This document shows positions 1-64,000 of a stretch of 64,000 nt of DNA, piece after piece (the first letter of the stretch is position 1; every line of letters starts with the position of its first letter). Location of the stretch: contig NZ_CP006367.1 in NCBI RefSeq assembly GCF_001442755.1, positions 620,001-684,000 of the forward strand, given 5' to 3'. Source of the stretch: Aureimonas sp. AU20 (GTDB lineage: Bacteria > Pseudomonadota > Alphaproteobacteria > Rhizobiales > Rhizobiaceae). The notes beneath the pieces were generated by a model. That model was not told where the DNA came from. It was given only the letters and a program-made list of their open reading frames with translations, and ran no database searches. The position numbers were made by a program, and so were the translations under genes.

Positions 1-44
1 AAGGACCATTTGAACGGCTCGGACTTGAACAGCCAGAACGCCAT
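1..44 (-). CDS. EVE domain-containing protein (5' end only)
   Basis: Only the first 14 codons lie in the window. The reading starts at an ATG at 44 and continues off the left edge. It encodes MAFWLFKSEPFKWS, the characteristic N-terminus of EVE-domain (PUA-like) proteins, whose first strand typically reads YWLFKSEP. EVE domains are known to bind modified bases in DNA or RNA. The ATG lies three bases beyond the stop of the YciI-like gene, so the two are probably cotranscribed, as is common in Hyphomicrobiales. The identification is inferred from this short but distinctive start. Nothing can be said about the rest of the protein. Confidence 0.75.
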   Translation of the reverse strand, partial: MAFWLFKSEPFKWS

Positions 45-47
45 GCG

Positions 48-338
48 TCAGGCCTGATCCGGGTTGTTCACGGTCCAGTTCCAGCGTCGCACGGTGACGG
101 AGGCGAACAGGCCGGCCTTGGCATAGGGATCGGCGTCGGCAAGGGCCCGCGCGGCATCCAGGCTTTCGGCCTCGACCACGAGCAGGCTGCCGGTCGGCTT
201 GTCGTCCGCGCCGAGGAACGGGCCGGCGAACTTCAAGACCGGGCCCAGCGCCTTCAGATGATCGAGATGGGCGGGGCGCGTTTCGGCGCGCAGCGAGCCG
301 GCATCGGGGCGGTCTTCGCACAGAAGGGCGAACAGCAT
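48..338 (-). CDS. YciI-like protein (dimeric alpha+beta barrel)
   Basis: This 96-residue protein has the YciI family pattern: an N-terminal strand (MLFALLCEDRP), a central stretch with R..HL.HL..LG, a GP.L.....P.GSLLVVEA strand, and a C-terminal D.DPYAKAGLF motif. YciI proteins are small cytosolic dimers of the ferredoxin-like dimeric barrel type. Their reaction is mostly unknown; the E. coli member lacks a settled function. It lies between gpsA (94 bases upstream) and the EVE gene (3 bases downstream) on the minus strand and probably forms the tail of the tsaD-gpsA operon. The family call is firm and the function is unknown. Confidence 0.88.
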   Translation of the reverse strand: MLFALLCEDRPDAGSLRAETRPAHLDHLKALGPVLKFAGPFLGADDKPTGSLLVVEAESLDAARALADADPYAKAGLFASVTVRRWNWTVNNPDQA

Positions 339-432
339 GGGGCGTCTCCGGTTGGGGCCGGCGCGCGGCCGGCGGCGATCTCGCCCGCCTCTTACGAGCG
401 CCCGGCGCGGCCGGCAAGATCGGTTCGCCGCC

Positions 433-1416
433 TCAGTCGAACTCGCGCTTCAAGGGCCGGGCGAGCAGGGCGCGCATCGCCTCGGCCGCCGGCAGGCCCT
501 CGTCCAGAATGGTGGCGACGGCTTCGATGATCGGCGCCTCGATGCCGCGCTCGCGCGCCAGGCGCGCGGCGATGGCGGCGGAGAAGACGCCTTCGGCAAG
601 CTTCAGCCCGCTCGTGCCTTCGCCCCGGCCGAGCGCCAGCCCATAGGCGAAGTTGCGCGACTGCGCGCCCGAACAGGTGAGGACGAGATCGCCGAGGCCG
701 GACAGGCCGAGCAGCGTGTCGGGCCGGGCACCCAGCGCCTCGCCCAGCCGCCGCAGCTCCACGAAGCCGCGCGTGACGAGGGCGGCCAGCGCCGAGGCGC
801 CGAGCCCGAGCCCGGCGCTGGCGCCGGCGGCGATGGCGAGCACGTTCTTCAAGGAGCCGCCGGCTTCGACGCCCAACACGTCGTCGCCGGCATAGATGCG
901 GAAGGCCGGCGCGGCGAGGCGGCGGGCGAGATCGTCCGCCAGCGCGGTGTCGCCAGCGGCGAGCGTCACCGCCGTTGGCAGGCCGGCGGCGACGTCGGCC
1001 GCAAAGCTCGGGCCGGACAGGACGGCGACGGGATGGCCCGGCAGTTCGGCCTCCACCACGGCGGAGGCGAAAAGGCCGGTGTCGCGCTCGATGCCCTTGG
1101 AACAGAGCACCAGCGCCGTGCCGGGCGGCAGATGCGGCGCCATTTCGCGGCTGGCAGCGCGCAGCGCCTGGGCCGGCAGAACGAGAAGCGCGATCTCCGC
1201 CCCCGCCAGGGCCGCGCCGAGATCGCTCGTGGCGGTGAGGCTTTCGGGCAGGGTGATACCCGGGAGATAGCGCGGGTTTTCGTGACGCTCGGCGATGGAG
1301 CGAACGGTCTCCGCGTCGCGAGCATAAAGGGAGACCGGCTCGCCGCCGCGCGCCCGCATGGCGCCGAGCGCGGTGCCCCAGGCGCCGCCGCCAATGATGC
1401 AGACGCCGCCGCTCAT
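433..1416 (-). CDS. gpsA: NAD(P)H-dependent glycerol-3-phosphate dehydrogenase
   Basis: This cytosolic enzyme reduces dihydroxyacetone phosphate to sn-glycerol 3-phosphate, the first backbone intermediate of phospholipid synthesis. It has 327 residues, the normal family length. The N-terminal Rossmann fold carries [10 protein letters not shown] at residues 9-18. The mid-domain reads [17 protein letters not shown] at about 133-149. The catalytic lysine lies in the [13 protein letters not shown] block (K190), and a [12 protein letters not shown] motif follows at about 237-248. The ATG overlaps the tsaD stop by four bases (ATGA), which indicates translational coupling. The tsaD-gpsA order is a frequent arrangement in alphaproteobacteria. 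Confidence 0.97.
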
Positions 1417-2531
1417 GCCTTGGCGCCCCGCTTGCCGAAGCCGACCAGCGGCGCGGCCGTCTCGTCCAGCGGCCAGCGCGGCCGCACGGGGGCGGAGAGC
1501 GGATCGGTGAGCCCGGCTTCCAGCCGCTCCAGCCCGGCATAGGCGATCATCGCCGCGTTGTCGGTGCAGAGCTTGAGCGGCGGCGAGACGACACGCGCGC
1601 CATGGCGCGCGGCAACCTCTTCCAGCGCGGCGCGGATCTCGCCATTGGCCGCGACGCCGCCGGCCACCGCCAGCGCGGGCTCGGCCAAGTCGGGATAGGC
1701 GGTGCGAAAGCGCTGCAGGGCGAGGGTCACGCGGTCGCGCACGCTCTCGGCCGCCGCGCGCTGGAAGCCGGCGCAGAGATCGGCCGCGTCCCCCTCGCTC
1801 AAGGGCGCATGGGCCAGCGCCAGCTGGCGCACCGCCGTCTTGAGGCCGGAGAAGGAGAAGTCGAGCCGCTTCTCGCCGCGCAGCGGCCGGGGCAGGTCGA
1901 AGCGCGCGGCGTTGCCCTGTGCTGCCATGCGTTCGACGCTGGGTCCGCCGGGATGGGGCAGTTCCAAGAGCTTGGCGGTCTTGTCGAAGGCCTCGCCCAG
2001 CGCATCATCGATCGTCGTGCCCCAGCGCTCGTAGCGCCCGAGGCCGGAGACGAGAAGGATCTGCGTGTGGCCGCCGGAAACGAGCAGCAGGAGATAGGGA
2101 TAGGGAAGCGCGTCGGTGAGCCGGGGCGTCAGCGCATGGCCCTCCAGATGGTTCACGGCCAGAAAGGGCAGGCGGCGCGAGGCGGCGATGCTCTTGCCGA
2201 CCATGGCGCCGACGATCAGCCCGCCGACGAGCCCCGGCCCGCTGGTGGCGGCCACGGCGTCGATCCGGTCCAGCGTCACGCCCGCCTCCGAAAGCCCGGC
2301 CTCCACCACGCCGCCGATGCTCTCGGCATGGGCGCGGGCGGCGATCTCCGGCACCACGCCGCCGAAGGCCGCGTGCTCCTCGATCTGGCTGAGCACGACA
2401 TTGGACAGGATCACCGGCCGCCCGTCGGCCCCGCGCCCGACGACGCTCGCCGCCGTCTCGTCGCAGCTCGTCTCGATGCCGAGAACCAGCGGACGAAGGG
2501 ACGAGGGCGGGGGCGAGGCGGAGGCGGGCAA
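1413..2531 (-). CDS. tsaD: tRNA N6-adenosine threonylcarbamoyltransferase TsaD
   Basis: TsaD transfers threonylcarbamoyl from TC-AMP to A37 of ANN-decoding tRNAs, working with TsaB and TsaE. The 372-residue ASKHA-fold protein shows [17 protein letters not shown] near the N-terminus, the metal-binding NHLEGH at about 127-132, the nucleotide-binding [11 protein letters not shown], a [12 protein letters not shown] motif, and the C-terminal [10 protein letters not shown] and [12 protein letters not shown] blocks. The start is a TTG at 2531. An AGGAA sequence lies a suitable distance upstream, and no ATG or GTG precedes the conserved first strand, so TTG is the best start. The gene is translationally coupled to gpsA downstream and divergent from hemC. 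Confidence 0.96.
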
Positions 2532-3003
2532 GGGCGGGCTTTCCTGACGCGGGGGCGGTGCGCGGTTGCGGGTTCCTCCGCGAAGTAACGATTCCCTCGG
2601 CGTTTCGCCAGCGCTTCCAACTCGGCCCCGGGTTTCGTGCTGCGCGCCGGATCGGCCGGAACGCCAGACGCGGAGGGTCCTTGGCGCCTACCTCGCGACC
2701 CCGTCGGCCTTTTCCCCGTCATCCCGAGGGCGAGCCGTGCCGCGCGGGCTGCAAAAGCGCGAGGGTTGGCCCGCCCGTCCGCAGGCCTCGTTGCCCATCT
2801 CCGCCGATGGCCCCTTGCAGTCCTCACGTCCGGCGCCTTGCGAAGGGACAAACCTCATGCGCTGGCTAGGCTCCGCCATGGTCGAACAGGCCGGTAATTC
2901 GGCCGGCATGACGACGGCCGGGGGCGGCTGCGACCCCGCGCAAGCCCTGTTCATGGCCGAAAACAGTCTCTAGAGAACTTCCAAGTTTCAGGAAGGCCGA
3001 GAC
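2532..3003. other. Divergent tsaD/hemC intergenic region (472 bp)
   Basis: No gene is supported here. The region must hold the promoters of the two divergent operons. Most of it, 2732-2892, is a diverged copy of the 161-bp palindromic interspersed element described separately. The segment 2980-3003 contains the hemC ribosome binding site, AGGAAGG followed by eight bases and ATG. Confidence 0.6.
2732..2892. repeat. Palindromic interspersed element, copy E (diverged)
   Basis: This 161-bp stretch matches the other copies in length and in the order of its blocks. It opens with GAGCC, shares GCCCGTCCGCA with the copy at 32359, then CGTTGCC followed by an ATC..CGCCGATGGC block, then GGCGCCTTGCGAA matching GGCGCCTCGCGAA of the copy at 33268, and closes with GTCGAACAGGCC, nearly the same as the 60619 copy. 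It is the most diverged copy, and the assignment rests on several short blocks in the same order over exactly the same length. Confidence 0.6.
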
Positions 3004-3933
3004 ATGACCCAACCCATCCGCATCGGCACGCGCGGCAGCCGTCTGGCGCTGGCGCAGGCAGAAGAGGTGCGCGCGCGCCTGATGGCGGCCCATGGCTTGG
3101 CCGAGGAGAATTTCGCGATCACCGTGATCTCGACCTCGGGGGATCGCATCCAGGACCGCGCTCTGTCGGAGGCCGGCGGCAAGGGGCTCTTCACCAAGGA
3201 GATCGAGGAAGCGCTGTTGGATGGGCGGATCGATCTCGCCGTTCATTCCTCCAAGGACATGGCGACCCATGTGCCGGACGGGCTCTCGCTCGCCGCCTAT
3301 CTCCCGCGCGAGGACGTGCGCGATGTCTTCATCGGCCGCCGGGTGCGGCGGATCGCCGACCTGCCCCAGGGCGCGCGGGTCGGCTCGGCCTCGCTCCGCC
3401 GACAGGCGCTCCTGCGCCGCCTCCGGCCCGATCTCGAACTCGTGATCTTTCGCGGCAACGTGCAGACGCGCCTCGCCAAGCTGGAAGCGGGCGAGGTGGA
3501 GGGCACGCTTCTGGCGCTGGCGGGCCTCAAGCGCCTGGGCGACGAGCGCTTCGCCGGCGAGATACTCGACGCCGAGAGTTTCCCCCCGGCACCGGGCCAA
3601 GGCGCGATCTGCGTCGAGACGCGGGAAGGGGACGGGCGCGTCGCCTCGCTGGTGGCGGCGATCGACCATCCCGACACCCATGGCGTGCTGAGCGCCGAGC
3701 GCGCCTTTCTCGCCGTGCTCGACGGCTCCTGCCGCACGCCGATCGCCGCCCATGGCACGCTGGAGGGCGACCTGTTTCGCTTTCACGGCATGATCCTGAC
3801 CCCGGACGGGTCGCAGATGCACGAGACGCGGGTCGAGGGCACGCGAGCCGAGGCCAGCCGGATGGCGGAGGACGCGGCGCTGCGCCTCGTGGCGCAGGCG
3901 GGCGCGGCCTTCTTCGAGGGCTGGCGGCGCTGA
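3004..3933 (+). CDS. hemC: Hydroxymethylbilane synthase (porphobilinogen deaminase)
   Basis: HemC polymerises four porphobilinogen units into the linear tetrapyrrole hydroxymethylbilane. The 309-residue product is of normal length. The start is [16 protein letters not shown]. The catalytic aspartate lies in AVHSSKDM (D85), arginines for pyrrole binding lie in [12 protein letters not shown] (about 128-139), and the dipyrromethane cofactor is attached to C243 in [13 protein letters not shown] clear AGGAAGG ribosome binding site precedes the ATG. It is the first gene of a heme-linked operon (hemC-hemD-mitofilin-hemY) and diverges from tsaD. Confidence 0.97.
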
Positions 3934-4670
3934 GCGGCCCGCTTCGCCCGACCCGTCTTCTCGTCGTGCGCGAGCGCGAGGACGGCGCGCGCACGCTGGC
4001 GCGCCTGAAGGAGGCCGGGCTCGACGCCGCGCTCCTGCCGCTGTCCGAGATCGTGCCGCTCCGCCCCGCCCCGCCGCCCCGCCCGTTTCGCGCGCTGGTC
4101 GCCACGAGCCGCCATGCCGTGCCCTGGCTCGCGCGGCATTTCTCGGGAACCGACTGCCCCGTGCTGGCCGTGGGCGAGGCGACGGCCGGGCATCTTCGGC
4201 AGGCCGGCTTTGCCGACATCATCGAGGGCCAGGGGCGGGCGGGGGATCTTGTGGCGCTCGCCAAGGCCCTGGCGGAGGGCGAGGGGGCCGCGTTTCTCTA
4301 TGCCGCCGGCCGGGTGCGCCTGCCCGAGCTCGAAGCCGGCTTCGCGGCGGCGGGGCTCTCGCTTCAAATGGTGGAGGTCTACGACACGCGGCCTCGCGCG
4401 CCCAGCGAGGGGGAGTTGGCAAGGCTTACGCTCGGCGGCCCGTTCGGGGGCGTGCTGCTCCTGTCGAGGGGGCAGGCGCGGGCGGCGGAGCGCCTCGTTC
4501 GCGAGGCGCCCGACCTTCTGTCGCGGGATGCCAGCTTCTTCTGTTTGTCGGAGGCGATCGCACTGGAACTTTCGCCGCAGTTTGGAAAGAATGCAGTCTG
4601 GGCCGCGCGTCCCACGCTGGCGTCGCTGATCGAGGCGATCCATCGGGGGCACGAGCGGCCCGGTCGATAA
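3930..4670 (+). CDS. hemD: Uroporphyrinogen-III synthase
   Basis: HemD closes and inverts ring D of hydroxymethylbilane to give uroporphyrinogen III. The sequence is weakly conserved, as is usual for HemD, but the two-lobed pattern is visible: an N-terminal [11 protein letters not shown] strand, [45 protein letters not shown], and a C-terminal LSEAIALEL block. The start is uncertain. The first accepted start codon in frame is a GTG at 3966, but that would remove the conserved first beta strand. Reading upstream reaches a CTG at 3930 overlapping the hemC TGA (CTGA), which restores the strand. I give the longer form. Its position behind hemC supports the call. Confidence 0.88.
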
Positions 4671-4811
4671 TCTTTTCGTTGCAGCTTGCGCAGCGCACGC
4701 TAGATCAGGACGTTGACTCGTCCGAACCATCGGCCGAAGGGAATCCGGCTCAAGCCGGCCGGTTCATGCGGCGGCCGCCGCCCGTGGGATGCGACATGAA
4801 GGAGTTCTCGG

Positions 4812-6626
4812 ATGGCCAATCGTCCGCGCCGGTCCAAGCCAGGCGCACGACCGGAAACCACGATCGACCTCGAGGCCGAGCGGATCGCCAAGACCGGGGG
4901 CGCTGAGAGCGGCGCAGACATGGGCTCCGCGTCGGAGGCCGAACAGGACGAGACGGTTTCGATGAACGACAAGACCAAGCAGGGCGACCCGAGCCAGACC
5001 CCGGAGGAGCGCCACGAAGAGGCGCTTCTGTCCGCCACGGCGGACAGCGCCGCCGAGCGCGAGCGCAAGAACGAGATCGCCACCGGCAGCGCCTCGGCCG
5101 ACGCGCTGGCAGGCGCCGAGCCTGCCAGCGTGGCGGACCCGCTGACGGCAGCCCCCGCACGGCCGGATGCGGGCGAGCCGCTGACGGCTAGCGAGCCGGT
5201 TTCGGCCTCGTCGTCCGAGCCGGTCTTTTCCGCCGCCTCCGAGCCTGCGACCTCGTCCGAGGGCGCGCTGCTGGGCGAGACGGCGAAGTCAGACGAGACG
5301 GCAAAGCACGAAGACGCGGCGACGGACGACGCGGTTGCGGGCGAGCCCGTCGCCGAGCCGGCCGCCGAGTTTGCCCGCGAAGAGGGCTTTGCCGGCAAGA
5401 AGCGCGACCTCGGCGAGTTCGAGGACGACGAGACCGTTCTGCCCGCCGCCCATCCCGAGCCCGCCGGGCCGGACCCGCTGACCTCCAGCCCCTATCACGC
5501 GGCGGCCGGCACCACCCATGGCGACGGGCGCGGCCCGGGCTTCGGCCCGTTGCTCGGCGCCGGGCTTCTGGGCGCGGCGATCGCGCTCGGCGGTGGCGCG
5601 GCTCTGCTTTATTCCGGCGTGGTGAGCCCGCCGGCCGCGCAGGTCCAGCCGGCGCAGACCCAGCAATTCGCCACCGCCGGCGAAGTGCAGAAGCTGACCG
5701 GCGACATCTCGACGCTGCGCGGCACTGTGGAGCAGCTCCAGTCGGCCCAGGCGGCTGGCGGCGCGGGCTCGGGCAATGTCTCGCGCACCGAGTTCACCCA
5801 GCTGTCCGACCGGGTGGCCGCCAACGAGCGCTATGCCCAGACCAACGGCGATTCGGCCGCCGCCGCCGCGCAGGCCAACGACGCGGCCAATGCCGCCCGT
5901 GAAACCGCGACCCGGGCCGAGACCGCCGCCAACGAAGCACGCGACACCGCAGGCCGGGCCGAAACGGCCGCAACCTCCGCCCAGTCCGCCGCGCAGAACG
6001 CGCAGCAGGCCGCGCAGAACGCCCAGACCGCCGCCAACGACACGCGCGAAGCCGTGAACGGCTTCGGCTCGCGCGTCCAGTCGATCGAGGAATCCAACCG
6101 CCGCGCCGCCATCGCGCTTTCGGCCGCCGGGCTGAAGGGGGCGATCGACAGCGGCCGGCCCTTCATGCAGGAGCTGGAAAGCTTCGCCGGCGCCAGCGGC
6201 AATGGCGGGGAATCCGTCGCCTCCCTGCGCAACTTCGCCGCCTCCGGCGTGCCCACCGTCTCGGCCCTCGCGGCCGAATGGAACGAGGCCGAGACGCGCA
6301 TTCTCGCCGCGCTTCGCCCGGTGGATTCCACCGCCGATGTCGGCACGCAGGTCCTTTCGGGGCTTCGCTCGCTCGTCACCGTGCGCCCCGCCGGCTCCAG
6401 CGTCGGCACGGATGCGCCGGGGCCGGAATCGGCCGTCGCCCGCATGGACAAGGCCATCGAGGGCGGCGACTTCGCCGCCTGGCTGAAGGAATGGGACACG
6501 CTCCCGGAGGCCGCCAAGTCGGCCTCGCAGACCTTCGCCGACAAGGTTCGCGCCCGCGCCAATGCGGACGATCTGATTCGCCAGACCATCAACAGCGCCG
6601 TCGGCGCTTCCGCGTCGCAGGGCTGA
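4812..6626 (+). CDS. Mitofilin/Mic60-family inner-membrane protein
   Basis: This 604-residue protein has an acidic, Ala/Ser/Glu-rich cytosolic N-terminus (about 1-240), one transmembrane helix (about 246-271, GAGLLGAAIALGGGAALL), a long Ala/Gln/Asn-rich coiled coil (about 282-425), and a C-terminal domain (about 430-604) with the short mitofilin-like helices. This is the layout of COG4223 proteins, the alphaproteobacterial homologues of mitochondrial Mic60, which shape inner-membrane invaginations. Such genes are known to sit beside heme genes, as here between hemD and hemY. A GGAG sequence precedes the ATG. hemY starts one base after the stop, so the two are cotranscribed. Confidence 0.85.
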   Translation: MANRPRRSKPGARPETTIDLEAERIAKTGGAESGADMGSASEAEQDETVSMNDKTKQGDPSQTPEERHEEALLSATADSAAERERKNEIATGSASADALAGAEPASVADPLTAAPARPDAGEPLTASEPVSASSSEPVFSAASEPATSSEGALLGETAKSDETAKHEDAATDDAVAGEPVAEPAAEFAREEGFAGKKRDLGEFEDDETVLPAAHPEPAGPDPLTSSPYHAAAGTTHGDGRGPGFGPLLGAGLLGAAIALGGGAALLYSGVVSPPAAQVQPAQTQQFATAGEVQKLTGDISTLRGTVEQLQSAQAAGGAGSGNVSRTEFTQLSDRVAANERYAQTNGDSAAAAAQANDAANAARETATRAETAANEARDTAGRAETAATSAQSAAQNAQQAAQNAQTAANDTREAVNGFGSRVQSIEESNRRAAIALSAAGLKGAIDSGRPFMQELESFAGASGNGGESVASLRNFAASGVPTVSALAAEWNEAETRILAALRPVDSTADVGTQVLSGLRSLVTVRPAGSSVGTDAPGPESAVARMDKAIEGGDFAAWLKEWDTLPEAAKSASQTFADKVRARANADDLIRQTINSAVGASASQG

Positions 6627-6627
6627 C

Positions 6628-8118
6628 ATGCTGCGTATCCTCGCATTCTTCCTCGTCGTACTCGCGGGTGGCCTGGGCTTCGCCTGGCTGGCCGACCATC
6701 CCGGATCGGTCTCGATCCTCTGGCAGGGCCAGGAGGTCGGCACGAGCTTCACGGTCTTCGTGATCCTGCAGCTCGCGCTTCTCGTCGCCGCGATCCTCCT
6801 GTTCTGGCTGGTGCGCGGCTTCTTCAAGGCGCCGGACCGGGTTTCCCGTTTCTTCTCCGGCCGTCGGCGGGACAAGGGCTACCGCGCCCTGTCGGCCGGC
6901 ATGATCGCGGCCGGGGCGGGCGATGCCGTCACCGCGCGCCGCCTCGTCAAGCAGGCGCAGAAGCAGCTCGCCAACCGGCGCGAGCCGATGGTGCGCTTCC
7001 TCGACGCGCAGACCGCCTTGATCGAGGGCGACCACGCCAAGGCGCGCTCGCTGTTCGAAACGCTGGAAGGCGATCCCGAAACCCGTCTCGTCGGCCTTCG
7101 CGGCCTTTATCTCGAAGCCGAGCGGCTGGGAGACCGGGAAGCGGCGCGCGGCTATGCCGAGCGGGCCGTCCGCATCGCGCCGCATGTGCCTTGGGCCGGC
7201 GGCGCCGTGCTCGACCTCAAGGCCGCGCAGGGCGACTATGACGGTGCGCTCGCCATCCTGGAAGCGCAGCGCGACTCGCGCCTTGTGGACAAGGCCGAGA
7301 GCCGCCGCCTGCGGGCCGTTCTGCTCACCGGCAAGGCACAGGAGCTCGCCGACAGCGATCCGACGGGCGCGCGCAACGCCGCGCGCGAGGCGCAGAAGCT
7401 GGCGCCCGATCTGGTGCCGGCAGCCGTGATCGCGGCGCGCGCCATGGTTCGCCTCAACGAGCACCGTCAGGCGCAGAAGGCGCTGGAGGCGGGCTGGAAG
7501 GCGCAGCCGCATCCCGAGCTCGCCGCGCTTTACATCCACCTGTGGCCCGGCGACGGCGTCGCCGAGCGGCTGAAGCGCGCGCGCCATCTGGCGAGCCTCA
7601 ATCCCGGCCATGTCGAGTCGCGCCTGGCGCTGGCTCGCGCAGCGCTGGATGCGCGCGAGTTCGGCACGGCCCGGGTCGAGGCCATGGCCGCGGCCGAGGA
7701 TGCGCCGCGCGAATCGGCCTATCTCCTGCTCGCCGACATCGAGGACGCCGAGACCGGCAACGACGCGCTGGTGCGCCAGTGGATGAGTCGCGCCCTTCAT
7801 GCGCCGAAGGACCCGTCCTGGAGCGTCGACGGTGCCCCGGCCGAGGGCTGGCGTGCGGTTTCGCCCACCACGGGCCGGCTCGACGCCTATACGTGGTCGG
7901 TGCCCCACGAGGGCGACCCGGAACTGGTGCAGCGGGTCGGGCGCATGCTGCGCGGCATGCAGCCGGCGCCGAGCAACGACCCCGGCCGACGCGTCTTCAT
8001 CGACGCCCGCCTGCCGCCGGAAGAACAGGCCGCCGCGTCCGCGCCGGCCACCGACCTCGGGAAAGACGAGCTTCCGCGCAAGGACGAGACGCCCCTGGAG
8101 CGCAGCCCCGCCGCCTGA
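6628..8118 (+). CDS. hemY: Heme biosynthesis protein HemY (TPR membrane protein)
   Basis: This is the HemY_N-type protein of proteobacteria, not the protoporphyrinogen oxidase also called HemY. Two transmembrane helices (about 4-24 and 41-66) are followed by an RFFSGRRRDKGYRALSAGMIAAGAGD motif region and then tetratricopeptide-like helical repeats to about residue 400. The C-terminal tail is low in complexity. Its role in heme synthesis is inferred in the literature mainly from operon context and its biochemical function is open. The ATG follows the mitofilin stop by one base. A strong terminator closes the operon at 8162-8193. Confidence 0.92.
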   Translation: MLRILAFFLVVLAGGLGFAWLADHPGSVSILWQGQEVGTSFTVFVILQLALLVAAILLFWLVRGFFKAPDRVSRFFSGRRRDKGYRALSAGMIAAGAGDAVTARRLVKQAQKQLANRREPMVRFLDAQTALIEGDHAKARSLFETLEGDPETRLVGLRGLYLEAERLGDREAARGYAERAVRIAPHVPWAGGAVLDLKAAQGDYDGALAILEAQRDSRLVDKAESRRLRAVLLTGKAQELADSDPTGARNAAREAQKLAPDLVPAAVIAARAMVRLNEHRQAQKALEAGWKAQPHPELAALYIHLWPGDGVAERLKRARHLASLNPGHVESRLALARAALDAREFGTARVEAMAAAEDAPRESAYLLLADIEDAETGNDALVRQWMSRALHAPKDPSWSVDGAPAEGWRAVSPTTGRLDAYTWSVPHEGDPELVQRVGRMLRGMQPAPSNDPGRRVFIDARLPPEEQAAASAPATDLGKDELPRKDETPLERSPAA

Positions 8119-8161
8119 AGGCGCAAGAGCCAGCCGCCCAGCGCGGCAGACACGACACACA

Positions 8162-8193
8162 CGGCCCGGAGCGCAAACGCTCCGGGCCGTTTT
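8162..8193 (+). terminator. Rho-independent terminator of the hemC-hemY operon
   Basis: A perfect 12-bp stem, CGGCCCGGAGCG with CGCTCCGGGCCG, has a four-base loop (CAAA) and is followed by TTTTCG. It lies 44 bases after the hemY stop on the same strand. Confidence 0.9.
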
Positions 8194-8315
8194 CGTTTGC
8201 ATGTGCGAGAACCCCAGGCGAAAGTTTTGAACTCGCTTCCGTTCAGGCCGTTTCACCGGGGCGAGGGCTTCTCCCGCCCGCTCGAATCCTTCGACAGCCA
8301 ATCCGGACGCCGCCC

Positions 8316-8786
8316 ATGCTCGACGCCTTCAAGGACTTCCTGCGCTCTCTCTCGGGCGAGCCGATCGGCCGGGGCGGCAACGAGGACGACCCGCTGGTCG
8401 CGGCGGCGGCGCTCCTGTTTCACGTGGCCGAGGCGGACGGGACCTTGAGCGAGGTGGAAGGCGCCAAGCTGCGCGATCTCCTGACCCGCGAATATGGGCT
8501 CGACCCCTGGCGCGCCGAGCAGGTGCGCCGCGCCGGGCGCGAGGCCGATGCCGAGGCGGTGGACCTCTTCCGCTTCACCAATGTCCTCATGCGCCATTGG
8601 AGCGCGGAGGAGCGCGTGCGCTTCGTGGAGCTTCTCTGGGAGGTCGTCTTCGCCGATGGCGAGGTGCACGAGTTGGAGGACAACACGATCTGGCGCGTCG
8701 CCGAGCTTCTCGGCGTGTCCGGGCGCGAGCGGATGCTCGCCAAGCGCGAGGCGCAGACAAGAGTGCAGACGCAAGAGCATGGCTGA
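8316..8786 (+). CDS. TerB-family tellurite resistance-like protein
   Basis: This 156-residue, all-helical, acidic protein has the TerB signature: LLFHVAEADGTLSEVE near residue 35 and LLWEVVFADGEVHELEDN near 108. These two internal repeats each hold an acidic loop thought to bind metal. Despite the family name, chromosomal single-domain TerB proteins are widespread and their role is unclear. The ATG at 8316 begins MLDAFKDFLRSL. Longer in-frame readings upstream run through the hemY terminator and are rejected. It overlaps the start of the amidotransferase gene by eight bases, so the two are probably cotranscribed. Confidence 0.85.
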   Translation: MLDAFKDFLRSLSGEPIGRGGNEDDPLVAAAALLFHVAEADGTLSEVEGAKLRDLLTREYGLDPWRAEQVRRAGREADAEAVDLFRFTNVLMRHWSAEERVRFVELLWEVVFADGEVHELEDNTIWRVAELLGVSGRERMLAKREAQTRVQTQEHG

Positions 8787-9639
8787 TCATCTTCCCTCCT
8801 TTCGGCCGGAATCCGCCCTTGAGGGCGGCGCCGACGCCGCGCCCGAGAGCGGTTCGAGGTCGCAGGCCGCAGCCCCTCTGAAGCGCTTCACGCTGCGCGA
8901 TCCCGGCGAGGCGAGGCCGGTTCTGGTGGTCCTGCATCAGGAAACCTCGACGCCCGGCCGCATCGGGCAGATCCTGGAAGCGGCCGGCGTTCCGCTCGAC
9001 ATCCGCCGCCCGGTCCTGGGCGAATCGCTGCCCCGGACGCTGGACGCGCATCGCGGCGCCGTGGTCTTCGGCGGGCCGCCGAGCGCCAACGACCAGGAGC
9101 CGCATCTGCGCCAGGAGATCGACTGGCTCGACGTGCCGCTGCGCGAGGACCGTCCCTTTCTCGGCATCTGCCTCGGCGCGCAGATGCTGGCCAAGCATCT
9201 CGGCGCGACCGTCGCGCCGAACCCGGACGGGCTGGTGGAGGTCGGCTACTATCCCATGCAGGCGACGTCGGCGGGGCGCGCGCTCATGCCGGGCTGGCCC
9301 GGCATGGTCTATCAATGGCACCGCGAGGGCTTCACCCTGCCCCACGGCGCGACGCTGCTGGCGGAGGGCGGCGACGCCTTTCCCAACCAGGCCATGCGCT
9401 ATGGCGATAAGGCGTATGGCGTGCAGTTCCATGCCGAGTTGACGCTCGCCATGCTGCATCGCTGGACCACGCACGGCCATTCCCGCCTGTCGCTGCCCGG
9501 CGCGCAGGCCCGGCGAGAGCACTTCACCGGCCGCGCCATCCACGACGCGCCGGTCAAGCGCTGGCTGGAGCAATTCCTCGCACTGATCTTCGGCCGCGAG
9601 ACGAGCGGCGACACGCTGGCCGAGCCGCCGCGCGGCTAG
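8779..9639 (+). CDS. Class I glutamine amidotransferase (GMP synthase-like domain)
   Basis: The 286-residue product carries a triad-type glutaminase: nucleophile cysteine in FLGICLGAQMLAKHLGA and the His-Glu pair in YGVQFHAELT. The first strand is PVLVVLHQET, followed by VVFGGPPSANDQE. Stand-alone proteins of this kind are often annotated as GMP synthase-like. They lack an ATP-pyrophosphatase domain, and the acceptor substrate is unknown. The first 35 or so residues are a nonconserved leader, so a later start is possible. The ATG at 8779 overlaps the TerB-like stop. Confidence 0.85.
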   Translation: MADHLPSFRPESALEGGADAAPESGSRSQAAAPLKRFTLRDPGEARPVLVVLHQETSTPGRIGQILEAAGVPLDIRRPVLGESLPRTLDAHRGAVVFGGPPSANDQEPHLRQEIDWLDVPLREDRPFLGICLGAQMLAKHLGATVAPNPDGLVEVGYYPMQATSAGRALMPGWPGMVYQWHREGFTLPHGATLLAEGGDAFPNQAMRYGDKAYGVQFHAELTLAMLHRWTTHGHSRLSLPGAQARREHFTGRAIHDAPVKRWLEQFLALIFGRETSGDTLAEPPRG

Positions 9640-9787
9640 ACGAGGCCCGGTGGATCGGGAGCGGCCCGCCGAGCGGGCTCCCCATCCTCGGTGTTGCAGG
9701 TCTAGGGCGCCTGCCGCCTATTTCGCGGCGGGGCTGTTCGCTTCGGTGGGCAGGCTTTGGAGGGCGGGGCCGGCTCGGCCCGGGCCG

Positions 9788-10261
9788 TCAGCGGACCAGA
9801 TCGGCCATCGCGCAGCCCAGCGCCGCCATCAGGTCGGCGGGGCGGAGGCGGATCTGGAGGCCGCGCTGGCCGCCGTTCAGATAGATCTCGTCATGGAGCA
9901 CCGCCAACTCGTCGAGAATGGTCGGAACGGGCTTGCGCTGACCCAGAGGGCTGATGCCGCCGACCTTGTAGCCGGTCAGGCGCTCGGCCTCGGTCGGCTT
10001 CATCATATGCGCCGCCTTGCCGCCCAAAGCCGACGCGAGCTTCTTCATGTTCACCTCCTCGTCGGAGGGCACGATGACGCAGACCGGCTTGCCGTCGAGC
10101 TCCGCCATCAACGTCTTGAACACCTGCGAGGGCGGCGCGCCGATGGCCTCGGCGGCCTGCAGCCCCACCCGTTCGGCATCGGGGTCGTAGTCATAGGTCA
10201 CGAGGGCGAAGGCGACGCCCGCTCGGGTCAGGGCCAAAGTGGCCGGGGTGCTCTTGGACAT
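9788..10261 (-). CDS. ybaK: Cys-tRNA(Pro)/Cys-tRNA(Cys) deacylase YbaK
   Basis: YbaK hydrolyses Cys-tRNA(Pro) formed when ProRS mischarges cysteine. It has 157 residues, the usual length. The motifs seen are FKTLMAELDGKPVCVIVPSD (with the conserved lysine), KKLASALGGKAAHM, the glycine loop TGYKVGGISPLGQRKPVPT, and a hydrophobic strand ending in NGGQRGLQIRL. The reading frame extends 44 residues upstream without similarity to the family, so MSKSTPA at 10261 is chosen. It stands alone on the minus strand between two plus-strand genes. Confidence 0.94.
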   Translation of the reverse strand: MSKSTPATLALTRAGVAFALVTYDYDPDAERVGLQAAEAIGAPPSQVFKTLMAELDGKPVCVIVPSDEEVNMKKLASALGGKAAHMMKPTEAERLTGYKVGGISPLGQRKPVPTILDELAVLHDEIYLNGGQRGLQIRLRPADLMAALGCAMADLVR

Positions 10262-10674
10262 GGCGTTTCCGCTTGTGCTGCCGGGCGACGGGCTCTCAGC
10301 GAAGCCGCGTGCGCCGAGCCATGGCTTAAAGCCTGTCACGGACCCTCGGCAAGGCTTGGCGGCGGTGAAGCGGGATCGATCGTCGCACCCCACGGCCTCC
10401 CAGTTCCCCCACGCAGGGGCTTTCCATCGGACGGCTTGCGGCGAGCGGATCGGGTGCGTTCGGGAGCAGTGAAGCTGCTAGAGCCTTCACACGGCGCTCG
10501 GGCGCAGACGGCCATCATCGCGAGAAGGGCCAGCGCCTCGGCGTCCGACGCCAAGCGCCCGGGCCGGCCTTTACGCGTGCTTTGCACAAGCGGGTGTATG
10601 AAGGGACTTGAGAGAATGCGGACCAGGCCGGCCGGCGCGCACGCGGCCGCTTTTTGAGCAGAATGCGAGGCTTC
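10262..10674. other. Divergent ybaK/sthA intergenic region (413 bp)
   Basis: No gene is supported. The region lies between divergent genes and should hold both promoters. A modest inverted repeat, GTGAAG at 10469 with CTTCAC ending at 10490 and a ten-base spacer, could be an operator but is short enough to be chance. No copy of the interspersed element is present. Confidence 0.5.
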
Positions 10675-12162
10675 ATGTCGACCTACGACCTCATCGTGAT
10701 CGGAAGCGGCCCTTCGGGTCGCCGGGCGGCCGTGCAGGCGGCCAAGCTCGGGCGCTCCGTGCTCGTGGTGGAGCGCAACCGCCGGGTCGGCGGCGTGTCC
10801 GTCCACACCGGCACCATCCCGTCCAAGACCATGCGCGAGACCGTGCTCAATCTTTCGGGCTGGCGCGAGCGCGGCTTTTACGGTCGGGCCTACCGGGTGA
10901 AGCAGGACATTTCCGCCGCCGACATCCGCGCGCGCATGGAGAAGACGCTGGAGCACGAGGTCGACGTACTCGACCACCAGTTCGCCCGCAACGGCGTGAA
11001 GGTCATGCGCGGCGAAGCGTCGTTTCGCTCGGCGCACGAACTGGTGATCCGCAGCGAGGGCGAGGACGAGCGTGTCGTCTCCGCCCATTTCATTCTGATT
11101 GCGGTCGGCACCAAGCCCTTCCGGCCGGACTACGTGCCCTTCAACGGCACCAATGTCTTCGATTCCGACGAGATCGTCGCGGTGCCCAAGCTGCCGCGCT
11201 CCATGACGGTGATCGGCGCCGGCGTCATCGGCGTCGAATATGCCACGATCTTCTCCGCGCTAGAGGTGCAGGTGACGCTGGTCGAGCCGCGCGCCACCTT
11301 CCTCGACTTCGTCGATAAGGAGCTGATGGAGGATTTCGTCCACGACCTGCGCGACCGCAACGTGTCGCTGCGCCTGGGCGCCGAGGTGACGAAGATCGAG
11401 TTCGACGGCGCCGGACGCCCGGTCTGCCGCATCGCCACGGGCCGCGACGTGACGAGCGACATGCTGCTCTTCGCCGCCGGCCGCATGGGCGCGACGGACG
11501 ATCTGAACCTGGCCGCGGCCGGGCTGGAGGTGGACCGGCGTGGGCGCATCGCGGTGAACGAGAAGACGCTGCAGACCGCCGTGCCGCATATCTACGCCGC
11601 CGGCGACGTGATCGGCTTTCCCTCGCTCGCCTCGACCTCGATGGAGCAGGGGCGTCTGGCCGCCTGCCACGCCTTCGGCCTGGAGCCGCCCCCGGCGCCC
11701 GAGTTCTTTCCCTATGGCATCTATTCCGTGCCGGAAATCTCGACGGTCGGCATGAGCGAGGAAGAGGTGCGCAAGCGCGGCATTCCCTACGAATGCGGCA
11801 TCGCGCGCTTCCGCGAAACCTCGCGCGGCCACATCATGGGCCTCGACCGGGGCATGATGAAGATGATCTTCTCCAAGAAGACGCGCCGGCTGCTCGGCGT
11901 CCACATCGTGGGCGAGGGCGCGACCGAGCTGATCCATATCGGTCAGGCCGTCCTCAACCTGAAGGGGACGATCGACTATTTCATGGACAACACGTTCAAC
12001 TACCCGACCCTCGCCGAGGCCTACAAGATCGCTTCGCTCGACGCCTGGAACCGCGCCTTCGCGCCCGGCCCCGGCGTCGCCGCCCATGCGGTGAGCGAGG
12101 CGGAGGCGCATGAGCGCCAGGAGGAGCACGAGGCGCAGGAACTCGGCGAGGCCGTCCACTGA
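10675..12162 (+). CDS. sthA: Si-specific NAD(P)(+) transhydrogenase (soluble)
   Basis: SthA moves hydride between NADPH and NAD+ in the cytosol and so balances the two pools. The 495-residue flavoprotein has the FAD-binding IVIGSGPSGRRAAV at the start, an NAD-binding block TVIGAGVIGVEYATIF at about 175-190, IYAAGDVIGFPSLA at about 307-320, and a dimerisation domain beginning near 340. The segment corresponding to the redox disulfide of lipoamide dehydrogenase reads VSVHTGTIPSKTMRE, with no cysteine. That separates it from lipoamide dehydrogenases and matches SthA of the mycobacterial type. An ATG at 10663 is an alternative start. A bidirectional terminator follows. Confidence 0.93.
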   Translation: MSTYDLIVIGSGPSGRRAAVQAAKLGRSVLVVERNRRVGGVSVHTGTIPSKTMRETVLNLSGWRERGFYGRAYRVKQDISAADIRARMEKTLEHEVDVLDHQFARNGVKVMRGEASFRSAHELVIRSEGEDERVVSAHFILIAVGTKPFRPDYVPFNGTNVFDSDEIVAVPKLPRSMTVIGAGVIGVEYATIFSALEVQVTLVEPRATFLDFVDKELMEDFVHDLRDRNVSLRLGAEVTKIEFDGAGRPVCRIATGRDVTSDMLLFAAGRMGATDDLNLAAAGLEVDRRGRIAVNEKTLQTAVPHIYAAGDVIGFPSLASTSMEQGRLAACHAFGLEPPPAPEFFPYGIYSVPEISTVGMSEEEVRKRGIPYECGIARFRETSRGHIMGLDRGMMKMIFSKKTRRLLGVHIVGEGATELIHIGQAVLNLKGTIDYFMDNTFNYPTLAEAYKIASLDAWNRAFAPGPGVAAHAVSEAEAHERQEEHEAQELGEAVH

Positions 12163-12192
12163 CACGCGACTGAGACAGGCGAGCCCATCATG

Positions 12193-12229
12193 AAAAAGGC
12201 CGGAGCGGGGATGCCGCTCCGGCCTTTTT
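12193..12229. terminator. Bidirectional terminator between sthA and the CitMHS gene
   Basis: A ten-base GGCCGGAGCG/CGCTCCGGCC stem is flanked by AAAAA on the left and TTTTT on the right, with a short GC loop. It lies between convergent genes, 30 bases after the sthA stop, and can serve transcripts from both strands. Confidence 0.88.
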
Positions 12230-12256
12230 CGGTTTCTGGCGCCCTGAAGCCGAGAC

Positions 12257-13567
12257 TCAGCCGAGCGGCACGGCGCCCGTCAGCACGGCGCCCACCAGCA
12301 TGAAGCCGGCGAGGAGGGCGGCGAAGGGCAGGGCGAAGCGCTGCAGGGAGCCGGTCTCAACCTCCGAAAGGTTGGTCAGCACGTAGAGCGCCGGCACGAG
12401 CGGGCTCAGCATGTGCATGGGCTGGCCGACCAGCGAGGCGCGGGCGATGACGTCGGCCGGAATGCCATAGGCCCGCGCCGCTTCCGCCAGAACCGGAACC
12501 ACGCCGAAATAGAAGGCATCGTTCGACAGGAAGAAGGTGAAGGGCCCGCTCACCACCGCCGTGATCAACGGGATATAGGTGCCCGCCGATTCGGGGATGA
12601 GATAGATCACGCTCTTGGCGAGCGCGTCGGTCATGCCCGTGCCCTGCAGGATGCCGGTGAAGACGCCGGCGCCGAAGATCACGGCCACCACCGACAGGGC
12701 GCTGCCGGCATGGGCCTCGATGCGCTCGCGCTGGTCGCGGATGCGCGGGAAGTTCACGGTGATGCCGATCGCGAAGGCGATCATGAACACCAGCGCCAGC
12801 GGCAGGATGTCGGCCACCAGAAGCACGAGAAGCGCGGCGGTCAGCCCCAGGTTGAAGAGCTGGAGCCAGAGCGGTCGGCTCACCACGGCGCGGCGCGCGG
12901 CAAGAATCTGGCTCATCGGCGTCTGCTCGTCCGAGACCGCCATGCCGCCGGCCCCGGCGAGGCGGCGGCGCTCCTTGAGGCCGAAATAGAAGGCGATCAT
13001 CACCGCGCCGCAGCAGGCGAGCACGATGGCCGGGATCAGCGGCACGAAGACCTGGCTCGGCTCCAGATGCAGCGAGGCCATGACGCGCGCCGTCGGCCCG
13101 CCCCAGGGGGCGATGTTGATGATCGCGTTGGGCAGGATCGTCACCGCCGGCAGGATCAGCGGATTGATGCCGAGACTGCGATGCAGCGGCATCATGGCGG
13201 TGACGCAGATCAGGAACGTGGTGGAGCCGTCGCCATCGAGCGAAACCACCATGGCGAGCAGCGCCGAGCCGACAATGACCCGGAGCGGATCGCCGTGGCA
13301 GATGCGCACCACGAGCCGCACCAGCGGATCGAACAGGCCGACATCGATCATCAGCCCGAAATAGAGAATGGCGAAGAGCAGGAGCGCGGCGGTCGGCGCG
13401 ATGCGGCGCAGCCCGTCCACCACCATGGTCGGAATCTCCGGCCCGAAACCGCCGATCAGGGCGAAGAGCATGGGAATGAGAATGAGCGCGATCAGCGCGG
13501 ACAGGCGATTGCTCATGACCGCGGTCATGAACACCGCGATCATCGCATAGGCGAGAAGGGTCAACAT
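12257..13567 (-). CDS. CitMHS-family citrate/tricarboxylate transporter
   Basis: This polytopic membrane protein of about 436 residues has the CitMHS pattern: an N-terminal LAYAMIAVFMTAVMSNRLSA helix, a FGLMIDVGLFDPLV segment, SLDGDGSTTFLICVTAMMPL, ILPNAIINIAPWGGPTARV, and a C-terminal half repeating the hairpin fold with FFLSNDAFYFGVVPVL and ARASLVGQPMHMLSPLVPALYVL. Family members import citrate complexed with Mg2+ or Ca2+, driven by protons. The exact substrate is not visible. Start is taken at MLTLLAYAM; 16 further in-frame residues upstream are possible. No two-component regulator of citrate uptake lies nearby. Confidence 0.9.
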   Translation of the reverse strand: MLTLLAYAMIAVFMTAVMSNRLSALIALILIPMLFALIGGFGPEIPTMVVDGLRRIAPTAALLLFAILYFGLMIDVGLFDPLVRLVVRICHGDPLRVIVGSALLAMVVSLDGDGSTTFLICVTAMMPLHRSLGINPLILPAVTILPNAIINIAPWGGPTARVMASLHLEPSQVFVPLIPAIVLACCGAVMIAFYFGLKERRRLAGAGGMAVSDEQTPMSQILAARRAVVSRPLWLQLFNLGLTAALLVLLVADILPLALVFMIAFAIGITVNFPRIRDQRERIEAHAGSALSVVAVIFGAGVFTGILQGTGMTDALAKSVIYLIPESAGTYIPLITAVVSGPFTFFLSNDAFYFGVVPVLAEAARAYGIPADVIARASLVGQPMHMLSPLVPALYVLTNLSEVETGSLQRFALPFAALLAGFMLVGAVLTGAVPLG

Positions 13568-13776
13568 ATCCGGTTCGTTCGGTGCGCCGCCGAGGGGAAG
13601 GGTCCCCGGCGGCATCGGGTGAAAGGAAGCGTCTTTGGAACGTGTCCAGACTCCCTAGCCGATCCTGTCGCACCTATCTATTGCGCCGCACCATTTTGGA
13701 AGCGGGCGAGGCGTCCCGGCCACCCCGCGTCCGACCCGCCTCGCCGAGACAAACTCCTGCCCGACTTCGCCTGCGC

Positions 13777-15051
13777 CTATTCGCGCGCCGCGAGGCTGCG
13801 CGCCTGCCGCAGCTGCGGGAAGGCGGCGGACCAGACGGCGGCGACGGCGACCGTCGCCAAACCGCCGATGACCACCGCCGGCACGGCCCCGAGCCAGGCC
13901 GCCATGAGCCCGGCACGGAACTCGCCGAGTTCGTTGGAGGCGCCGACGAAGATGCCGTTCACCGCGTTGACGCGTCCGCGCACCTCGTCCGGCGTCCAGA
14001 GCTGAAGCAGCGTTTCGCGGATATAGACCGAGATCATGTCGGCCGCGCCCATCAGCGCCAGCGCGACCACCGACAGCCAGGGCGTGACGGAAAGGCCGAA
14101 CAGGACGGTGAAGACGCCGAACAGGGCGACGAACAGGAACATCACATGCCCGGCGCGGTCGCGCACGGGATGGGCGGCGAGCCAGGCGGCGGTGGCGATC
14201 GCGCCGACGCCCGGCGCGGCGCGCAGAAGCCCCGCGCCCCAGGGGCCGACGGCGAGCACGTCATGGGCGAAGACCGGCATCAACGCCACCGCCCCGCCGA
14301 GCAGCACGGCGAAGAGATCGAGCGAGATCGCGCCGAGCACGACCTTTTCCCGGAAGATGAAGCGGAAGCCGGCGACCACGGTGCGAAGATTGGCCGGCTC
14401 GCCCGACACATGCTGCGCGGGTGCGGGGATCGACAGGACGAGACCCGAGCCGACCAGAAACAGAACCAGCGCCGTGCCGTATGCGCCGCTCGGCGACAGG
14501 CCGTAGAGAAGGCCGCCGGCGACCGGGCCGACGATCGAGGCGATCTGCCAAGAGGAGGAATTCCAAGCCACCGCGTTGGCCAGCTCGTCCCGGCTCACGA
14601 GATTGACCACGAGCGAGGAGGCGGCGGGGCCGAAAAAGGCGCGGGCGATGCCGAAGACCACGAGAATGGCGAAGACCGGCAGGGGCGAGACGAGACCCGT
14701 CAGCGTGAGGCCGAGCAGCACGGCCGCCCCGCAAGCCTCGCCCAGGATCGACAGGCCCATGATCCAGCGCCGTGAATAGCGGTCCGCCACCGGCCCGGTG
14801 ACGAGAACCAGCGCCAGCGCGGGCAGGAACTGGCACAGGCCGACGAGGCCGAGGTCGAACGGATCGCGCGTCAGCGCGTAGATCTGCCACGTCACCGACA
14901 CGGAGACGATCTGCACCGCGAAGGCGGCAAAGAAGCGGGCCAGCCAGTATCGAAGAAACCGGCGGTTGCGAAAGGCGGCGAAGCGATCCTCGACCGGCGC
15001 GTGGACCGGCGCTTCGGCCGGATCGGGAGAAAGGGTCTCGTCGCTCTGCAT
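13777..15051 (-). CDS. MFS transporter (EntS/MFS_3-like)
   Basis: The 424-residue product has twelve predicted transmembrane helices. The N-terminal motif [19 protein letters not shown] and the loop [20 protein letters not shown] after helices 2 and 3 are typical of the MFS_3 (enterobactin exporter EntS-like) subfamily. A REEL-like [16 protein letters not shown] block follows helix 5. Substrate is unknown; related proteins export siderophores or drugs. The reading frame extends a further 78 residues upstream, but that part is basic and low in complexity, so MQSDETL at 15051 is chosen. It is transcribed divergently from the chemoreceptor. Confidence 0.88.
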
Positions 15052-15632
15052 CAGCGGATTCCGGCCCGTTCTCTCGCGTTTCGGCCCGGCGGTTTGGCCG
15101 ACCTCCCGCGCGCCCTTGGGGGCTCTTGCCGGGGTCGGGGCGCGGGCTTCATCGGAGCGGCCGCCTTTCGAAGAAAATGAGGGTCCGACAGCGCGGGCGA
15201 AGGGCGCCGGCTTCCGGGAGGGAAGACGACGGGGTGTTCTCGGGCGCGACCGCGCTCGCCCGAAAGGCGGACGCGGCTGCGGCACAAGCTCATAAGCTCA
15301 CAGTCGGCGTCAAGTCTCGATGGCCCGTTCGATTCGGCGCCGACGCAATATCGAACGAAGAGGGAAACGCCGAAGGCGAGGAGGCTCCGGCGGACCGACT
15401 CGATTCGGAAACGTGGCCAAGGCTGAGCCCGTCCGGGTTGAATCGATTAGCCTTGAATCTGTGGTTCTACGCCAACTTCCTGCACTGGTTGTCGCCCGAG
15501 CAATTTGGCAATGAGTCAAGCCCAGCGCGACATAAGGAAGCATTCACCGCGTTCCGAGGTCTCGCCCGGGCTTCACCGATTGGCAGTCTTCTTGGGACTT
15601 CATGGGCCCAACAGAGGGGAGACTGCAGGCCG
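15052..15632. other. Divergent MFS/chemoreceptor intergenic region (581 bp)
   Basis: No gene is supported. An open frame covers part of the region on the plus strand, but its translation is arginine-rich without any family feature and it simply runs into the chemoreceptor frame. Promoters of both divergent genes are expected here. The part from about 15290 to 15600 is less GC-rich than flanking genes. Confidence 0.5.
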
Positions 15633-17537
15633 ATGAGACTTTCGATCCGGACGAAGCTGGCGGGCGCCTTTGCGCTGACGGTGGGGATGAGCTTGGCGCT
15701 GGGAGCCGTGGGCGCCTATAATCTGACGGCCGCCAGTGCGCGCCTGGAAGAGCTGCGGTCCGGCCCGATGCAGCAGAACGAGCGGCTCATGACCGTTCGC
15801 GCCTATGTGTCCGACATCGGCCGTCTTCTCAACACGATGGACTCGGTCGATAACGACGGCGTCTTCAAGGACATGGAGTCCTCGGTCGCCGAGCGCGGCA
15901 AGTCCACCCTGGACATGCTGGCCGAGTATCGCGCCGCCGCGCCCAAGACCGAACTTCCCTCCGTGGATTCGCTCAAAGGCGCGGTGGAGACTTATCTCGG
16001 CATGTCCCGGCAGGTCATGGACCTCCTGCGCACGGCGCGCGCCGACCCGGCCGGGCAGGCGGACGCGGCGGCAAACGCCCGCTCCCTGATGGGCGGCGGC
16101 ATGCAGCCGAGCATGGCCTCGATGATCAACCAACTGAAGACGCAGCTCGGCCGCGAGAAGAAGCGCACGGACGCGCTCGCAGCGCAGACCGATGCCAACT
16201 CCCGCCTCGCCTTGATGCAGATGTTGGCGCTGGTCGCCGGCGCGGTGGTGCTGGGTCTCGTCGTGGCGACCTGGCTTGGCCTGTCGATCTCTCGCGGCCT
16301 GAAGCGCTCGGTCGATCTCGCCCGCCAGATCGGCTCGGGTGACTTGACGCACACGATCCGGGCCAAGGGCTCGGACGAGATCGCCGAGCTGCAGCGCGCC
16401 ATGAGCGACATGACCACCAAGCTCTCCGAGATCGTCTCGGGCGTGCGCGCCTCCTCCTCGCTGGTGGCCGCCGGCTCGGCCCGCTCGGCCGAAACCGCCG
16501 ACCGCCTGTCGTCCGGCTCCACCGAGCAGGCCGCCGCCTCCGAGCAGGCGTCCGCCGCGATCGAGGAGATGACCGCCAACATCCGCCAGAACGCCGACAA
16601 CGCCTCCACCACCGAGAAGATCGCCGCCCAGGCCGCCGAGCATGCCGGCACCACGGGCGCAGCGGTGGCGCAGTCCACCGAGGCCATGCGCGCCATCGCC
16701 GAGAAGATCGCCGTGGTGCAGGAGATCGCCCGTCAGACCGACCTCCTGGCCCTCAACGCCGCGATCGAGGCGGCTCGTGCCGGCCAGCACGGCAAGGGGT
16801 TCGCGGTGGTGGCCTCGGAGGTGCGCAAGCTCGCCGAGCGCAGCCAGACGGCGGCGGCCGAGATCGGCGAACTCTCGTCCCGCACGCTGGTCGTGGCGGA
16901 AGATGCCGGGGCGCGGTTGGAGCGGTTGGTTCCGGACATTCGCAAGACGGCGGAGCTGGTGTCGGAGATTTCGGCGGCGTGCCGGGAGCAGTCGATCGGC
17001 ATCGAGCAGATCAACCAGGCGATCGGGCAGCTGGATCAGGTGACGCAGTCGAACGCCGGGGCGGCCAACGAGATGGCGGCCACCGCCGACCAGCTGTCGA
17101 CCGAGGCGGGCCGGCTGGAGGAGCGGGCGGGCTACTTCCGCATGACCGACGCCGAGCGCGAGCGCCTGCTGCAGGACGAGGCGGTGGAGATCGAGGCGAC
17201 GAACCGGCAGGCGGAACGGCAGAAGACGCGCGGCGAGGGCGGCGCGGCCAAGCCAGCCTCGGCCCCGGCAGCGGGCAAGGCGGCCCCGAAGTCCGCCCCG
17301 ACGTCTGCCAAGCCAAACGCGCCCAAGACCACGCGGGTGCTGGGCAAGACCCCGGTGGCGGTGAGCGCGGAAACGGACCAGGACCTGTTCGAGACCGGCG
17401 CGGGCGAGAACCCCGTTCACAGCTTGCAGGCCCAGGCGGCCAGCGCTCTGGCGCGGCCGGCGCCAGCGGGCGCGGGCAAGGGCGGCTTCTCGCTGGATCT
17501 GGGCGGCGACGAAGGCTTCGAGCGCATGAGCCGCTGA
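15633..17537 (+). CDS. Methyl-accepting chemotaxis protein (4HB-MCP type)
   Basis: The 634-residue chemoreceptor has a first transmembrane helix (about 8-28), a periplasmic four-helix-bundle sensor (about 30-188), a second helix (about 192-215), a HAMP domain (about 213-268, with [14 protein letters not shown]), and a cytoplasmic signalling hairpin whose tip reads [17 protein letters not shown], the CheA/CheW-contacting motif. Beyond about residue 510 the tail is an Ala/Pro/Lys-rich linker without a clear CheR-binding pentapeptide. Ligand unknown. The start begins [13 protein letters not shown]; 169 upstream in-frame residues are not protein-like. No che genes lie nearby, so it is an orphan receptor locus. 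Confidence 0.94.
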
Positions 17538-17568
17538 GCCAAGGCTGCCTCAAATCAATCGACAGGAA

Positions 17569-17605
17569 AAAGCCCGGCGCGAGACATCTCTCGCGCCGGG
17601 CTTTT
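17569..17605 (+). terminator. Rho-independent terminator after the chemoreceptor gene
   Basis: A perfect 14-bp stem (AGCCCGGCGCGAGA with its complement) has a four-base loop (CATC) and is followed by TTTT. It starts 34 bases after the stop. Confidence 0.92.
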
Positions 17606-18177
17606 CGCGACTGGAGTCCAACAGGCTGAGGCTGCGGCCGCTGGGGCGATGCCTCCCCCTGCGCCAGCAAGGCAACTGGCCGATGTTTCCGCGTCCTCTT
17701 CCCAGCCTTTCGAGTCGGCACATCACATGGAGACCACGTGTGGTTGCCAAGCGTGAAGCCGAGCTGCGGCGCGGGGTTCATCTGGCCATGAGCGACCAAT
17801 GGCGGTGACGACGTACAGGCTTTGCGTGCTCGCTATGATGGCCGAGGCACAATCTGCGACTTGCCGATGGTCGAGGGTTTTGCGGCTCGCGATGGAAATA
17901 GGTGCGGTCGACAACCGCAACTGCGCTTGGCCTCTGCGGCGAAGCGAGAGCGCAAACGACGCGATCGGCCGTTTTCTCGATTCTTATCGCGAGTTCCAAG
18001 CAACAGAGAGAGCTTGGCGAAAGCGAAACACGGTCTCGGGTGCTTGAGGCCGCGATTCAGCGACCACGGCCGAGCGAAGGCCGCAACGTCTGGCGCGGAT
18101 CGCTCGCGACCAATAGCCGGGCAAGCGCGCGAAGGCTCGATAAAACCAATCGAAGTTTTACAGAAAACGCCGGTGAT
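17606..18177. other. Gene-free region 3' of tRNA-Ala (about 570 bp)
   Basis: No convincing gene is seen on either strand. Base composition is less GC-rich than the surrounding genes, and the short open frames (up to 127 codons) give arginine/serine-rich translations without family features. The stretch lies directly 3' of the minus-strand tRNA-Ala gene, the place where integrated elements usually insert. I could not identify an integrase remnant or a second copy of the tRNA 3' end. Confidence 0.5.
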
Positions 18178-18253
<76 letters not shown>

Positions 18254-18435
18254 GTCCACCGGTGAGCGGCATTTAGATCGGCGGCGGGGTGGCTGTCAAG
18301 CGGGCGGTCTCGATTTGGGTCTACGCGGCGCGCACTCGTCAAATCAGCGGCATGGGGGTGCCAAACGTTAGGGAAATCCCCATCTCCCTGGCCGATTGTG
18401 CGATAGCACAGTGGTCCACCATCCAAAGGCTCCCC

Positions 18436-18738
18436 ATGCTCGCCGTCGTTCAAGTCGTCCTCCTGGTCCTCAACATTCTCTGGTGGATCATCATCGTCTC
18501 GGCGATCCTGTCATGGCTGCTCGCCTTCAACATTCTGGACTATCGCAACAATTTCGTGCGCACGGTCAGCGATACGCTCTATCGTTTGACGGAGCCGCTC
18601 TACCGGCCGATCCGCCGCATTCTGCCCAATCTCGGCGGGCTCGATCTTTCGCCGCTCGTCGTGCTGATCGCGATCTTCTTCCTGCAGCAGATCATCTATC
18701 TTTATGTCGTGCCCGCGATCTACCGCGCCGGCATCTGA
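18436..18738 (+). CDS. YggT family membrane protein
   Basis: This 100-residue integral membrane protein has two hydrophobic hairpins (about 3-28 and 66-92) separated by the conserved loop VSDTLYRLTEPLYRPIRRILP, the YggT signature, followed by GGLDLSPLVVLIAIFFLQQ. YggT proteins are small inner-membrane proteins of uncertain role, linked in some bacteria to ion homeostasis or cell division. The ATG at 18436 begins MLAVVQVVLLVLN; a longer in-frame reading crosses the tRNA promoter region and is rejected. The stop overlaps the start of the DUF167 gene by one base, the usual yggT-yggU coupling. Confidence 0.93.
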   Translation: MLAVVQVVLLVLNILWWIIIVSAILSWLLAFNILDYRNNFVRTVSDTLYRLTEPLYRPIRRILPNLGGLDLSPLVVLIAIFFLQQIIYLYVVPAIYRAGI

Positions 18739-19034
18739 TGCTCCTGTCCGTGCGCCTGACGCCTCGTGCGTCGAGCGACCGGGTGGACGGGATCGAGCTG
18801 TCGCCCGACGGCTGGCGGATCGAGGCGCGGGTCCGCGCCGTGCCGGAAAAGGGTCTCGCCAACGAGGCCCTGATCCGTCTTCTGGCCGAGGCGCTGGGCG
18901 TGCCCAAATCCACGCTCTCGCTCGCCTCTGGCTCCAAGGGGCGCGAAAAGCGCGTGCGCTTTGCGGGCGACGAGACTAGCCTCGGCCATGCTCTTCGCGC
19001 TCACCCTTGCTTCCGCCCTGCTGGGATCGCCTGA
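18738..19034 (+). CDS. DUF167 (YggU/UPF0235) family protein
   Basis: The 98-residue protein shows the DUF167 pattern: LSVRLTPRASSDRVDGI, RIEARVRAVPEKGLANEALIRLLAEALGVPKSTLSLASGSKGREKRVRF. The family fold is small alpha/beta; its function is unknown, and it is regularly found behind yggT as here (TGATG overlap). The last 20 or so residues fall outside the conserved domain and overlap the start of the next gene in another frame. Confidence 0.92.
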   Translation: MLLSVRLTPRASSDRVDGIELSPDGWRIEARVRAVPEKGLANEALIRLLAEALGVPKSTLSLASGSKGREKRVRFAGDETSLGHALRAHPCFRPAGIA

Positions 19035-19560
19035 CGCACTGCCCCCGCCGTCCCAAGCGCGCGCCGAGCCGACCGGGGCGGCAAGCCCCGTCATTCCCAG
19101 CCTCTGCGTCTCTTCGGGCGAGGGCGAGGGCGAGGTGCTGCGCTGCGCCGCGCTGCCGGGCGTCGATCTCTTCCTGAAAGGGCCGCCCGAGCGGCGAAGC
19201 GTGTCGCTGGGGTCGCCCGACGGTTTCATTTCACCACCGCCCGAGCCCATGGCGCTCGGCTCCACCGCCCGCTGGCGCATGCTCGGCTCCCGCCCGCTCG
19301 CCGCGATCCTGCGCTACGCGCTGCCGGGCGCGCCGGGCGAGGTTCTCCTCGTGGTGGTCAAGGCGCCGAGCGGCGAAGCGCCGGGTTGCCTCGTCGCCAT
19401 TCTGGCCGGCATCGCAGGGGGCGAGAACGCGGAAGCCGACGCTGTGGCGGACGGGCGCGCGGCGGCATTCCGCTGCGGGGTCGACCGGCCGACATTCCTG
19501 GGCGAGCGCGCCGGCGCCGCTCTCCAGCGCGCGGGGCTGGCCTGGGTCGGCCAGCGATAG
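18988..19560 (+). CDS. Putative secreted protein, unknown family
   Basis: The 190-residue product begins with a signal-peptide-like hydrophobic stretch (MLFALTLASALLG) and a probable AxA cleavage near SQARA. The mature part has three cysteines (SLCVS, VLRCA, PGCLVAIL) and a fourth near the C-terminus (FRCGVD), suggesting two disulfides. It loosely resembles small periplasmic proteins of the invasion-associated-locus-B type, but I cannot assign it. The start is uncertain: an in-frame TTG at 18961 would add MRATRLASA, giving the positive N-region that signal peptides normally have. It overlaps DUF167 by 47 bases and is probably cotranscribed with it. Confidence 0.65.
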   Translation: MLFALTLASALLGSPDALPPPSQARAEPTGAASPVIPSLCVSSGEGEGEVLRCAALPGVDLFLKGPPERRSVSLGSPDGFISPPPEPMALGSTARWRMLGSRPLAAILRYALPGAPGEVLLVVVKAPSGEAPGCLVAILAGIAGGENAEADAVADGRAAAFRCGVDRPTFLGERAGAALQRAGLAWVGQR

Positions 19561-19654
19561 GGGCCGGCATTTCCGGCTTCATCAAGTTTATGATTTCGCT
19601 GCGTCACCCCAGGCGAAGCCGATCCGCTTCACCTGAAAATACCCCAGCCCAAAC

Positions 19655-19688
19655 AAAAAGGCGCGGGTCCCTCGCGGAACCCACGCCT
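19655..19688 (-). terminator. Terminator of ppa
   Basis: On the minus strand, a nine-base stem (GGCGTGGGT with ACCCGCGCC, one mismatch) is followed by TTTTTG. It lies 38 bases beyond the ppa stop. Confidence 0.8.
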
Positions 19689-19725
19689 CTCATTCGTCCG
19701 GCCACGAGGACCGCAAGCCGTGGTG

Positions 19726-20301
19726 TCAGGCGTTTTCCTGGCCGACCGGCGTCTTGTTCTTTTCCTTCTCGGAGGCTTCGTCGTAGCGAACGACGGCCTC
19801 GAGGATCAGCCTACGCGCCTCGGCGGCATCGCCCCAGCCGCCGATCTTCACCCACTTGCCGGGCTCCAGATCCTTGTAGTGCTCGAAGAAATGCTCGATC
19901 TGCTTGGTCGTGATCTCGGGCAGGTCGGTGTATTCCTCGACCTTGATGTAGCGCTGCGTCAGGGCCGGCGAGGGGACGGCGATGACCTTCTCGTCCACGC
20001 CGCTGTTGTCCTCCATCTTGAGGACGCCGATCGGGCGGCAATTGATGACGCAGCCGGGGAAGAGCGGGCGCGTCGAGCAGACCAGGACGTCGATCGGATC
20101 GCCGTCGTCCGACAGCGTGTGCGGAACGAAGCCGTAGTTCCCGGGATAGGTCATCGGCGTGTACAAGAAGCGGTCCACGAAGAGCGCGCCGGATTCCTTG
20201 TCCATCTCGTACTTGATCGGGTGGCCGCCGACGGGCACCTCGATGATGACGTTGATGTCCTCGGGCGGATTCTTGCCCCGGGCGATGGCGTCGATGCGCA
20301 T
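19726..20301 (-). CDS. ppa: Inorganic pyrophosphatase (family I)
   Basis: Soluble Mg2+-dependent enzyme that hydrolyses pyrophosphate and so pulls biosynthetic reactions forward. The 191-residue length is normal. Visible motifs are [31 protein letters not shown], the metal-binding signature DGDPIDVLV (aspartates of the D-x-D-P-x-D pattern), and the C-terminal [14 protein letters not shown]. The ATG at 20301 is preceded by GGAG at good spacing. It is a single-gene unit with its own terminator. Confidence 0.97.
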
Positions 20302-20441
20302 GGGAGGTCTCCTCGAAATCGTCGGGCGTGTCTAACCCGCTTGCGGCCTCCGAGGCAATTGGACGGCTCAAATTCCCTGACGAAGGGTTAAAACTTGTGG
20401 TGACAATCGACGGTGGATCGGAGCCCTATGCGCCGCGGGAG

Positions 20442-20948
20442 TCAGGGAAAGGTGAAGGCCAGCTTGCGCAGCGTCACCCCTTCAAATGTCTCGGTGCCGG
20501 TCGCAACGTCGATGCCCCCCGCGGCCTCGTAGAAATGCACCGCGCCGGGATTGTCCTCCAGCGCCCAGACCGCCGTGCCGTTCAATCCGCGCGAGCGGAT
20601 CAGCATGCGCGCGGCGGAAAACAGGCGTTGGCCGAAGCCGATGCCTTGGAACTCGGGGCGCAGATAGAGCTCGTAGACCTCGCCCTCGACGCCGAGCGCG
20701 CGGGTGCGGTTGCGTCCCAGCGTGGCGTAGCCGCCCATTTCGCCGCCATATTGAAGGACGAGGATCGTCGCCTGGTTCGCGATCGCGCTTTCCCACCAGG
20801 CGGCGTTGCGCCGCTCGATCATGCGCGTCAGCGTTCGATGCGGGATAAGACCGGCATAGGCGCCCCGCCAGGACGCTTCGTGCACGCGGCTCAAACCCAC
20901 CGCATCGCGGGCTTCGGCCAGTCGGATCTCTGCGGCGATCGTCTTCAT
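20442..20948 (-). CDS. GNAT family N-acetyltransferase
   Basis: The 168-residue protein has the GNAT fold: EIRLAEARDAVGLSRVHEASWRGAYAGLIP at the N-terminus, the VYELYLRPEFQGIGFGQRLFSAA block with the acetyl-CoA pyrophosphate-binding Q-G-I-G-F-G loop (about 100-112), and a C-terminal GTAVWALEDNPGAVHFYEAAGGI segment. Substrate unknown. It stands alone between ppa and the PH-like gene, all on the minus strand. Confidence 0.88.
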   Translation of the reverse strand: MKTIAAEIRLAEARDAVGLSRVHEASWRGAYAGLIPHRTLTRMIERRNAAWWESAIANQATILVLQYGGEMGGYATLGRNRTRALGVEGEVYELYLRPEFQGIGFGQRLFSAARMLIRSRGLNGTAVWALEDNPGAVHFYEAAGGIDVATGTETFEGVTLRKLAFTFP

Positions 20949-21185
20949 GGCCGGTTAACCATGTTGGACGACTTCCGATCCAACGCGAGTGTAAAAATCA
21001 CGCGGTGATTCGGCAGGGGCATGTGTCATTGGCACGGGTCGTACCCCCTCGCAGGCGTGGCGGCAACGTCTTGACGGGGGCGAAAAGCGCGTGATCGCGA
21101 ATCGGTGTTCGAGCCCGGCCGAACGACAGCACGGGGCCGCGCCATCCGGGCCGGCCCAAGCGTAGCAAGTCCGCAGCGCAGGCGC

Positions 21186-21566
21186 CTAGCGGCCGAGGAC
21201 GCCGCCGGCCAGGGCCTTCTGGATGCCGCTCAGATTGGCGCCGCGCGACAGGTTCTGAAGGAAGGGCTGCGGCTGGCCGGAGACCCAGATCCGCAGTTCG
21301 GCGTCCGTGTCGAAGGAGCCGGCGGTCTCCACCGAGAACATGGTGACGGCGCGATAGGGGATGGAGTGGTACTGTCGCTTGCGTCCGGTCATGCCCTGCT
21401 TGTCGATCAGGATGACGCGGCGGTCGGTGAAGACGATCTGGTCGCGCACCAGCTGGAAGGCGATCTCGATCCCCTCGTGGGGCAAGAGGACGGGTTCGAG
21501 TTCCGCCGCGAGCGCGCCGACGTCGAGGTCGCTGGCAAGGCCGAGAAGGCCGCTGAGAAATCCCAT
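21186..21566 (-). CDS. PH domain-containing protein (bPH type)
   Basis: The 126-residue product has a short N-terminal helix followed by a bacterial PH-like beta barrel: IEIAFQLVRDQIVFTDRRVILIDKQGMTGRKRQYHSIPYRAVTMFSVETAGSFDTDAELRIWV. The FTDRR.I.ID..G.....Y.SIPY pattern is the hallmark of the YokE-like bacterial PH family. Function is unknown; such proteins are thought to bind lipids or proteins, some in stress responses. Start is placed at MGFLSGLLG; the 21 in-frame residues upstream are not conserved. Confidence 0.85.
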   Translation of the reverse strand: MGFLSGLLGLASDLDVGALAAELEPVLLPHEGIEIAFQLVRDQIVFTDRRVILIDKQGMTGRKRQYHSIPYRAVTMFSVETAGSFDTDAELRIWVSGQPQPFLQNLSRGANLSGIQKALAGGVLGR

Positions 21567-21666
21567 TCCCTTGTCTCCCAAAGCCCTCATCCCCGGCGAA
21601 GCGGGATCGCCTCGCCGGGAATGGGGCACAAATGCAAGATGTTCGAGTCTTCCCGGGAATCCGGGC

Positions 21667-22683
21667 TCAGGCCGCCGGCCAGCCGGCGATCACCAGCTTG
21701 CCGAGGCTGGCGCCGCGTTCGCTGATGCGGTGACCCTCACGCACCGTCTCGGCCGAGATCGGCGAAAGGGTCTGCGTCCGGGTGGAGTGGAGCCGGCCCG
21801 CGTCGACGAGGCGCGAGATCTCCGACAGGAGTCGGTGCTGCTCGATCATGTCGGCGGTCTGGAAGACCGGGCGGGTGAACATGTATTCGAAATGCAGCGA
21901 CACCGACTTCTGCCGGATGGGCGCGAGATCGAGCGCCGCGCTGTCGATCACGCACAAGTCCCCGAAGGGGCGGATCAGCGCGCCGATATCGGCCATGTGC
22001 TGGGGCGTGTGGGTCAAAGCGAAGACATAGTCCACCGGCTTGAAGCCGAGGGCGGCGAGCTGCGGCGCCATGGGGCTGGAATGGTCGATCACATGGTGGC
22101 AGCCGTTGCGCAGCGCGAACTCGCGTGTTTCCGGCCGCGAGGCCGTGCCGATCACCGTCAGCGCCGTCAGCTGGCGGGCCAGCTGGGTGGCGATCGAGCC
22201 GACACCGCCTGCCGCGCCGATCACCAGCAGCGTGCCGCGCTCGGTCTCGTCGGGCTGGATGCGGAAGCGGTCGAACAGGGTTTCCCAGGCGGTGATGGCC
22301 GTCAGCGGCAGGGCGGCGGCCTCGGTGAAGTCGAGCCGGTCCGGCTTGCGCGCCACGATGCGCTCGTCCACCAGCTGGAACTCGGCGTTCGAACCGGGCC
22401 GGTCCACCGCCCCGGCGTAAAACACCGCGTCTCCGGGGCGAAACAGCGTCGCGTCGTCGCCCGCCGCTTCCACCACGCCGCTGGCGTCGAAGCCGAGGAC
22501 GCGGGGGAAGCGCGCGGGGTCGGCCAGCGGCCCGCGCTGCTTGGTGTCCACCGGATTGATCGACACCGCCTCGACCCGCACCAGAAGGTCACGCCCCGAA
22601 GGGGTGGGGCGGGGCAGGTCGAGATCCGTCAGATGCTCCACGCCCGCGTCGGGCGGCGATGCCCGGTAGCCTACAGCCCGCAT
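21667..22683 (-). CDS. Zinc-type alcohol dehydrogenase-like (MDR) quinone reductase
   Basis: The 338-residue protein belongs to the medium-chain dehydrogenase/reductase superfamily. The N-terminal GroES-like domain contains GRDLLVRVEAVSINPVDTKQR and LGFDASGVVEAAGDDATLFRPGD. The Rossmann domain has LLVIGAAGGVGSIATQLARQL at about 151-171 as NADPH-binding motif. The structural zinc cysteines are absent, so it is a zinc-independent reductase of the quinone-oxidoreductase branch, often named zinc-binding alcohol dehydrogenase family protein. Substrate unknown. It lies downstream of the TctC gene on the same strand. Confidence 0.9.
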   Translation of the reverse strand: MRAVGYRASPPDAGVEHLTDLDLPRPTPSGRDLLVRVEAVSINPVDTKQRGPLADPARFPRVLGFDASGVVEAAGDDATLFRPGDAVFYAGAVDRPGSNAEFQLVDERIVARKPDRLDFTEAAALPLTAITAWETLFDRFRIQPDETERGTLLVIGAAGGVGSIATQLARQLTALTVIGTASRPETREFALRNGCHHVIDHSSPMAPQLAALGFKPVDYVFALTHTPQHMADIGALIRPFGDLCVIDSAALDLAPIRQKSVSLHFEYMFTRPVFQTADMIEQHRLLSEISRLVDAGRLHSTRTQTLSPISAETVREGHRISERGASLGKLVIAGWPAA

Positions 22684-22766
22684 GTCCGCTCTCCCCGTCC
22701 TGACGGCGCGAGGCCTGATCTACCGCGCCGGCCCGCGCCATCAAGACGTGTCGACGGCTTGGCGCC

Positions 22767-23747
22767 TCAGGTGGCGAGGCCGAGCTCCTGGAGGAGCGCC
22801 CCGATCCGGGCCTGCTCGGCGGTGAGGAAGGTGCTGAACTCGGCCGCGTTCATGTAGAGATTTTCCCAGCCGCGCGTGCGGCAGACCTCGTTCCACTGGT
22901 CGCTGCGGGCCATCTCGCCCATCGCCTCGTCCAGGGCGGCGAGATCCGCGCCGGCAAGGCCCGGGGCGCCCATGAAGCCGCGCCAGTTCACGAGGTCGGT
23001 GGCCACGCCCTGCTCGCGGAAGGTCGGGATGTCGACGCCGGGCAGGCGCTGGGGCGAGGAGATGCCGAGCGCGCGCAGCGCCCCGGTCTTGATGAGATCG
23101 GCGAACTCGCCATAGCCGCCGGTCGCCACCGTCACGCGGTTGGTGAGCACCAGCGGCAGCATCTCGGAGCCGGCACCGACCACGATATAGTTCATCTTCG
23201 ACACGTCGTTGCCGCTCGCCTTGATGACGAGGGCGCTGACGAAATGATCGGGGCTGCCGAGCCCGAAGCCGCCCCAGGAAACCGAGCCCGGATTCTCCCG
23301 GTACATGGCGAGGAGATCGTCCAGCGTCTTCAGCGGGGAGGCGGCGGCGACCACGAGCGGCTGATACTCGCCCTGGAGCCGAGCGACGGGCGTCACGTCG
23401 GCGAGCGTCACCGGGCTCTTGTTGATGGCGACCGCGCCGACCATGCCGAGGCCGGCGGTCAGAAGCTGGTCGCGGCGCGCGGCGTTGACGAACTGGGCAA
23501 GGCCCACCGTGCCGCCCGCGCCGGGCACGTTGGCGACCTCGACATTGTCGATGATTGCGCGGTCCTGAAGGATGGTCTGCGCGGTGCGCGCCAGCGTGTC
23601 GTAGCCGCCGCCCGTGGAGGCCGCCGCCAGGATGCTGGCGTCCTCGAGCTTCGCCGCGAGGGCCGGTCTAAGCGAGCCGAAGCCCATCGCGCCCATCGCT
23701 CCGCCAACCGCCAGCCATTTGGAAAGATCGCGCCGCGTCCAGTTCAT
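22767..23747 (-). CDS. TctC/Bug-family tripartite tricarboxylate binding protein
   Basis: Periplasmic substrate-binding protein of the TTT family, 326 residues. The N-terminus has a twin-arginine motif (TRRDLSKWLAVGG) and an AxA-type site (PALAAK), so Tat export is likely. The family pattern is visible in ASTGGGYDTLARTAQTIL, VANVPGAGGTVGLAQF, and TVATGGYGEFADLIKTGALRALG. The start MNWTRRD is chosen because GGGAGG lies seven bases upstream; an ATG two codons earlier is too close to it. No tctA or tctB membrane genes are next to it, so it is an orphan binding protein, a common state in this family. Confidence 0.9.
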   Translation of the reverse strand: MNWTRRDLSKWLAVGGAMGAMGFGSLRPALAAKLEDASILAAASTGGGYDTLARTAQTILQDRAIIDNVEVANVPGAGGTVGLAQFVNAARRDQLLTAGLGMVGAVAINKSPVTLADVTPVARLQGEYQPLVVAAASPLKTLDDLLAMYRENPGSVSWGGFGLGSPDHFVSALVIKASGNDVSKMNYIVVGAGSEMLPLVLTNRVTVATGGYGEFADLIKTGALRALGISSPQRLPGVDIPTFREQGVATDLVNWRGFMGAPGLAGADLAALDEAMGEMARSDQWNEVCRTRGWENLYMNAAEFSTFLTAEQARIGALLQELGLAT

Positions 23748-23833
23748 TCGCATGCCTCCCGCTTGCGCCGCCCTCCCGGCGGCGGGCAAAGCTTAGGAAA
23801 GCCCGAGGGCCGGGTCGAGAAAGCGCACCAACG

Positions 23834-23863
23834 AAAAAGGGCGCGGCCGAAGCCGCACCCTTT
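23834..23863 (-). terminator. Terminator of typA
   Basis: On the minus strand, GGGTGCGGC and GGCCGCGCCC form a GC stem around a TTC loop and are followed by TTTTTCG. It lies 37 bases beyond the typA stop. Confidence 0.85.
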
Positions 23864-23899
23864 CAACATGTCGTGACTGGAGCCTGCGATGGCGCCCGA

Positions 23900-25729
23900 T
23901 CAGGCGACCTTGCGGCTCTTCTCGAAGCGCTTGCGCTCGTTCGGGTCGAGATAGAGCTTGCGCAGGCGGATGTTCTTGGGCGTGACCTCGACCAGCTCGT
24001 CGTCCTGAATCCAGGACAGGGCGCGGTCGAGCGTCATGCGGATCGGCGTGGTCAGGCGAACCGCCTCGTCCTTACCGGCGGCGCGGATGTTGGTCAGCTG
24101 CTTGCCCTTGAGGACGTTGACCTCAAGATCGTTGTCGCGCTGGTGGATGCCGATGATCATGCCGGCATAGACCTTGACGCCCGGGTCGATGACCATGGGC
24201 CCGCGATCTTCCAGGTTGAACATGGCGTAGGCCACGGCCTCGCCCGCCGCGTTGGCGATGAGAACGCCGTTGGTGCGGCCGGCTAGCTCGCCCTTATAGG
24301 GGGCGTAGGAGTGGAACAGGCGGTTCATGATCGCCGTGCCGCGCGTGTCGGTCAGGAGTTCCGACTGGTAGCCGATCAGGCCGCGCGTCGGCGCCAGGAA
24401 GACCAGACGCTGGCGACCGCCGCCCGAGGGGCGCAGCTCCTTCATCTCGCCCTTGCGCTCGCTCATCTTCTGAACGACGACGCCCGAATGCTCCTCGTCG
24501 ACGTCGATCACGACCTCTTCGATCGGCTCCAGCGTCTCGCCGCTCGCCTCGTCCTTCTGCATGACGACGCGGGGACGCGACACGCCGAGCTCGAAGCCTT
24601 CGCGGCGCATGGTCTCGATCAGAACGGCGAGCTGCAGTTCGCCGCGGCCCGACACGAAGAAGGAGTCCTTGTCCTCGGACTCTTCGATCTTGAGCGCGAC
24701 GTTGCCCTCGGCCTCCTTGAACAGACGGTCGCGGATCACGCGGCTCGTCACCTTATCGCCCTCGGTGCCCGCGAGCGGGCTATCGTTGACGATAAAGCTC
24801 ATGGTCACGGTCGGCGGGTCGATCGGCTGCGCGACGAGCGGCTCGTTCACCTGCGGGTCGCAGAACGTGTCGGCGACGGTGCCCTTCTGCAGGCCCGCGA
24901 TGGCGACGATGTCGCCGGCCTCGGCGTAGTCGATCGGCGTGCGCTCCAGGCCCCGGAAGGCGAGGATCTTGGAGATGCGGCCGCTTTCGAGAAGCTGGCC
25001 TTCGCCGTTCAGAACCTTGACGGCCTGGTTCGGCTTGATCGAGCCGGACTGGATGCGGCCCGTGATGAGACGGCCGAGGAAGGGGTTGGCCTCGAGGATC
25101 GTGCCGATCATCTTGAAGGGCTCGTCCTTGCCGGCGGTGTCCGGCTCGGGAACATGCTTCAGGATAAGGTCGAACAGGGGCTCCAGGCCCTTGTCCTGCG
25201 GGCCATCCGGCGCGTCGGCCATCCAGCCGCCGCGGCCCGAGCCGTAGACGACGGGGAAGTCGAGCTGCTCTTCGGTGGCGTCGAGATTGACGAAGAGATC
25301 GAAGATCTCGTTCAGAACCTCTTCATGGCGCTCGTCCGGGCGGTCGATCTTGTTGATCGCGACGATCGGCTTCAAACCGACCTTGAGCGCCTTGCCGAGC
25401 ACGAACTTGGTCTGCGGCATCGGGCCTTCCGAGGCGTCGACGAGGATCACCGCGCCGTCCACCATGTTCAGGATGCGCTCCACCTCGCCGCCGAAATCGG
25501 CGTGGCCCGGGGTGTCCACGATGTTGATCCGCACGTCCTTCCACACCACCGACGTCGCCTTGGCGAGAATGGTGATGCCGCGCTCCTTTTCCAGATCGTT
25601 GGAGTCCATCGCGCGCTCTTCGGTGCGCTGGTTCTCGCGGAACGAGCCGGACTGCGAGAGGAGCTTGTCCACCAGGGTCGTCTTGCCATGGTCGACGTGC
25701 GCGATGATCGCGATGTTGCGGAGCTTCAT
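23900..25729 (-). CDS. typA: Ribosome-associated GTPase TypA/BipA
   Basis: This translational GTPase helps 50S assembly and stress adaptation. The 609-residue protein has G1 AHVDHGKTTLVDKLL, the switch region ERAMDSNDLEKERGITILAK, G3 DTPGHADFGGEVERIL, and G4 NKIDRPDERHEE, followed by EF-G-like domains II, III and V and the BipA-specific C-terminal domain (VYAGMIIGIHQRDNDLEVN, KQLTNIRAAGKDE). Length and motifs match the family. Own promoter and terminator are likely. Confidence 0.98.
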   Translation of the reverse strand: MKLRNIAIIAHVDHGKTTLVDKLLSQSGSFRENQRTEERAMDSNDLEKERGITILAKATSVVWKDVRINIVDTPGHADFGGEVERILNMVDGAVILVDASEGPMPQTKFVLGKALKVGLKPIVAINKIDRPDERHEEVLNEIFDLFVNLDATEEQLDFPVVYGSGRGGWMADAPDGPQDKGLEPLFDLILKHVPEPDTAGKDEPFKMIGTILEANPFLGRLITGRIQSGSIKPNQAVKVLNGEGQLLESGRISKILAFRGLERTPIDYAEAGDIVAIAGLQKGTVADTFCDPQVNEPLVAQPIDPPTVTMSFIVNDSPLAGTEGDKVTSRVIRDRLFKEAEGNVALKIEESEDKDSFFVSGRGELQLAVLIETMRREGFELGVSRPRVVMQKDEASGETLEPIEEVVIDVDEEHSGVVVQKMSERKGEMKELRPSGGGRQRLVFLAPTRGLIGYQSELLTDTRGTAIMNRLFHSYAPYKGELAGRTNGVLIANAAGEAVAYAMFNLEDRGPMVIDPGVKVYAGMIIGIHQRDNDLEVNVLKGKQLTNIRAAGKDEAVRLTTPIRMTLDRALSWIQDDELVEVTPKNIRLRKLYLDPNERKRFEKSRKVA

Positions 25730-25832
25730 AAAGGGTCACCGAAAGGAGTTGGAACGCGTGAGAGGGCACGTCTCAAGGGAAACGGCCCGGGAAATTCGCG
25801 GTCATTGGGCGGTCTCATAACGGATTTTTCGC

Positions 25833-25873
25833 AAAAGCGAAAGGGAGGGTCCGCAAAGACCCTCCCTTTTGGA
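25833..25873. terminator. Terminator between the M3 peptidase gene and typA
   Basis: An 11-base perfect stem (AAGGGAGGGTC with GACCCTCCCTT) has a short loop. It is flanked by A/T-rich stretches on both sides (GCAAAAGCG on the left, TTTTGG on the right). It lies 26 bases beyond the minus-strand peptidase stop and separates it from typA. Confidence 0.85.
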
Positions 25874-25898
25874 TTCGCAAACACCAAATTTTCAGCGC

Positions 25899-27962
25899 TC
25901 AGGCCGCAAAGCCCCGCTTGCGCATCATGGCGTCGGGGTCTGGCTGGCGGCCCCTGAAGCGCTCGTAGAGCTCGGCGGGGTCGCGGCTGTTGCCCGCCGA
26001 ATAGACGAAGTCGCGAAGGCGCTTCGCCGTCTCGGGGTGGAACGGGTCGCCCGCCTCCTCGAAGGCCTCGAAGGCGTCGGCGTCCAAGACCTCGGACCAC
26101 ATGTAGGAATAGTAGCCGGCGGAATAGCCGTCGCCCGAGAAGACATGGGCGAAATGCGGCGAGCGATGGCGCATCACCATCTCGGCCGGCATGCCGAGCC
26201 GGTCCAAGATTTCGCGCTCGCGCGCCATCGGATCGGCTGGGACCTCGCCCTCCTGGTGGAACAGGAGATCGACCAGGGCCGAGGACGTGTATTCCACCGT
26301 GTTGAAGCCTGCGTCGTAAGTGCGCGCGGCCTTCAGCTTCTCGGCCTCGGCCTCCGGCAGCGGCTCGCCCGTCACGGCATGGAGCGCGTGGCGCTCCAAG
26401 ATGGCGGGCACGTCCAGCCAATGCTCGAAGAGCTGCGAGGGCAGTTCCACGAAGTCGCGCGAGACGGCGGTGCCGGCGAGCGAGGGATAGGTCACGTCCG
26501 ACAGAAGCCCGTGCAAGGCGTGGCCGAACTCGTGGAACAGCGTGCGCGCGTCGTCCACCGACAGGAGCGCCGGCTCGCCGCGCGCGGGCTTGGCGAAGTT
26601 GCAGACATTGTAGATCACCGGCAGCTGGCCGCCGTCGATTCCGTGCTGGGAGCGCAGCGCGCTCATCCAGGCGCCCGAGCGCTTGGAGGACCGGGCGAAA
26701 TAATCGCCGACGAAAAGCCCGCGCGGGGCGCCGTCGGCATCCAAGACGCGCCAGGCGCGGGCGTCGGGGTGCCAGGCGGTCAGGCCGGGCAGCGGCTCGA
26801 ACCGGAGGCCGAAGAGCCGGTTCGCCACGTCGAACGCGGCGTCGATCATCCGGTCCAGCGTGAAATAGCTCTTCAGAGCGCTTTCATCGATGGCGAACTC
26901 GGCATGGCGGCGGCGCTCCGACCAGTAGCGCCAGTCCGCCGCCGTGAAGGGGGCGTTGTCGCCACTCGCCGCCGCCAAGGCGCGCAACGTTTCGGCGTCC
27001 TGCAGCGCGGCTTCCCGTGCCTTGTCCCAGACGCGGGTCAGCAGTGCCTCGACATGGCCCGGAGTCTTGGCCATCGTATCGTCGAGCTTGTAGTGGGCGA
27101 AGCTCGCAAAGCCCAGAAGCCGGGCCTTCTCGGCGCGAAGGCTGAGCATCTCGGCTATGATCGGCCGGTTGTCGTGGGCGGGGTCCATCTCGCCGCGCCG
27201 CGTCCAGGCCGAGAACAGTTCCTCGCGAAGCGCCGCGTTGGGGCAGAAGGTTAGGAAGGGCACGATCACCGAGCGCGACAGGGTGACGACGGGGCCGCCG
27301 GCGCCGCGCTCCTCGCCCGCATCCCGCATGGAGGAGACGAGAAAGCCCGGCAGGCCCGACAGATCCGCCTCGTCCACGGGGCGCGCGAAGGAGCGCTCGT
27401 CGTGCAGGACGTTTTGCGAAAAGGCGGTGCCGAGTTCGGCGAGCCGGGCGTTGATGTCCGCAAGGCGCTCGCGCGCCGCGCCTTCGAGCTTGGCGCCCGA
27501 GCGCACGAAGCCGGCATGGGTGCGCTCCAGAAGCCGCAGCGCCTCGCCCGAAAGGCCGAGCGCGGCGCGCTTCTCGAACACGGCGTCGATGCGCGCGAAA
27601 AGGTCGGCGTTCAGCGTGATGCGAGAGGAATGGCGCGAGAGCTTGGGCGAGACTTCGCGCTCCACGCCCTGCAGCTCGTCGTTCGTGTGGGCGCCGGCCA
27701 GGGCGTAGAACAAGGAGGCGACGCGGCCCAGCGGGCGCCCGGCGCGCTCCATGGCCAGGATCGTGTTGTCGAAGTCCGGCTCGGCCGGGTCGGCGGCGAT
27801 GGCCTCGACCTCCGCCGCGTGCAGCGCGATGGCCCGCTCGAAGTCCGCCGCGAAGTCCGCCGGGGTCAGGGCCTCGAACTGGGGCAGCGTCTCTTCCGAT
27901 CCGAACGCCAGTCGGGCGTCGAATTGCGAAAGCTTTTGCTCGAGCGCGGATTGTTGTGGCAT
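25899..27962 (-). CDS. M3 family zinc metallopeptidase (oligopeptidase A/Dcp-like)
   Basis: The 687-residue cytosolic peptidase degrades short peptides, including signal peptide remnants. The zinc site is HEFGH at about 477-481 within LFHEFGHALHGLLSD, with the third ligand in the downstream E of the VSRDFVELPSQ segment. The substrate-binding GYSAGYYSYMWSEVLDADAF motif at about 627-646 is typical of the Dcp/OpdA branch. Length fits the family. It diverges from a MarR regulator, with a palindrome in the shared region. Confidence 0.95.
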   Translation of the reverse strand: MPQQSALEQKLSQFDARLAFGSEETLPQFEALTPADFAADFERAIALHAAEVEAIAADPAEPDFDNTILAMERAGRPLGRVASLFYALAGAHTNDELQGVEREVSPKLSRHSSRITLNADLFARIDAVFEKRAALGLSGEALRLLERTHAGFVRSGAKLEGAARERLADINARLAELGTAFSQNVLHDERSFARPVDEADLSGLPGFLVSSMRDAGEERGAGGPVVTLSRSVIVPFLTFCPNAALREELFSAWTRRGEMDPAHDNRPIIAEMLSLRAEKARLLGFASFAHYKLDDTMAKTPGHVEALLTRVWDKAREAALQDAETLRALAAASGDNAPFTAADWRYWSERRRHAEFAIDESALKSYFTLDRMIDAAFDVANRLFGLRFEPLPGLTAWHPDARAWRVLDADGAPRGLFVGDYFARSSKRSGAWMSALRSQHGIDGGQLPVIYNVCNFAKPARGEPALLSVDDARTLFHEFGHALHGLLSDVTYPSLAGTAVSRDFVELPSQLFEHWLDVPAILERHALHAVTGEPLPEAEAEKLKAARTYDAGFNTVEYTSSALVDLLFHQEGEVPADPMAREREILDRLGMPAEMVMRHRSPHFAHVFSGDGYSAGYYSYMWSEVLDADAFEAFEEAGDPFHPETAKRLRDFVYSAGNSRDPAELYERFRGRQPDPDAMMRKRGFAA

Positions 27963-28024
27963 TTGCGGTCTTCTCTTTGTGAGGGAACACAGATAGGTGA
28001 TAATCCGCCTTCCCTAGAGAAGTC

Positions 28025-28041
28025 TCGGGCAAACTGCCCGA
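28025..28041. promoter_or_regulatory. Candidate MarR operator palindrome
   Basis: TCGGGCAAACTGCCCGA is a perfect seven-base inverted repeat around a three-base centre. It lies between the divergent peptidase and marR genes, 63 bases from the first ATG and 85 bases from the marR start. The size and symmetry suit a winged-helix dimer, but binding is inference. Confidence 0.45.
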
Positions 28042-28125
28042 CTGGGGAAGACTAGAGCCATTCATACCTAAACCGGATCGTGATGGTCTGGAATAAAACC
28101 CGATCCCGTAGAGGCCAGTAGCGAC

Positions 28126-28635
28126 GTGTCAGAGCTTACAACCGGAAATATGTTCGGCTTTCTGCTGACGGATACGTCGCGGCTATTTCGTCAGTATTTC
28201 GAACGAATGGTGACGGAAAACGGTTTTGGTCTGACGCCCGGCGAAATCCGGGCCCTGGGTTACGTCATCCGCTTTCGCGGCTCGCGTCAGGCGCTGCTGG
28301 CCGAGCGCATGGGCGTCGAGCCGATGACGCTCTCGGCCTATCTCGATCGCCTGGAAGGGCGCAGCCTCATCCGCCGGACGATGGACACCAGCGACCGGCG
28401 CGCCAAGCTGATAGAGCCGACCGAGGACGCCTACGCCGTGATGCGCGAGCTCGACCCGCTCTTCACGCGCATCTACCAGCAGCTGACGCAGGGGCTCGAC
28501 GCCGACGAGATGGCCGTCGTCGCCCAGTCGCTGGAAAAGCTGCGCGCCAACCTGACCAGCGATCCGCAGATCAAGGCGCCGTTCAATCTGATCGACCCCA
28601 GCGACGCCGCGACCCGGACCGACGGTCCCTGCTGA
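28126..28635 (+). CDS. MarR family transcriptional regulator
   Basis: The 169-residue winged-helix protein has the MarR layout: an N-terminal dimerisation helix (FLLTDTSRLFRQYFERMV), a HTH in RQALLAERMGVEPMTLSAYLDRLEGRSLI (about 56-84), the wing RRTMDTSDRRAKLIEPTEDA with the conserved D-x-R-R, and C-terminal helices. The start is a GTG at 28126; an ATG at 28150 (MFGFLL) is a possible alternative. MarR proteins often repress neighbouring genes in response to small aromatic or oxidising compounds. Candidates here are itself and the divergent peptidase. Confidence 0.92.
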   Translation: MSELTTGNMFGFLLTDTSRLFRQYFERMVTENGFGLTPGEIRALGYVIRFRGSRQALLAERMGVEPMTLSAYLDRLEGRSLIRRTMDTSDRRAKLIEPTEDAYAVMRELDPLFTRIYQQLTQGLDADEMAVVAQSLEKLRANLTSDPQIKAPFNLIDPSDAATRTDGPC

Positions 28636-28709
28636 GCGAACCGGGCATGGCGTCACCCGCGCCCGGCCTCGGCGAGAGCGTAGTGGCGCCTCGGCCGTAA
28701 ACGCCACCG

Positions 28710-29732
28710 CTATTCCGCCGCCTGCGAATGCGACGACGCCTCGCCGCCGAGCGCCAACATGGCTTCGGCGGCAATCGCGAAGGAGCGAACGCGCGCCCGG
28801 TGATCGTGGATCTGCCCGGTCAGGATGATCTCGTCCGGCTGGTAGCGGGCGATCAACCCCGCCAACCCGGCGCGCACATTGGTGGGCGAGCCTACAACCG
28901 ATACGCGCAAGGCCTCGTCGACGCCCGGCCGGAAGGCGGGGTCGATCACGTCCTCGATTGCCTCCACCGGGCGCGGCAGCGGGCCGGGGTGGCCGGAGCG
29001 CAGATTGGCGAAGGCCTGCTGCATCGAGCTCTGGAGTCGTTTGGCTTCCGCGTCCGTCTCGGCCGCGAAGACATTGGCCGCCAGCATGAAATAGGGTTTG
29101 TCCAGCGTTTCGGAGGGCCGGAAGGTCTGGCGATAGACCTCGATCGCATCGTCCAGCGCGCCCGGCGCGAAATGCGAGGCGAAGGCATAAGGCAGGCCGA
29201 GATGGGCCGCGAGCTGCGCGCCGTAGAGGCTGGAGCCGAGAATCCAGACCGGCACCTGCGTGCCCACGCCCGGCACGGCGCGAAGCCGCTGGTTGGGCGC
29301 GGCGTCCGCGAAATAGCTCATCAGCTCCACGACATCCTGCGGGAAGTTGTCGGAACTTTCCAGGTTTCGGCGCAGGGCGCGGGCGGTCAGCATGTCGGTG
29401 CCCGGCGCGCGGCCGAGGCCGAGATCGATGCGGCCGGGATGAAGCGTGGCGAGCGTGCCGAACTGCTCGGCAATCACCAGCGGCGCGTGGTTCGGCAGCA
29501 TGATGCCGCCGGCGCCGACGCGGATGCGCTGCGTGCCCGCCGCCACATGGCCGATCACCACCGCCGTCGCGGCGCTGGCAATGCCGGTCATGTTGTGATG
29601 CTCGGCCAGCCAGAAGCGATTGTAGCCCAGCCGCTCGGCCTCTTGGGCGAGGTGGAGCGTGTTGCGAAGCGCGTCGGCCGCCGTCGCGCCTTCGGGGATG
29701 GGCGACAGGTCGAGAACGGAATAGGGGATCAT
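28710..29732 (-). CDS. LLM class flavin-dependent oxidoreductase
   Basis: The 340-residue protein has the luciferase-like monooxygenase fold. Conserved blocks are [56 protein letters not shown] and the family-typical [14 protein letters not shown] and [27 protein letters not shown]. It belongs to the MsnO8/YhbW-like group whose substrates are mostly unknown. FMN is the expected cofactor. It converges with marR and lies downstream of argG on the same strand, but a GC hairpin separates it from argG. Confidence 0.93.
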
Positions 29733-29804
29733 CGTTCGGTATCCTTGGCTTTTTCCTCATCTGGTTGCCAGGATGCCAAAAGTGAAGGGCCGAGGCGCTC
29801 GGCC

Positions 29805-29828
29805 GCCCGGCGGATCGCCCCGCCGGGC
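29805..29828 (-). terminator. GC hairpin after argG
   Basis: A perfect nine-base stem, GCCCGGCGG with CCGCCGGGC and a six-base loop, lies 20 bases beyond the argG stop. There is no clear T tract on the minus strand, so it may be an attenuator or RNA-stabilising hairpin rather than a true intrinsic terminator. Confidence 0.4.
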
Positions 29829-29847
29829 CGTCTCGTCCAGCCGTCTT

Positions 29848-31068
<1,221 letters not shown>

Positions 31069-31114
31069 GCTTCGGAAAGTCCCCGAAAAAGAGAGGAAAC
31101 GCTCCTGGAGCCTG

Positions 31115-31275
31115 GAGCCTGTTCGGGCACTCGGTCGGGTCGGTCCGACGGTGCTTTTCGCCGCCCCTTCGTCGCCTGTCCTCGCGGATGCGCGCTCGCA
31201 TCGCTCGAGGCCGGCGCCTCGCGGCGTCGAAAAATCCCTCGACGGCCCCCCGCCGACGAATGTCCAATCAGGCTC
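31115..31275. repeat. Palindromic interspersed element, copy A
   Basis: A 161-bp element with terminal inverted repeats, GAGCCTG at the left and CAGGCTC at the right. The left half continues with GGTCGGGTCGGTCCGACGG, as in the other copies. The interior has CTTTTCGCC on the left facing GGCGTCGAAAAA on the right, and GATGCGCGCTCGCATC at the tip, so a single strand can fold end to end. No open frame or transposase is inside. It fills the gap between argG and the PAP2 gene and ends five bases before the PAP2 stop. Confidence 0.8.
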
Positions 31276-31280
31276 TTAGC

Positions 31281-32216
31281 TCAGGCCGCCGCACGAAGAA
31301 AGAGTGCGCGCGCCTGCACCGCCGCATCGCGCCCGAACACCCGCAGCCGCTTGAGCGCGCGGGCGAGCGGCGCGCGCCAGCGCCCGTCGATGCCGCCGTC
31401 GATCGCCGCCGCATGCCGCGCGAAGACGCGGCCGAGAAGGAGCGCCGTCAGCGCGACGACGAGCCAGGACACCAAGACGTCGGACAGGAAATGGCTGCCG
31501 AAGGCCACGCGATTCAGCGAGAAGACCAGCATGGGAAGAAGCAGCGTGAGGCCGGCGCGAAGCCGCAGCCCGCGCGGCGCGAGCATCGCCAGCGCCATCA
31601 TCGCCATGGCGGAGGCCGCTTCGCCGGAGGAAAAGGAGCAATTGGTCCGGCAGGCGTCGGAGAACTGCCAGGCGACGGTGAAGCGGTCCTCGCCGCCGAA
31701 GGCCAGAATGTGCTCGGGCCGGGCGCGGCCGACCGTGTTCTTCAGCATATGCACGATGCCAAGACAGGCGACGAGATAGACCGATAGGACATGCAGGATC
31801 GCATGGGGCGGGGGGAGGAAGCGCCGCGCGCCCCAGAGCCCGCGCGCCAGAAGAAGCAGGGCGAGCGCAGAGGCGATCCAGATCGGCAGCACCCGGTTGA
31901 GGTCGCGGATCGCCAGCAATCCTTCGTCGCGCGACAGCGGAAAGCCCTGGCCCGGCACCGCGAAAAGGCCGGACACGGCAAGGTCGAGATGCGGAAAGGC
32001 GGCGAAGGCGAGACTGACTAGAACGAGAAGCGCGAAAAGGGCGCTAGCCGGGCGGTCGCGCACAAGGCTCCGGCCGCGCGCCAAGGCATCCTCGAATCGG
32101 CCCGGTCGCGCCAAGCTTCGGCGCCGATCGAAATTCGAGGTCCCAGTCCAAACCACGCGCTGCTCCCACGTCATGTTCGATTCGCGCGCGGATCCATGGG
32201 GAGGGCGCACGTCCAT
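31281..32216 (-). CDS. PAP2 superfamily phosphatase (lipid phosphatase-like)
   Basis: The 311-residue membrane protein has about six hydrophobic helices. The three PAP2 motifs are present but altered. Motif 1 is KNTVGRARP (159-167), intact. Motif 2 reads SSGEA (about 196-200), where the usual PSGH histidine is a glutamate. Motif 3 is NRVAFGSHFLSD (235-246) with Asn in place of Ser, keeping the nucleophilic His242 and Asp246. Members act on lipid phosphates such as undecaprenyl pyrophosphate, lipid A phosphate or phosphatidate. Substrate not visible. MTWEQRVV, 14 residues in, is an alternative start. A TATAAT box lies upstream. Confidence 0.85.
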   Translation of the reverse strand: MDVRPPHGSARESNMTWEQRVVWTGTSNFDRRRSLARPGRFEDALARGRSLVRDRPASALFALLVLVSLAFAAFPHLDLAVSGLFAVPGQGFPLSRDEGLLAIRDLNRVLPIWIASALALLLLARGLWGARRFLPPPHAILHVLSVYLVACLGIVHMLKNTVGRARPEHILAFGGEDRFTVAWQFSDACRTNCSFSSGEAASAMAMMALAMLAPRGLRLRAGLTLLLPMLVFSLNRVAFGSHFLSDVLVSWLVVALTALLLGRVFARHAAAIDGGIDGRWRAPLARALKRLRVFGRDAAVQARALFLRAAA

Positions 32217-32274
32217 TGCCGTATCGGCGCGGATGATGACGAGGACTTGTTGAATTTATGTCGCGGCTATGAAA

Positions 32275-32280
32275 ATTATA
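32275..32280 (-). promoter_or_regulatory. Candidate -10 box for the PAP2 gene
   Basis: On the minus strand this is TATAAT, a perfect consensus -10, about 58 bases before the PAP2 start. No good -35 hexamer is found at 16-18 bases (CTAAAT lies at 17). The call rests on the -10 and on the AT-rich setting. Confidence 0.35.
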
Positions 32281-32358
32281 TTCCAAGGGGGAATGAAATT
32301 TAGGGTGTCTTACTAATAAGAATGCTTCGATACTTGGCGCCTTGCAGTCGATGCCTCG

Positions 32359-32519
32359 GAGATTGTTTGGCAACTCGCTCGGGTCGGTCCGCCGTCGCCC
32401 GTCCGCACGGACCGTTGCCGATCCTCGCCGATGGCATAGGCATCACTCAGGTTTGGCGCGCCGTGAACGCATGAAAAACTCCTCGACGGCTTTCCTCCGC
32501 CGGGTCGTCGAACAGTCTC
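32359..32519. repeat. Palindromic interspersed element, copy B
   Basis: A 161-bp copy bounded by GAGATTGTTTGG and CGAACAGTCTC, which are inverted complements with a few mismatches. It shares CTCGGGTCGGTCCG, TCCTCGCCGATG and a GGCATCACTCAGGTTTGGCG segment (given here in part) with the copy at 33268. It lies directly upstream of the LysE gene. Confidence 0.8.
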
Positions 32520-32590
32520 TTGAAAACCGGCTTGTTTTCCTTTCGGCTTCGGGCGACATCGAAGGGCACGCGCCCGAAAGACGGTGGCCC

Positions 32591-33229
32591 ATGACCTTTC
32601 TGCCCGACGCTTCCGCCCTCCTCGCCTTCACGCTCGCCGCGATCGTGCTCACGATCACGCCGGGGCCGGACATGACGCTGTTTCTGGGGCGCACGCTGGC
32701 GCAGGGGCGGCGGGCCGGGATCGCGGCCATGCTGGGGGCCTGCTCGGGCGTCCTCGTTCACACCACGCTCGCCTCGATCGGCCTGTCCGCCCTGGTGGCC
32801 GCTTCGCCGGAGGCCTTCCTGGCGCTGAAGGTGGCGGGCGCGGCCTATCTCGCCTGGCTCGCCTTCGCCGCCATCCGCAACGGCTCGTCCTTTTCGCTGG
32901 AGCGGGAGGCGATGGCGCCGCAGCCCTTTCTGCGAAATTGGCTGACGGGGGTCGGGATCAATCTTCTCAACCCGAAGATCATCCTCTTCTTCGTCACCTT
33001 CCTGCCGCCCTTCGTGGCGGCGAACGATCCCTACGCCGGGCAGAAGCTGTTCTTCCTCGGCGTTTATTTCATCGTGATCGCGGTGCCCATGTCGATCGGC
33101 ATGATCTTCGCGGCTGACCGGATCGCCACGACCCTCAAGAAGAAGCCCAGCGTGATGCGCGCGATCGACTGGGTCTTCGCCTCGGTCTTCTCGGCCTTCG
33201 CCGTCCATATCCTTCTCGCCCGCGTCTGA
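32591..33229 (+). CDS. LysE/RhtB family amino-acid exporter
   Basis: The 212-residue protein has the RhtB/LysE pattern: first helix AFTLAAIVLTITPGPDMTLFLGRTLAQGRRAGIAAMLGA (quoted across its conserved core), the ITPGPD motif at about 19-24, then GTGVNLLNPK-like TGVGINLLNPKIILFFVTFLPPF. Six transmembrane helices are expected. Family members export basic or neutral amino acids or homoserine; substrate unknown. Start is the ATG beginning MTFLPDASA. The longer in-frame reading upstream covers the interspersed element and is rejected. Confidence 0.92.
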   Translation: MTFLPDASALLAFTLAAIVLTITPGPDMTLFLGRTLAQGRRAGIAAMLGACSGVLVHTTLASIGLSALVAASPEAFLALKVAGAAYLAWLAFAAIRNGSSFSLEREAMAPQPFLRNWLTGVGINLLNPKIILFFVTFLPPFVAANDPYAGQKLFFLGVYFIVIAVPMSIGMIFAADRIATTLKKKPSVMRAIDWVFASVFSAFAVHILLARV

Positions 33230-33267
33230 GGCGGGGCGGGGATGATGCGGCAAAGGGTCAGGGCTAA

Positions 33268-33429
33268 GAGCCTGTTTGGAAACTCGGTCGGGCCGGTCCG
33301 ACGGTTCTTTTTCGCCATCACTTCGTTGCCAATCCTCGCCGATGCCGCCGGCATCACTAAAGTTTGGCGCCTCGCGAACGGCGAAAAGTCGCTCGCCGGC
33401 CCTCCGCCGCCGAGTTTCCAAACAGCCTC
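33268..33429. repeat. Palindromic interspersed element, copy C (best preserved)
   Basis: A 162-bp element whose ends are near-perfect inverted repeats: GAGCCTGTTTGGAAACTCGG at the left and CCGAGTTTCCAAACAGCCTC at the right (one mismatch). Further in, CTTTTTCGCC faces GGCGAAAAG, and the tip holds GATGCC..GGCATC. The complete element can fold into one long imperfect hairpin. It lies between the LysE and EamA genes, ending 18 bases before the EamA start. Confidence 0.88.
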
Positions 33430-33447
33430 CAAGCCGGCGGCGCTCTG

Positions 33448-33867
33448 ATGGGCTGGCTCGGCTGGGCGCTCGCCTCGGCGGCGTTCGCCGCGCTCACCGC
33501 CATCTTCGGCAAGATCGGCGTCACCGGCGTCCAGTCCGACTACGCCACCTTTCTGCGCACGCTGGTGATCCTCGCTCTGATCGCCGGCATCGTGACGGTC
33601 GGCGGCCATTGGCGCAGCCCCGCCGGATTGCCCGGGCGCTCGCTCGCCTTTCTCGTCCTGTCGGGCCTTGCCACCGGCGCGTCCTGGCTCTGCTACTACC
33701 GCGCCCTGCAACTCGGCCAGGCGGCCGAGGTCGCGCCGATCGACAAGCTTTCCGTGGTTCTGGTCGCCCTGTTCGGCACGCTCTTTCTGTCGGAGCGACT
33801 GAGCCTCACGGGCTGGGCCGGCATCGCCCTGATCGCCACCGGCACGGTGCTCGTCGCCTGGCGCTGA
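33448..33867 (+). CDS. EamA-domain small transporter (half-size DMT protein)
   Basis: The 139-residue protein has a single EamA unit: WALASAAFAALTAIFGKIGVTGV at the start, then LAFLVLSGLATGASWLCYYRALQLG, APIDKLSVVLVALFGTLFLSERLS, and a last helix GWAGIALIATGTVLVAW. About five transmembrane helices. Full-size drug/metabolite transporters have two such units, so this one probably works as a dimer, as known for the short EamA (YcxC/RarD-like half) proteins. It is not a truncation, since start, stop and all helices are intact. Substrate unknown. Confidence 0.9.
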   Translation: MGWLGWALASAAFAALTAIFGKIGVTGVQSDYATFLRTLVILALIAGIVTVGGHWRSPAGLPGRSLAFLVLSGLATGASWLCYYRALQLGQAAEVAPIDKLSVVLVALFGTLFLSERLSLTGWAGIALIATGTVLVAWR

Positions 33868-33877
33868 GCCGTCTCAC

Positions 33878-34537
33878 TCAGGCATAGGCATAGGGCCCGC
33901 CGCGCTCCAGCGCGCGGATATAGGCCGGGCGGGCGTGGATGCGCTCCAGGAAGGCCGCCAAGTGCAGCCGTCCGCCGAAGCCGACGCGCGAGCCCGCCGC
34001 TTCCAGCGGGAAGCTCATCATGATGTCGGCCAGCGTCGGCTCCGCGCCGGCGAACCAGCCGGTCTCGGCCAGCGCGCCGTCCCAATAGTCGAGAAGCTCG
34101 GCCAGCCGGGGCTGCAGCAGGTGCCGGTCGACGCCGCGCATCAGCGCCTTGGCCACCGGGCGCATGAGAAGCGGGGCCTGGCCCGGAATGCGGCGGAACA
34201 CCAGCGTCATGAAAAGCGGCGGCATGGCCGAGCCCTCGGCATGGTGCAGGAAATGCTGCATCCGCCACCAGTCCGCCGAGCCGCGCTCGGGCTGGAGCCG
34301 GCCCTCGCCATAGGTGTCCGCGAGATAGGCGGCGATGGCGCCGGTCTCGGCCAGCGTCAGCGCGCCGTCGGTGAGGATGGGCGACTTGCCGAGCGGGTGG
34401 ATGCGCTTGAGCTCCGGCGGGGCGGCGAGCGAGGGCAGGCGCTCGTAGCGCTTCACCTCGTAGGGAACGCCCAGTTCCTCCAGCAGCCAGAGCACGCGCT
34501 GCGAGCGGGAGTTTTCCAGATGGTGGAGCGTGATCAT
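33878..34537 (-). CDS. Glutathione S-transferase family protein
   Basis: The 219-residue protein has an N-terminal thioredoxin-like domain, ITLHHLENSRSQRVLWLLEELGVPYEVKRYER, with the catalytic serine likely in ENSRSQR (S10 or S12), the cis-proline region HPLGKSPILTDG, and the glutathione-binding LAETGAIAAYLAD. The C-terminal helical domain contains WFAGAEPTLADIMMSFPLEA with the conserved capping aspartate. Soluble; substrate unknown. Start is MITLHHLE; the 40 in-frame upstream residues are unrelated. It converges with the EamA gene. Confidence 0.93.
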   Translation of the reverse strand: MITLHHLENSRSQRVLWLLEELGVPYEVKRYERLPSLAAPPELKRIHPLGKSPILTDGALTLAETGAIAAYLADTYGEGRLQPERGSADWWRMQHFLHHAEGSAMPPLFMTLVFRRIPGQAPLLMRPVAKALMRGVDRHLLQPRLAELLDYWDGALAETGWFAGAEPTLADIMMSFPLEAAGSRVGFGGRLHLAAFLERIHARPAYIRALERGGPYAYA

Positions 34538-34741
34538 GCCAGCCTCGGCTTGCGGTTTTCGCCAGGCGTGACGGAAGGCCGGCGGTCTCGATGCGGCAGA
34601 CCTAGCGCGGCAGGGGGCGGGGAACAGGCACCCGTCGTCTCTCCCACTGAGCGTCATCGCGTCGACGCTCGCGGCACCTGCGTCGGGGTGCCTGCATCTT
34701 CAGCGCTTGCGTCGGGGCGCGTTCCGGCCGATCCCTCGGAC

Positions 34742-35209
34742 ATGAGCGACCCCGCCCCCTTCCAGCTTCGCCCCGCTACGGATGCCGACCGCGAGGCGGT
34801 GAACGCGCTGTGGCACGCCAGCGCCGGCCTGCCCTCGGTCGGGGTTCCCGCCCTGCCGAGCCGCGAAGCGCTGCGCAAGCGGCTGGACGCGGAATGGGAC
34901 GGCCCCTGGCGCGTGACGCTGGCCGTGCGGGACGCGGCGATCCTCGGCTTTGCCGCCTTGAAGCCGGCGGAGCGGATTCTCGATCAGCTCTTCGTCCACC
35001 CCGACGCGCTGGGGCGCGGCGTCAGCTCGGCGCTGCTGGCCCATGCCAAGGCCGAGATGCCGGAGGGTTTCACGCTTCACACGCTGTCGGCCAACGCGCT
35101 GGCGCGAGGCTTCTACGAAGCCTCGGGGCTGACGCTCCTGCGCCACGGCGCGCTGCCGGCCACCGGCACGCCGATCACCTATTATGGCTGGGGCGGCGCA
35201 GCGGGCTGA
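34742..35209 (+). CDS. GNAT family N-acetyltransferase
   Basis: The 155-residue protein shows FQLRPATDADREAVNALWHASAG at the start, WRVTLAVRDAAILGFAALKPAERILDQLFVHPDALGRGVSSALLAHAKAEMPEG with the acetyl-CoA loop (A-L-G-R-G-V-S-S), and the final strand ALARGFYEASGLTLLRHG. Substrate unknown. It diverges from the GST gene. Confidence 0.88.
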   Translation: MSDPAPFQLRPATDADREAVNALWHASAGLPSVGVPALPSREALRKRLDAEWDGPWRVTLAVRDAAILGFAALKPAERILDQLFVHPDALGRGVSSALLAHAKAEMPEGFTLHTLSANALARGFYEASGLTLLRHGALPATGTPITYYGWGGAAG

Positions 35210-35592
35210 AACGGCGAGGGGCTCGGTCCTTATGTCATGGGCATCGCGAACGATCGGGCTTCGCGCCCGCACATTCCTCGAACTTCGCTTCTCGCGCCGG
35301 GGCAACCATCCATCGCCTGTGACAGCGTCGAGCGCTCTTGGAACGCGGAGCAAGACCTGCGGACGGAGGATGGGCGAGTTTTTCGTCCAGAGACGAGGAG
35401 CGAAGCTTAAGTGATGCCTGCGGCAGGCCTAAAGCATCGCGACGACGCCCTCGGCGAAAAGACCCCTCCAGCCGCACCACGACGTTTTGTTGGCTGCTTC
35501 GGGTGATGCCTGCGGCTTAGCTCAAGCCTTCGCGGCGAGGGGAGCGGGTAAACGCCCCATGCAGCCGACACCACAGCTTTTGTCGCAGGGTC
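35210..35592. other. Intergenic region carrying direct repeats (383 bp)
   Basis: No gene. The region lies between convergent genes, so it should hold no promoter for either neighbour. The right half (35413-35590) is a pair of direct repeats described separately. The left half has no recognised feature. Confidence 0.5.
35413..35590. repeat. Two diverged direct repeats, 92-bp period
   Basis: Unit 1 starts at 35413 and unit 2 at 35505. Both begin with GATGCCTGCGGC and share, in order, a short AAGC..TCGCG.CGA block, a CCCC..CAGCCG block, CCAC, and CTTTTGT or GTTTTGT. Overall identity is about 60-65 percent by eye. No open frame uses the period. The origin is unknown. Confidence 0.65.
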
Positions 35593-35817
35593 TCAGTCGA
35601 GCCCGACCGCCTTGCGCAGGGCGGCGTTGATGCGGTCCTGCCAGCCCGGCCCGTCTTCCTGAAAGCGCTCCAGAACCTCGGCGTCGAGGCGCAGCGTCAC
35701 GCTTTCGCGCGCGCCGGGAATGCGCGGCGCTTCCGCGACGCGGGCGGCTGGCTTGGCGGTGGCGGCCTTGAACGCGGCTTCCGCGGCGTCGCGCGGGTTG
35801 ACGGGGCGTCGTGACAT
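35593..35817 (-). CDS. BrnA/DUF4415 family antitoxin-like protein (orphan)
   Basis: The 74-residue protein ends with the BrnA (DUF4415) ribbon-helix-helix motif: VTLRLDAEVLERFQEDGPGWQDRINAALRKAV, where the family core is VTLRLD.EV...F...G.GWQ.RIN..LR. BrnA normally neutralises the RNase toxin BrnT and represses the brnTA operon. No BrnT-like gene (about 90 residues, upstream) is present: the upstream gene encodes a membrane protein. It is therefore an orphan antitoxin or a DNA-binding regulator. It follows the membrane protein gene by four bases. Confidence 0.82.
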   Translation of the reverse strand: MSRRPVNPRDAAEAAFKAATAKPAARVAEAPRIPGARESVTLRLDAEVLERFQEDGPGWQDRINAALRKAVGLD

Positions 35818-35821
35818 GGGA

Positions 35822-36268
35822 TCAGTCCTTTGCCGGCTGGACCGGGATGGGCGAAGGGGACGGGCGCCGGGGGCGACCGGCGCGGTGGCCGGCCAGGACC
35901 CAATAGGTCAGCGCGAAGGCAAGGCCCGCGACGATCGTCGCCGTCTGCAGGCGCATGTCGCCCACCGCCGGCCCGGCATGGGCGGCCACCGCGCCGCCGA
36001 CGAGCCCGGCGAGAAGGTGGATCAGCACCGAGCGCAGCCGCAGCGCCTCGCTCAGCACGAGAAAGATCAGGAAGGGCACGAAGGCCACCCAGCCGATCCC
36101 GGCGGCCATGGTGGTGAAGCCCATCGCCAGCTGGATCGTCTGCAGCGGGTCTGTGAAGGTCGCCCAGCCGATGTCCAGAAACGGCCAGAGCAGCGCGAAG
36201 GCCGCCGCGCAGCAGGCCAGCATGAAGCCGATCGGGACCAGGAAGAGGATGCGAAGAACGGTGCTCAC
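35822..36268 (-). CDS. Small integral membrane protein, unknown function
   Basis: The 148-residue product has four hydrophobic segments (about 4-30, 47-72, 78-98, 108-126) and a basic Pro/Ser-rich tail. I do not recognise the family. The start is a GTG at 36268 that overlaps the rlmN stop as GTGA, so translation is coupled to rlmN. An in-frame upstream reading lies inside rlmN and is rejected. Similar uncharacterised membrane proteins follow rlmN in related alphaproteobacteria, as I recall, which supports a real gene. Confidence 0.8.
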
Positions 36269-37491
36269 ACGGCGACCGCCGCCTCCAGAGCCAGACGATC
36301 GCCGCGCTTCATCCGCTCGGACTCCGATTTCAGCTGGCCGCAGGCGGCGAAGATGTCGCGCCCGCGCGGCGTACGGATCGGCGAGGCATAGCCAGCCTGG
36401 TTCACCAGCTCGGCGAAGCGCTCGATCTGCTCCCAGTCGGAGCATTCATAAGGCGAGCCGGGCCAGGGGTTGAACGGGATCAGGTTGATCTTGGCCGGAA
36501 TGCCCTTGAGGAGCCGCACCAGCTCGCGCGCGTCGGCCAAAGAGTCGTTGACGCCCTTCAGCATCACGTATTCGAAGGTGATGCGGCGCGCGTTGGACAG
36601 GCCGGGATAGGTGCGGCAGGCGTCCATCAGCTCCTTGATCGGGTATTTCTTGTTGATCGGCACGAGCACGTCGCGCAGCTCGTCCGTCACCGCATGGAGC
36701 GAGATGGCGAGCATGACGCCCATCTCGTCGCCGGTCTTGCCGATCATCGGCACGACGCCGGAGGTGGACAGCGTGATGCGGCGGCGCGACAGGGCGAGCC
36801 CGTCGCCGTCCGACACCACGGCCAGCGCGGCCTTGACGTTGTCGTAATTGTAGAGCGGCTCGCCCATGCCCATCATCACGACATTGGACACAAGGCGCCC
36901 TTCGGAGGGCACGATCGCGCCCTGCGGCGTCGAGGCTTCGGGGAAGTCGCCCAAGCGCTCGCGCGCGGTCAGAACCTGCCCGACGATCTCGGACGGCTCC
37001 AGATTGCGCACGAGGCGCTGCGTGCCGGTGTGGCAGAAGGTGCAGGTCAGCGTGCAGCCGACCTGGGAGGACACGCAGAGCGTGCCGCGCCCTTCCTCGG
37101 GGATATAGACGGTCTCGATCTCCACCGGGCGCCCGGCGCCGCGCGAGGGAAAGCGGAACAGCCACTTGCGCGTGCCGTCCACCGAGATCTGCTCCTCGAC
37201 GATTTCCGGCCGGCGGATCTCGAAGCGCTCGTCCAGCGCGGCGCGCAGGTCCTTGGAGACATTCGCCATCTGGCTGAAGTCGGAAACGCCGCGCACATAG
37301 AGCCAGTGCCAGAGCTGCTGGACGCGCATCTTGGCCTGCTTGGCGGGAATGCCGGCCTCGACCAGCGCCGCGCCCATCTCCTCGCGCGAAAGGCCGAGCA
37401 GCGAGCGCTTGGGCGCGGAGGCCGAGGTCTCGGGCGCCGCGGCCGGGCGCGGGCGGGTGGTGGCGTCGGAAAGGTCGATCGTCGCGCTCAT
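36265..37491 (-). CDS. rlmN: Dual-specificity RNA methyltransferase RlmN
   Basis: Radical SAM enzyme that methylates C2 of A2503 in 23S rRNA and of A37 in some tRNAs. The 408-residue product has the iron-sulfur motif CTLTCTFC (C146, C150, C153). A second catalytic cysteine lies at C384 in DIFAACGQL, and the other methyl-carrying cysteine is in the [15 protein letters not shown] region. The block [17 protein letters not shown] binds SAM. The start MSATIDLSD is chosen; the 54 residues upstream in frame are not conserved. It lies downstream of the IalB-like gene, an order seen in Hyphomicrobiales. Confidence 0.96.
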
Positions 37492-37792
37492 TGGGCAAAC
37501 CCCGTCGCGCGGCGTCGGATACGCCCCGCATGGTGCTGAATGGTCATTTGGCTTCGGATCGAAGTCAAATGAGCCCAAATGCCGGAAATCGCAACCCCTT
37601 GGCGGGCGGAAGGCGAGGGCGAACGGCGAAAATGCCGGCTTGAGGGCCGGCATGGAGGAGCGAACCTTCGCCCAGACGCCTCAGTGAGCGGCGCGGATGG
37701 GCGAGGCGGTGGGGCGGGCAGGAGGTCTGCCGCGCCGCCATCGGTCGATCGGTCAGGCGCTCAACGCCCGCCCGACCTCGCCGAGCCCCGTC
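37492..37792. other. Intergenic region between ialB-like gene and rlmN (301 bp)
   Basis: I see no gene, strong hairpin or repeat here. It probably contains the rlmN promoter on the minus strand. Confidence 0.4.
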
Positions 37793-38293
37793 TCACTTGC
37801 ACTTGGCGATGGAGTTCAGCGCCGCCGTCACGCCGGCCAGCGAATAGGTGTAGTTCGTGGCGGTGCCGCGCTGCGAGGTCGCGTCCACCTTCATCGACTT
37901 GCCGTTCTTGAGCGCGGCGACGAGCTGAGGCTCTTCGGCGGCATTCTCCATCCAGGCGCTTTCGCCGCGCGTGAACATGGAGAACTTCTTGGTGTCGATG
38001 GTGACCACGACCTTGGAGCCGTCGCGCATGGGATAGCCCATCACCACCTGCGGCTCGTAGGTCGGCTTGGCGCCGGGCTTCTGCGACACGAGGAAGAAGA
38101 TGTCGCCATGGTCGACGCTGGCCGGTTGCATGGTCTTGGGCGTCGACAGGACGTAGCAGACCTTGCCGCCGCTCGCGTCGTAGGAATAGCTGCCCCAATC
38201 GTTGAACTGGTTCATGCGCGTCGGCGTCTGCGCGGCGCTCGCCGCGCCCGAGAGCAGGAGCAGTGCCGCTGCAGCCGTCAGTACATGTTTCAT
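37793..38293 (-). CDS. Invasion-associated locus B (IalB)-like secreted protein
   Basis: The 166-residue protein has a clear signal peptide (MKHVLTAAAALLLLSGAASA) with cleavage after ASA. The mature part starts with a W..Y.YDASGGKVCYVLS.PKT pattern, continues with HGDIFFLVSQKPG and VVMGYPMRDGSKVVVTIDTKKFSMFTRGESAWM, and ends with two-cysteine spacing (C near 46 and the final CK). This is the IalB family, periplasmic or outer-surface proteins first described in Bartonella. Role in non-pathogens is unknown. A GGAGAGG ribosome binding site precedes the ATG. Confidence 0.86.
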   Translation of the reverse strand: MKHVLTAAAALLLLSGAASAAQTPTRMNQFNDWGSYSYDASGGKVCYVLSTPKTMQPASVDHGDIFFLVSQKPGAKPTYEPQVVMGYPMRDGSKVVVTIDTKKFSMFTRGESAWMENAAEEPQLVAALKNGKSMKVDATSQRGTATNYTYSLAGVTAALNSIAKCK

Positions 38294-38620
38294 GGAGATC
38301 CTCTCCCGTCGCAAACCCGATCGCCGCGCGCCTCGATCCCGTCGAAACCGCACGAATTCATGAGCGGCATGGTGAACGAAAGCCCTTTCCACAGGGTAAA
38401 CGATCTGCAAACCAAACCGCTGGAATGCGCGGCAAATGGCTTTTCGATGCGTTCGGCTCGGTTCACCAGCCCGATCGCTGGAGTCTCGCGTCGAGGGCGG
38501 CAGTGGCCCGTGGAAACGGGTAAATGGGGCAGGAGTGTGTTGCCTACCGGGTCGAATCGCGGCCCGCGCCCAGCCAAGCCGTTCGAGCACGGCGCGGCGA
38601 CGGCGCGATCACGAAACGGT
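38294..38620. other. Intergenic region between YkvA and IalB-like genes (327 bp)
   Basis: No gene or repeat recognised. Both neighbours are on the minus strand, so the IalB-like promoter should be inside. Short open frames here have no family features. Confidence 0.4.
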
Positions 38621-39130
38621 TCACGCCTTGTGAGGCGGGGCGTCGGGCGTCGCCTCGGCGGGGGCGTCCGAGGCCACTTTGGTCTTCAACACTTCGCGCG
38701 CCCGGTCGTAATGCTCGGGGCGGATGTTGTTGCGCACCGCCGCCAGCGCGGCGAGCAGCACTGCCGCGTCGTCGGTATAGCCGAGCCCGGCGATGAAATC
38801 GGGAATCGCGTCGAAGGGCAGCACGAAATAGGCGAGCGCGGCGAGCAGGATGCCGCGCGAGGCGGCCGGCGTCTGGCGGTCCAGCGCGCAGTAGTAGGAG
38901 GCGACCACGTCCTCCGCGAAGGGAATGTGCCGGATGGCGCGCTTCAGCGTGGAAAAGAATCCGCGTCGGACCTTCTCCTCCTGCCGGCGCTGCTCGGTCT
39001 CGGTGCCGGGCAGCAGGATCTCGCCTTCCAGCCCCTTGGGCAGGGGCGCCAGGGCGGTCTCGCCCGCCGTCTCGCCGGCGGGGCTGTCCGACATCTCGTC
39101 GCGTCGATCCGTCATTCGGAGCGTCTCCAT
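38621..39130 (-). CDS. YkvA family (DUF1232) protein
   Basis: The 169-residue protein carries the DUF1232 core RGILLAALAYFVLPFDAIPDFIAGLGYTDDAAVLLAALAAV (about 96-135), a hydrophobic hairpin with the conserved YF..P.D.IPD......G..DD pattern. The N-terminal part is acidic and variable. Function unknown; probably membrane-associated. It follows thpR on the same strand after a short spacer holding a triplicated 17-bp unit. Confidence 0.88.
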   Translation of the reverse strand: METLRMTDRRDEMSDSPAGETAGETALAPLPKGLEGEILLPGTETEQRRQEEKVRRGFFSTLKRAIRHIPFAEDVVASYYCALDRQTPAASRGILLAALAYFVLPFDAIPDFIAGLGYTDDAAVLLAALAAVRNNIRPEHYDRAREVLKTKVASDAPAEATPDAPPHKA

Positions 39131-39184
39131 CGGGGGAACCGGCCCGATATGGGGCCGGTTCCGGCGTTTCGAAAGCGGGCGGAG

Positions 39185-39232
39185 CCCGTTCGCCCGGAAA
39201 ACCCGTTCGCTCGAACCCGTTCGCCCGGAAAA
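39185..39232. repeat. Triplicated short tandem repeat
   Basis: Three adjacent units: CCCGTTCGCCCGGAAAA at 39185, a shortened CCCGTTCGCTCGAA at 39202, and CCCGTTCGCCCGGAAAA again at 39216. They fill the gap between the thpR stop and the YkvA start. Confidence 0.85.
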
Positions 39233-39238
39233 GACGCG

Positions 39239-39832
39239 TCAGCGGAAGGCGGGTTCCAGCAAGGCTCCGGCCTGTGCGGCCTCGCGCGCGCCGGACGAGC
39301 CGATCAGCGGGAAGGCCTCTTCCAGGACATAGGGGCCGCCGCCCACCGAATCGCGCGAGGAGAACAGGACGAAGCGGCCGACCGTGAAGGGCGGCGTGCG
39401 GAAGTCGCCCCGTCCGGCGAGATAGCGCGCCACGTCCTCGGCCTTGGGGTTGCGCAGGCGCGCCAGCGTGACATGGGGCGTGAAGCGGCGCGGATCGGCC
39501 GGCAGGGCGATGCGCCGCGCCACCTTGTCGATCTCGGCATGGAGAAGGTCGAGCGGGCGTGAGGGCTCCACCCCGGCATAGACCGAATGCGGCTTCTTGG
39601 AGCCGAACGCGTCCACGCCGCGCAGCGCCAGCGTGAAGGGCGCCTGCCGCACCCGGTCGAGCCCGGCCACCAGCTCGTCGGCCGTGCGCGCGTCGACATC
39701 GCCGAAGAAGCGCAGCGTGATGTGGAAGTTCTCCGCGTCGATCCAGCGCGCGGAGGGCAGGCCGCCGCGCAGGAAGGACAGGCTCATCGCGGCATCGCGC
39801 GGGATCTCGAGGGCGGTGAAAAGTCGCGGCAT
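39239..39832 (-). CDS. thpR: RNA 2',3'-cyclic phosphodiesterase ThpR
   Basis: A 2H phosphoesterase of 197 residues that opens 2',3'-cyclic phosphates; its natural RNA target is unsettled. Both catalytic H-x-T-L motifs are present: HITLRFFGD near residue 38 and HVTLARL near 120. The start reads MPRLFTALEIPRD, typical of the LigT/ThpR family (R-L-F-x-A-L-x-x-P). It diverges from the GNAT gene at 40058. Confidence 0.93.
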   Translation of the reverse strand: MPRLFTALEIPRDAAMSLSFLRGGLPSARWIDAENFHITLRFFGDVDARTADELVAGLDRVRQAPFTLALRGVDAFGSKKPHSVYAGVEPSRPLDLLHAEIDKVARRIALPADPRRFTPHVTLARLRNPKAEDVARYLAGRGDFRTPPFTVGRFVLFSSRDSVGGGPYVLEEAFPLIGSSGAREAAQAGALLEPAFR

Positions 39833-40057
39833 GAGAGATCCTTCCCGCTATGGGCCCTCGCTCGCCAAGCCGTTCTCCGGCGTTCCGCGAGCCTTGGGAC
39901 CGGGTGCCTTTACACGCTTATGATGTTCATCACATGGGGCTGACTTCAAGGTGACGCATGGCACCCATGCGTGTCCTCCCGTTGCTGTTGCTGCGCTGCA
40001 CACTTAACCAAGGGTTGACCCGGCGATGACGCCGACGCCCCTCTTGTGCCGTTTGCG

Positions 40058-40678
40058 ATGTCCCTCACTCATTCGTCCGACCGTTCCGCCCCGTGGGAGA
40101 ACAGGAGCCACATCCGGCGCCTGCGCCGCTCCGATCGCGCCGACTTCGCCGCCCATCTCCTGCGGCTCGACGCCGAATCCCGGCGCATGCGCTTCGGCTC
40201 GGCTGTCGGCGACGCCGTGCTTGCGCGCTATGCCGAAGGCGCGCTTGGCGACGACAGCGTGCTGAAGGGCGTCTTCATGGACGGCACGCTGCGCGGCGCG
40301 GCGGAACTGCGGGCCATCCGCTCCCCGCTGCCCGAGGCCGCCTTCAGCCTGGAGCAGCCTTGGCAGGGGCAGGGGCATGGCGCGCGGCTCTTCGCCAGTC
40401 TGGTGGACACGGCCCGCAATTCCGGCCTGCGCCGCTTCACGCTTCAATGCCTCAGCGGCAATGTCGCGATGCAGAAGATCGCGCGCCGGTATCAGGCGCA
40501 GCTGCATTTCGAGGACGGCGAGGTGACGGCCGAGCTTCGCCATCCCGGTGGCGACATGGCCTCGCTCACCCGCGAAGCGGCCGAGGAGCGCTTCGCTCAG
40601 AGCCTGGCCGCTGCCGACCGTGCTCTCTACCGCCTCGCCACCGAAGTCGGCGTCGACCTGCGCTTGCGTCGGGTCTGA
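40058..40678 (+). CDS. GNAT family N-acetyltransferase
   Basis: The 206-residue protein has HIRRLRRSDRADFAAHLLRLDAESRRMRFG at the start, a pattern seen in GNATs annotated near arginine or protein acetyltransferases. The acetyl-CoA block is FSLEQPWQGQGHGARLFASLVDTARNSGLRRFTLQCLSGNVAMQKIARRY. A C-terminal extension (about 165-206) is helical. Substrate unknown. The start could also be a GTG at 40046, four codons earlier; neither has a clear ribosome binding site. Confidence 0.85.
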   Translation: MSLTHSSDRSAPWENRSHIRRLRRSDRADFAAHLLRLDAESRRMRFGSAVGDAVLARYAEGALGDDSVLKGVFMDGTLRGAAELRAIRSPLPEAAFSLEQPWQGQGHGARLFASLVDTARNSGLRRFTLQCLSGNVAMQKIARRYQAQLHFEDGEVTAELRHPGGDMASLTREAAEERFAQSLAAADRALYRLATEVGVDLRLRRV

Positions 40679-40691
40679 GGTTCACGTTTTG

Positions 40692-40715
40692 CTTTCCGCC
40701 ACGTGAGGCGGAAAG
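40692..40715. terminator. Hairpin between convergent genes
   Basis: A perfect nine-base stem, CTTTCCGCC with GGCGGAAAG and a six-base loop, lies 14 bases after the GNAT stop between convergent genes. No T run follows directly on either strand, so termination is only possible. Confidence 0.4.
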
Positions 40716-40834
40716 GCGACCGGCCGTTTTCGAACTCGTGAGCGAGCCGACGCGGTTGTTCGCTCTGCGTCGTCGCAAAGGAGCCGGATCGAAAAGCAGG
40801 GGGGACACCCCGAAGCGGGAGGGCTTCGCGGTCG

Positions 40835-41338
40835 TCAGTTCCCGCGCGAGTCCGGGGTCGCGTTCGGTCCTAGTTTGACGGCCCTTCGAATGCCGTCCAA
40901 GTCCACGCTCACGATGGGACTGGGGATGTTGTAGAGGGATTCCGGTCCTGTCCCCGCGATGCTCTGGAACGTGCTGCCGGCACGGCCCGATGCCGACGCG
41001 GTGCGACCGCCGATCGTCGTGGCCGCGCCGAAATTCCCGGATCTCGCCACGGCATCGGCATTGGCACTGCTGACGGAACTCGATCCCTCGGTCGCTCGCT
41101 GCTGCGTCGAGCCGCGTTCGGAACCGACGACATTGGTGGCGTTCCCCAAGGAAGGGGGCCATGGCGATGGAGGCCAGCTGCCGCCGGGCGCGGAAGAGCC
41201 GGTAATGCTACTTTGAATGCCGCTACCGCCGGAAGAAGAGGTTCCGAGCCCGCTGGACGTTCCAAGCGCCTGAGCCTGTGCGGGGACGACGCCCGCACCC
41301 AAGGCAAACCCCAGCCAGACTATTGATGATGCCTGCAT
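40835..41338 (-). CDS. Secreted Ser/Gly-rich protein, unknown family
   Basis: The 167-residue protein starts with a signal peptide (MQASSIVWLGFALGAGVV, cleavage likely after PAQAQA). The mature part is rich in Ser, Gly, Thr and Ala, without cysteine, and looks disordered up to about residue 125. The final part has SLYNIPSPIVSVDLDGIRRAVKLG. I do not recognise it. The ATG at 41338 is chosen for its GGGAGG sequence five bases upstream. Codon use differs somewhat from its neighbours, with lower GC, so it may be a lineage-specific gene. Confidence 0.65.
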   Translation of the reverse strand: MQASSIVWLGFALGAGVVPAQAQALGTSSGLGTSSSGGSGIQSSITGSSAPGGSWPPSPWPPSLGNATNVVGSERGSTQQRATEGSSSVSSANADAVARSGNFGAATTIGGRTASASGRAGSTFQSIAGTGPESLYNIPSPIVSVDLDGIRRAVKLGPNATPDSRGN

Positions 41339-41541
41339 GCCTGCCTCCCACATCTTCATGGAACAGGTTCGGTCGGCAAATGCGGAAAGATGCAAAACCG
41401 GCTTTGCTGGATAGTTTCGCGGCACTATGAATTCATCTTACCGCATGACAGCAGTGCCATAGAAGCGACGTCGAACCTTTTGTCAGCAGACCGAGCGAAG
41501 AGGGTTCGAGACCCGCCGGTCGGCGCGCTCGCCCCAGCCCC

Positions 41542-42183
41542 TCAGCCCTTCGGCTTCGCCAGCGTCTCGCGCACCAGCGGCAGCATGCGCTCCACCACGA
41601 TCGCCACGCCGTCCTTGTTGGGGTGCATGTAGTCGGCCTGGTTCAGCGCCGCGACGGAGGCGACGCCGTCGAGGAAGAAAGGGTAATAGGCAACGGCGTA
41701 TTTCTGCGCGAGTTCGGCATAGATCGGGTTGAAGCGCTTGGCATAATCCTCGCCCATGTTGGGCGGGGCGATCATGCCGGCGAGAAGGACGCGGGTGCCC
41801 GGCCGCGCGCTGAGACGCTTCAGGATCTCGTCCAGATTGCGCTTGGTGACGTCGGGCGAAATGCCGCGGAGCGCATCGTTGGCACCGAGCTCCACGATCA
41901 CGAGGTCGGCACTCTGGGGCACCGACCAGTCGAGGCGCGCGAGGCCTCCCGTGGTCGTGTCGCCCGAGACGCCGGCATTGGCGACCACGGCCTCGACGCC
42001 CGCCTTGCCGAGCGCCGCCTGCAGCTGCTCGGGAAAGGATTCGCCGGGGCCGACGCCATAGCCCGCCGAGAGGCTGTCGCCGAAGGCGACGATCTCCGCC
42101 GGCGCGGCCCGGGCGGGCGCGAGAGCGCCGCAGACCCCGAGGCCGATCGTCACGAAGGCGAGAAGCGATTGGAACCGACCCAT
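41542..42183 (-). CDS. Arylesterase / SGNH hydrolase (TesA-like)
   Basis: The 213-residue periplasmic esterase has a signal peptide (MGRFQSLLAFVTIGLGVCGA, cleaved near ARAAPA). The SGNH blocks are AFGDSLSAGYG (nucleophile serine), VVANAGVSGDTTTGGL, VIVELGANDAL, and the catalytic Asp-His in ADYMHPNKDG. Relatives include TesA thioesterase/lysophospholipase. It diverges from a YbbA-like ABC gene by 95 bases, the conserved tesA-ybbA-ybbP neighbourhood. Confidence 0.93.
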   Translation of the reverse strand: MGRFQSLLAFVTIGLGVCGALAPARAAPAEIVAFGDSLSAGYGVGPGESFPEQLQAALGKAGVEAVVANAGVSGDTTTGGLARLDWSVPQSADLVIVELGANDALRGISPDVTKRNLDEILKRLSARPGTRVLLAGMIAPPNMGEDYAKRFNPIYAELAQKYAVAYYPFFLDGVASVAALNQADYMHPNKDGVAIVVERMLPLVRETLAKPKG

Positions 42184-42278
42184 CTGCCATCCATATCTTA
42201 GCAACTGCGAGATTTCGTCGAACGCGCCAAGCGGCCCCAAGGCGTTGGCTCGCATCGGCATATAGGAAGGCAAGGCGC

Positions 42279-43001
42279 GTGGCAGAACCGGCGATCCGAT
42301 TACGAAAGGTTCATCTGACGCTCGGCCAGGGCCGGGGCGCGGTGCATGTGCTGAAGGGCATCGACCTCGACGTGGCGGCCGGCGAAAGCGTCGGCATCGT
42401 CGGCCCCTCCGGCTCGGGCAAGTCGACCTTGCTCATGGTGCTGGCCGGGCTGGAGCGCGCCGACGAGGGCGAGGTGGTGATTTCCGGCCAGTCGCTGCGA
42501 TCCTTGAGCGAAGACAGGCTCGCCGCCTTTCGCGGCCGCCATGTCGGCATCGTCTTCCAGTCCTTCCATCTCATTCCCAACATGACGGCGCTTGAAAACG
42601 TCGCGGTGCCCCTGGAACTCGCGGGCCGGGCCAACGCCTTCGAGCGCGCCGAGGCCGAGCTTCGCGCCGTGGGTCTCGGCGCGCGCGTCACGCACTATCC
42701 CGGCGAATTGTCGGGCGGCGAGCAGCAGCGCGTGGCGCTGGCCCGCGCGCTCGCCCCCGAGCCGGCGCTCTTGATCGCCGACGAGCCGACCGGCAATCTC
42801 GACGCCGAGACCGGCGCTCAGATCGCCGACCTTCTCTTTGCCGAGCAGAAGCGGCGCGGCATGACCATGATCCTCGTCACCCATGACAAGACGCTGGCGG
42901 CGCGCTGCGGGCGCGAGGTCGCGGTGCGGTCGGGCGTCATCGAAAGCGGGGGCGCCGCGCCGGCCCGGCCGGAAGCCGCCGTCGCGGGGCCGGCCCTGTG
43001 A
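42279..43001 (+). CDS. ABC transporter ATP-binding protein (YbbA-like)
   Basis: The 240-residue ATPase has Walker [10 protein letters not shown] at about 48-56, the Q-loop in [11 protein letters not shown], the signature [15 protein letters not shown] at about 143-157, Walker [13 protein letters not shown], and the H-loop in [11 protein letters not shown]. It belongs to the LolD/MacB-type subfamily that works with FtsX-fold permeases. The start is a GTG at 42279 preceded by AGGAAGG. The stop overlaps the permease start by four bases (GTGA). Relatives act on lipoproteins or esters at the inner membrane; the cargo is unknown. Confidence 0.94.
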
Positions 43002-45589
43002 GCCGCGCGTACGTCGCCCCGGCGGGTCTTGCCGCGTCCGGGGAGAGCCGCCCGGCCGGCTCGCTGAAGCTCGCCTGGCGCTTTGCCCTGCGCGAGATGC
43101 GCGGTGGCGTGCGCGGCTTCGTCATTTTTCTTCTGTGCCTGACGCTCGGTGTCGCCTCCATCGCGGCGGTCAATTCCGTGTCCGAGATGATGACCACGGG
43201 CATCGAGCGCGAGGGTCGCACGATTCTCGGCGGCGACATGCGCTTCGGCCTCAACGGGCGTGAGGCCGGTGAGGCGGAGCAGGCGTTCCTCGCCCGCTTC
43301 GGCACCGTGGCGCAGAGCGCCAATCTGCGCTCCATGGCGCGGCTGCCGGACGGCACGAACCAGACCCTGTCCGAGATCAAGGCAGTGGACGCGCGCTACC
43401 CGCTCTATGGCGCGGTGGAAAGCGCGTCCGCTGCCCCCCTCGCCGATCTTCTGGCCGAGCGGAACGGGCGCTATGGCGCGCTCGCCGCACCGGAATTCTT
43501 CGATCGGCTCGGCATCGAGCCCGGCGCGACGGTGCTGATCGGCGGTCTCGAGGTCGAACTGCGCGGGCGGCTCCTGCGCGAGCCCGACGTCCTGTCGGAC
43601 GGCTTCATCTTCGCCCCGCGCCTTCTGGTCGCCAACGAGGCGCTGAAGGCGAGCGGCCTGATCCAGCCGGGCTCGCTGGTGGAATACGACTACAAGCTGC
43701 GCTTCGCTGACCCGAACACCGACCCGGCCGATGTGGAAGCGCAGGCCAACGCCGCCTTTCCGCAGGCGGGATGGAGCATCCGCGACGCGCGCGAAGCCGC
43801 TCCCTCGCTTCAGCGCAGCATCGACCGCTTCTCGCAGTTCCTGACGCTGGTCGGCCTCACCGCGCTGATCGTCGGGGGCGTCGGCATCGCCAATGCCGTC
43901 TCGGCCTATCTCGACGGCAAGCGGCAGGTCATCGCCACGTTCAAGAGTCTGGGCGCCGGCGGCGGCTTCGTGGTCTGGATCTATCTCATCCAGATCGGGC
44001 TTCTGGCGGCGGTCGGCATCGCGGCGGGCCTCGTCTTGGGCGCGCTCGCGCCCTTCGCGGCGGCGGGCTTTCTGGAAGCCTATATCCCGGTCTCGACGCA
44101 GCCCTCGGTCTATCCCGGCGCGCTGCTGCTCGCCACCGCCTTCGGCTTCCTCACCGCCTTCGCCTTCGCCATCCTGCCGCTCGGCCGCACGCGCGACGTG
44201 GCGGCCACCGCCCTGTTCCGATCCAACGAGGGGCCGGGCGCGCTGCGCACACGCCTCATCTATGCGCTGGCGGCGGGCGTCCTGGCGCTGGGCCTTGCCG
44301 GTCTCGCCTTCCTGATGGCGAGCGACAAGCGCATTGCCGGCGTCTTCCTCGTCGCCACGGCCGTCGCCTTCGTGATTCTGCGCCTCGTCTCGGTCGCCAT
44401 CCGCGCGATCGCCGCGCGCCTGCCGCGCGTGCGCTCCACGCCGCTGCGGCTTGCCATCGGCAATATCCACCGGCCCGGCGCGCTCACCCATTCCGTGGTC
44501 CTGTCGCTCGGCCTCGGGCTGACGCTGCTCGTCACGCTGGCGACGATCGACACGGCGCTGCGCCGCGAGATCGGCACGGGGCTGGCCGCGCGGGCGCCGA
44601 ACTTCTTCTTCGTGGACATCCAGTCCGCCGAGGTCGATCCGTTCCGCCAGCGCATTCAAGAACTCGCGCCGGGTTCGACGCTCGACGCCGTGCCCATGCT
44701 GCGCGGGCGCATCGTGAAGCTGAACGGCACGGACGTGGCGCAGCTTCAGGTGCCGCCCGAAGGCGCCTGGGTCCTGCGCGGCGACCGGGGCGTCACCTAT
44801 TCCGCCGCCCCGCCCGAGAACACGACGCTGACGCAAGGGGTCTGGTGGCCCGCCGACTATACCGGCGAGCCACAGGTTTCCTTTTCCGCCAAGGAGGGAG
44901 GGGAGCTCGGCCTGAAGCTCGGCGAGACGGTGACCGTCAACGTGCTCGGCCGAGAGATTACGGCGCGCATCGCCAATTTCCGTGCGGTGGAATGGGAATC
45001 GCTGTCGATCAACTTCGTCATGGTCTTCTCGCCCAACACGTTCGCCGGCGCGCCCCATGCGTGGCTGGCGACGCTGGACATGCCGCAGGCTTCCAGCGAG
45101 GGCGAGCGCGCCGTTCTGCGCGGCATTTCCAACAGCTTCCCGGCGGTGACGACGGTGCGGGTGAAGGACGCGCTGGACGCGGTGAACGCCCTTGTCGCAC
45201 AGCTGGCGCTCGCCATCCGCGCGGCAGCTGCGGTGGCGCTGGTGGCCTCGGTTCTCGTTCTGTCGGGCGCGCTCGCGGCGGGCAACCGGACGCGCGTCCA
45301 CGACGCCGTGGTTCTGAAGACGTTGGGCGCGACGCGCTCGGTCCTGATCCGCGCCTATGTCACGGAATATCTGACGCTGGGCGCGGCCACGGCCCTGTTT
45401 GCCATCGGCGCCGGGGCGCTCGCGGCCTGGTACGTGCTTGCCCGCGTGATGCAGCTGCCCTTCAGCTTCGACGGCGGCATCGCGCTCACCGTTCTCGTCG
45501 TGGCGCTGGTTCTGACCGTCGGCTTCGGCCTCGCCGGCACATGGCGGGTGCTCGGCCAAAAGGCGGCGCCCGTCCTGCGGGAGTTGTAG
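42998..45589 (+). CDS. FtsX-family ABC permease (YbbP-like)
   Basis: The 863-residue permease has an N-terminal helix (about 36-58), a large periplasmic domain (about 60-265), three helices of the first FtsX core (about 275-400), further helices (about 420-475), a second periplasmic domain, and a terminal three-helix FtsX core (about 735-863). This duplicated architecture is typical of YbbP. With the coupled ATPase it forms a type VII-like mechanotransmission ABC system. Start is a GTG at 42998 within the ATPase stop. The role is inferred to be in envelope lipid or lipoprotein handling, linked to the divergent esterase. Confidence 0.94.
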   Translation: MSRAYVAPAGLAASGESRPAGSLKLAWRFALREMRGGVRGFVIFLLCLTLGVASIAAVNSVSEMMTTGIEREGRTILGGDMRFGLNGREAGEAEQAFLARFGTVAQSANLRSMARLPDGTNQTLSEIKAVDARYPLYGAVESASAAPLADLLAERNGRYGALAAPEFFDRLGIEPGATVLIGGLEVELRGRLLREPDVLSDGFIFAPRLLVANEALKASGLIQPGSLVEYDYKLRFADPNTDPADVEAQANAAFPQAGWSIRDAREAAPSLQRSIDRFSQFLTLVGLTALIVGGVGIANAVSAYLDGKRQVIATFKSLGAGGGFVVWIYLIQIGLLAAVGIAAGLVLGALAPFAAAGFLEAYIPVSTQPSVYPGALLLATAFGFLTAFAFAILPLGRTRDVAATALFRSNEGPGALRTRLIYALAAGVLALGLAGLAFLMASDKRIAGVFLVATAVAFVILRLVSVAIRAIAARLPRVRSTPLRLAIGNIHRPGALTHSVVLSLGLGLTLLVTLATIDTALRREIGTGLAARAPNFFFVDIQSAEVDPFRQRIQELAPGSTLDAVPMLRGRIVKLNGTDVAQLQVPPEGAWVLRGDRGVTYSAAPPENTTLTQGVWWPADYTGEPQVSFSAKEGGELGLKLGETVTVNVLGREITARIANFRAVEWESLSINFVMVFSPNTFAGAPHAWLATLDMPQASSEGERAVLRGISNSFPAVTTVRVKDALDAVNALVAQLALAIRAAAAVALVASVLVLSGALAAGNRTRVHDAVVLKTLGATRSVLIRAYVTEYLTLGAATALFAIGAGALAAWYVLARVMQLPFSFDGGIALTVLVVALVLTVGFGLAGTWRVLGQKAAPVLREL

Positions 45590-45812
45590 AATGCGCCGGT
45601 TTGGAGCCGAAACCAGCCGAATGACGGAAATTTAATGGCACTGGGGCGCCGAATCCGCCGCCCTGAGCGTTGCGTCTCTTGTGAGCGAGGCCGATGCTTC
45701 GCATATTTGGGGCCAAGGGCTTGCTGGGCGTCCCGCCAGCGGAGCCAGGCTTTTCGAGGCCGACCCCCACGGGACCCCGGACAACACGGGACACCGAAAA
45801 AGGAGACTGTCC

Positions 45813-46595
45813 ATGGCTGACAAGTGGAACAGCGGCGTTCGCAGCGTCCCCCTGTCGCGGGGCCGCGCCGACGTCGCCATCGACCAGGGCCTCCGGAGCT
45901 ACATGCTCCGGGTCTACAATCTCATGGCCATCGGCCTCGCCTTGACCGGCATCGCCGCCTACGGCCTCTTCTCCGCCGCGACCACGAGCGATCCTTCGCT
46001 GGCGGTCGGCGCGGTCAACGGCGTGATGCTGACGCAGCTCGGCGCCACCGTCTTCACCACGCCGCTGCGCTGGGTGCTGATGTTCGCGCCCCTCGCGCTG
46101 GTGATGTTCCTGTCCTTCCGCATCCACCGCATGAGCACGGGGGCCGCGCAGGCGACCTTCTGGTCCTATGCCGCGCTGGTCGGCCTGTCGCTCTCCACGA
46201 TCTTCCTCGTCTACACGCAGGAATCGATCGTGCAGGTCTTCTTCGTCACGGCCGCCGCCTTCGGCGCGCTATCGCTCTTCGGCTACACGACGAAGCGGGA
46301 CCTGTCGGGCATGGGCTCGTTCCTGGTGATGGGCCTCTTCGGCCTCATCATCGCCATGCTGGTGAACGTCTTCCTCGCCTCCTCGGCGCTGGGCTTCGCC
46401 ATCTCGGCCGTGGGCGTGCTCGTCTTTGCCGGCCTCACGGCCTGGGACACGCAGCGCATCAAGGACATGTACTTCGAAGGCGACGACACGCTGGTCGCGG
46501 GCCGCAAGGCCATCATGGGCGCGCTGTCGCTCTACCTGAACTTCATCAACATGTTCATGTTCCTGCTTCAGTTCCTCGGCTCCAGCCGCAACTGA
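45813..46595 (+). CDS. Bax inhibitor-1/YccA family membrane protein
   Basis: The 260-residue protein has seven transmembrane helices and the BI-1 pattern: RSYMLRVYNLMAIGLALTGIAAY, a FWSYAALVGLSLSTIFLVYT helix, SLFGYTTKRDLSGMGSFLVMGL, and VFAGLTAWDTQRIKDMY followed by GALSLYLNFINMFMFLLQFLG. Relatives are proton-sensitive calcium leak channels or modulators of the FtsH protease. The start is supported by AAAGGAG before the ATG; the longer in-frame reading is rejected. A terminator follows. Confidence 0.95.
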   Translation: MADKWNSGVRSVPLSRGRADVAIDQGLRSYMLRVYNLMAIGLALTGIAAYGLFSAATTSDPSLAVGAVNGVMLTQLGATVFTTPLRWVLMFAPLALVMFLSFRIHRMSTGAAQATFWSYAALVGLSLSTIFLVYTQESIVQVFFVTAAAFGALSLFGYTTKRDLSGMGSFLVMGLFGLIIAMLVNVFLASSALGFAISAVGVLVFAGLTAWDTQRIKDMYFEGDDTLVAGRKAIMGALSLYLNFINMFMFLLQFLGSSRN

Positions 46596-46623
46596 GCGGC
46601 TAAGTCGACAGGATCGATACGGT

Positions 46624-46653
46624 GAAAGGGCGGCTCTCGGGCCGCCCTTTTTC
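46624..46653 (+). terminator. Rho-independent terminator after the BI-1 gene
   Basis: A stem of GGGCGGC with GCCGCCC (extended by flanking A-T pairs) has a short loop and is followed by TTTTTCG. It lies about 30 bases after the stop. Confidence 0.9.
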
Positions 46654-46753
46654 GTGCGCGTTCGACGCCCCAGCCTCCGTCATTCGACGCATTGAGCCGG
46701 CGGGCCGCCGCGCCTATGGTCGCGCCGTTTCGAATGAGTAAGGCATCCCCTCC

Positions 46754-47311
46754 ATGAGCGCGTTCACCCTTCGCGAAGCCAGCCTGGCCGATATTCCCGC
46801 GATCTGCCGGATCTACGAGCACGCCGTCTTGCACGGCACGGCGACCTACGAGCTGGTTCCCCCCGACGAGACGGAGATGACGGCGCGCTTTCTCGGCCTG
46901 ACGCGGCAGGACTATCCCTATCTCGTCGCCTGCGACGCGGCTGGCGAGGTCGTCGCCTATGCCTATGCCGGCCCGTTCCGGGCTCGGCCGGCCTATCGTT
47001 GGTCGGTGGAGGATTCGATCTATCTCGCGCCCGAGGCGCAGGGGCAGGGCATCGGCACGGCGCTGCTCGGCCGGCTCTTGGAGCTTTGCCAGGCGAAGGG
47101 CTTCCGCCAGATGATCGCGGTGATCGGCGGGGCCGACAATCATGGCTCGATCCGTCTGCACGAGAAGCTCGGCTTCGCGCGGATCGGCCTGTTCGAGGGC
47201 TCCGGCTTCAAGTTCGGCCGCTGGATCGACACGGTGCTGATGCAGTACCCACTGAACGGCGGCAAGAGCACGCTGCCGGACGAAAGCGTCTATCCCGGCA
47301 CCCTGTCGTAA
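46754..47311 (+). CDS. GNAT acetyltransferase, phosphinothricin acetyltransferase-like
   Basis: The 185-residue protein starts FTLREASLADIPAICRIYEHAVLHGTATYEL, the start pattern of the Pat/Bar (YncA/MnaT) branch, which has I..IYN..V..GTA.FE. The acetyl-CoA block is SIYLAPEAQGQGIGTALLGRLLELCQAKGFRQMIAVIGGADNHGSIRLHEKLGF, and the tail FKFGRWIDTVLMQYPL is also typical. Such enzymes acetylate methionine sulfone/sulfoximine or phosphinothricin. The true substrate is inferred only. Confidence 0.92.
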   Translation: MSAFTLREASLADIPAICRIYEHAVLHGTATYELVPPDETEMTARFLGLTRQDYPYLVACDAAGEVVAYAYAGPFRARPAYRWSVEDSIYLAPEAQGQGIGTALLGRLLELCQAKGFRQMIAVIGGADNHGSIRLHEKLGFARIGLFEGSGFKFGRWIDTVLMQYPLNGGKSTLPDESVYPGTLS

Positions 47312-47401
47312 TCCGAGAGGTTTTGATCGCCCCGGCCGCGCCTCGCGCGGCTTGAACCCCGCGCGCCGGATTCGCTCGCTGCGGGCGGGGGAGGCCGGGC
47401 G

Positions 47402-49771
47402 TCAGGCCGCGTCGGCGACGAGCGGTTGGCTCTCTCGCAGGCGCGGCTCGGGGCGGCCGAGCAGATACCCCTGGCCGGCGTCGCAGCCGATGCGGCGCAG
47501 GAGCGCCAGCTGCGTTTCCGTCTCGATGCCTTCCGCCAGCGTCGGGATGGACAGCGCCCTGCCGAGCTGGACGATGGCGGTGAGCACCGCCAGCGAGTTC
47601 GCGTCGGTGTCGGCGCTCGCCACGAAGGACCGGTCGATCTTGATCCGGTCGAGCGGGAAGTCGCGGAGATGGGCGAGCGAGGAGAAGCCCGTTCCGAAAT
47701 CGTCCATCGCCACGCGAATGCCCATCTCCCGCAGCGAGGCGAGCATATGGGCGATGGCCGGACCGTCCTCGACCATGGCGGTCTCGGTCAGCTCCACCTC
47801 CAGCCGCGCCGCCGTCAGGCCGCTGGCCGCCAGCGCCCGCGTCACATGCGCCATGAGCTGCGGCGAGCGCAGCTGCACGGGCGAGACGTTGACCGAGATG
47901 TGCAGCGCGCTGTCCCAGGTCGCGGCCTCGCGGCAGGCTTCCCGCAGCACCCATTCGCCGATCCCGACGATGAGGCCGATCTCCTCGGCGAGCGGAATGA
48001 AGCGCGCGGGCGAGATGGGGCCGAGGGTCGGATGGTTCCAGCGGATCAACGCCTCGTAACCGATCACCGCATCGCTCGAAAGCGAAAGGAGCGGCTGGTA
48101 GGCGAGATGGAAGGCGCCCTGCGCCAGCGCCTGGCGCATGTCGCGCTCCAGCTGGTTGCGCTCAGCAACCGCCTCCATCATGCCGGAGAGATAGGCGACC
48201 GCGCAGCCACGGCCCTGGCGCTTGGCCTCGTAGAGCGCGATGTCGGTCTGCTGCATGAGAAGGTCGGCGTCGGCCGCCTCGTGCGCACCGCAGATGCCGA
48301 TCGAGCAGCCGATGGACAGCATCGTGTCGCCCACCATGAAGGGCACGGACAGCGTGGAGACGACGCCTTCCGCCGTTTCGCGCGCCGTCGCGGCGTCTCC
48401 CGCCAGGAGGATGGCCAGCTCGTCGCCGCCGATGCGGGCGACGAAGTCGGCCTCGGCCAGGATCACCCGAAGGCGCCCGGCGACCTGCACGAGGAGTTGG
48501 TCGCCCATCGCATGGCCATAGGTGTCGTTCACTGGCTTGAAGCGATCGAGATCGAGAAGCAGGAGATGCCACCGCTCGGCGGGCTCCAGCCCCGCCTCCA
48601 TACGCGCCTGCAGGCCGCGCCGGTTGGCGAGGCCCGTCAGCGGGTCGTGGAAGACCATATGCGAGATCTGCTGCTGCGCTTTTCGGGTGCTCGTCACGTC
48701 GTCGAAGATCAGCACCGTGCCGCCGCCCTGCACCGGGCGGCTTTCGATTTCCAGAATGCGCCCGCCGGACATGGCGCATTCCGTGCGCCGCAGCGTGCCG
48801 GAGCGAATGCGCTCCAGAATGCGCTGGTTCACGTCGGTCTGCTTGTCGGCCGACCAGTTGTTGGCCCGCCCGACCACGCTGAGAAAGGACAGGACCGACA
48901 TGCCGTTGCTGAGGGAACGCTCGCCCAGGGCGAACAGCTCGAGGAAGCGCGTGTTGAACAGGCCGATCCGGTTCTGGTTGTCGATGAAGACCAGCCCGTT
49001 CGACATGTTGTGGAGCGCTGTGGAGAGAATCTGCGCATGCGCGAGCTTCTGTTCCTCGAAGCGCCGCGCCGTCAGAAGGGCCAGGATGGCGCCGACGAAA
49101 AGAACCACGGCGCCAGCGGCGGTGAAGATGCTGAGCGTGACGTTCTCGCCCGCGATCGCCAGCCGGTCGCCATGAGGCATGAGCGAGACGCCGGCGATCG
49201 AGATGAAATGCGCGCCGCAGACCCCGAGTGTGACGAGAAGGCAGACCAGGGCGGGATGACGCATCGCGCGGGGCAGGCCGCGAGCCGTCGCAAGGCACAG
49301 GCCGCCCATGCCGTAGGCGAGCACCACCACGGGTCCCGCGATCGCCTGCGAGCAGCCTTCGATCGCGGACATGCCGGCATAGTGCATGGCGCCGATGCCC
49401 AAGCCCCCGAGCGCGCCGAGGAGAACCCGCGCGCGGAGCGACGAAAAGGAGACCGAAAGCGCCAGCGGCACGCCCACGGCGAGAACCGAAATGAGCGCCG
49501 ACAGGGCCGTTTCCGACCCGTTGTAGCTGAGCAGCAGATCGGCGCGGTAGCCGAGCATGGCGATGAAATGCGTGGTCCAGACGCCGAGCCCGGCCACGGT
49601 CGCCACGGCCCATTGCCAGCGGCGGCGAACCGCACCTTCGCCCGCCTCGGCCGCATCCAGAAGCACCGCCAGAAGCCAACCCGCCACCACGCAGATGGCG
49701 GCGGCCGTCAGGACGAATCCGAGGGAATGCTGCGATGCGAGAAGGGTGAAGGCTGCCATACCGAAAGCCAT
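47402..49771 (-). CDS. MHYT-PAS-GGDEF-EAL c-di-GMP signalling protein
   Basis: The 789-residue membrane protein has an MHYT sensor of seven helices (about 1-235), with motif copies at THFIAML (H69), MHYAGM (129-134) and AHFISI (H188). These His/Met residues are proposed to bind copper or sense gases. A PAS-like domain follows (about 245-365), then GGDEF with active-site GGDEL (448-452), and EAL with the motif EALIRW (573-578) and the later DDFGTGFSSL. It could make or break c-di-GMP; both active sites look mostly intact. The I-site RxxD is not obvious. It converges with the acetyltransferase gene. Confidence 0.95.
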   Translation of the reverse strand: MAFGMAAFTLLASQHSLGFVLTAAAICVVAGWLLAVLLDAAEAGEGAVRRRWQWAVATVAGLGVWTTHFIAMLGYRADLLLSYNGSETALSALISVLAVGVPLALSVSFSSLRARVLLGALGGLGIGAMHYAGMSAIEGCSQAIAGPVVVLAYGMGGLCLATARGLPRAMRHPALVCLLVTLGVCGAHFISIAGVSLMPHGDRLAIAGENVTLSIFTAAGAVVLFVGAILALLTARRFEEQKLAHAQILSTALHNMSNGLVFIDNQNRIGLFNTRFLELFALGERSLSNGMSVLSFLSVVGRANNWSADKQTDVNQRILERIRSGTLRRTECAMSGGRILEIESRPVQGGGTVLIFDDVTSTRKAQQQISHMVFHDPLTGLANRRGLQARMEAGLEPAERWHLLLLDLDRFKPVNDTYGHAMGDQLLVQVAGRLRVILAEADFVARIGGDELAILLAGDAATARETAEGVVSTLSVPFMVGDTMLSIGCSIGICGAHEAADADLLMQQTDIALYEAKRQGRGCAVAYLSGMMEAVAERNQLERDMRQALAQGAFHLAYQPLLSLSSDAVIGYEALIRWNHPTLGPISPARFIPLAEEIGLIVGIGEWVLREACREAATWDSALHISVNVSPVQLRSPQLMAHVTRALAASGLTAARLEVELTETAMVEDGPAIAHMLASLREMGIRVAMDDFGTGFSSLAHLRDFPLDRIKIDRSFVASADTDANSLAVLTAIVQLGRALSIPTLAEGIETETQLALLRRIGCDAGQGYLLGRPEPRLRESQPLVADAA

Positions 49772-50006
49772 AGGGGACCAACGGTATCCACAGCCTCAAT
49801 CCGGATGGTGAAGAAGCGTTGAATCTCACCCTCGGGAGAGCCGGCCTTGTGGGCCGGGATGACAGGCGCGCCGCCGAAACCCCGATTTCACTGCGGGTTC
49901 GGGCTCCCGGACCATTGGCCGGCATGGCCAGCGACATCGCGCCGCTCCCCGGCCGGGCCGGCGCGCGACCATCCTGGCCGAACCGGCCCGCCGACGAGAC
50001 GTGTCT

Positions 50007-50378
50007 TCAGCTTTCCGTGAGCTTCAACGCCTTATCGAAGACGCGCAGCACCTGCGACAGCTCGTGGCCGCGCTTCATGACGAGGCCGCCGGCGGCATGC
50101 ACGCTGTAGGCGCCCTGGCGCCGCGCGAGCTTGGGGTCCTTCTCGATGCGGAAGAGCGGCATTTCCGAGGCGCGGCGGAAGATCGAGAACACGGCGCGAT
50201 CGCGCAGCGTGTCGATCGCATAGTCCCGCCATTCCCCGGCCGCCACCATGCGCCCGTAGATGCGAAGGATCTCTCCCAGTTCGTGGCGGTCGAAGCTGAC
50301 GATCGGCAGGCTGTTGGCGCTGCGCACCTCCGCCAGATTGATCAGCGAGGCGGAGCGTTCGGCTGCAGGTTCGGTCAA
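50007..50378 (-). CDS. DUF2794 domain-containing protein
   Basis: The 123-residue cytosolic protein matches the alphaproteobacterial DUF2794 family: VSFDRHELGEILRIYGRMVAAGEWRDYAIDTLRDRAVFSIFRRASEMPLFRIEKDPKLARRQGAYSVHAAGGLVMKRGHELSQVLRVF (quoted as the family core; conserved words are DR.EL..IL..YGRMVAAGEWRDY). Function unknown. The start is a TTG at 50378 with GGAGG a good distance upstream; there is no ATG before the conserved part. It follows DUF1223 and acnA, a conserved order in Hyphomicrobiales. Confidence 0.92.
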   Translation of the reverse strand: MTEPAAERSASLINLAEVRSANSLPIVSFDRHELGEILRIYGRMVAAGEWRDYAIDTLRDRAVFSIFRRASEMPLFRIEKDPKLARRQGAYSVHAAGGLVMKRGHELSQVLRVFDKALKLTES

Positions 50379-50619
50379 TCGCTGTCCCTCCGAGGCGCGG
50401 CGCGGGGGAGGCGCGGCGCTTCATCATCCTGTCATGGAAATGGGACCGGGCGAAGGGCGTTGCAACGGGACCGCCATGCCGGGGCAAGGCTTGCGGCGCG
50501 CCGGGCGTGGCTTGTGCGCAGCCGCGTCCGAGGGCGATTCAGGCCCCGGGTCTAGGAAGCTGGCGCTATCTTCTTGTGAAAAGGGATGTTTTCCAATTGG
50601 AGAGTCGCTCGAAGAAACG

Positions 50620-51402
50620 TCAGAAGCGCAGCGCCGCCGCCGCTAGGATGCGGCCCGGCCGGTCGTCCTTATCCATGGCCTGGATCAACGCCACGCAGCC
50701 GCCCGCCTCGGCGTCGGGATCGGCCAGGAGTCCAAGCGGCATGTCCACCGACAGGCGCCCGTCCGGGCCGATCACCCCGACCGCGCGCCAGTCGCGCACG
50801 GCATGGGTGTTGAGAAGCTGGCGGCCCTGGTTCTCGCCGCGCGCGACCTGCGTGCTGGTGGTCTTGGCATAGGTCGCAAGGATCAGCGCCGGGGGGCGGG
50901 CGCCTTCCGGTTGCGGACCGGCGGCGACGCGAAGGCTCAGCGTGTCGCCGGACAGGCGCATCTCGATGGTGGGCTGGCCGTCGGCGCCGGGCAAGGGCGC
51001 GGCGCCGACGGCGCGCTCGATCGCCGCCTCGTCCGCGCCGCCGAGCGCGGCCTGTCCGTTGACGATGGCCTGGGGCGTCGAAAGCCCGCCCAGCCGCATC
51101 GCCTTGCTGTATCCCTTCTGCCGCTCGGCGTTGCGGCGCGAGCCGAGCGGGTCCTCCCAGCCGATATAGTCCCAATAGTCGACGTGATAGGCCAGCGCCA
51201 CGTAGTCCGGCCGCGCGGCAAGGCGCGCCAGAACCGCGTCGGCCTTGGGGCATTCGGCGCAGCCCTGGCTGGTGAAGAGCTCCACGATGCCGCGCACCGT
51301 CCGGCTCGTCGCCTCGGCGCCGCTTTCGTCCGCGCGCGCGCTGGGGGCGCTGACAAGCGCGGCGGCGGCGAAGGCCAGGGCGGCAAGGCTCGGCGGGGTC
51401 AT
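50620..51402 (-). CDS. DUF1223 domain-containing thioredoxin-like secreted protein
   Basis: The 260-residue protein has a signal peptide (LAALAFAAAALVSAPSARA, cleaved near ARADE). The mature domain begins VELFTSQGCAECPKADAVLARLA with a CxxC motif in a thioredoxin-like fold, followed by VDYWDYIGWEDPLGSRRNAERQKGY and STPQAIVNGQAALGGAD. DUF1223 function is unknown; a periplasmic redox role is inferred from CxxC. It lies downstream of acnA but behind two terminator hairpins. Confidence 0.92.
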   Translation of the reverse strand: MTPPSLAALAFAAAALVSAPSARADESGAEATSRTVRGIVELFTSQGCAECPKADAVLARLAARPDYVALAYHVDYWDYIGWEDPLGSRRNAERQKGYSKAMRLGGLSTPQAIVNGQAALGGADEAAIERAVGAAPLPGADGQPTIEMRLSGDTLSLRVAAGPQPEGARPPALILATYAKTTSTQVARGENQGRQLLNTHAVRDWRAVGVIGPDGRLSVDMPLGLLADPDAEAGGCVALIQAMDKDDRPGRILAAAALRF

Positions 51403-51528
51403 GGGGCGGGGTCTCCTCGGCTTCGGGGCCTGCCCGAAAACAGATGGGACCATGCGGGAGGAACCCCAGGGAACGCGAGCCTTCCCCCGTTCAATTGAGG
51501 GTGAAGCTTGCGCGAGGGCGCGCGCATG

Positions 51529-51564
51529 AAAACGCCGCCGCCCCTGCGTGCAGGAGCGGCGGCG
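51529..51564 (-). terminator. acnA terminator, distal hairpin
   Basis: On the minus strand a nine-base stem CGCCGCCGC with GCGGCGGCG, extended by a CCTGC/GCAGG inner stem, is followed by TTTTC. It is the second of two hairpins after acnA. Confidence 0.85.
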
Positions 51565-51565
51565 C

Positions 51566-51598
51566 AAAAAGTGGCCCGGCCCGCGAAGGGGCCGGGCG
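51566..51598 (-). terminator. acnA terminator, proximal hairpin
   Basis: On the minus strand a perfect eight-base stem CCCGGCCC with GGGCCGGG and a short loop is followed by CACTTTTTG. It begins 17 bases beyond the acnA stop. Confidence 0.8.
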
Positions 51599-51612
51599 GA
51601 TGGGACGTGACC

Positions 51613-54366
<2,754 letters not shown>

Positions 54367-54775
54367 AGGGTTCTCGTTCCTTCTCGAACCAAAAAATGTC
54401 CGAAAGGCGAACGACCGCGGCACGCCAAAGCGTGCTTCGGAAAATGCGGGTGCGACCATTTCCGCCCGTCCGCCTCAGTCCTCGCCGGGGAGGCGGGGCA
54501 CGTGAGATCGGCGCTATGTGATCCACGCCGGTCGCTGGAGTGGGTGAGCGCCTTATAGGCAAGTTTGTAATCGCTATAAAGGGGCTTCGCGCATTCGCCG
54601 CGTCGCAATCGACCCGGCGCTCCCGCCTCGCTCCATTTTCGCCGATCACGACCCCTTGCCCGGTGACGGACGATCCCGTGCTGCCGCTTGCCTTTCGTCT
54701 CCCGCCTCTCCACAACGAAGCTTCGGGATGTTCGGCGCCTGTCATAGCGCGGGAAGATTGAGGAGTGGTTCCGGC
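54367..54775. other. Divergent acnA/ccmA intergenic region (409 bp)
   Basis: No gene supported. An AT-rich, nearly palindromic stretch at 54552-54581 could serve as a two-way promoter. The ccmA ribosome binding site (AGGAG) lies at 54761-54765. Confidence 0.5.
54552..54581. promoter_or_regulatory. Candidate bidirectional promoter box
   Basis: Reading right: TTATAG, 16 bases, TATAAA. Reading left: TTATAG, 16 bases, TATAAG. This makes an imperfect palindrome in an otherwise GC-rich region between divergent acnA and ccmA. The -35-like boxes are weak, so this is a candidate only. Confidence 0.35.
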
Positions 54776-55468
54776 GTGGCGGGCAGGCTCGTGATCGAAG
54801 GGCTGGCCTGTGGCCGGGCCGGCCGGCTCGTGGTGCCGCCCCTGACCCTCGCGCTCGCCCCCGGCGAGGCCGTGCTCGTCACCGGCGAGAACGGCGCCGG
54901 CAAGTCGACCCTCCTGCGCACGCTGGCCGGCCTCCTGCCGCCGCTGGCGGGAGCGGTTCGCGTCGAGGGCTTCGCTGTAGCCAGTGGCGAGCCCGCCCGA
55001 TCCGCATCCGAAATCGCCCATTATCTCGGTCATCGCAACGCCCTCAAGGGCGGGCGCACGGCGGGCGCCGAACTCGGCTTCTGGCAGGGCTATCTCGGCG
55101 GCCGGGCGCTGTCGCCGCAAGAGGCGCTGGAGGCAGTGGGCCTCCCTGGCGCTGCGCCCTTCCGCTGTCACGATCTGTCCGCCGGCCAGGCTCGCCGCGC
55201 CGCGCTCGCCCGGCTTCTCGTCGCGCATCGCCCGCTCTGGCTTTTGGACGAGCCGACCACGGCGCTGGACGCCAAGGCCCAGGACGATTTCGCCAGGCTT
55301 TGCCGGCTGCATCTCGCCGAGGGCGGGTTGATTCTCGCCGCCACGCACCAGCCGATCGATCTCGGACCCGACGCGCGAACGCTCCGTCTTGAGCCTCCGG
55401 CGCCCTCGACAGCGGCCGATCTCGAATCATCCATCGAGAGCGACGAGACCTGGGAGGCGATCGGCTGA
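54776..55468 (+). CDS. ccmA: Heme ABC exporter ATP-binding protein CcmA
   Basis: CcmA powers release of holo-CcmE in system I cytochrome c maturation. The 230-residue ATPase has Walker A GENGAGKST at about 39-47, a signature LSAGQARRAALARLL typical of CcmA, Walker B LWLLDEPTTALD and a switch histidine in AATHQPI. The start is taken as GTG 54776 with AGGAG ten bases upstream; an in-frame TTG lies at 54758. Its stop shares one base with the ccmB ATG (TGATG). Confidence 0.95.
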   Translation: MAGRLVIEGLACGRAGRLVVPPLTLALAPGEAVLVTGENGAGKSTLLRTLAGLLPPLAGAVRVEGFAVASGEPARSASEIAHYLGHRNALKGGRTAGAELGFWQGYLGGRALSPQEALEAVGLPGAAPFRCHDLSAGQARRAALARLLVAHRPLWLLDEPTTALDAKAQDDFARLCRLHLAEGGLILAATHQPIDLGPDARTLRLEPPAPSTAADLESSIESDETWEAIG

Positions 55469-56127
55469 TGGGCGCGCTGTTTCGGCGCGACCTCGCGCTG
55501 CTTCTCTCCGGGTCGGGCGGCGGCGCGCCGGGCGTCGTGTTCTTTCTGGCGGTGGTGGCCGTCATTCCCTTCGGCGTCGGGCCGGATCTCCAGCTCCTGT
55601 CGCGCATCGGCCCGGCCTTTCTCTGGATCGGCGCGCTGCTTTCCACGCTTCTCTCGCTCGACCGCCTGTTCCAGGCCGATCGCGAGGACGGCACGCTCGA
55701 CCTGCTGCTCGCCGGCCCGCTGCCGCTGCCGCTGGTGGTGCTGGCCAAATCCGCCGCGCTCTGGGTCGCGTCCTGCCTGCCGCTGGTGCTCGCCGCGCCT
55801 TTTCTCGGCCTGCTCCTGGCGCTGCCGCCGCTGGCGCTGGGCGCCACGGCGCTAACGCTTCTCGTCGGCACGCCCGCCCTGGTGCTGATCGGGGCGGTGG
55901 GCGCGGCGGTGGCGGCCAGCCTGCCGCGCGGCGGCGTGCTCGTTTCCGTGCTCACCCTGCCGCTCGCCATTCCCGTGCTGATCTTCGGCGTCGCGGCCAC
56001 CAACGGGGCGATCGGTGACCTCGCGCCGTTTCGCGCGCCCTTCCTAATCCTTTGCGCCCTCACGCTTTTCTACGGCGTGCTCGGCCCGCTCGCAGCCGCG
56101 CTCGCCCTTCGCCAATCCGCCGACTGA
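55468..56127 (+). CDS. ccmB: Heme exporter protein CcmB
   Basis: The 219-residue permease has six transmembrane helices and the CcmB start ALFRRDLALLLSGSGGGAPGVVFFLAVVAVIPFGVGPD, followed by LLSLDRLFQADREDGTLDLLLAGPLPLPLVVLAK, the typical cytoplasmic loop. With CcmA and CcmC it supports heme transfer onto CcmE. The start overlaps the ccmA stop. Confidence 0.96.
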   Translation: MGALFRRDLALLLSGSGGGAPGVVFFLAVVAVIPFGVGPDLQLLSRIGPAFLWIGALLSTLLSLDRLFQADREDGTLDLLLAGPLPLPLVVLAKSAALWVASCLPLVLAAPFLGLLLALPPLALGATALTLLVGTPALVLIGAVGAAVAASLPRGGVLVSVLTLPLAIPVLIFGVAATNGAIGDLAPFRAPFLILCALTLFYGVLGPLAAALALRQSAD

Positions 56128-56141
56128 CCGACGAGAGACCC

Positions 56142-56573
56142 ATGCCTCGCTTCGACCCCGCGCTCTATTCCTTCCATCGCGAGACGCCGGAGGCCGACGA
56201 CTATCGCCGCCTTCGCGCCGTGTCCGGCCTCAGCCCCAAGAGCGAGGAGGCCGCGCGGCGCGGGCTGCCGAACACGCTCCACGCCGTGGTGGTGCGTTTC
56301 GAGGACCGGGCCGTCGCTATGGGCCGGGTGGTCGGCGATGGCGGCGCCTTCTTCCAGATCGTGGACATGGCGGTGGAGCCTGCGCACCAAGGGCGGGGGA
56401 TCGGCAAGGCGATCTTCGCCGCGCTGATGGACTGGCTCCACGAAAACGCCCCGGACAGCGCCTATGTCAGCCTGATCGCCGACGGCGCCGCCCGGCATCT
56501 CTACGCCCAGTTCGGCTTCGAGCCCGTCATGCCCGCCTCGATCGGCATGGCGCTGCGCGTCCAGGCGCGCTGA
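56142..56573 (+). CDS. GNAT family N-acetyltransferase inside the ccm operon
   Basis: The 143-residue protein has [48 protein letters not shown], then FFQIVDMAVEPAHQGRGIGKAIFAALMDWLHENAP with the acetyl-CoA Q-G-R-G-I-G-K loop, and RHLYAQFGFEPVMPASIGMAL. Substrate unknown. It starts 14 bases after ccmB and ends 65 bases before ccmC on the same strand, so it is probably cotranscribed with them, although GNAT is not a known ccm component. Confidence 0.9.
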   Translation: MPRFDPALYSFHRETPEADDYRRLRAVSGLSPKSEEAARRGLPNTLHAVVVRFEDRAVAMGRVVGDGGAFFQIVDMAVEPAHQGRGIGKAIFAALMDWLHENAPDSAYVSLIADGAARHLYAQFGFEPVMPASIGMALRVQAR

Positions 56574-56638
56574 AAGCGCACATCCGGGGGCAAGCGGGGC
56601 GGTTTGCCGCCGCCTGCGAACCGTTCTAGAAAGGCCCT

Positions 56639-57394
56639 ATGAGCGATCTTGCCGCCCGCCCCTCGCGCTTCGCGCTTCTGGCCAACCCGACGCGGTTCCT
56701 GGACCTGTCGGGCCGCGTCCAGCCCTGGCTCTATGCCGTGGCGCTGGGCCTCCTGGCCGTCGGGCTGACGATGGGCCTCCGGGCGCCGGAGGATTATCAG
56801 CAGGGCGCCACGGTGCGCATTCTCTTCATCCACGTGCCCTTCGCCTGGATCGCGATGATGGGCTGGACGGTCATGTCGGCCTCGGCGCTCGGTCTTCTCG
56901 TCTGGCGCCATCCGATCGCCGAAGTCTCGATCCGCGCCGCCGCGCCGATCGGCGCCGTGTTCACGTTTTTGTGCCTCTTCACCGGCTCGGTCTGGGGCCG
57001 GCCGATGTGGGGGACGTGGTGGGTCTGGGACGCGCGGCTGACCTCGGTCTTCGTCCTGTTCCTGCTTTATCTCGGGCTGATCGCGCTGACCCGCGCCTTC
57101 GAGGAGCCCCAGCGGGCCGGCCGCATGGCGGCGGTCTTCGTGCTGGTCGGCTTCCTCCTGATCCCGGTCATCAAGTTCTCGGTGGACTGGTGGTCGACGC
57201 TGCACCAGCCCGCCAGCGTCCTGCGCCTAGGCGGCTCGACGCTGGACGCGGCCTATCTCCATCCGCTGCTCGTTTGCGCCGCCGGCTTCTCGACCCTCTT
57301 CTTCGCGCTGCATCTCACCGCCATGCGCACGGAAATCCGCCGCCGCCGCCTGCGCAATCTCGAGCGCCGCCGCCTCGGCCAGACGGGAGCCTGA
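56639..57394 (+). CDS. ccmC: Heme exporter/handling protein CcmC
   Basis: CcmC loads heme onto CcmE. The 251-residue membrane protein has six helices and the periplasmic tryptophan-rich WWD motif WGTWWVWDARLTS (about 122-134), flanked by conserved histidines: one in LFIHVPFAW (about 60) and one near WWSTLHQPAS (about 186). Length is normal. Start ATG at 56639 gives MSDLAARPSRF. It precedes ccmD by seven bases. Confidence 0.97.
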   Translation: MSDLAARPSRFALLANPTRFLDLSGRVQPWLYAVALGLLAVGLTMGLRAPEDYQQGATVRILFIHVPFAWIAMMGWTVMSASALGLLVWRHPIAEVSIRAAAPIGAVFTFLCLFTGSVWGRPMWGTWWVWDARLTSVFVLFLLYLGLIALTRAFEEPQRAGRMAAVFVLVGFLLIPVIKFSVDWWSTLHQPASVLRLGGSTLDAAYLHPLLVCAAGFSTLFFALHLTAMRTEIRRRRLRNLERRRLGQTGA

Positions 57395-57401
57395 CCCCAG
57401 C

Positions 57402-57554
57402 ATGCAGGCCAGCTATTTCGGCTTCATCGCCGCCGCCTATGCCATGGCGGCCTTGGCCCTCGGTGGGCTCGGGCTCTGGATCTTTCTCGACGCGCGGCAG
57501 GTGGCCCGCCGACTGAAGGGTTTCGAGGGCGAGGGGCGGGGCGCGAAGCGATGA
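57402..57554 (+). CDS. ccmD: Heme exporter protein CcmD
   Basis: A 50-residue single-helix membrane protein: an N-terminal ASYFGFIAAAYAMAALALGG (helix about 8-30) and a basic tail RQVARRLKGFEG. This is the CcmD pattern (Y.....W...Y......L......R..L). It stabilises CcmC-CcmE and helps release holo-CcmE from CcmAB. The stop overlaps the next ATG by four bases (ATGA). Confidence 0.92.
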   Translation: MQASYFGFIAAAYAMAALALGGLGLWIFLDARQVARRLKGFEGEGRGAKR

Positions 57555-58189
57555 GCGAGGCCACCCCCACGAGCCCCGAGGCGTCGCCCGCGCCAACCCC
57601 GGCCCCTTCCGCGCCGCGCCGCCGCCGGCCGCTTCTGGTGGCGCTGCCGCTTCTCGTCTTCGGCGGTCTGGCGGGCCTGTTCCTGACGCAGCTTCTGTCC
57701 GGCCACGACCCCGCGCAGATCCCCTCCGCGCTGATCGGTCAGGCCGCGCCCGCCACGGCCCTGCCGCCGCTGGCCGGCCTCCGCTCGCCGGACGGCCAGC
57801 CCGTGCCGGGCCTCGGCGGAGAGCGGGACGGCGTGCCGCGCCTCGTCAACGTCTTCGCCTCCTGGTGCGCGCCCTGCCGCGAGGAGCATCCGATGCTGCT
57901 GGCGCTGGCGCGCGACCCCGCAGTCCAGGCCTCCGGCCTGCGCATCGAGGGCCTGAACTACAAGGACAAGCCGGACCAGGCGCTCGGATTCCTTTCTGCC
58001 CTCGGCAACCCCTATGCCCGCGTCGGCACCGACGAGCGCGGCACGGCGGCGATCGACTGGGGCGTCTACGGCGTGCCGGAGACCTTTCTCGTCGGCGCGG
58101 ACGGGCGCATTCTCTGGAAGCAGACCGGGCCGCTGAGCGAACGCGCCATTCGGGAAGGTCTGCTGCCGGCGCTGGCCGGCGCGCGCTGA
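57551..58189 (+). CDS. ccmG: DsbE/CcmG thiol:disulfide oxidoreductase
   Basis: CcmG supplies electrons to reduce apocytochrome c cysteines before heme attachment. The 212-residue protein has an N-terminal Pro/Ala-rich stretch, one membrane anchor (about 27-48, PLLVALPLLVFGGLAGLFL), and a periplasmic thioredoxin domain with FASWCAPCREEHP (active-site CxxC near 104-107), the GLNYKDK loop, and the cis-proline motif YGVPETFLV. It is the last gene of the ccmAB-GNAT-ccmCDG operon. The ccmE/F/H genes are not in the window. Confidence 0.95.
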   Translation: MSEATPTSPEASPAPTPAPSAPRRRRPLLVALPLLVFGGLAGLFLTQLLSGHDPAQIPSALIGQAAPATALPPLAGLRSPDGQPVPGLGGERDGVPRLVNVFASWCAPCREEHPMLLALARDPAVQASGLRIEGLNYKDKPDQALGFLSALGNPYARVGTDERGTAAIDWGVYGVPETFLVGADGRILWKQTGPLSERAIREGLLPALAGAR

Positions 58190-58573
58190 GAGAATCGGAG
58201 CGCGGGCGGCGGACCTCCTGCGCCCGCCGAGTTGGGCCGATCGCCAACCCTCCGCCCACCGTTGAAGCGCCCCGCAGACACTGAAGAAGCTGAGCGCGTT
58301 GCCGCGGCAGGGAACACGCGCGCCATTGCTGCAAGACATCCAGCAGACGACATTCAACGAGCCAACGCCCCATAGAGAAACGGGCGCAGCGCCCTGCGTG
58401 GCGTCCTTTCATCCCTCTTGCGCGCTTCCGGCGTGACGGCGTCTCGAAATCGCCGGCCCATGTCCGAGTCTCCATTCTTCCCTTTGCCCGGCTCGCTAAC
58501 CCAGCCTCCCTTTGGCCTCCGAACCGCCCTCTTCGCCGGCCAAACGGGAGGCAGACGATCAGCGGAGAAAAGC
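58190..58573. other. Intergenic region before the beta-lactamase gene (384 bp)
   Basis: No gene, repeat or strong hairpin is recognised. It should hold the beta-lactamase promoter. No divergent ampR/LysR-type regulator is present, so expression is probably not classically inducible. Confidence 0.4.
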
Positions 58574-59467
58574 ATGTCGCCCCTTCTCACCCGCCGCCGA
58601 TTCGGTGCCCTTGCCGGCGCCGGTCTCGCCTCCGGTTTCCTCCCGGCCTTCGCCGGTCCGGCGAGGGCCGAGGACGCGTTGAACGCGCTTCTGGCCGATA
58701 TCGAAAAGCGCTTCTCGGCCCGGCTCGGCGCCTTCGTTCACGACACCGGCTCGGGTCGGCGCTGGGCGCGGCGGGCGGACGAGCGCTTTCCCCTGTGCTC
58801 GACCTTCAAGGTCGTCGCGGCGGGGGGCCTGCTGGCACAGGTGGACCGGGGCGAGGCGGACCTGTCGCGCCGCGTGGTGATCGCGAAGTCCGACCTTGTC
58901 ACCTATTCGCCCGTGACCGAGAAGCAGGTCGGCGGCGAGGGCATGACGCTGGCCGAGATCTGCGCGGCCGCGATCACCCGAAGCGACAACACGGCCGGCA
59001 ACGTCCTGATCGACCAGCTCGGCGGGCCGGAGGGCGTCACGCGCTTCGCCCGCTCGCTCGGCGACGAGACCTTCCGGCTCGACCGGCGCGAGACCGACCT
59101 CAACGAGGCGACGCCCGGCGACCCCCGCGACACGACCAGCCCCGCCGCGATGACGAAGACGCTGCACGCGCTCCTGTTCGAGGACCATCTCAAGGACGTC
59201 TCGCGCTGGCGACTCGCCGAGTGGATGGTGGCCAACCAGACGGGCGGCGCCAAGCTTCGCGCCGGTCTGCCCAAGAGTTGGCACATCGGCGACAAGACCG
59301 GCGGCGGCGACCACGGCACGATGAACGACATCGCCGTGCTCTGGCCCCCCGAGGGCGCGCCGATCGTGGCGAGCCTTTATCTCACGGAAACCGAGGCTTC
59401 CTTCGACGAGCGCAACGCCGCCTTCGCCGAGATCGGCAACGCGCTGGCCAGGATCGTGCGGAGATAG
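58574..59467 (+). CDS. bla: Class A beta-lactamase
   Basis: A serine beta-lactamase of 297 residues with a twin-arginine signal (LTRRRFGALAGAGLASGF, cleaved near PARAED). The class A motifs are complete: CSTFK (Ser76, Lys79; Ambler 70 and 73), SDN (137-139; Ambler 130-132), ETDLN (Glu173; Ambler 166) and KTG (241-243; Ambler 234-236). A cysteine stands directly before the active serine (Ambler 69), but no partner cysteine follows KTG. The start MSPLLTRRRF is chosen because the twin arginines belong at the N-terminus. Hydrolytic range cannot be read from sequence alone. Confidence 0.94.
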   Translation: MSPLLTRRRFGALAGAGLASGFLPAFAGPARAEDALNALLADIEKRFSARLGAFVHDTGSGRRWARRADERFPLCSTFKVVAAGGLLAQVDRGEADLSRRVVIAKSDLVTYSPVTEKQVGGEGMTLAEICAAAITRSDNTAGNVLIDQLGGPEGVTRFARSLGDETFRLDRRETDLNEATPGDPRDTTSPAAMTKTLHALLFEDHLKDVSRWRLAEWMVANQTGGAKLRAGLPKSWHIGDKTGGGDHGTMNDIAVLWPPEGAPIVASLYLTETEASFDERNAAFAEIGNALARIVRR

Positions 59468-59928
59468 GCGGCCAAAGGCGCCGAGCGGGACTGCCGTCGC
59501 CCGCAGAGCGCCGAGTGCGAAGGCGGCTCGATGCATGGGCTGGCATCGAGGTTGAGAGGGCCGGCAAAACCTTCGCCGTGCCCCGGCGGCGCTCGACCTT
59601 GTGAGAATACGGCCCAGCGCGAAGACGAAGAGGAATTGCGGGCCCCCTCCGACTTTGCCTTCGCGCTCCGGCCGCTCGCCTGCGTGCTCACGCCGCTCTT
59701 GAGTTCGGGGCGAGACGCGCCAGTTCCATGAAGCTGTCATGAACCAGCGACAGGCCTTGCGCCGGATCGGCGGATCGGGTTCCGAGGCTGCGGACGACGT
59801 CGCCCGGGCGACCCGTTGGCCTGTCCGCGCCGATCCGCCTTGGGGCGTCACTGATGGACCCGCCTGGGTGACGCGAGACCTGTCCCTGGTTCATAACAGC
59901 CTCAAGGCTCGATCGGAGAATCGCATTG
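59468..59928. other. Intergenic region with long inverted repeat (461 bp)
   Basis: No gene. The right part, 59732-59901, is a long imperfect palindrome (separate entry). The start region of the Lon-domain gene, with GGAGA at 59915-59919, follows. Confidence 0.5.
59732..59901. repeat. Long inverted repeat (170 bp) with central perfect palindrome
   Basis: The outer arms are 59732-59760 and 59873-59901. They pair over 29 positions with five mismatches; the core shared word is ATGAACCAG, then GACAGG. The exact centre region carries a perfect 14-base palindrome GTCGCCCGGGCGAC at 59799-59812. Inner arms share GGCGGATCGG. The ends differ from those of the 161-bp element family, so this is likely a second palindromic element type. 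Confidence 0.75.
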
Positions 59929-60609
59929 GTGCAAGCAGGCAACGTCACCTACCGTTCGGAGACCGACCTCCCGGAAACGGTGGCCGTGTTTCCCCTGACC
60001 GGCGCGCTGCTTCTGCCGGGCGGGCAGATGCCGCTGAACATCTTCGAGCCGCGCTATCTCGCGCTGATCGACGATGCCATGACGGGCGCGCGGGTGATCG
60101 GCATGATCCAGCCGCGCCTCGACGGCGCGCTGCAGGCGTCCGGCGAGCCCGAGCTTTGCGCCGTCGGGTGCCTGGGGCGCATCACCTCGCTGACCGAGAC
60201 CGGCGACGGGCGCTATCTCCTCAACCTACAGGGCATCGCGCGCTTCCGCGTGATCGAGGAGCACGAGACCGCCGAGCCCTTCCGCCTCTGCCGCATCAAG
60301 CCCTTCGCCAGCGATCTGGAGTCCGGCGAGGGCGAGGAGGAGGTGGACCGCGACGCGCTTCTGAAGGCCTTCCGCTCCTATCTTCAGGCCAACCAGCTGG
60401 AGGCCGATTGGGAAAGCGTGTCCAAGGCCTCCAACGAGACGCTGGTCAACGCCCTGTCGATGATGTCGCCCTATGGCGCGGCCGAGAAACAGGCGCTTCT
60501 GGAAGCCCCCGACCTCAAGACGCGGGCCGAGACGCTGGTCGCCATCACCGAGATCGCCCTGGTGCGCGAGGGAAGCGAAGACGGAAACGGCTCGCAGACC
60601 CTGCAATAG
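59929..60609 (+). CDS. LON peptidase substrate-binding domain-containing protein
   Basis: The 226-residue protein is a stand-alone Lon N-terminal (LAN) domain: VAVFPLTGALLLPGGQMPLNIFEPRYLALIDDAM, IGMIQPRL, GCLGRITSLTETGDGRYLLNLQGIARFRVIEE, and a C-terminal helical part with LVNALSMMSPYGAAEKQALLEAPDLKTRAETL. There is no AAA+ or protease domain, as normal for this family. Role unknown; substrate recognition is inferred. Start is GTG 59929 (M-Q-A-G-N, as in relatives); a TTG one codon earlier is also possible. It precedes the Trm112 gene. Confidence 0.92.
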   Translation: MQAGNVTYRSETDLPETVAVFPLTGALLLPGGQMPLNIFEPRYLALIDDAMTGARVIGMIQPRLDGALQASGEPELCAVGCLGRITSLTETGDGRYLLNLQGIARFRVIEEHETAEPFRLCRIKPFASDLESGEGEEEVDRDALLKAFRSYLQANQLEADWESVSKASNETLVNALSMMSPYGAAEKQALLEAPDLKTRAETLVAITEIALVREGSEDGNGSQTLQ

Positions 60610-60618
60610 GCGTAACGG

Positions 60619-60746
60619 GAGCCCGTTCGGGCTCTTGGCCGGGCCGGTCCGACGGGGCCTTTTCGCCGTCGCCCGTCGGCCTGGACCGTTGCGGATAGGC
60701 CTTCGCATCGCTCAGGTCCGGTGCCTCGGGAAGGTCGAACAGGCTC
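60619..60746. repeat. Palindromic interspersed element, copy D (shortened)
   Basis: A 128-bp copy that opens with GAGCCCGTTCGGGCTC and continues with GGCCGGGCCGGTCCGACGG and CCTTTTCGCCGTCGCCCGTC. The interior GCATCGCTCAGGTCCGGTGCC aligns with the other copies (here quoted in parts), and it closes with GTCGAACAGGCTC. Compared with the 161-bp copies, about 33 bases of the right arm are missing. It lies between the Lon-domain and Trm112 genes, 10 bases after the stop. Confidence 0.75.
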
Positions 60747-60870
60747 TCGGGCCGAGCGCGGCGCTTCGAGCCCGAGACTTGGCAGGGTCCGGCCCGGCCT
60801 GTATCCAGCCGGCTGAACGCGGCGTTGCCGGAGGCGACGGCAGGCGACCCGGCGAAACGAGGAGACTGGC

Positions 60871-61065
60871 ATGGTGGACGACGCGGAACGCAAGGGTCGC
60901 CCCGACCCCAAGCTCCTGGAACTCCTGGTCTGCCCGCTGACCAAGACGGGGCTGAGCTATGATTCCGAGCGCAACGAGCTGGTCTCGCGCGCCGCGCGCC
61001 TGGCCTATCCCATCCGCAACGGCATCCCGATCATGCTCCCGTCCGAAGCGCGCGAGATCGACTGA
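60871..61065 (+). CDS. Trm112 family protein (UPF0434)
   Basis: The 64-residue protein has the bacterial Trm112-like fold: [46 protein letters not shown]. Only one cysteine of the eukaryotic zinc knuckle remains, as usual for this bacterial branch. Eukaryotic and archaeal Trm112 activate methyltransferases; the bacterial role is inferred to be similar. It follows the Lon-domain gene, an order conserved in Hyphomicrobiales, with an interspersed element between them. Confidence 0.94.
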
Positions 61066-61081
61066 GCCCGTCCGCGCGGTC

Positions 61082-61110
61082 TTGACAGACAGAGCCCGTC
61101 TGGCCACCCT
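61082..61110 (+). promoter_or_regulatory. Candidate thiC promoter (-35 only)
   Basis: TTGACA at 61082-61087 is a perfect -35 hexamer. A -10 at 17 bases spacing would be near 61105 (CACCCT), which is poor. The predicted transcript start near 61116 would coincide with the 5' edge of the TPP riboswitch, which supports it. Confidence 0.35.
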
Positions 61111-63100
<1,990 letters not shown>

Positions 63101-63112
63101 GCGGAAGCGGCG

Positions 63113-63135
63113 GCGGGCGCGGTTTGCGCGCCCGC
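63113..63135 (+). terminator. GC hairpin after thiC
   Basis: A perfect nine-base stem GCGGGCGCG with CGCGCCCGC and a five-base loop lies 12 bases after the thiC stop. No T tract follows, so it may act only partly as a terminator. Confidence 0.45.
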
Positions 63136-63167
63136 TCCTGCTTCGATTTGCGCAATGACACCGAGTC

Positions 63168-63204
63168 CTGTACCAATCGGTAAAATCATGACCGATTGGT
63201 ACAG
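63168..63204. promoter_or_regulatory. Probable TetR operator: perfect 14-bp inverted repeat
   Basis: CTGTACCAATCGGT (63168-63181) and ACCGATTGGTACAG (63191-63204) are perfect inverted complements separated by nine bases. TAAAAT at 63181-63186, a possible -10 box, lies between the arms, and the right arm runs into the AGGAAGG ribosome binding site of the DUF1348 gene. Each arm is itself nearly symmetric (CCAATCGG). The TetR-family gene directly downstream is the likely binder. Confidence 0.75.
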
Positions 63205-63216
63205 GAAGGCTCGTCC

Positions 63217-63681
63217 ATGTCTCGTCCGCCCCTCCCGCCGTTCGACCTCGAAGCCGCCGTCCAGAAGGCGCGTCTGGCGGAGGACGCCTGGAACAGCCGC
63301 GATCCCGAGCGGGTGTCCCTGGCCTATACCGGGGATAGCCGGTGGCGGAACCGGGCCGAGTTCATCGCGGGGCGGAAGGAGATCGTGTCCTTCCTCACCC
63401 GCAAATGGCGCCGCGAGCTGGACTATCGGCTGATCAAGGAGGTCTGGGCCTATCAGGGCGCGCGCATCGCGGTGCGCTTCGTCTACGAATGGCGCGACGA
63501 CAGCGGCCAATGGTTCCGCTCGCACGGCAACGAGAACTGGCAGTTCGACGAGGCGGGCCTCATGTCCGAGCGCCATGCCTCGATCAACGACGTGCCGATC
63601 GGTGAGAGCGAGCGCAAGTTCCATTGGCCGCTCGGCCGCCGCCCGGACGATCATCCCGGCCTCAGCGAACTCGGCCTCTAG
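63217..63681 (+). CDS. DUF1348 family protein (NTF2-like fold)
   Basis: The 154-residue protein shows the DUF1348 pattern: [100 protein letters not shown] (family words W N..D...V...Y..DS.WRNR..F..GR..I..FL..KW..E.DYRL.KE.W). It belongs to the NTF2-like superfamily of cone-shaped alpha+beta proteins, some of which are enzymes. Function unknown. The ATG follows AGGAAGG and lies just after the operator-like palindrome. It precedes a TetR gene by 75 bases. Confidence 0.93.
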
Positions 63682-63756
63682 AGCCCATCCGATGAATAGG
63701 GATTCACCCTTGTCCGAAGGTGAGGCGCATCCGCTTCGCCCGGAAAGGCTTTAGCC

Positions 63757-64000
63757 ATGCCGCGCGTGGTGGCGGAGCGGGCCGACAGTCTGGCGCCCTT
63801 GGCCGAGGTGTTTCGCCGATATGGCTATGAGGGAGCCAGCCTCGCTCTGATCGGAAAGGCGACGGGCCTCGGCAAGGGAAGCCTCTACCACTTCTTTCCC
63901 GGCGGGAAGGACGAGATGCTCTCGGCCGTTCTGGCCGAGATCGAGGTCTGGTTCGAGCGCCATATCTTCGCGCCGCTGGAGAGCGAGGCCGCAGCTGGGC
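63757..64000 (+). CDS. TetR/AcrR family transcriptional regulator (partial, 5' part)
   Basis: The first 81 codons are in the window; the gene runs off the right edge. The N-terminal DNA-binding domain is clear: LAPLAEVFRRYGYEGASLALIGKATGLGKGSLYHFFPGGKDEMLSAVL, with the helix-turn-helix ending in the typical G-K-G-S-L-Y-H-F-F-P-x-x-K-D-E-M. The ligand domain is not visible. It follows the DUF1348 gene on the same strand and is the natural candidate to bind the palindrome at 63168-63204. Confidence 0.93.
   Translation, partial: MPRVVAERADSLAPLAEVFRRYGYEGASLALIGKATGLGKGSLYHFFPGGKDEMLSAVLAEIEVWFERHIFAPLESEAAAG

What the first reader, a model, noticed from the sequence alone, without database searches (positions are those of the whole stretch)
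31115..33429. Family of about 161-bp self-complementary interspersed elements, five copies in 64 kb
Copies at 2732-2892, 31115-31275, 32359-32519, 33268-33429 and a shortened one at 60619-60746 share terminal inverted repeats (GAGCCTG...CAGGCTC), the same order of internal blocks (a GGTCGGG.CGGTCCG block, CTTTTCGCC, a TCCTCGCCGATG block, GGCGCCTCGCG) and almost exactly the same length. Each can fold end to end as a long hairpin with a small tip stem. None has an open frame. All are intergenic, and three lie within 2.3 kb around the PAP2, LysE and EamA genes. This is the profile of a non-autonomous mobile element or a RIME/REP-like palindrome family. Whether it is already described in this lineage I cannot tell.
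Basis: partly seen in the sequence, partly recalled or inferred. Interest (0 to 1): 0.75.

Follow-up and report, generated by a model that had tools for sequence, protein, structure and literature searches.

The report
Mobile DNA repeat with swappable ends
The repeats are copies of a tiny hairpin-shaped mobile DNA element that makes no protein and is probably moved by enzymes of larger elements; its middle is kept while its two ends come in several versions, which suggests it can borrow different movers.

Summary
The repeat is real: a ~161-bp MITE (non-autonomous transposon) of Aureimonas. A covariance model gives 115 rows in the window's genome, both strands counted. It matches 13 of 21 genomes of the genus, own included, and is patchy elsewhere in the class (12 of 289, own included, few of them clear). 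Inverted repeats starting GAG, a 3-bp TNA target duplication (55 of 121 filtered copies exact, offset controls 2-6) and empty sites in relatives fit IS5-family (IS1031-type) transposition.

Types A, B and D have target duplications and resemble ends of autonomous IS5-family elements in Aureimonas or other bacteria. A core-only, poorly resolved tree needs 9 changes of end type where 3 is the least. The only precedent my searches showed is in corals.

One at 35341-35500 was missed. How ends are exchanged, and what the core does, is inferred.

The parts
31115..31275 (+). Type A copy, 161 bp, between argG and the PAP2 gene; right-hand target copy TTA at 31276-31278, left-hand flank CTG (decayed copy, inferred from the empty sites)
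   Evidence: 121.5 bits E 1e-27; empty site in G019 and G016
32359..32519 (+). Diverged type A copy, 161 bp, between the PAP2 and LysE genes
   Evidence: 87.1 bits E 2e-19
33268..33429 (+). Type A copy, 162 bp, between the LysE and EamA genes; flanks TAA | CAA (one difference)
   Evidence: 162 bits E 2e-37 (a training row of the model); no element between the same genes in G019, G010, G004 and G002
35341..35500 (-).
   Evidence: 24.6 bits E 2.3e-4; local alignment 197 vs 65 shuffled; sequence
60619..60746 (+). Shortened type A copy, 128 bp
   Evidence: 35.8 bits E 5e-7
2732..2892 (+). Possible decayed relic; not significant in the model search
   Evidence: 12.2 bits E 0.22; local alignment 97.5 vs 69.7 +/- 5.7 shuffled

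Best explanation
A family of MITEs moved in trans by IS5-family (IS1031-type) DDE transposases. SHOWN: a ~161-bp element with 16-20 bp inverted repeats, a 3-bp TNA duplication (fullest motif CTNAG), empty sites in relatives, and autonomous IS5-family elements with similar TIRs. SHOWN: a ~120-bp core and the total length are kept while the TIR pair comes in at least three types that bear target duplications (A GAGNCYGTYYGRAAA, B GAGCGCCTAACAAAACCT, D GARCYGGGGACAAAACC), plus a rarer type C without them. INFERRED: the transposases hold the ends, so each TIR type lets the core use a different mover; cores pass between co-resident types by recombination or gene conversion through the shared core, or one end is copied to the other through the hairpin. 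INFERRED: insertion does little harm because in this GC-rich genome the target motif often is a stop codon, and duplicating TAA or TGA restores it.
For: Copies: 115 model rows in the own genome, 13 of 21 genus genomes. Target duplications, with ends chosen without regard to flanks: A 26/60, B 18/34, D 11/20, C 0/7; five control offsets over all 121 give 3, 6, 2, 3, 3; TNA at 90/121 left and 90/121 right flanks. Empty site at 31115 in G019 and G016; no element between LysE and EamA in G019, G010, G004, G002. ISs with similar ends (53 loci scanned for ends flanked by TNA, 11 candidates printed): D-like in the own genome (C2:441513-442354, TAA/TAA; C1:2237206-2238062, TTA/TAA), B in G008 (two of 845 bp, exact TSDs), A-like in G010 (911 bp, TTA/TTA) and G003 (907 bp, no exact TSD), A in Acetobacter and Komagataeibacter (884 bp, no exact TSD) and a Pyrinomonadaceae MAG (853 bp, TAA/TAA). 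PF01609 matches at the Aureimonas ones. Between-type identity (A, B, D) 30-51% in TIRs, 62-75% in the core. Core tree: 9 type changes, least possible 3, shuffled mean 52.9. Stops: 26 of 63 copies have a gene stop within 2 nt of the target copy; of non-coding CTNAG sites 19 of 39 in the window and 30 of 82 in flanks are exactly stop codons.
Against: No A- or B-type IS was found in the own genome among 8 PF01609 matches, so present mobility of most copies there is unproven. D copies are few in the own genome (1 passes the filter). Only 22 of 79 own-genome copies, and 14 of the 27 best, have an exact duplication. Type C has none (0/7). TNA flanks were a search condition, so they are no evidence there; one printed candidate (L405) is not of GAG type and probably chance. 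The core tree has 118 columns for 121 rows and 45 of 117 branches open. Copies were found with a core-based model, which favours core conservation. Direct evidence for end exchange is thin: 4 of 149 copies are called differently at the two ends, 2 of them clearly, and neither of the 2 has a target duplication.
Confidence: 0.85

Rival explanations
1. The TIR types did not switch; they diverged step by step with their transposases from one ancestral MITE, and the core is simply slower to change.
For: Intermediates exist within type A (GAGCCTGTTTGGAAA, GAGCCCGTCCGGAAA, GAGACCGTTCGAGA) and B and D share the inner ACAAAACC; the candidate partner ISs show a like series.
Against: In the core tree B, D and C each fall in more than one place; starred branches alone force at least 3 (A), 2 (B), 2 (D) and 3 (C) changes, though the tree is weak. 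TIRs are normally the part a transposase holds fixed (general knowledge).
Confidence: 0.25
2. The core is kept because it works as RNA or DNA structure for the host (regulatory RNA, terminator or mRNA stabiliser), and mobility is secondary.
For: On A3, 93.1% of cells paired, 20 of 32 pairs with a two-sided change (12.1 in shuffles), slid versions 28-42% paired. Across types A-D, 91% of TIR and 93% of core cells paired against at most 62% and 82% in shuffles. TIR mismatches that are G-U on the antisense strand outnumber those that are G-U on the sense strand 82 to 42 after removing group-fixed ones. Terminator-like sites on the sense strand in 54 of 121 copies, shuffled 10%; 7 in window 30900-33600 against 2.3 in shuffles.
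Against: Further pair types on A3 do not exceed shuffles (37 against 34.5), and across types the number of core pairs with two-sided changes (10) is reached by shuffles and by slides of +1 and +2. Counts are not independent: distinct type-position classes are 46 to 31. Substitution direction shows no bias in TIR (92 of 189), paired core (105 of 209) or unpaired core (113 of 221) columns. Antisense terminator excess is small (9 of 121, shuffled 5.8%). Orientation to co-directional neighbours is 16 same, 16 opposite. No Rfam match at E<=1 on four loci. Hairpin-templated repair would also keep the arms matched.
Confidence: 0.15
3. REP/BIME-type palindromes moved by a RAYT tyrosine transposase.
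For: Extragenic, palindromic, multi-copy.
Against: ~161 bp with long TIRs and a 3-bp TNA duplication, ends like those of DDE-transposase ISs. RAYT genes were not searched for.
Confidence: 0.02

Closest known systems
CMITEs of Acropora corals (PMC2872659; abstract start in a search listing, and passages)
   Same: Families with different TIRs sharing a conserved internal region, homogeneous size, diagnostic target duplication (TTAA); the paper itself raises cross-mobilisation by several transposases.
   Different: Eukaryotic, piggyBac-type, about 100 bp. Here bacterial, IS5-type, TNA, ~161 bp.
IS5 family, IS1031-type insertion sequences (group features recalled; ISfinder not available)
   Same: GAG...CTC ends and TNA duplication; TIR types resemble the ISs.
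   Different: No transposase gene; the core has no convincing match to those ISs (best 29 bp, E 0.011, in the first 15 of 465 rows printed).
CIR elements of Caulobacter (Chen and Shapiro 2003; not held; known only from passages of the review PMC10969869)
   Same: Intergenic repeats of an alphaproteobacterium that the review treats with MITEs.
   Different: Sequence could not be compared.
RIME of Rhizobium (Osteras 1995; not held)
   Same: Intergenic repeats in rhizobia (recalled, and title in a reference list).
   Different: Sequence could not be compared.
Br-REP1 and Br-REP2 of Bradyrhizobium (PMC5082802, passages)
   Same: Alphaproteobacterial intergenic palindromes.
   Different: Short units of about 20-40 nt with other consensus sequences; no TIR/TSD structure in the passages seen.

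Membership tests
Bacterial MITE | Short (70-300 bp) with terminal inverted repeats (definition as in a passage of PMC3733652) | tested here: met
   121 copies of 156-165 bp with at least 12 of 16 end bases complementary; these limits were also the filter, and 50 of 171 copies failed type, length or TIR limits
Bacterial MITE | Target-site duplication | tested here: met
   55 of 121 exact 3-bp, controls 2-6
Bacterial MITE | No coding capacity | tested here: met
   Any frame open 97% vs 96% shuffled; one frame 79% vs 51% in related copies
Bacterial MITE | Multi-copy, with empty sites | tested here: met
   (empty sites examined at three places, clear at 31115 and at LysE-EamA, unclear at 32359)
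Bacterial MITE | Autonomous partner with matching ends | tested here: met
   A, B and D types have ISs with similar ends; within the own genome only D-like
Bacterial MITE | Mobilised in trans by the partner transposase | not testable with these tools
   needs an experiment
IS1031-type (IS5 family) derivative | GAG ends and TNA duplication (group definition recalled) | tested here: met
   TNA left 90/121 and right 90/121
IS1031-type (IS5 family) derivative | Internal deletion of a known IS (core shared with the IS) | tested here: not met
   no convincing match of the core to the ISs found
REP (GTAG/CGTC) | 20-40 bp palindrome | tested here: not met
   element is ~161 bp
CIR / RIME | Sequence of the published consensus | not testable with these tools
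   papers not held

The most novel reading that the evidence does not exclude
A bacterial MITE lineage persists across orders of Alphaproteobacteria by keeping a functional structured core and repeatedly exchanging its end pair, so that it can follow whichever IS5-family transposase is present; the exchange goes through its own hairpin or through core-to-core gene conversion, and the antisense transcript of the core is under selection to fold. (Probability lowered from 0.25 to 0.2 on rechecking, because paired columns show no directional substitution bias.)
Probability: 0.2. Interest if true: 0.78.

Novelty: new variant of a known kind. Interest (0 to 1): 0.58.

Why it matters
MITEs are usually seen as deletion derivatives tied to one parent transposon. 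A bacterial MITE whose core outlives its ends would show how non-autonomous elements survive the loss of a parent and cross species. With A, B and D types side by side in one genus, and ISs with similar ends at hand, it makes the question 'what, besides the ends, must a MITE keep?' directly testable. The overlap of target motif and stop codon also gives a simple reason why such elements can sit tightly against genes.

Tried and rejected
Plasmid collection search with one copy: no match. Rfam: no match over the element at gathering score in the window, none at E<=1 on four loci. 10-mer text search of papers: 277 papers; the 20 listed are, by their titles, unrelated work. Own-genome PF01609 transposases tested for type A ends: none. 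Host-terminator idea: site excess mainly on the sense strand, orientation even, so not adopted. RNA-folding strand bias: first looked strong (102 against 37 parsimony events in the TIR, 52 against 27 in the core), weaker by distinct classes (46 to 31), 82 to 42 after removing group-fixed mismatches, and no directional substitution bias in any column class; kept as a hint only. Coding hypothesis: rejected, though one frame is open more often than in shuffles. Stop-codon targeting beyond the motif: not supported, since CTNAG sites are themselves often stops (copies were scored within 2 nt, control sites exactly). 16S search for the rrn-plasmid species: no match, but the control rang in only 9 of 14 genomes, so nothing follows. 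The MAFFT alignment of five regions with flanks misaligned the ends and was not used.

Rows dropped: of 115 model rows I carried 80 places (best strand per place, at least 35.8 bits; left out were second-strand rows, short or partial rows and weaker rows), widened the ends of a few by hand, and lost one without a held flank, leaving 79. With 92 copies from relatives, 171 were classified; 50 failed the type, length or TIR filter, leaving 121. Of the relatives' matches only those fetched were classified, and one fetched stretch (L354) was not used. Of 91 stretches the script read the first 80.

Full report
WHAT IS THERE. The window lies on contig C1 of a 5.21-Mb, nine-contig genome. The genus is taken as Aureimonas: contig G016:C3 has the length (576187) of A. 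ureilytica NZ_ARQE01000003. The own genome may be strain AU20 (recalled, not tested).

A GENOME-WIDE FAMILY. R1 gives 115 rows at E<=0.01 in the own genome, both strands counted and only 150 of 7202 candidates scored. Within the genus 13 of 21 genomes, own included, match at E<=1e-4, with 99 rows in the own genome, 63 in G019, 41 in G016 and 23 in G008. A TIR pattern scan (91 stretches; the first 80 examined) showed ~161-bp elements whose core resembles ours in Rhizobium sp. Leaf262, Chelatococcus reniformis, Elstera litoralis, Sandaracinobacter neustonicus, two 'Rhizobiales bacterium' isolates and an alphaproteobacterial MAG; core z-scores against shuffled letters 6.7 to 10.6 outside Aureimonas. 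Elements with the same ends but another inside (z -0.4 to 2.6) were seen in Sphingomonas palustris, a Poribacteria MAG, Saccharopolyspora elongata and one 57-bp Rhizobiales element.

IT MOVES. With ends set by inverted-repeat match alone, 55 of 121 copies have an exact 3-bp duplication (A 26/60, B 18/34, D 11/20, C 0/7) against 2 to 6 at five control offsets; TNA stands at 90 of 121 left and 90 of 121 right flanks. Relatives G019 and G016 show the empty site of 31115, with a single TTA where the element sits in the own genome; the own left flank reads CTG, so its copy of the target has decayed. Between LysE and EamA the relatives G019, G010, G004 and G002 have no element, and in the last three the two genes overlap at TGATG. 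In G016 EamA did not align there, so it says nothing. At 32359 the intergene of G019 did not align clearly.

ONE CORE, SEVERAL ENDS. Copies with the same core carry different TIR pairs: A GAGNCYGTYYGRAAA, B GAGCGCCTAACAAAACCT, D GARCYGGGGACAAAACC, C GAGTG-CTTTCGA and similar. Consensus lines run side by side through the core and part at the ends; between-type identity among A, B and D is 30 to 51% in the TIRs and 62 to 75% in three core segments. Lengths in the 121 filtered copies (filter 155 to 166) are 156 to 165 bp, with 159 and 161-163 making up 107; before filtering, own-genome copies also include forms of 197-254 bp and 53-70 bp. The core-only tree needs 9 changes of type where 3 is the least; starred branches alone force 3 (A), 2 (B), 2 (D) and 3 (C). 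The tree is poorly resolved (118 columns, 45 of 117 branches open), and copies were found through the core, so core conservation is partly an effect of the search; the coral paper names the same bias for its own case.

THE LIKELY MOVERS. IS5-family transposases were sought and their ends looked for, first freely, then with TNA flanks as a condition (53 loci, 11 candidates printed, one of them, L405, not of GAG type). Found: two D-like ISs in the own genome (C2:441513-442354, 842 bp, TAA/TAA; C1:2237206-2238062, 857 bp, TTA/TAA), B in G008 (two of 845 bp, TSD TAA and TTA), A-like in G010 (911 bp, TTA/TTA) and G003 (907 bp, no exact TSD), A in Acetobacter conturbans and Komagataeibacter xylinus (884 bp, no exact TSD) and a Pyrinomonadaceae MAG (853 bp, TAA/TAA). 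The match of D MITE ends to the own-genome D-like ISs is close but not exact, and only one own-genome D copy passes the filter. No type C partner was found. The MITE core has no convincing match in these ISs (best printed 29 bp, E 0.011), so it is not simply an internal deletion of one of them.

WHERE IT SITS. Of 63 copies of at least 60 bits, 20 lie between convergent genes, 32 between co-directional genes (16 in each orientation), 9 between divergent genes and 2 at an edge; 4 of the 63 overlap a predicted gene (home-made gene calls; the window's own intergenes are 38 tandem, 10 divergent, 9 convergent). In 26 of 63 a gene's stop codon lies within 2 nt of the target copy. This needs no extra preference: 19 of 39 non-coding CTNAG sites of the window, and 30 of 82 in the flanks, are exactly stop codons. 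The duplication of TAA or TGA leaves the gene intact.

STRUCTURE. The element folds end to end. On the 28-copy alignment the paired share (93.1%) and two-sided changes (20 pairs) exceed shuffles and slides, further pair types do not (37 against 34.5). On 51 non-redundant copies of all types the paired share exceeds both controls in TIR (91%) and core (93%), but the number of core pairs with two-sided changes (10) is reached by shuffles and by two slides. The antisense strand folds more stably in 117 of 121 copies, and TIR mismatches lean to those that are G-U there (82 to 42 after removing group-fixed mismatches; 46 to 31 by distinct type-position classes). Against this, substitution direction shows no bias in TIR, paired or unpaired core columns. 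This is at most a hint of an antisense RNA. Hairpin-templated repair is an equally simple reason for matched arms, and would also offer a way to copy a new end to the other side (inference).

HOW ENDS MAY CHANGE. Of 149 copies with both ends recognised, 145 have the same type at both; 4 are called differently, 2 of them clearly (A/B, 213 bp; D/B, 166 bp), and neither of the 2 has a target duplication. They look like products of recombination through the shared core. A double exchange would put one core between another type's ends. This step is inferred.

COMPARED WITH WHAT IS KNOWN. It works like, and meets the tested criteria of, a bacterial MITE. The feature 'different TIRs, conserved inside' has been described for coral piggyBac MITEs (PMC2872659, passages). 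In nine searches of the open library the listed rows showed no bacterial case and no MITE of Aureimonas; these searches see only open-licence papers and list only top rows. CIR and RIME could not be compared.

VERDICT. A real, widespread MITE family with unusually modular ends. Mobile nature near certain; repeated end exchange probable; function of the core open.

Noticed in passing
G000:C1:353406-353640, 470350-470564, 567226-567458, C3:86017-86250 and others: A longer subfamily (about 197-254 bp) carries an extra stretch between positions 54 and 57 of the 161-bp form.
   Followed up: partly
G000:C1:3589033-3589088, 1099908-1099977, 3695048-3695100: Mini copies of 53-70 bp consisting of little more than the two TIRs; the first has a TCA/TCA duplication, so very short forms may also move.
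   Followed up: partly
G000:C2:283644-283858 and C1:2157603-2157766: Hybrid copies with different TIR types at the two ends (A/B and D/B).
   Followed up: yes
window 61112-61214 (+): TPP riboswitch, 77.3 bits.
   Followed up: no
window 18181-18253 (-): tRNA gene, 62.9 bits.
   Followed up: no
G034 (another family of the order), L036, L046, L057: A genome outside the genus carries 161-162 bp copies while four genomes of other genera in the window's own family had no match in the same DNA search (20 or fewer candidates scored each), suggesting horizontal transfer.
   Followed up: no
L136, L137, L143 (Sphingomonas palustris MAG): Elements with type A ends but an unrelated inside; L136 and L137 with exact TNA duplications, L143 not: another MITE family apparently using the same kind of transposase.
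   Followed up: no
G000 whole genome: No 16S rRNA gene found by the family search; the control rang in only 9 of 14 genomes and stretches may be masked, so nothing can be concluded. [quoted passage not shown]
   Followed up: no
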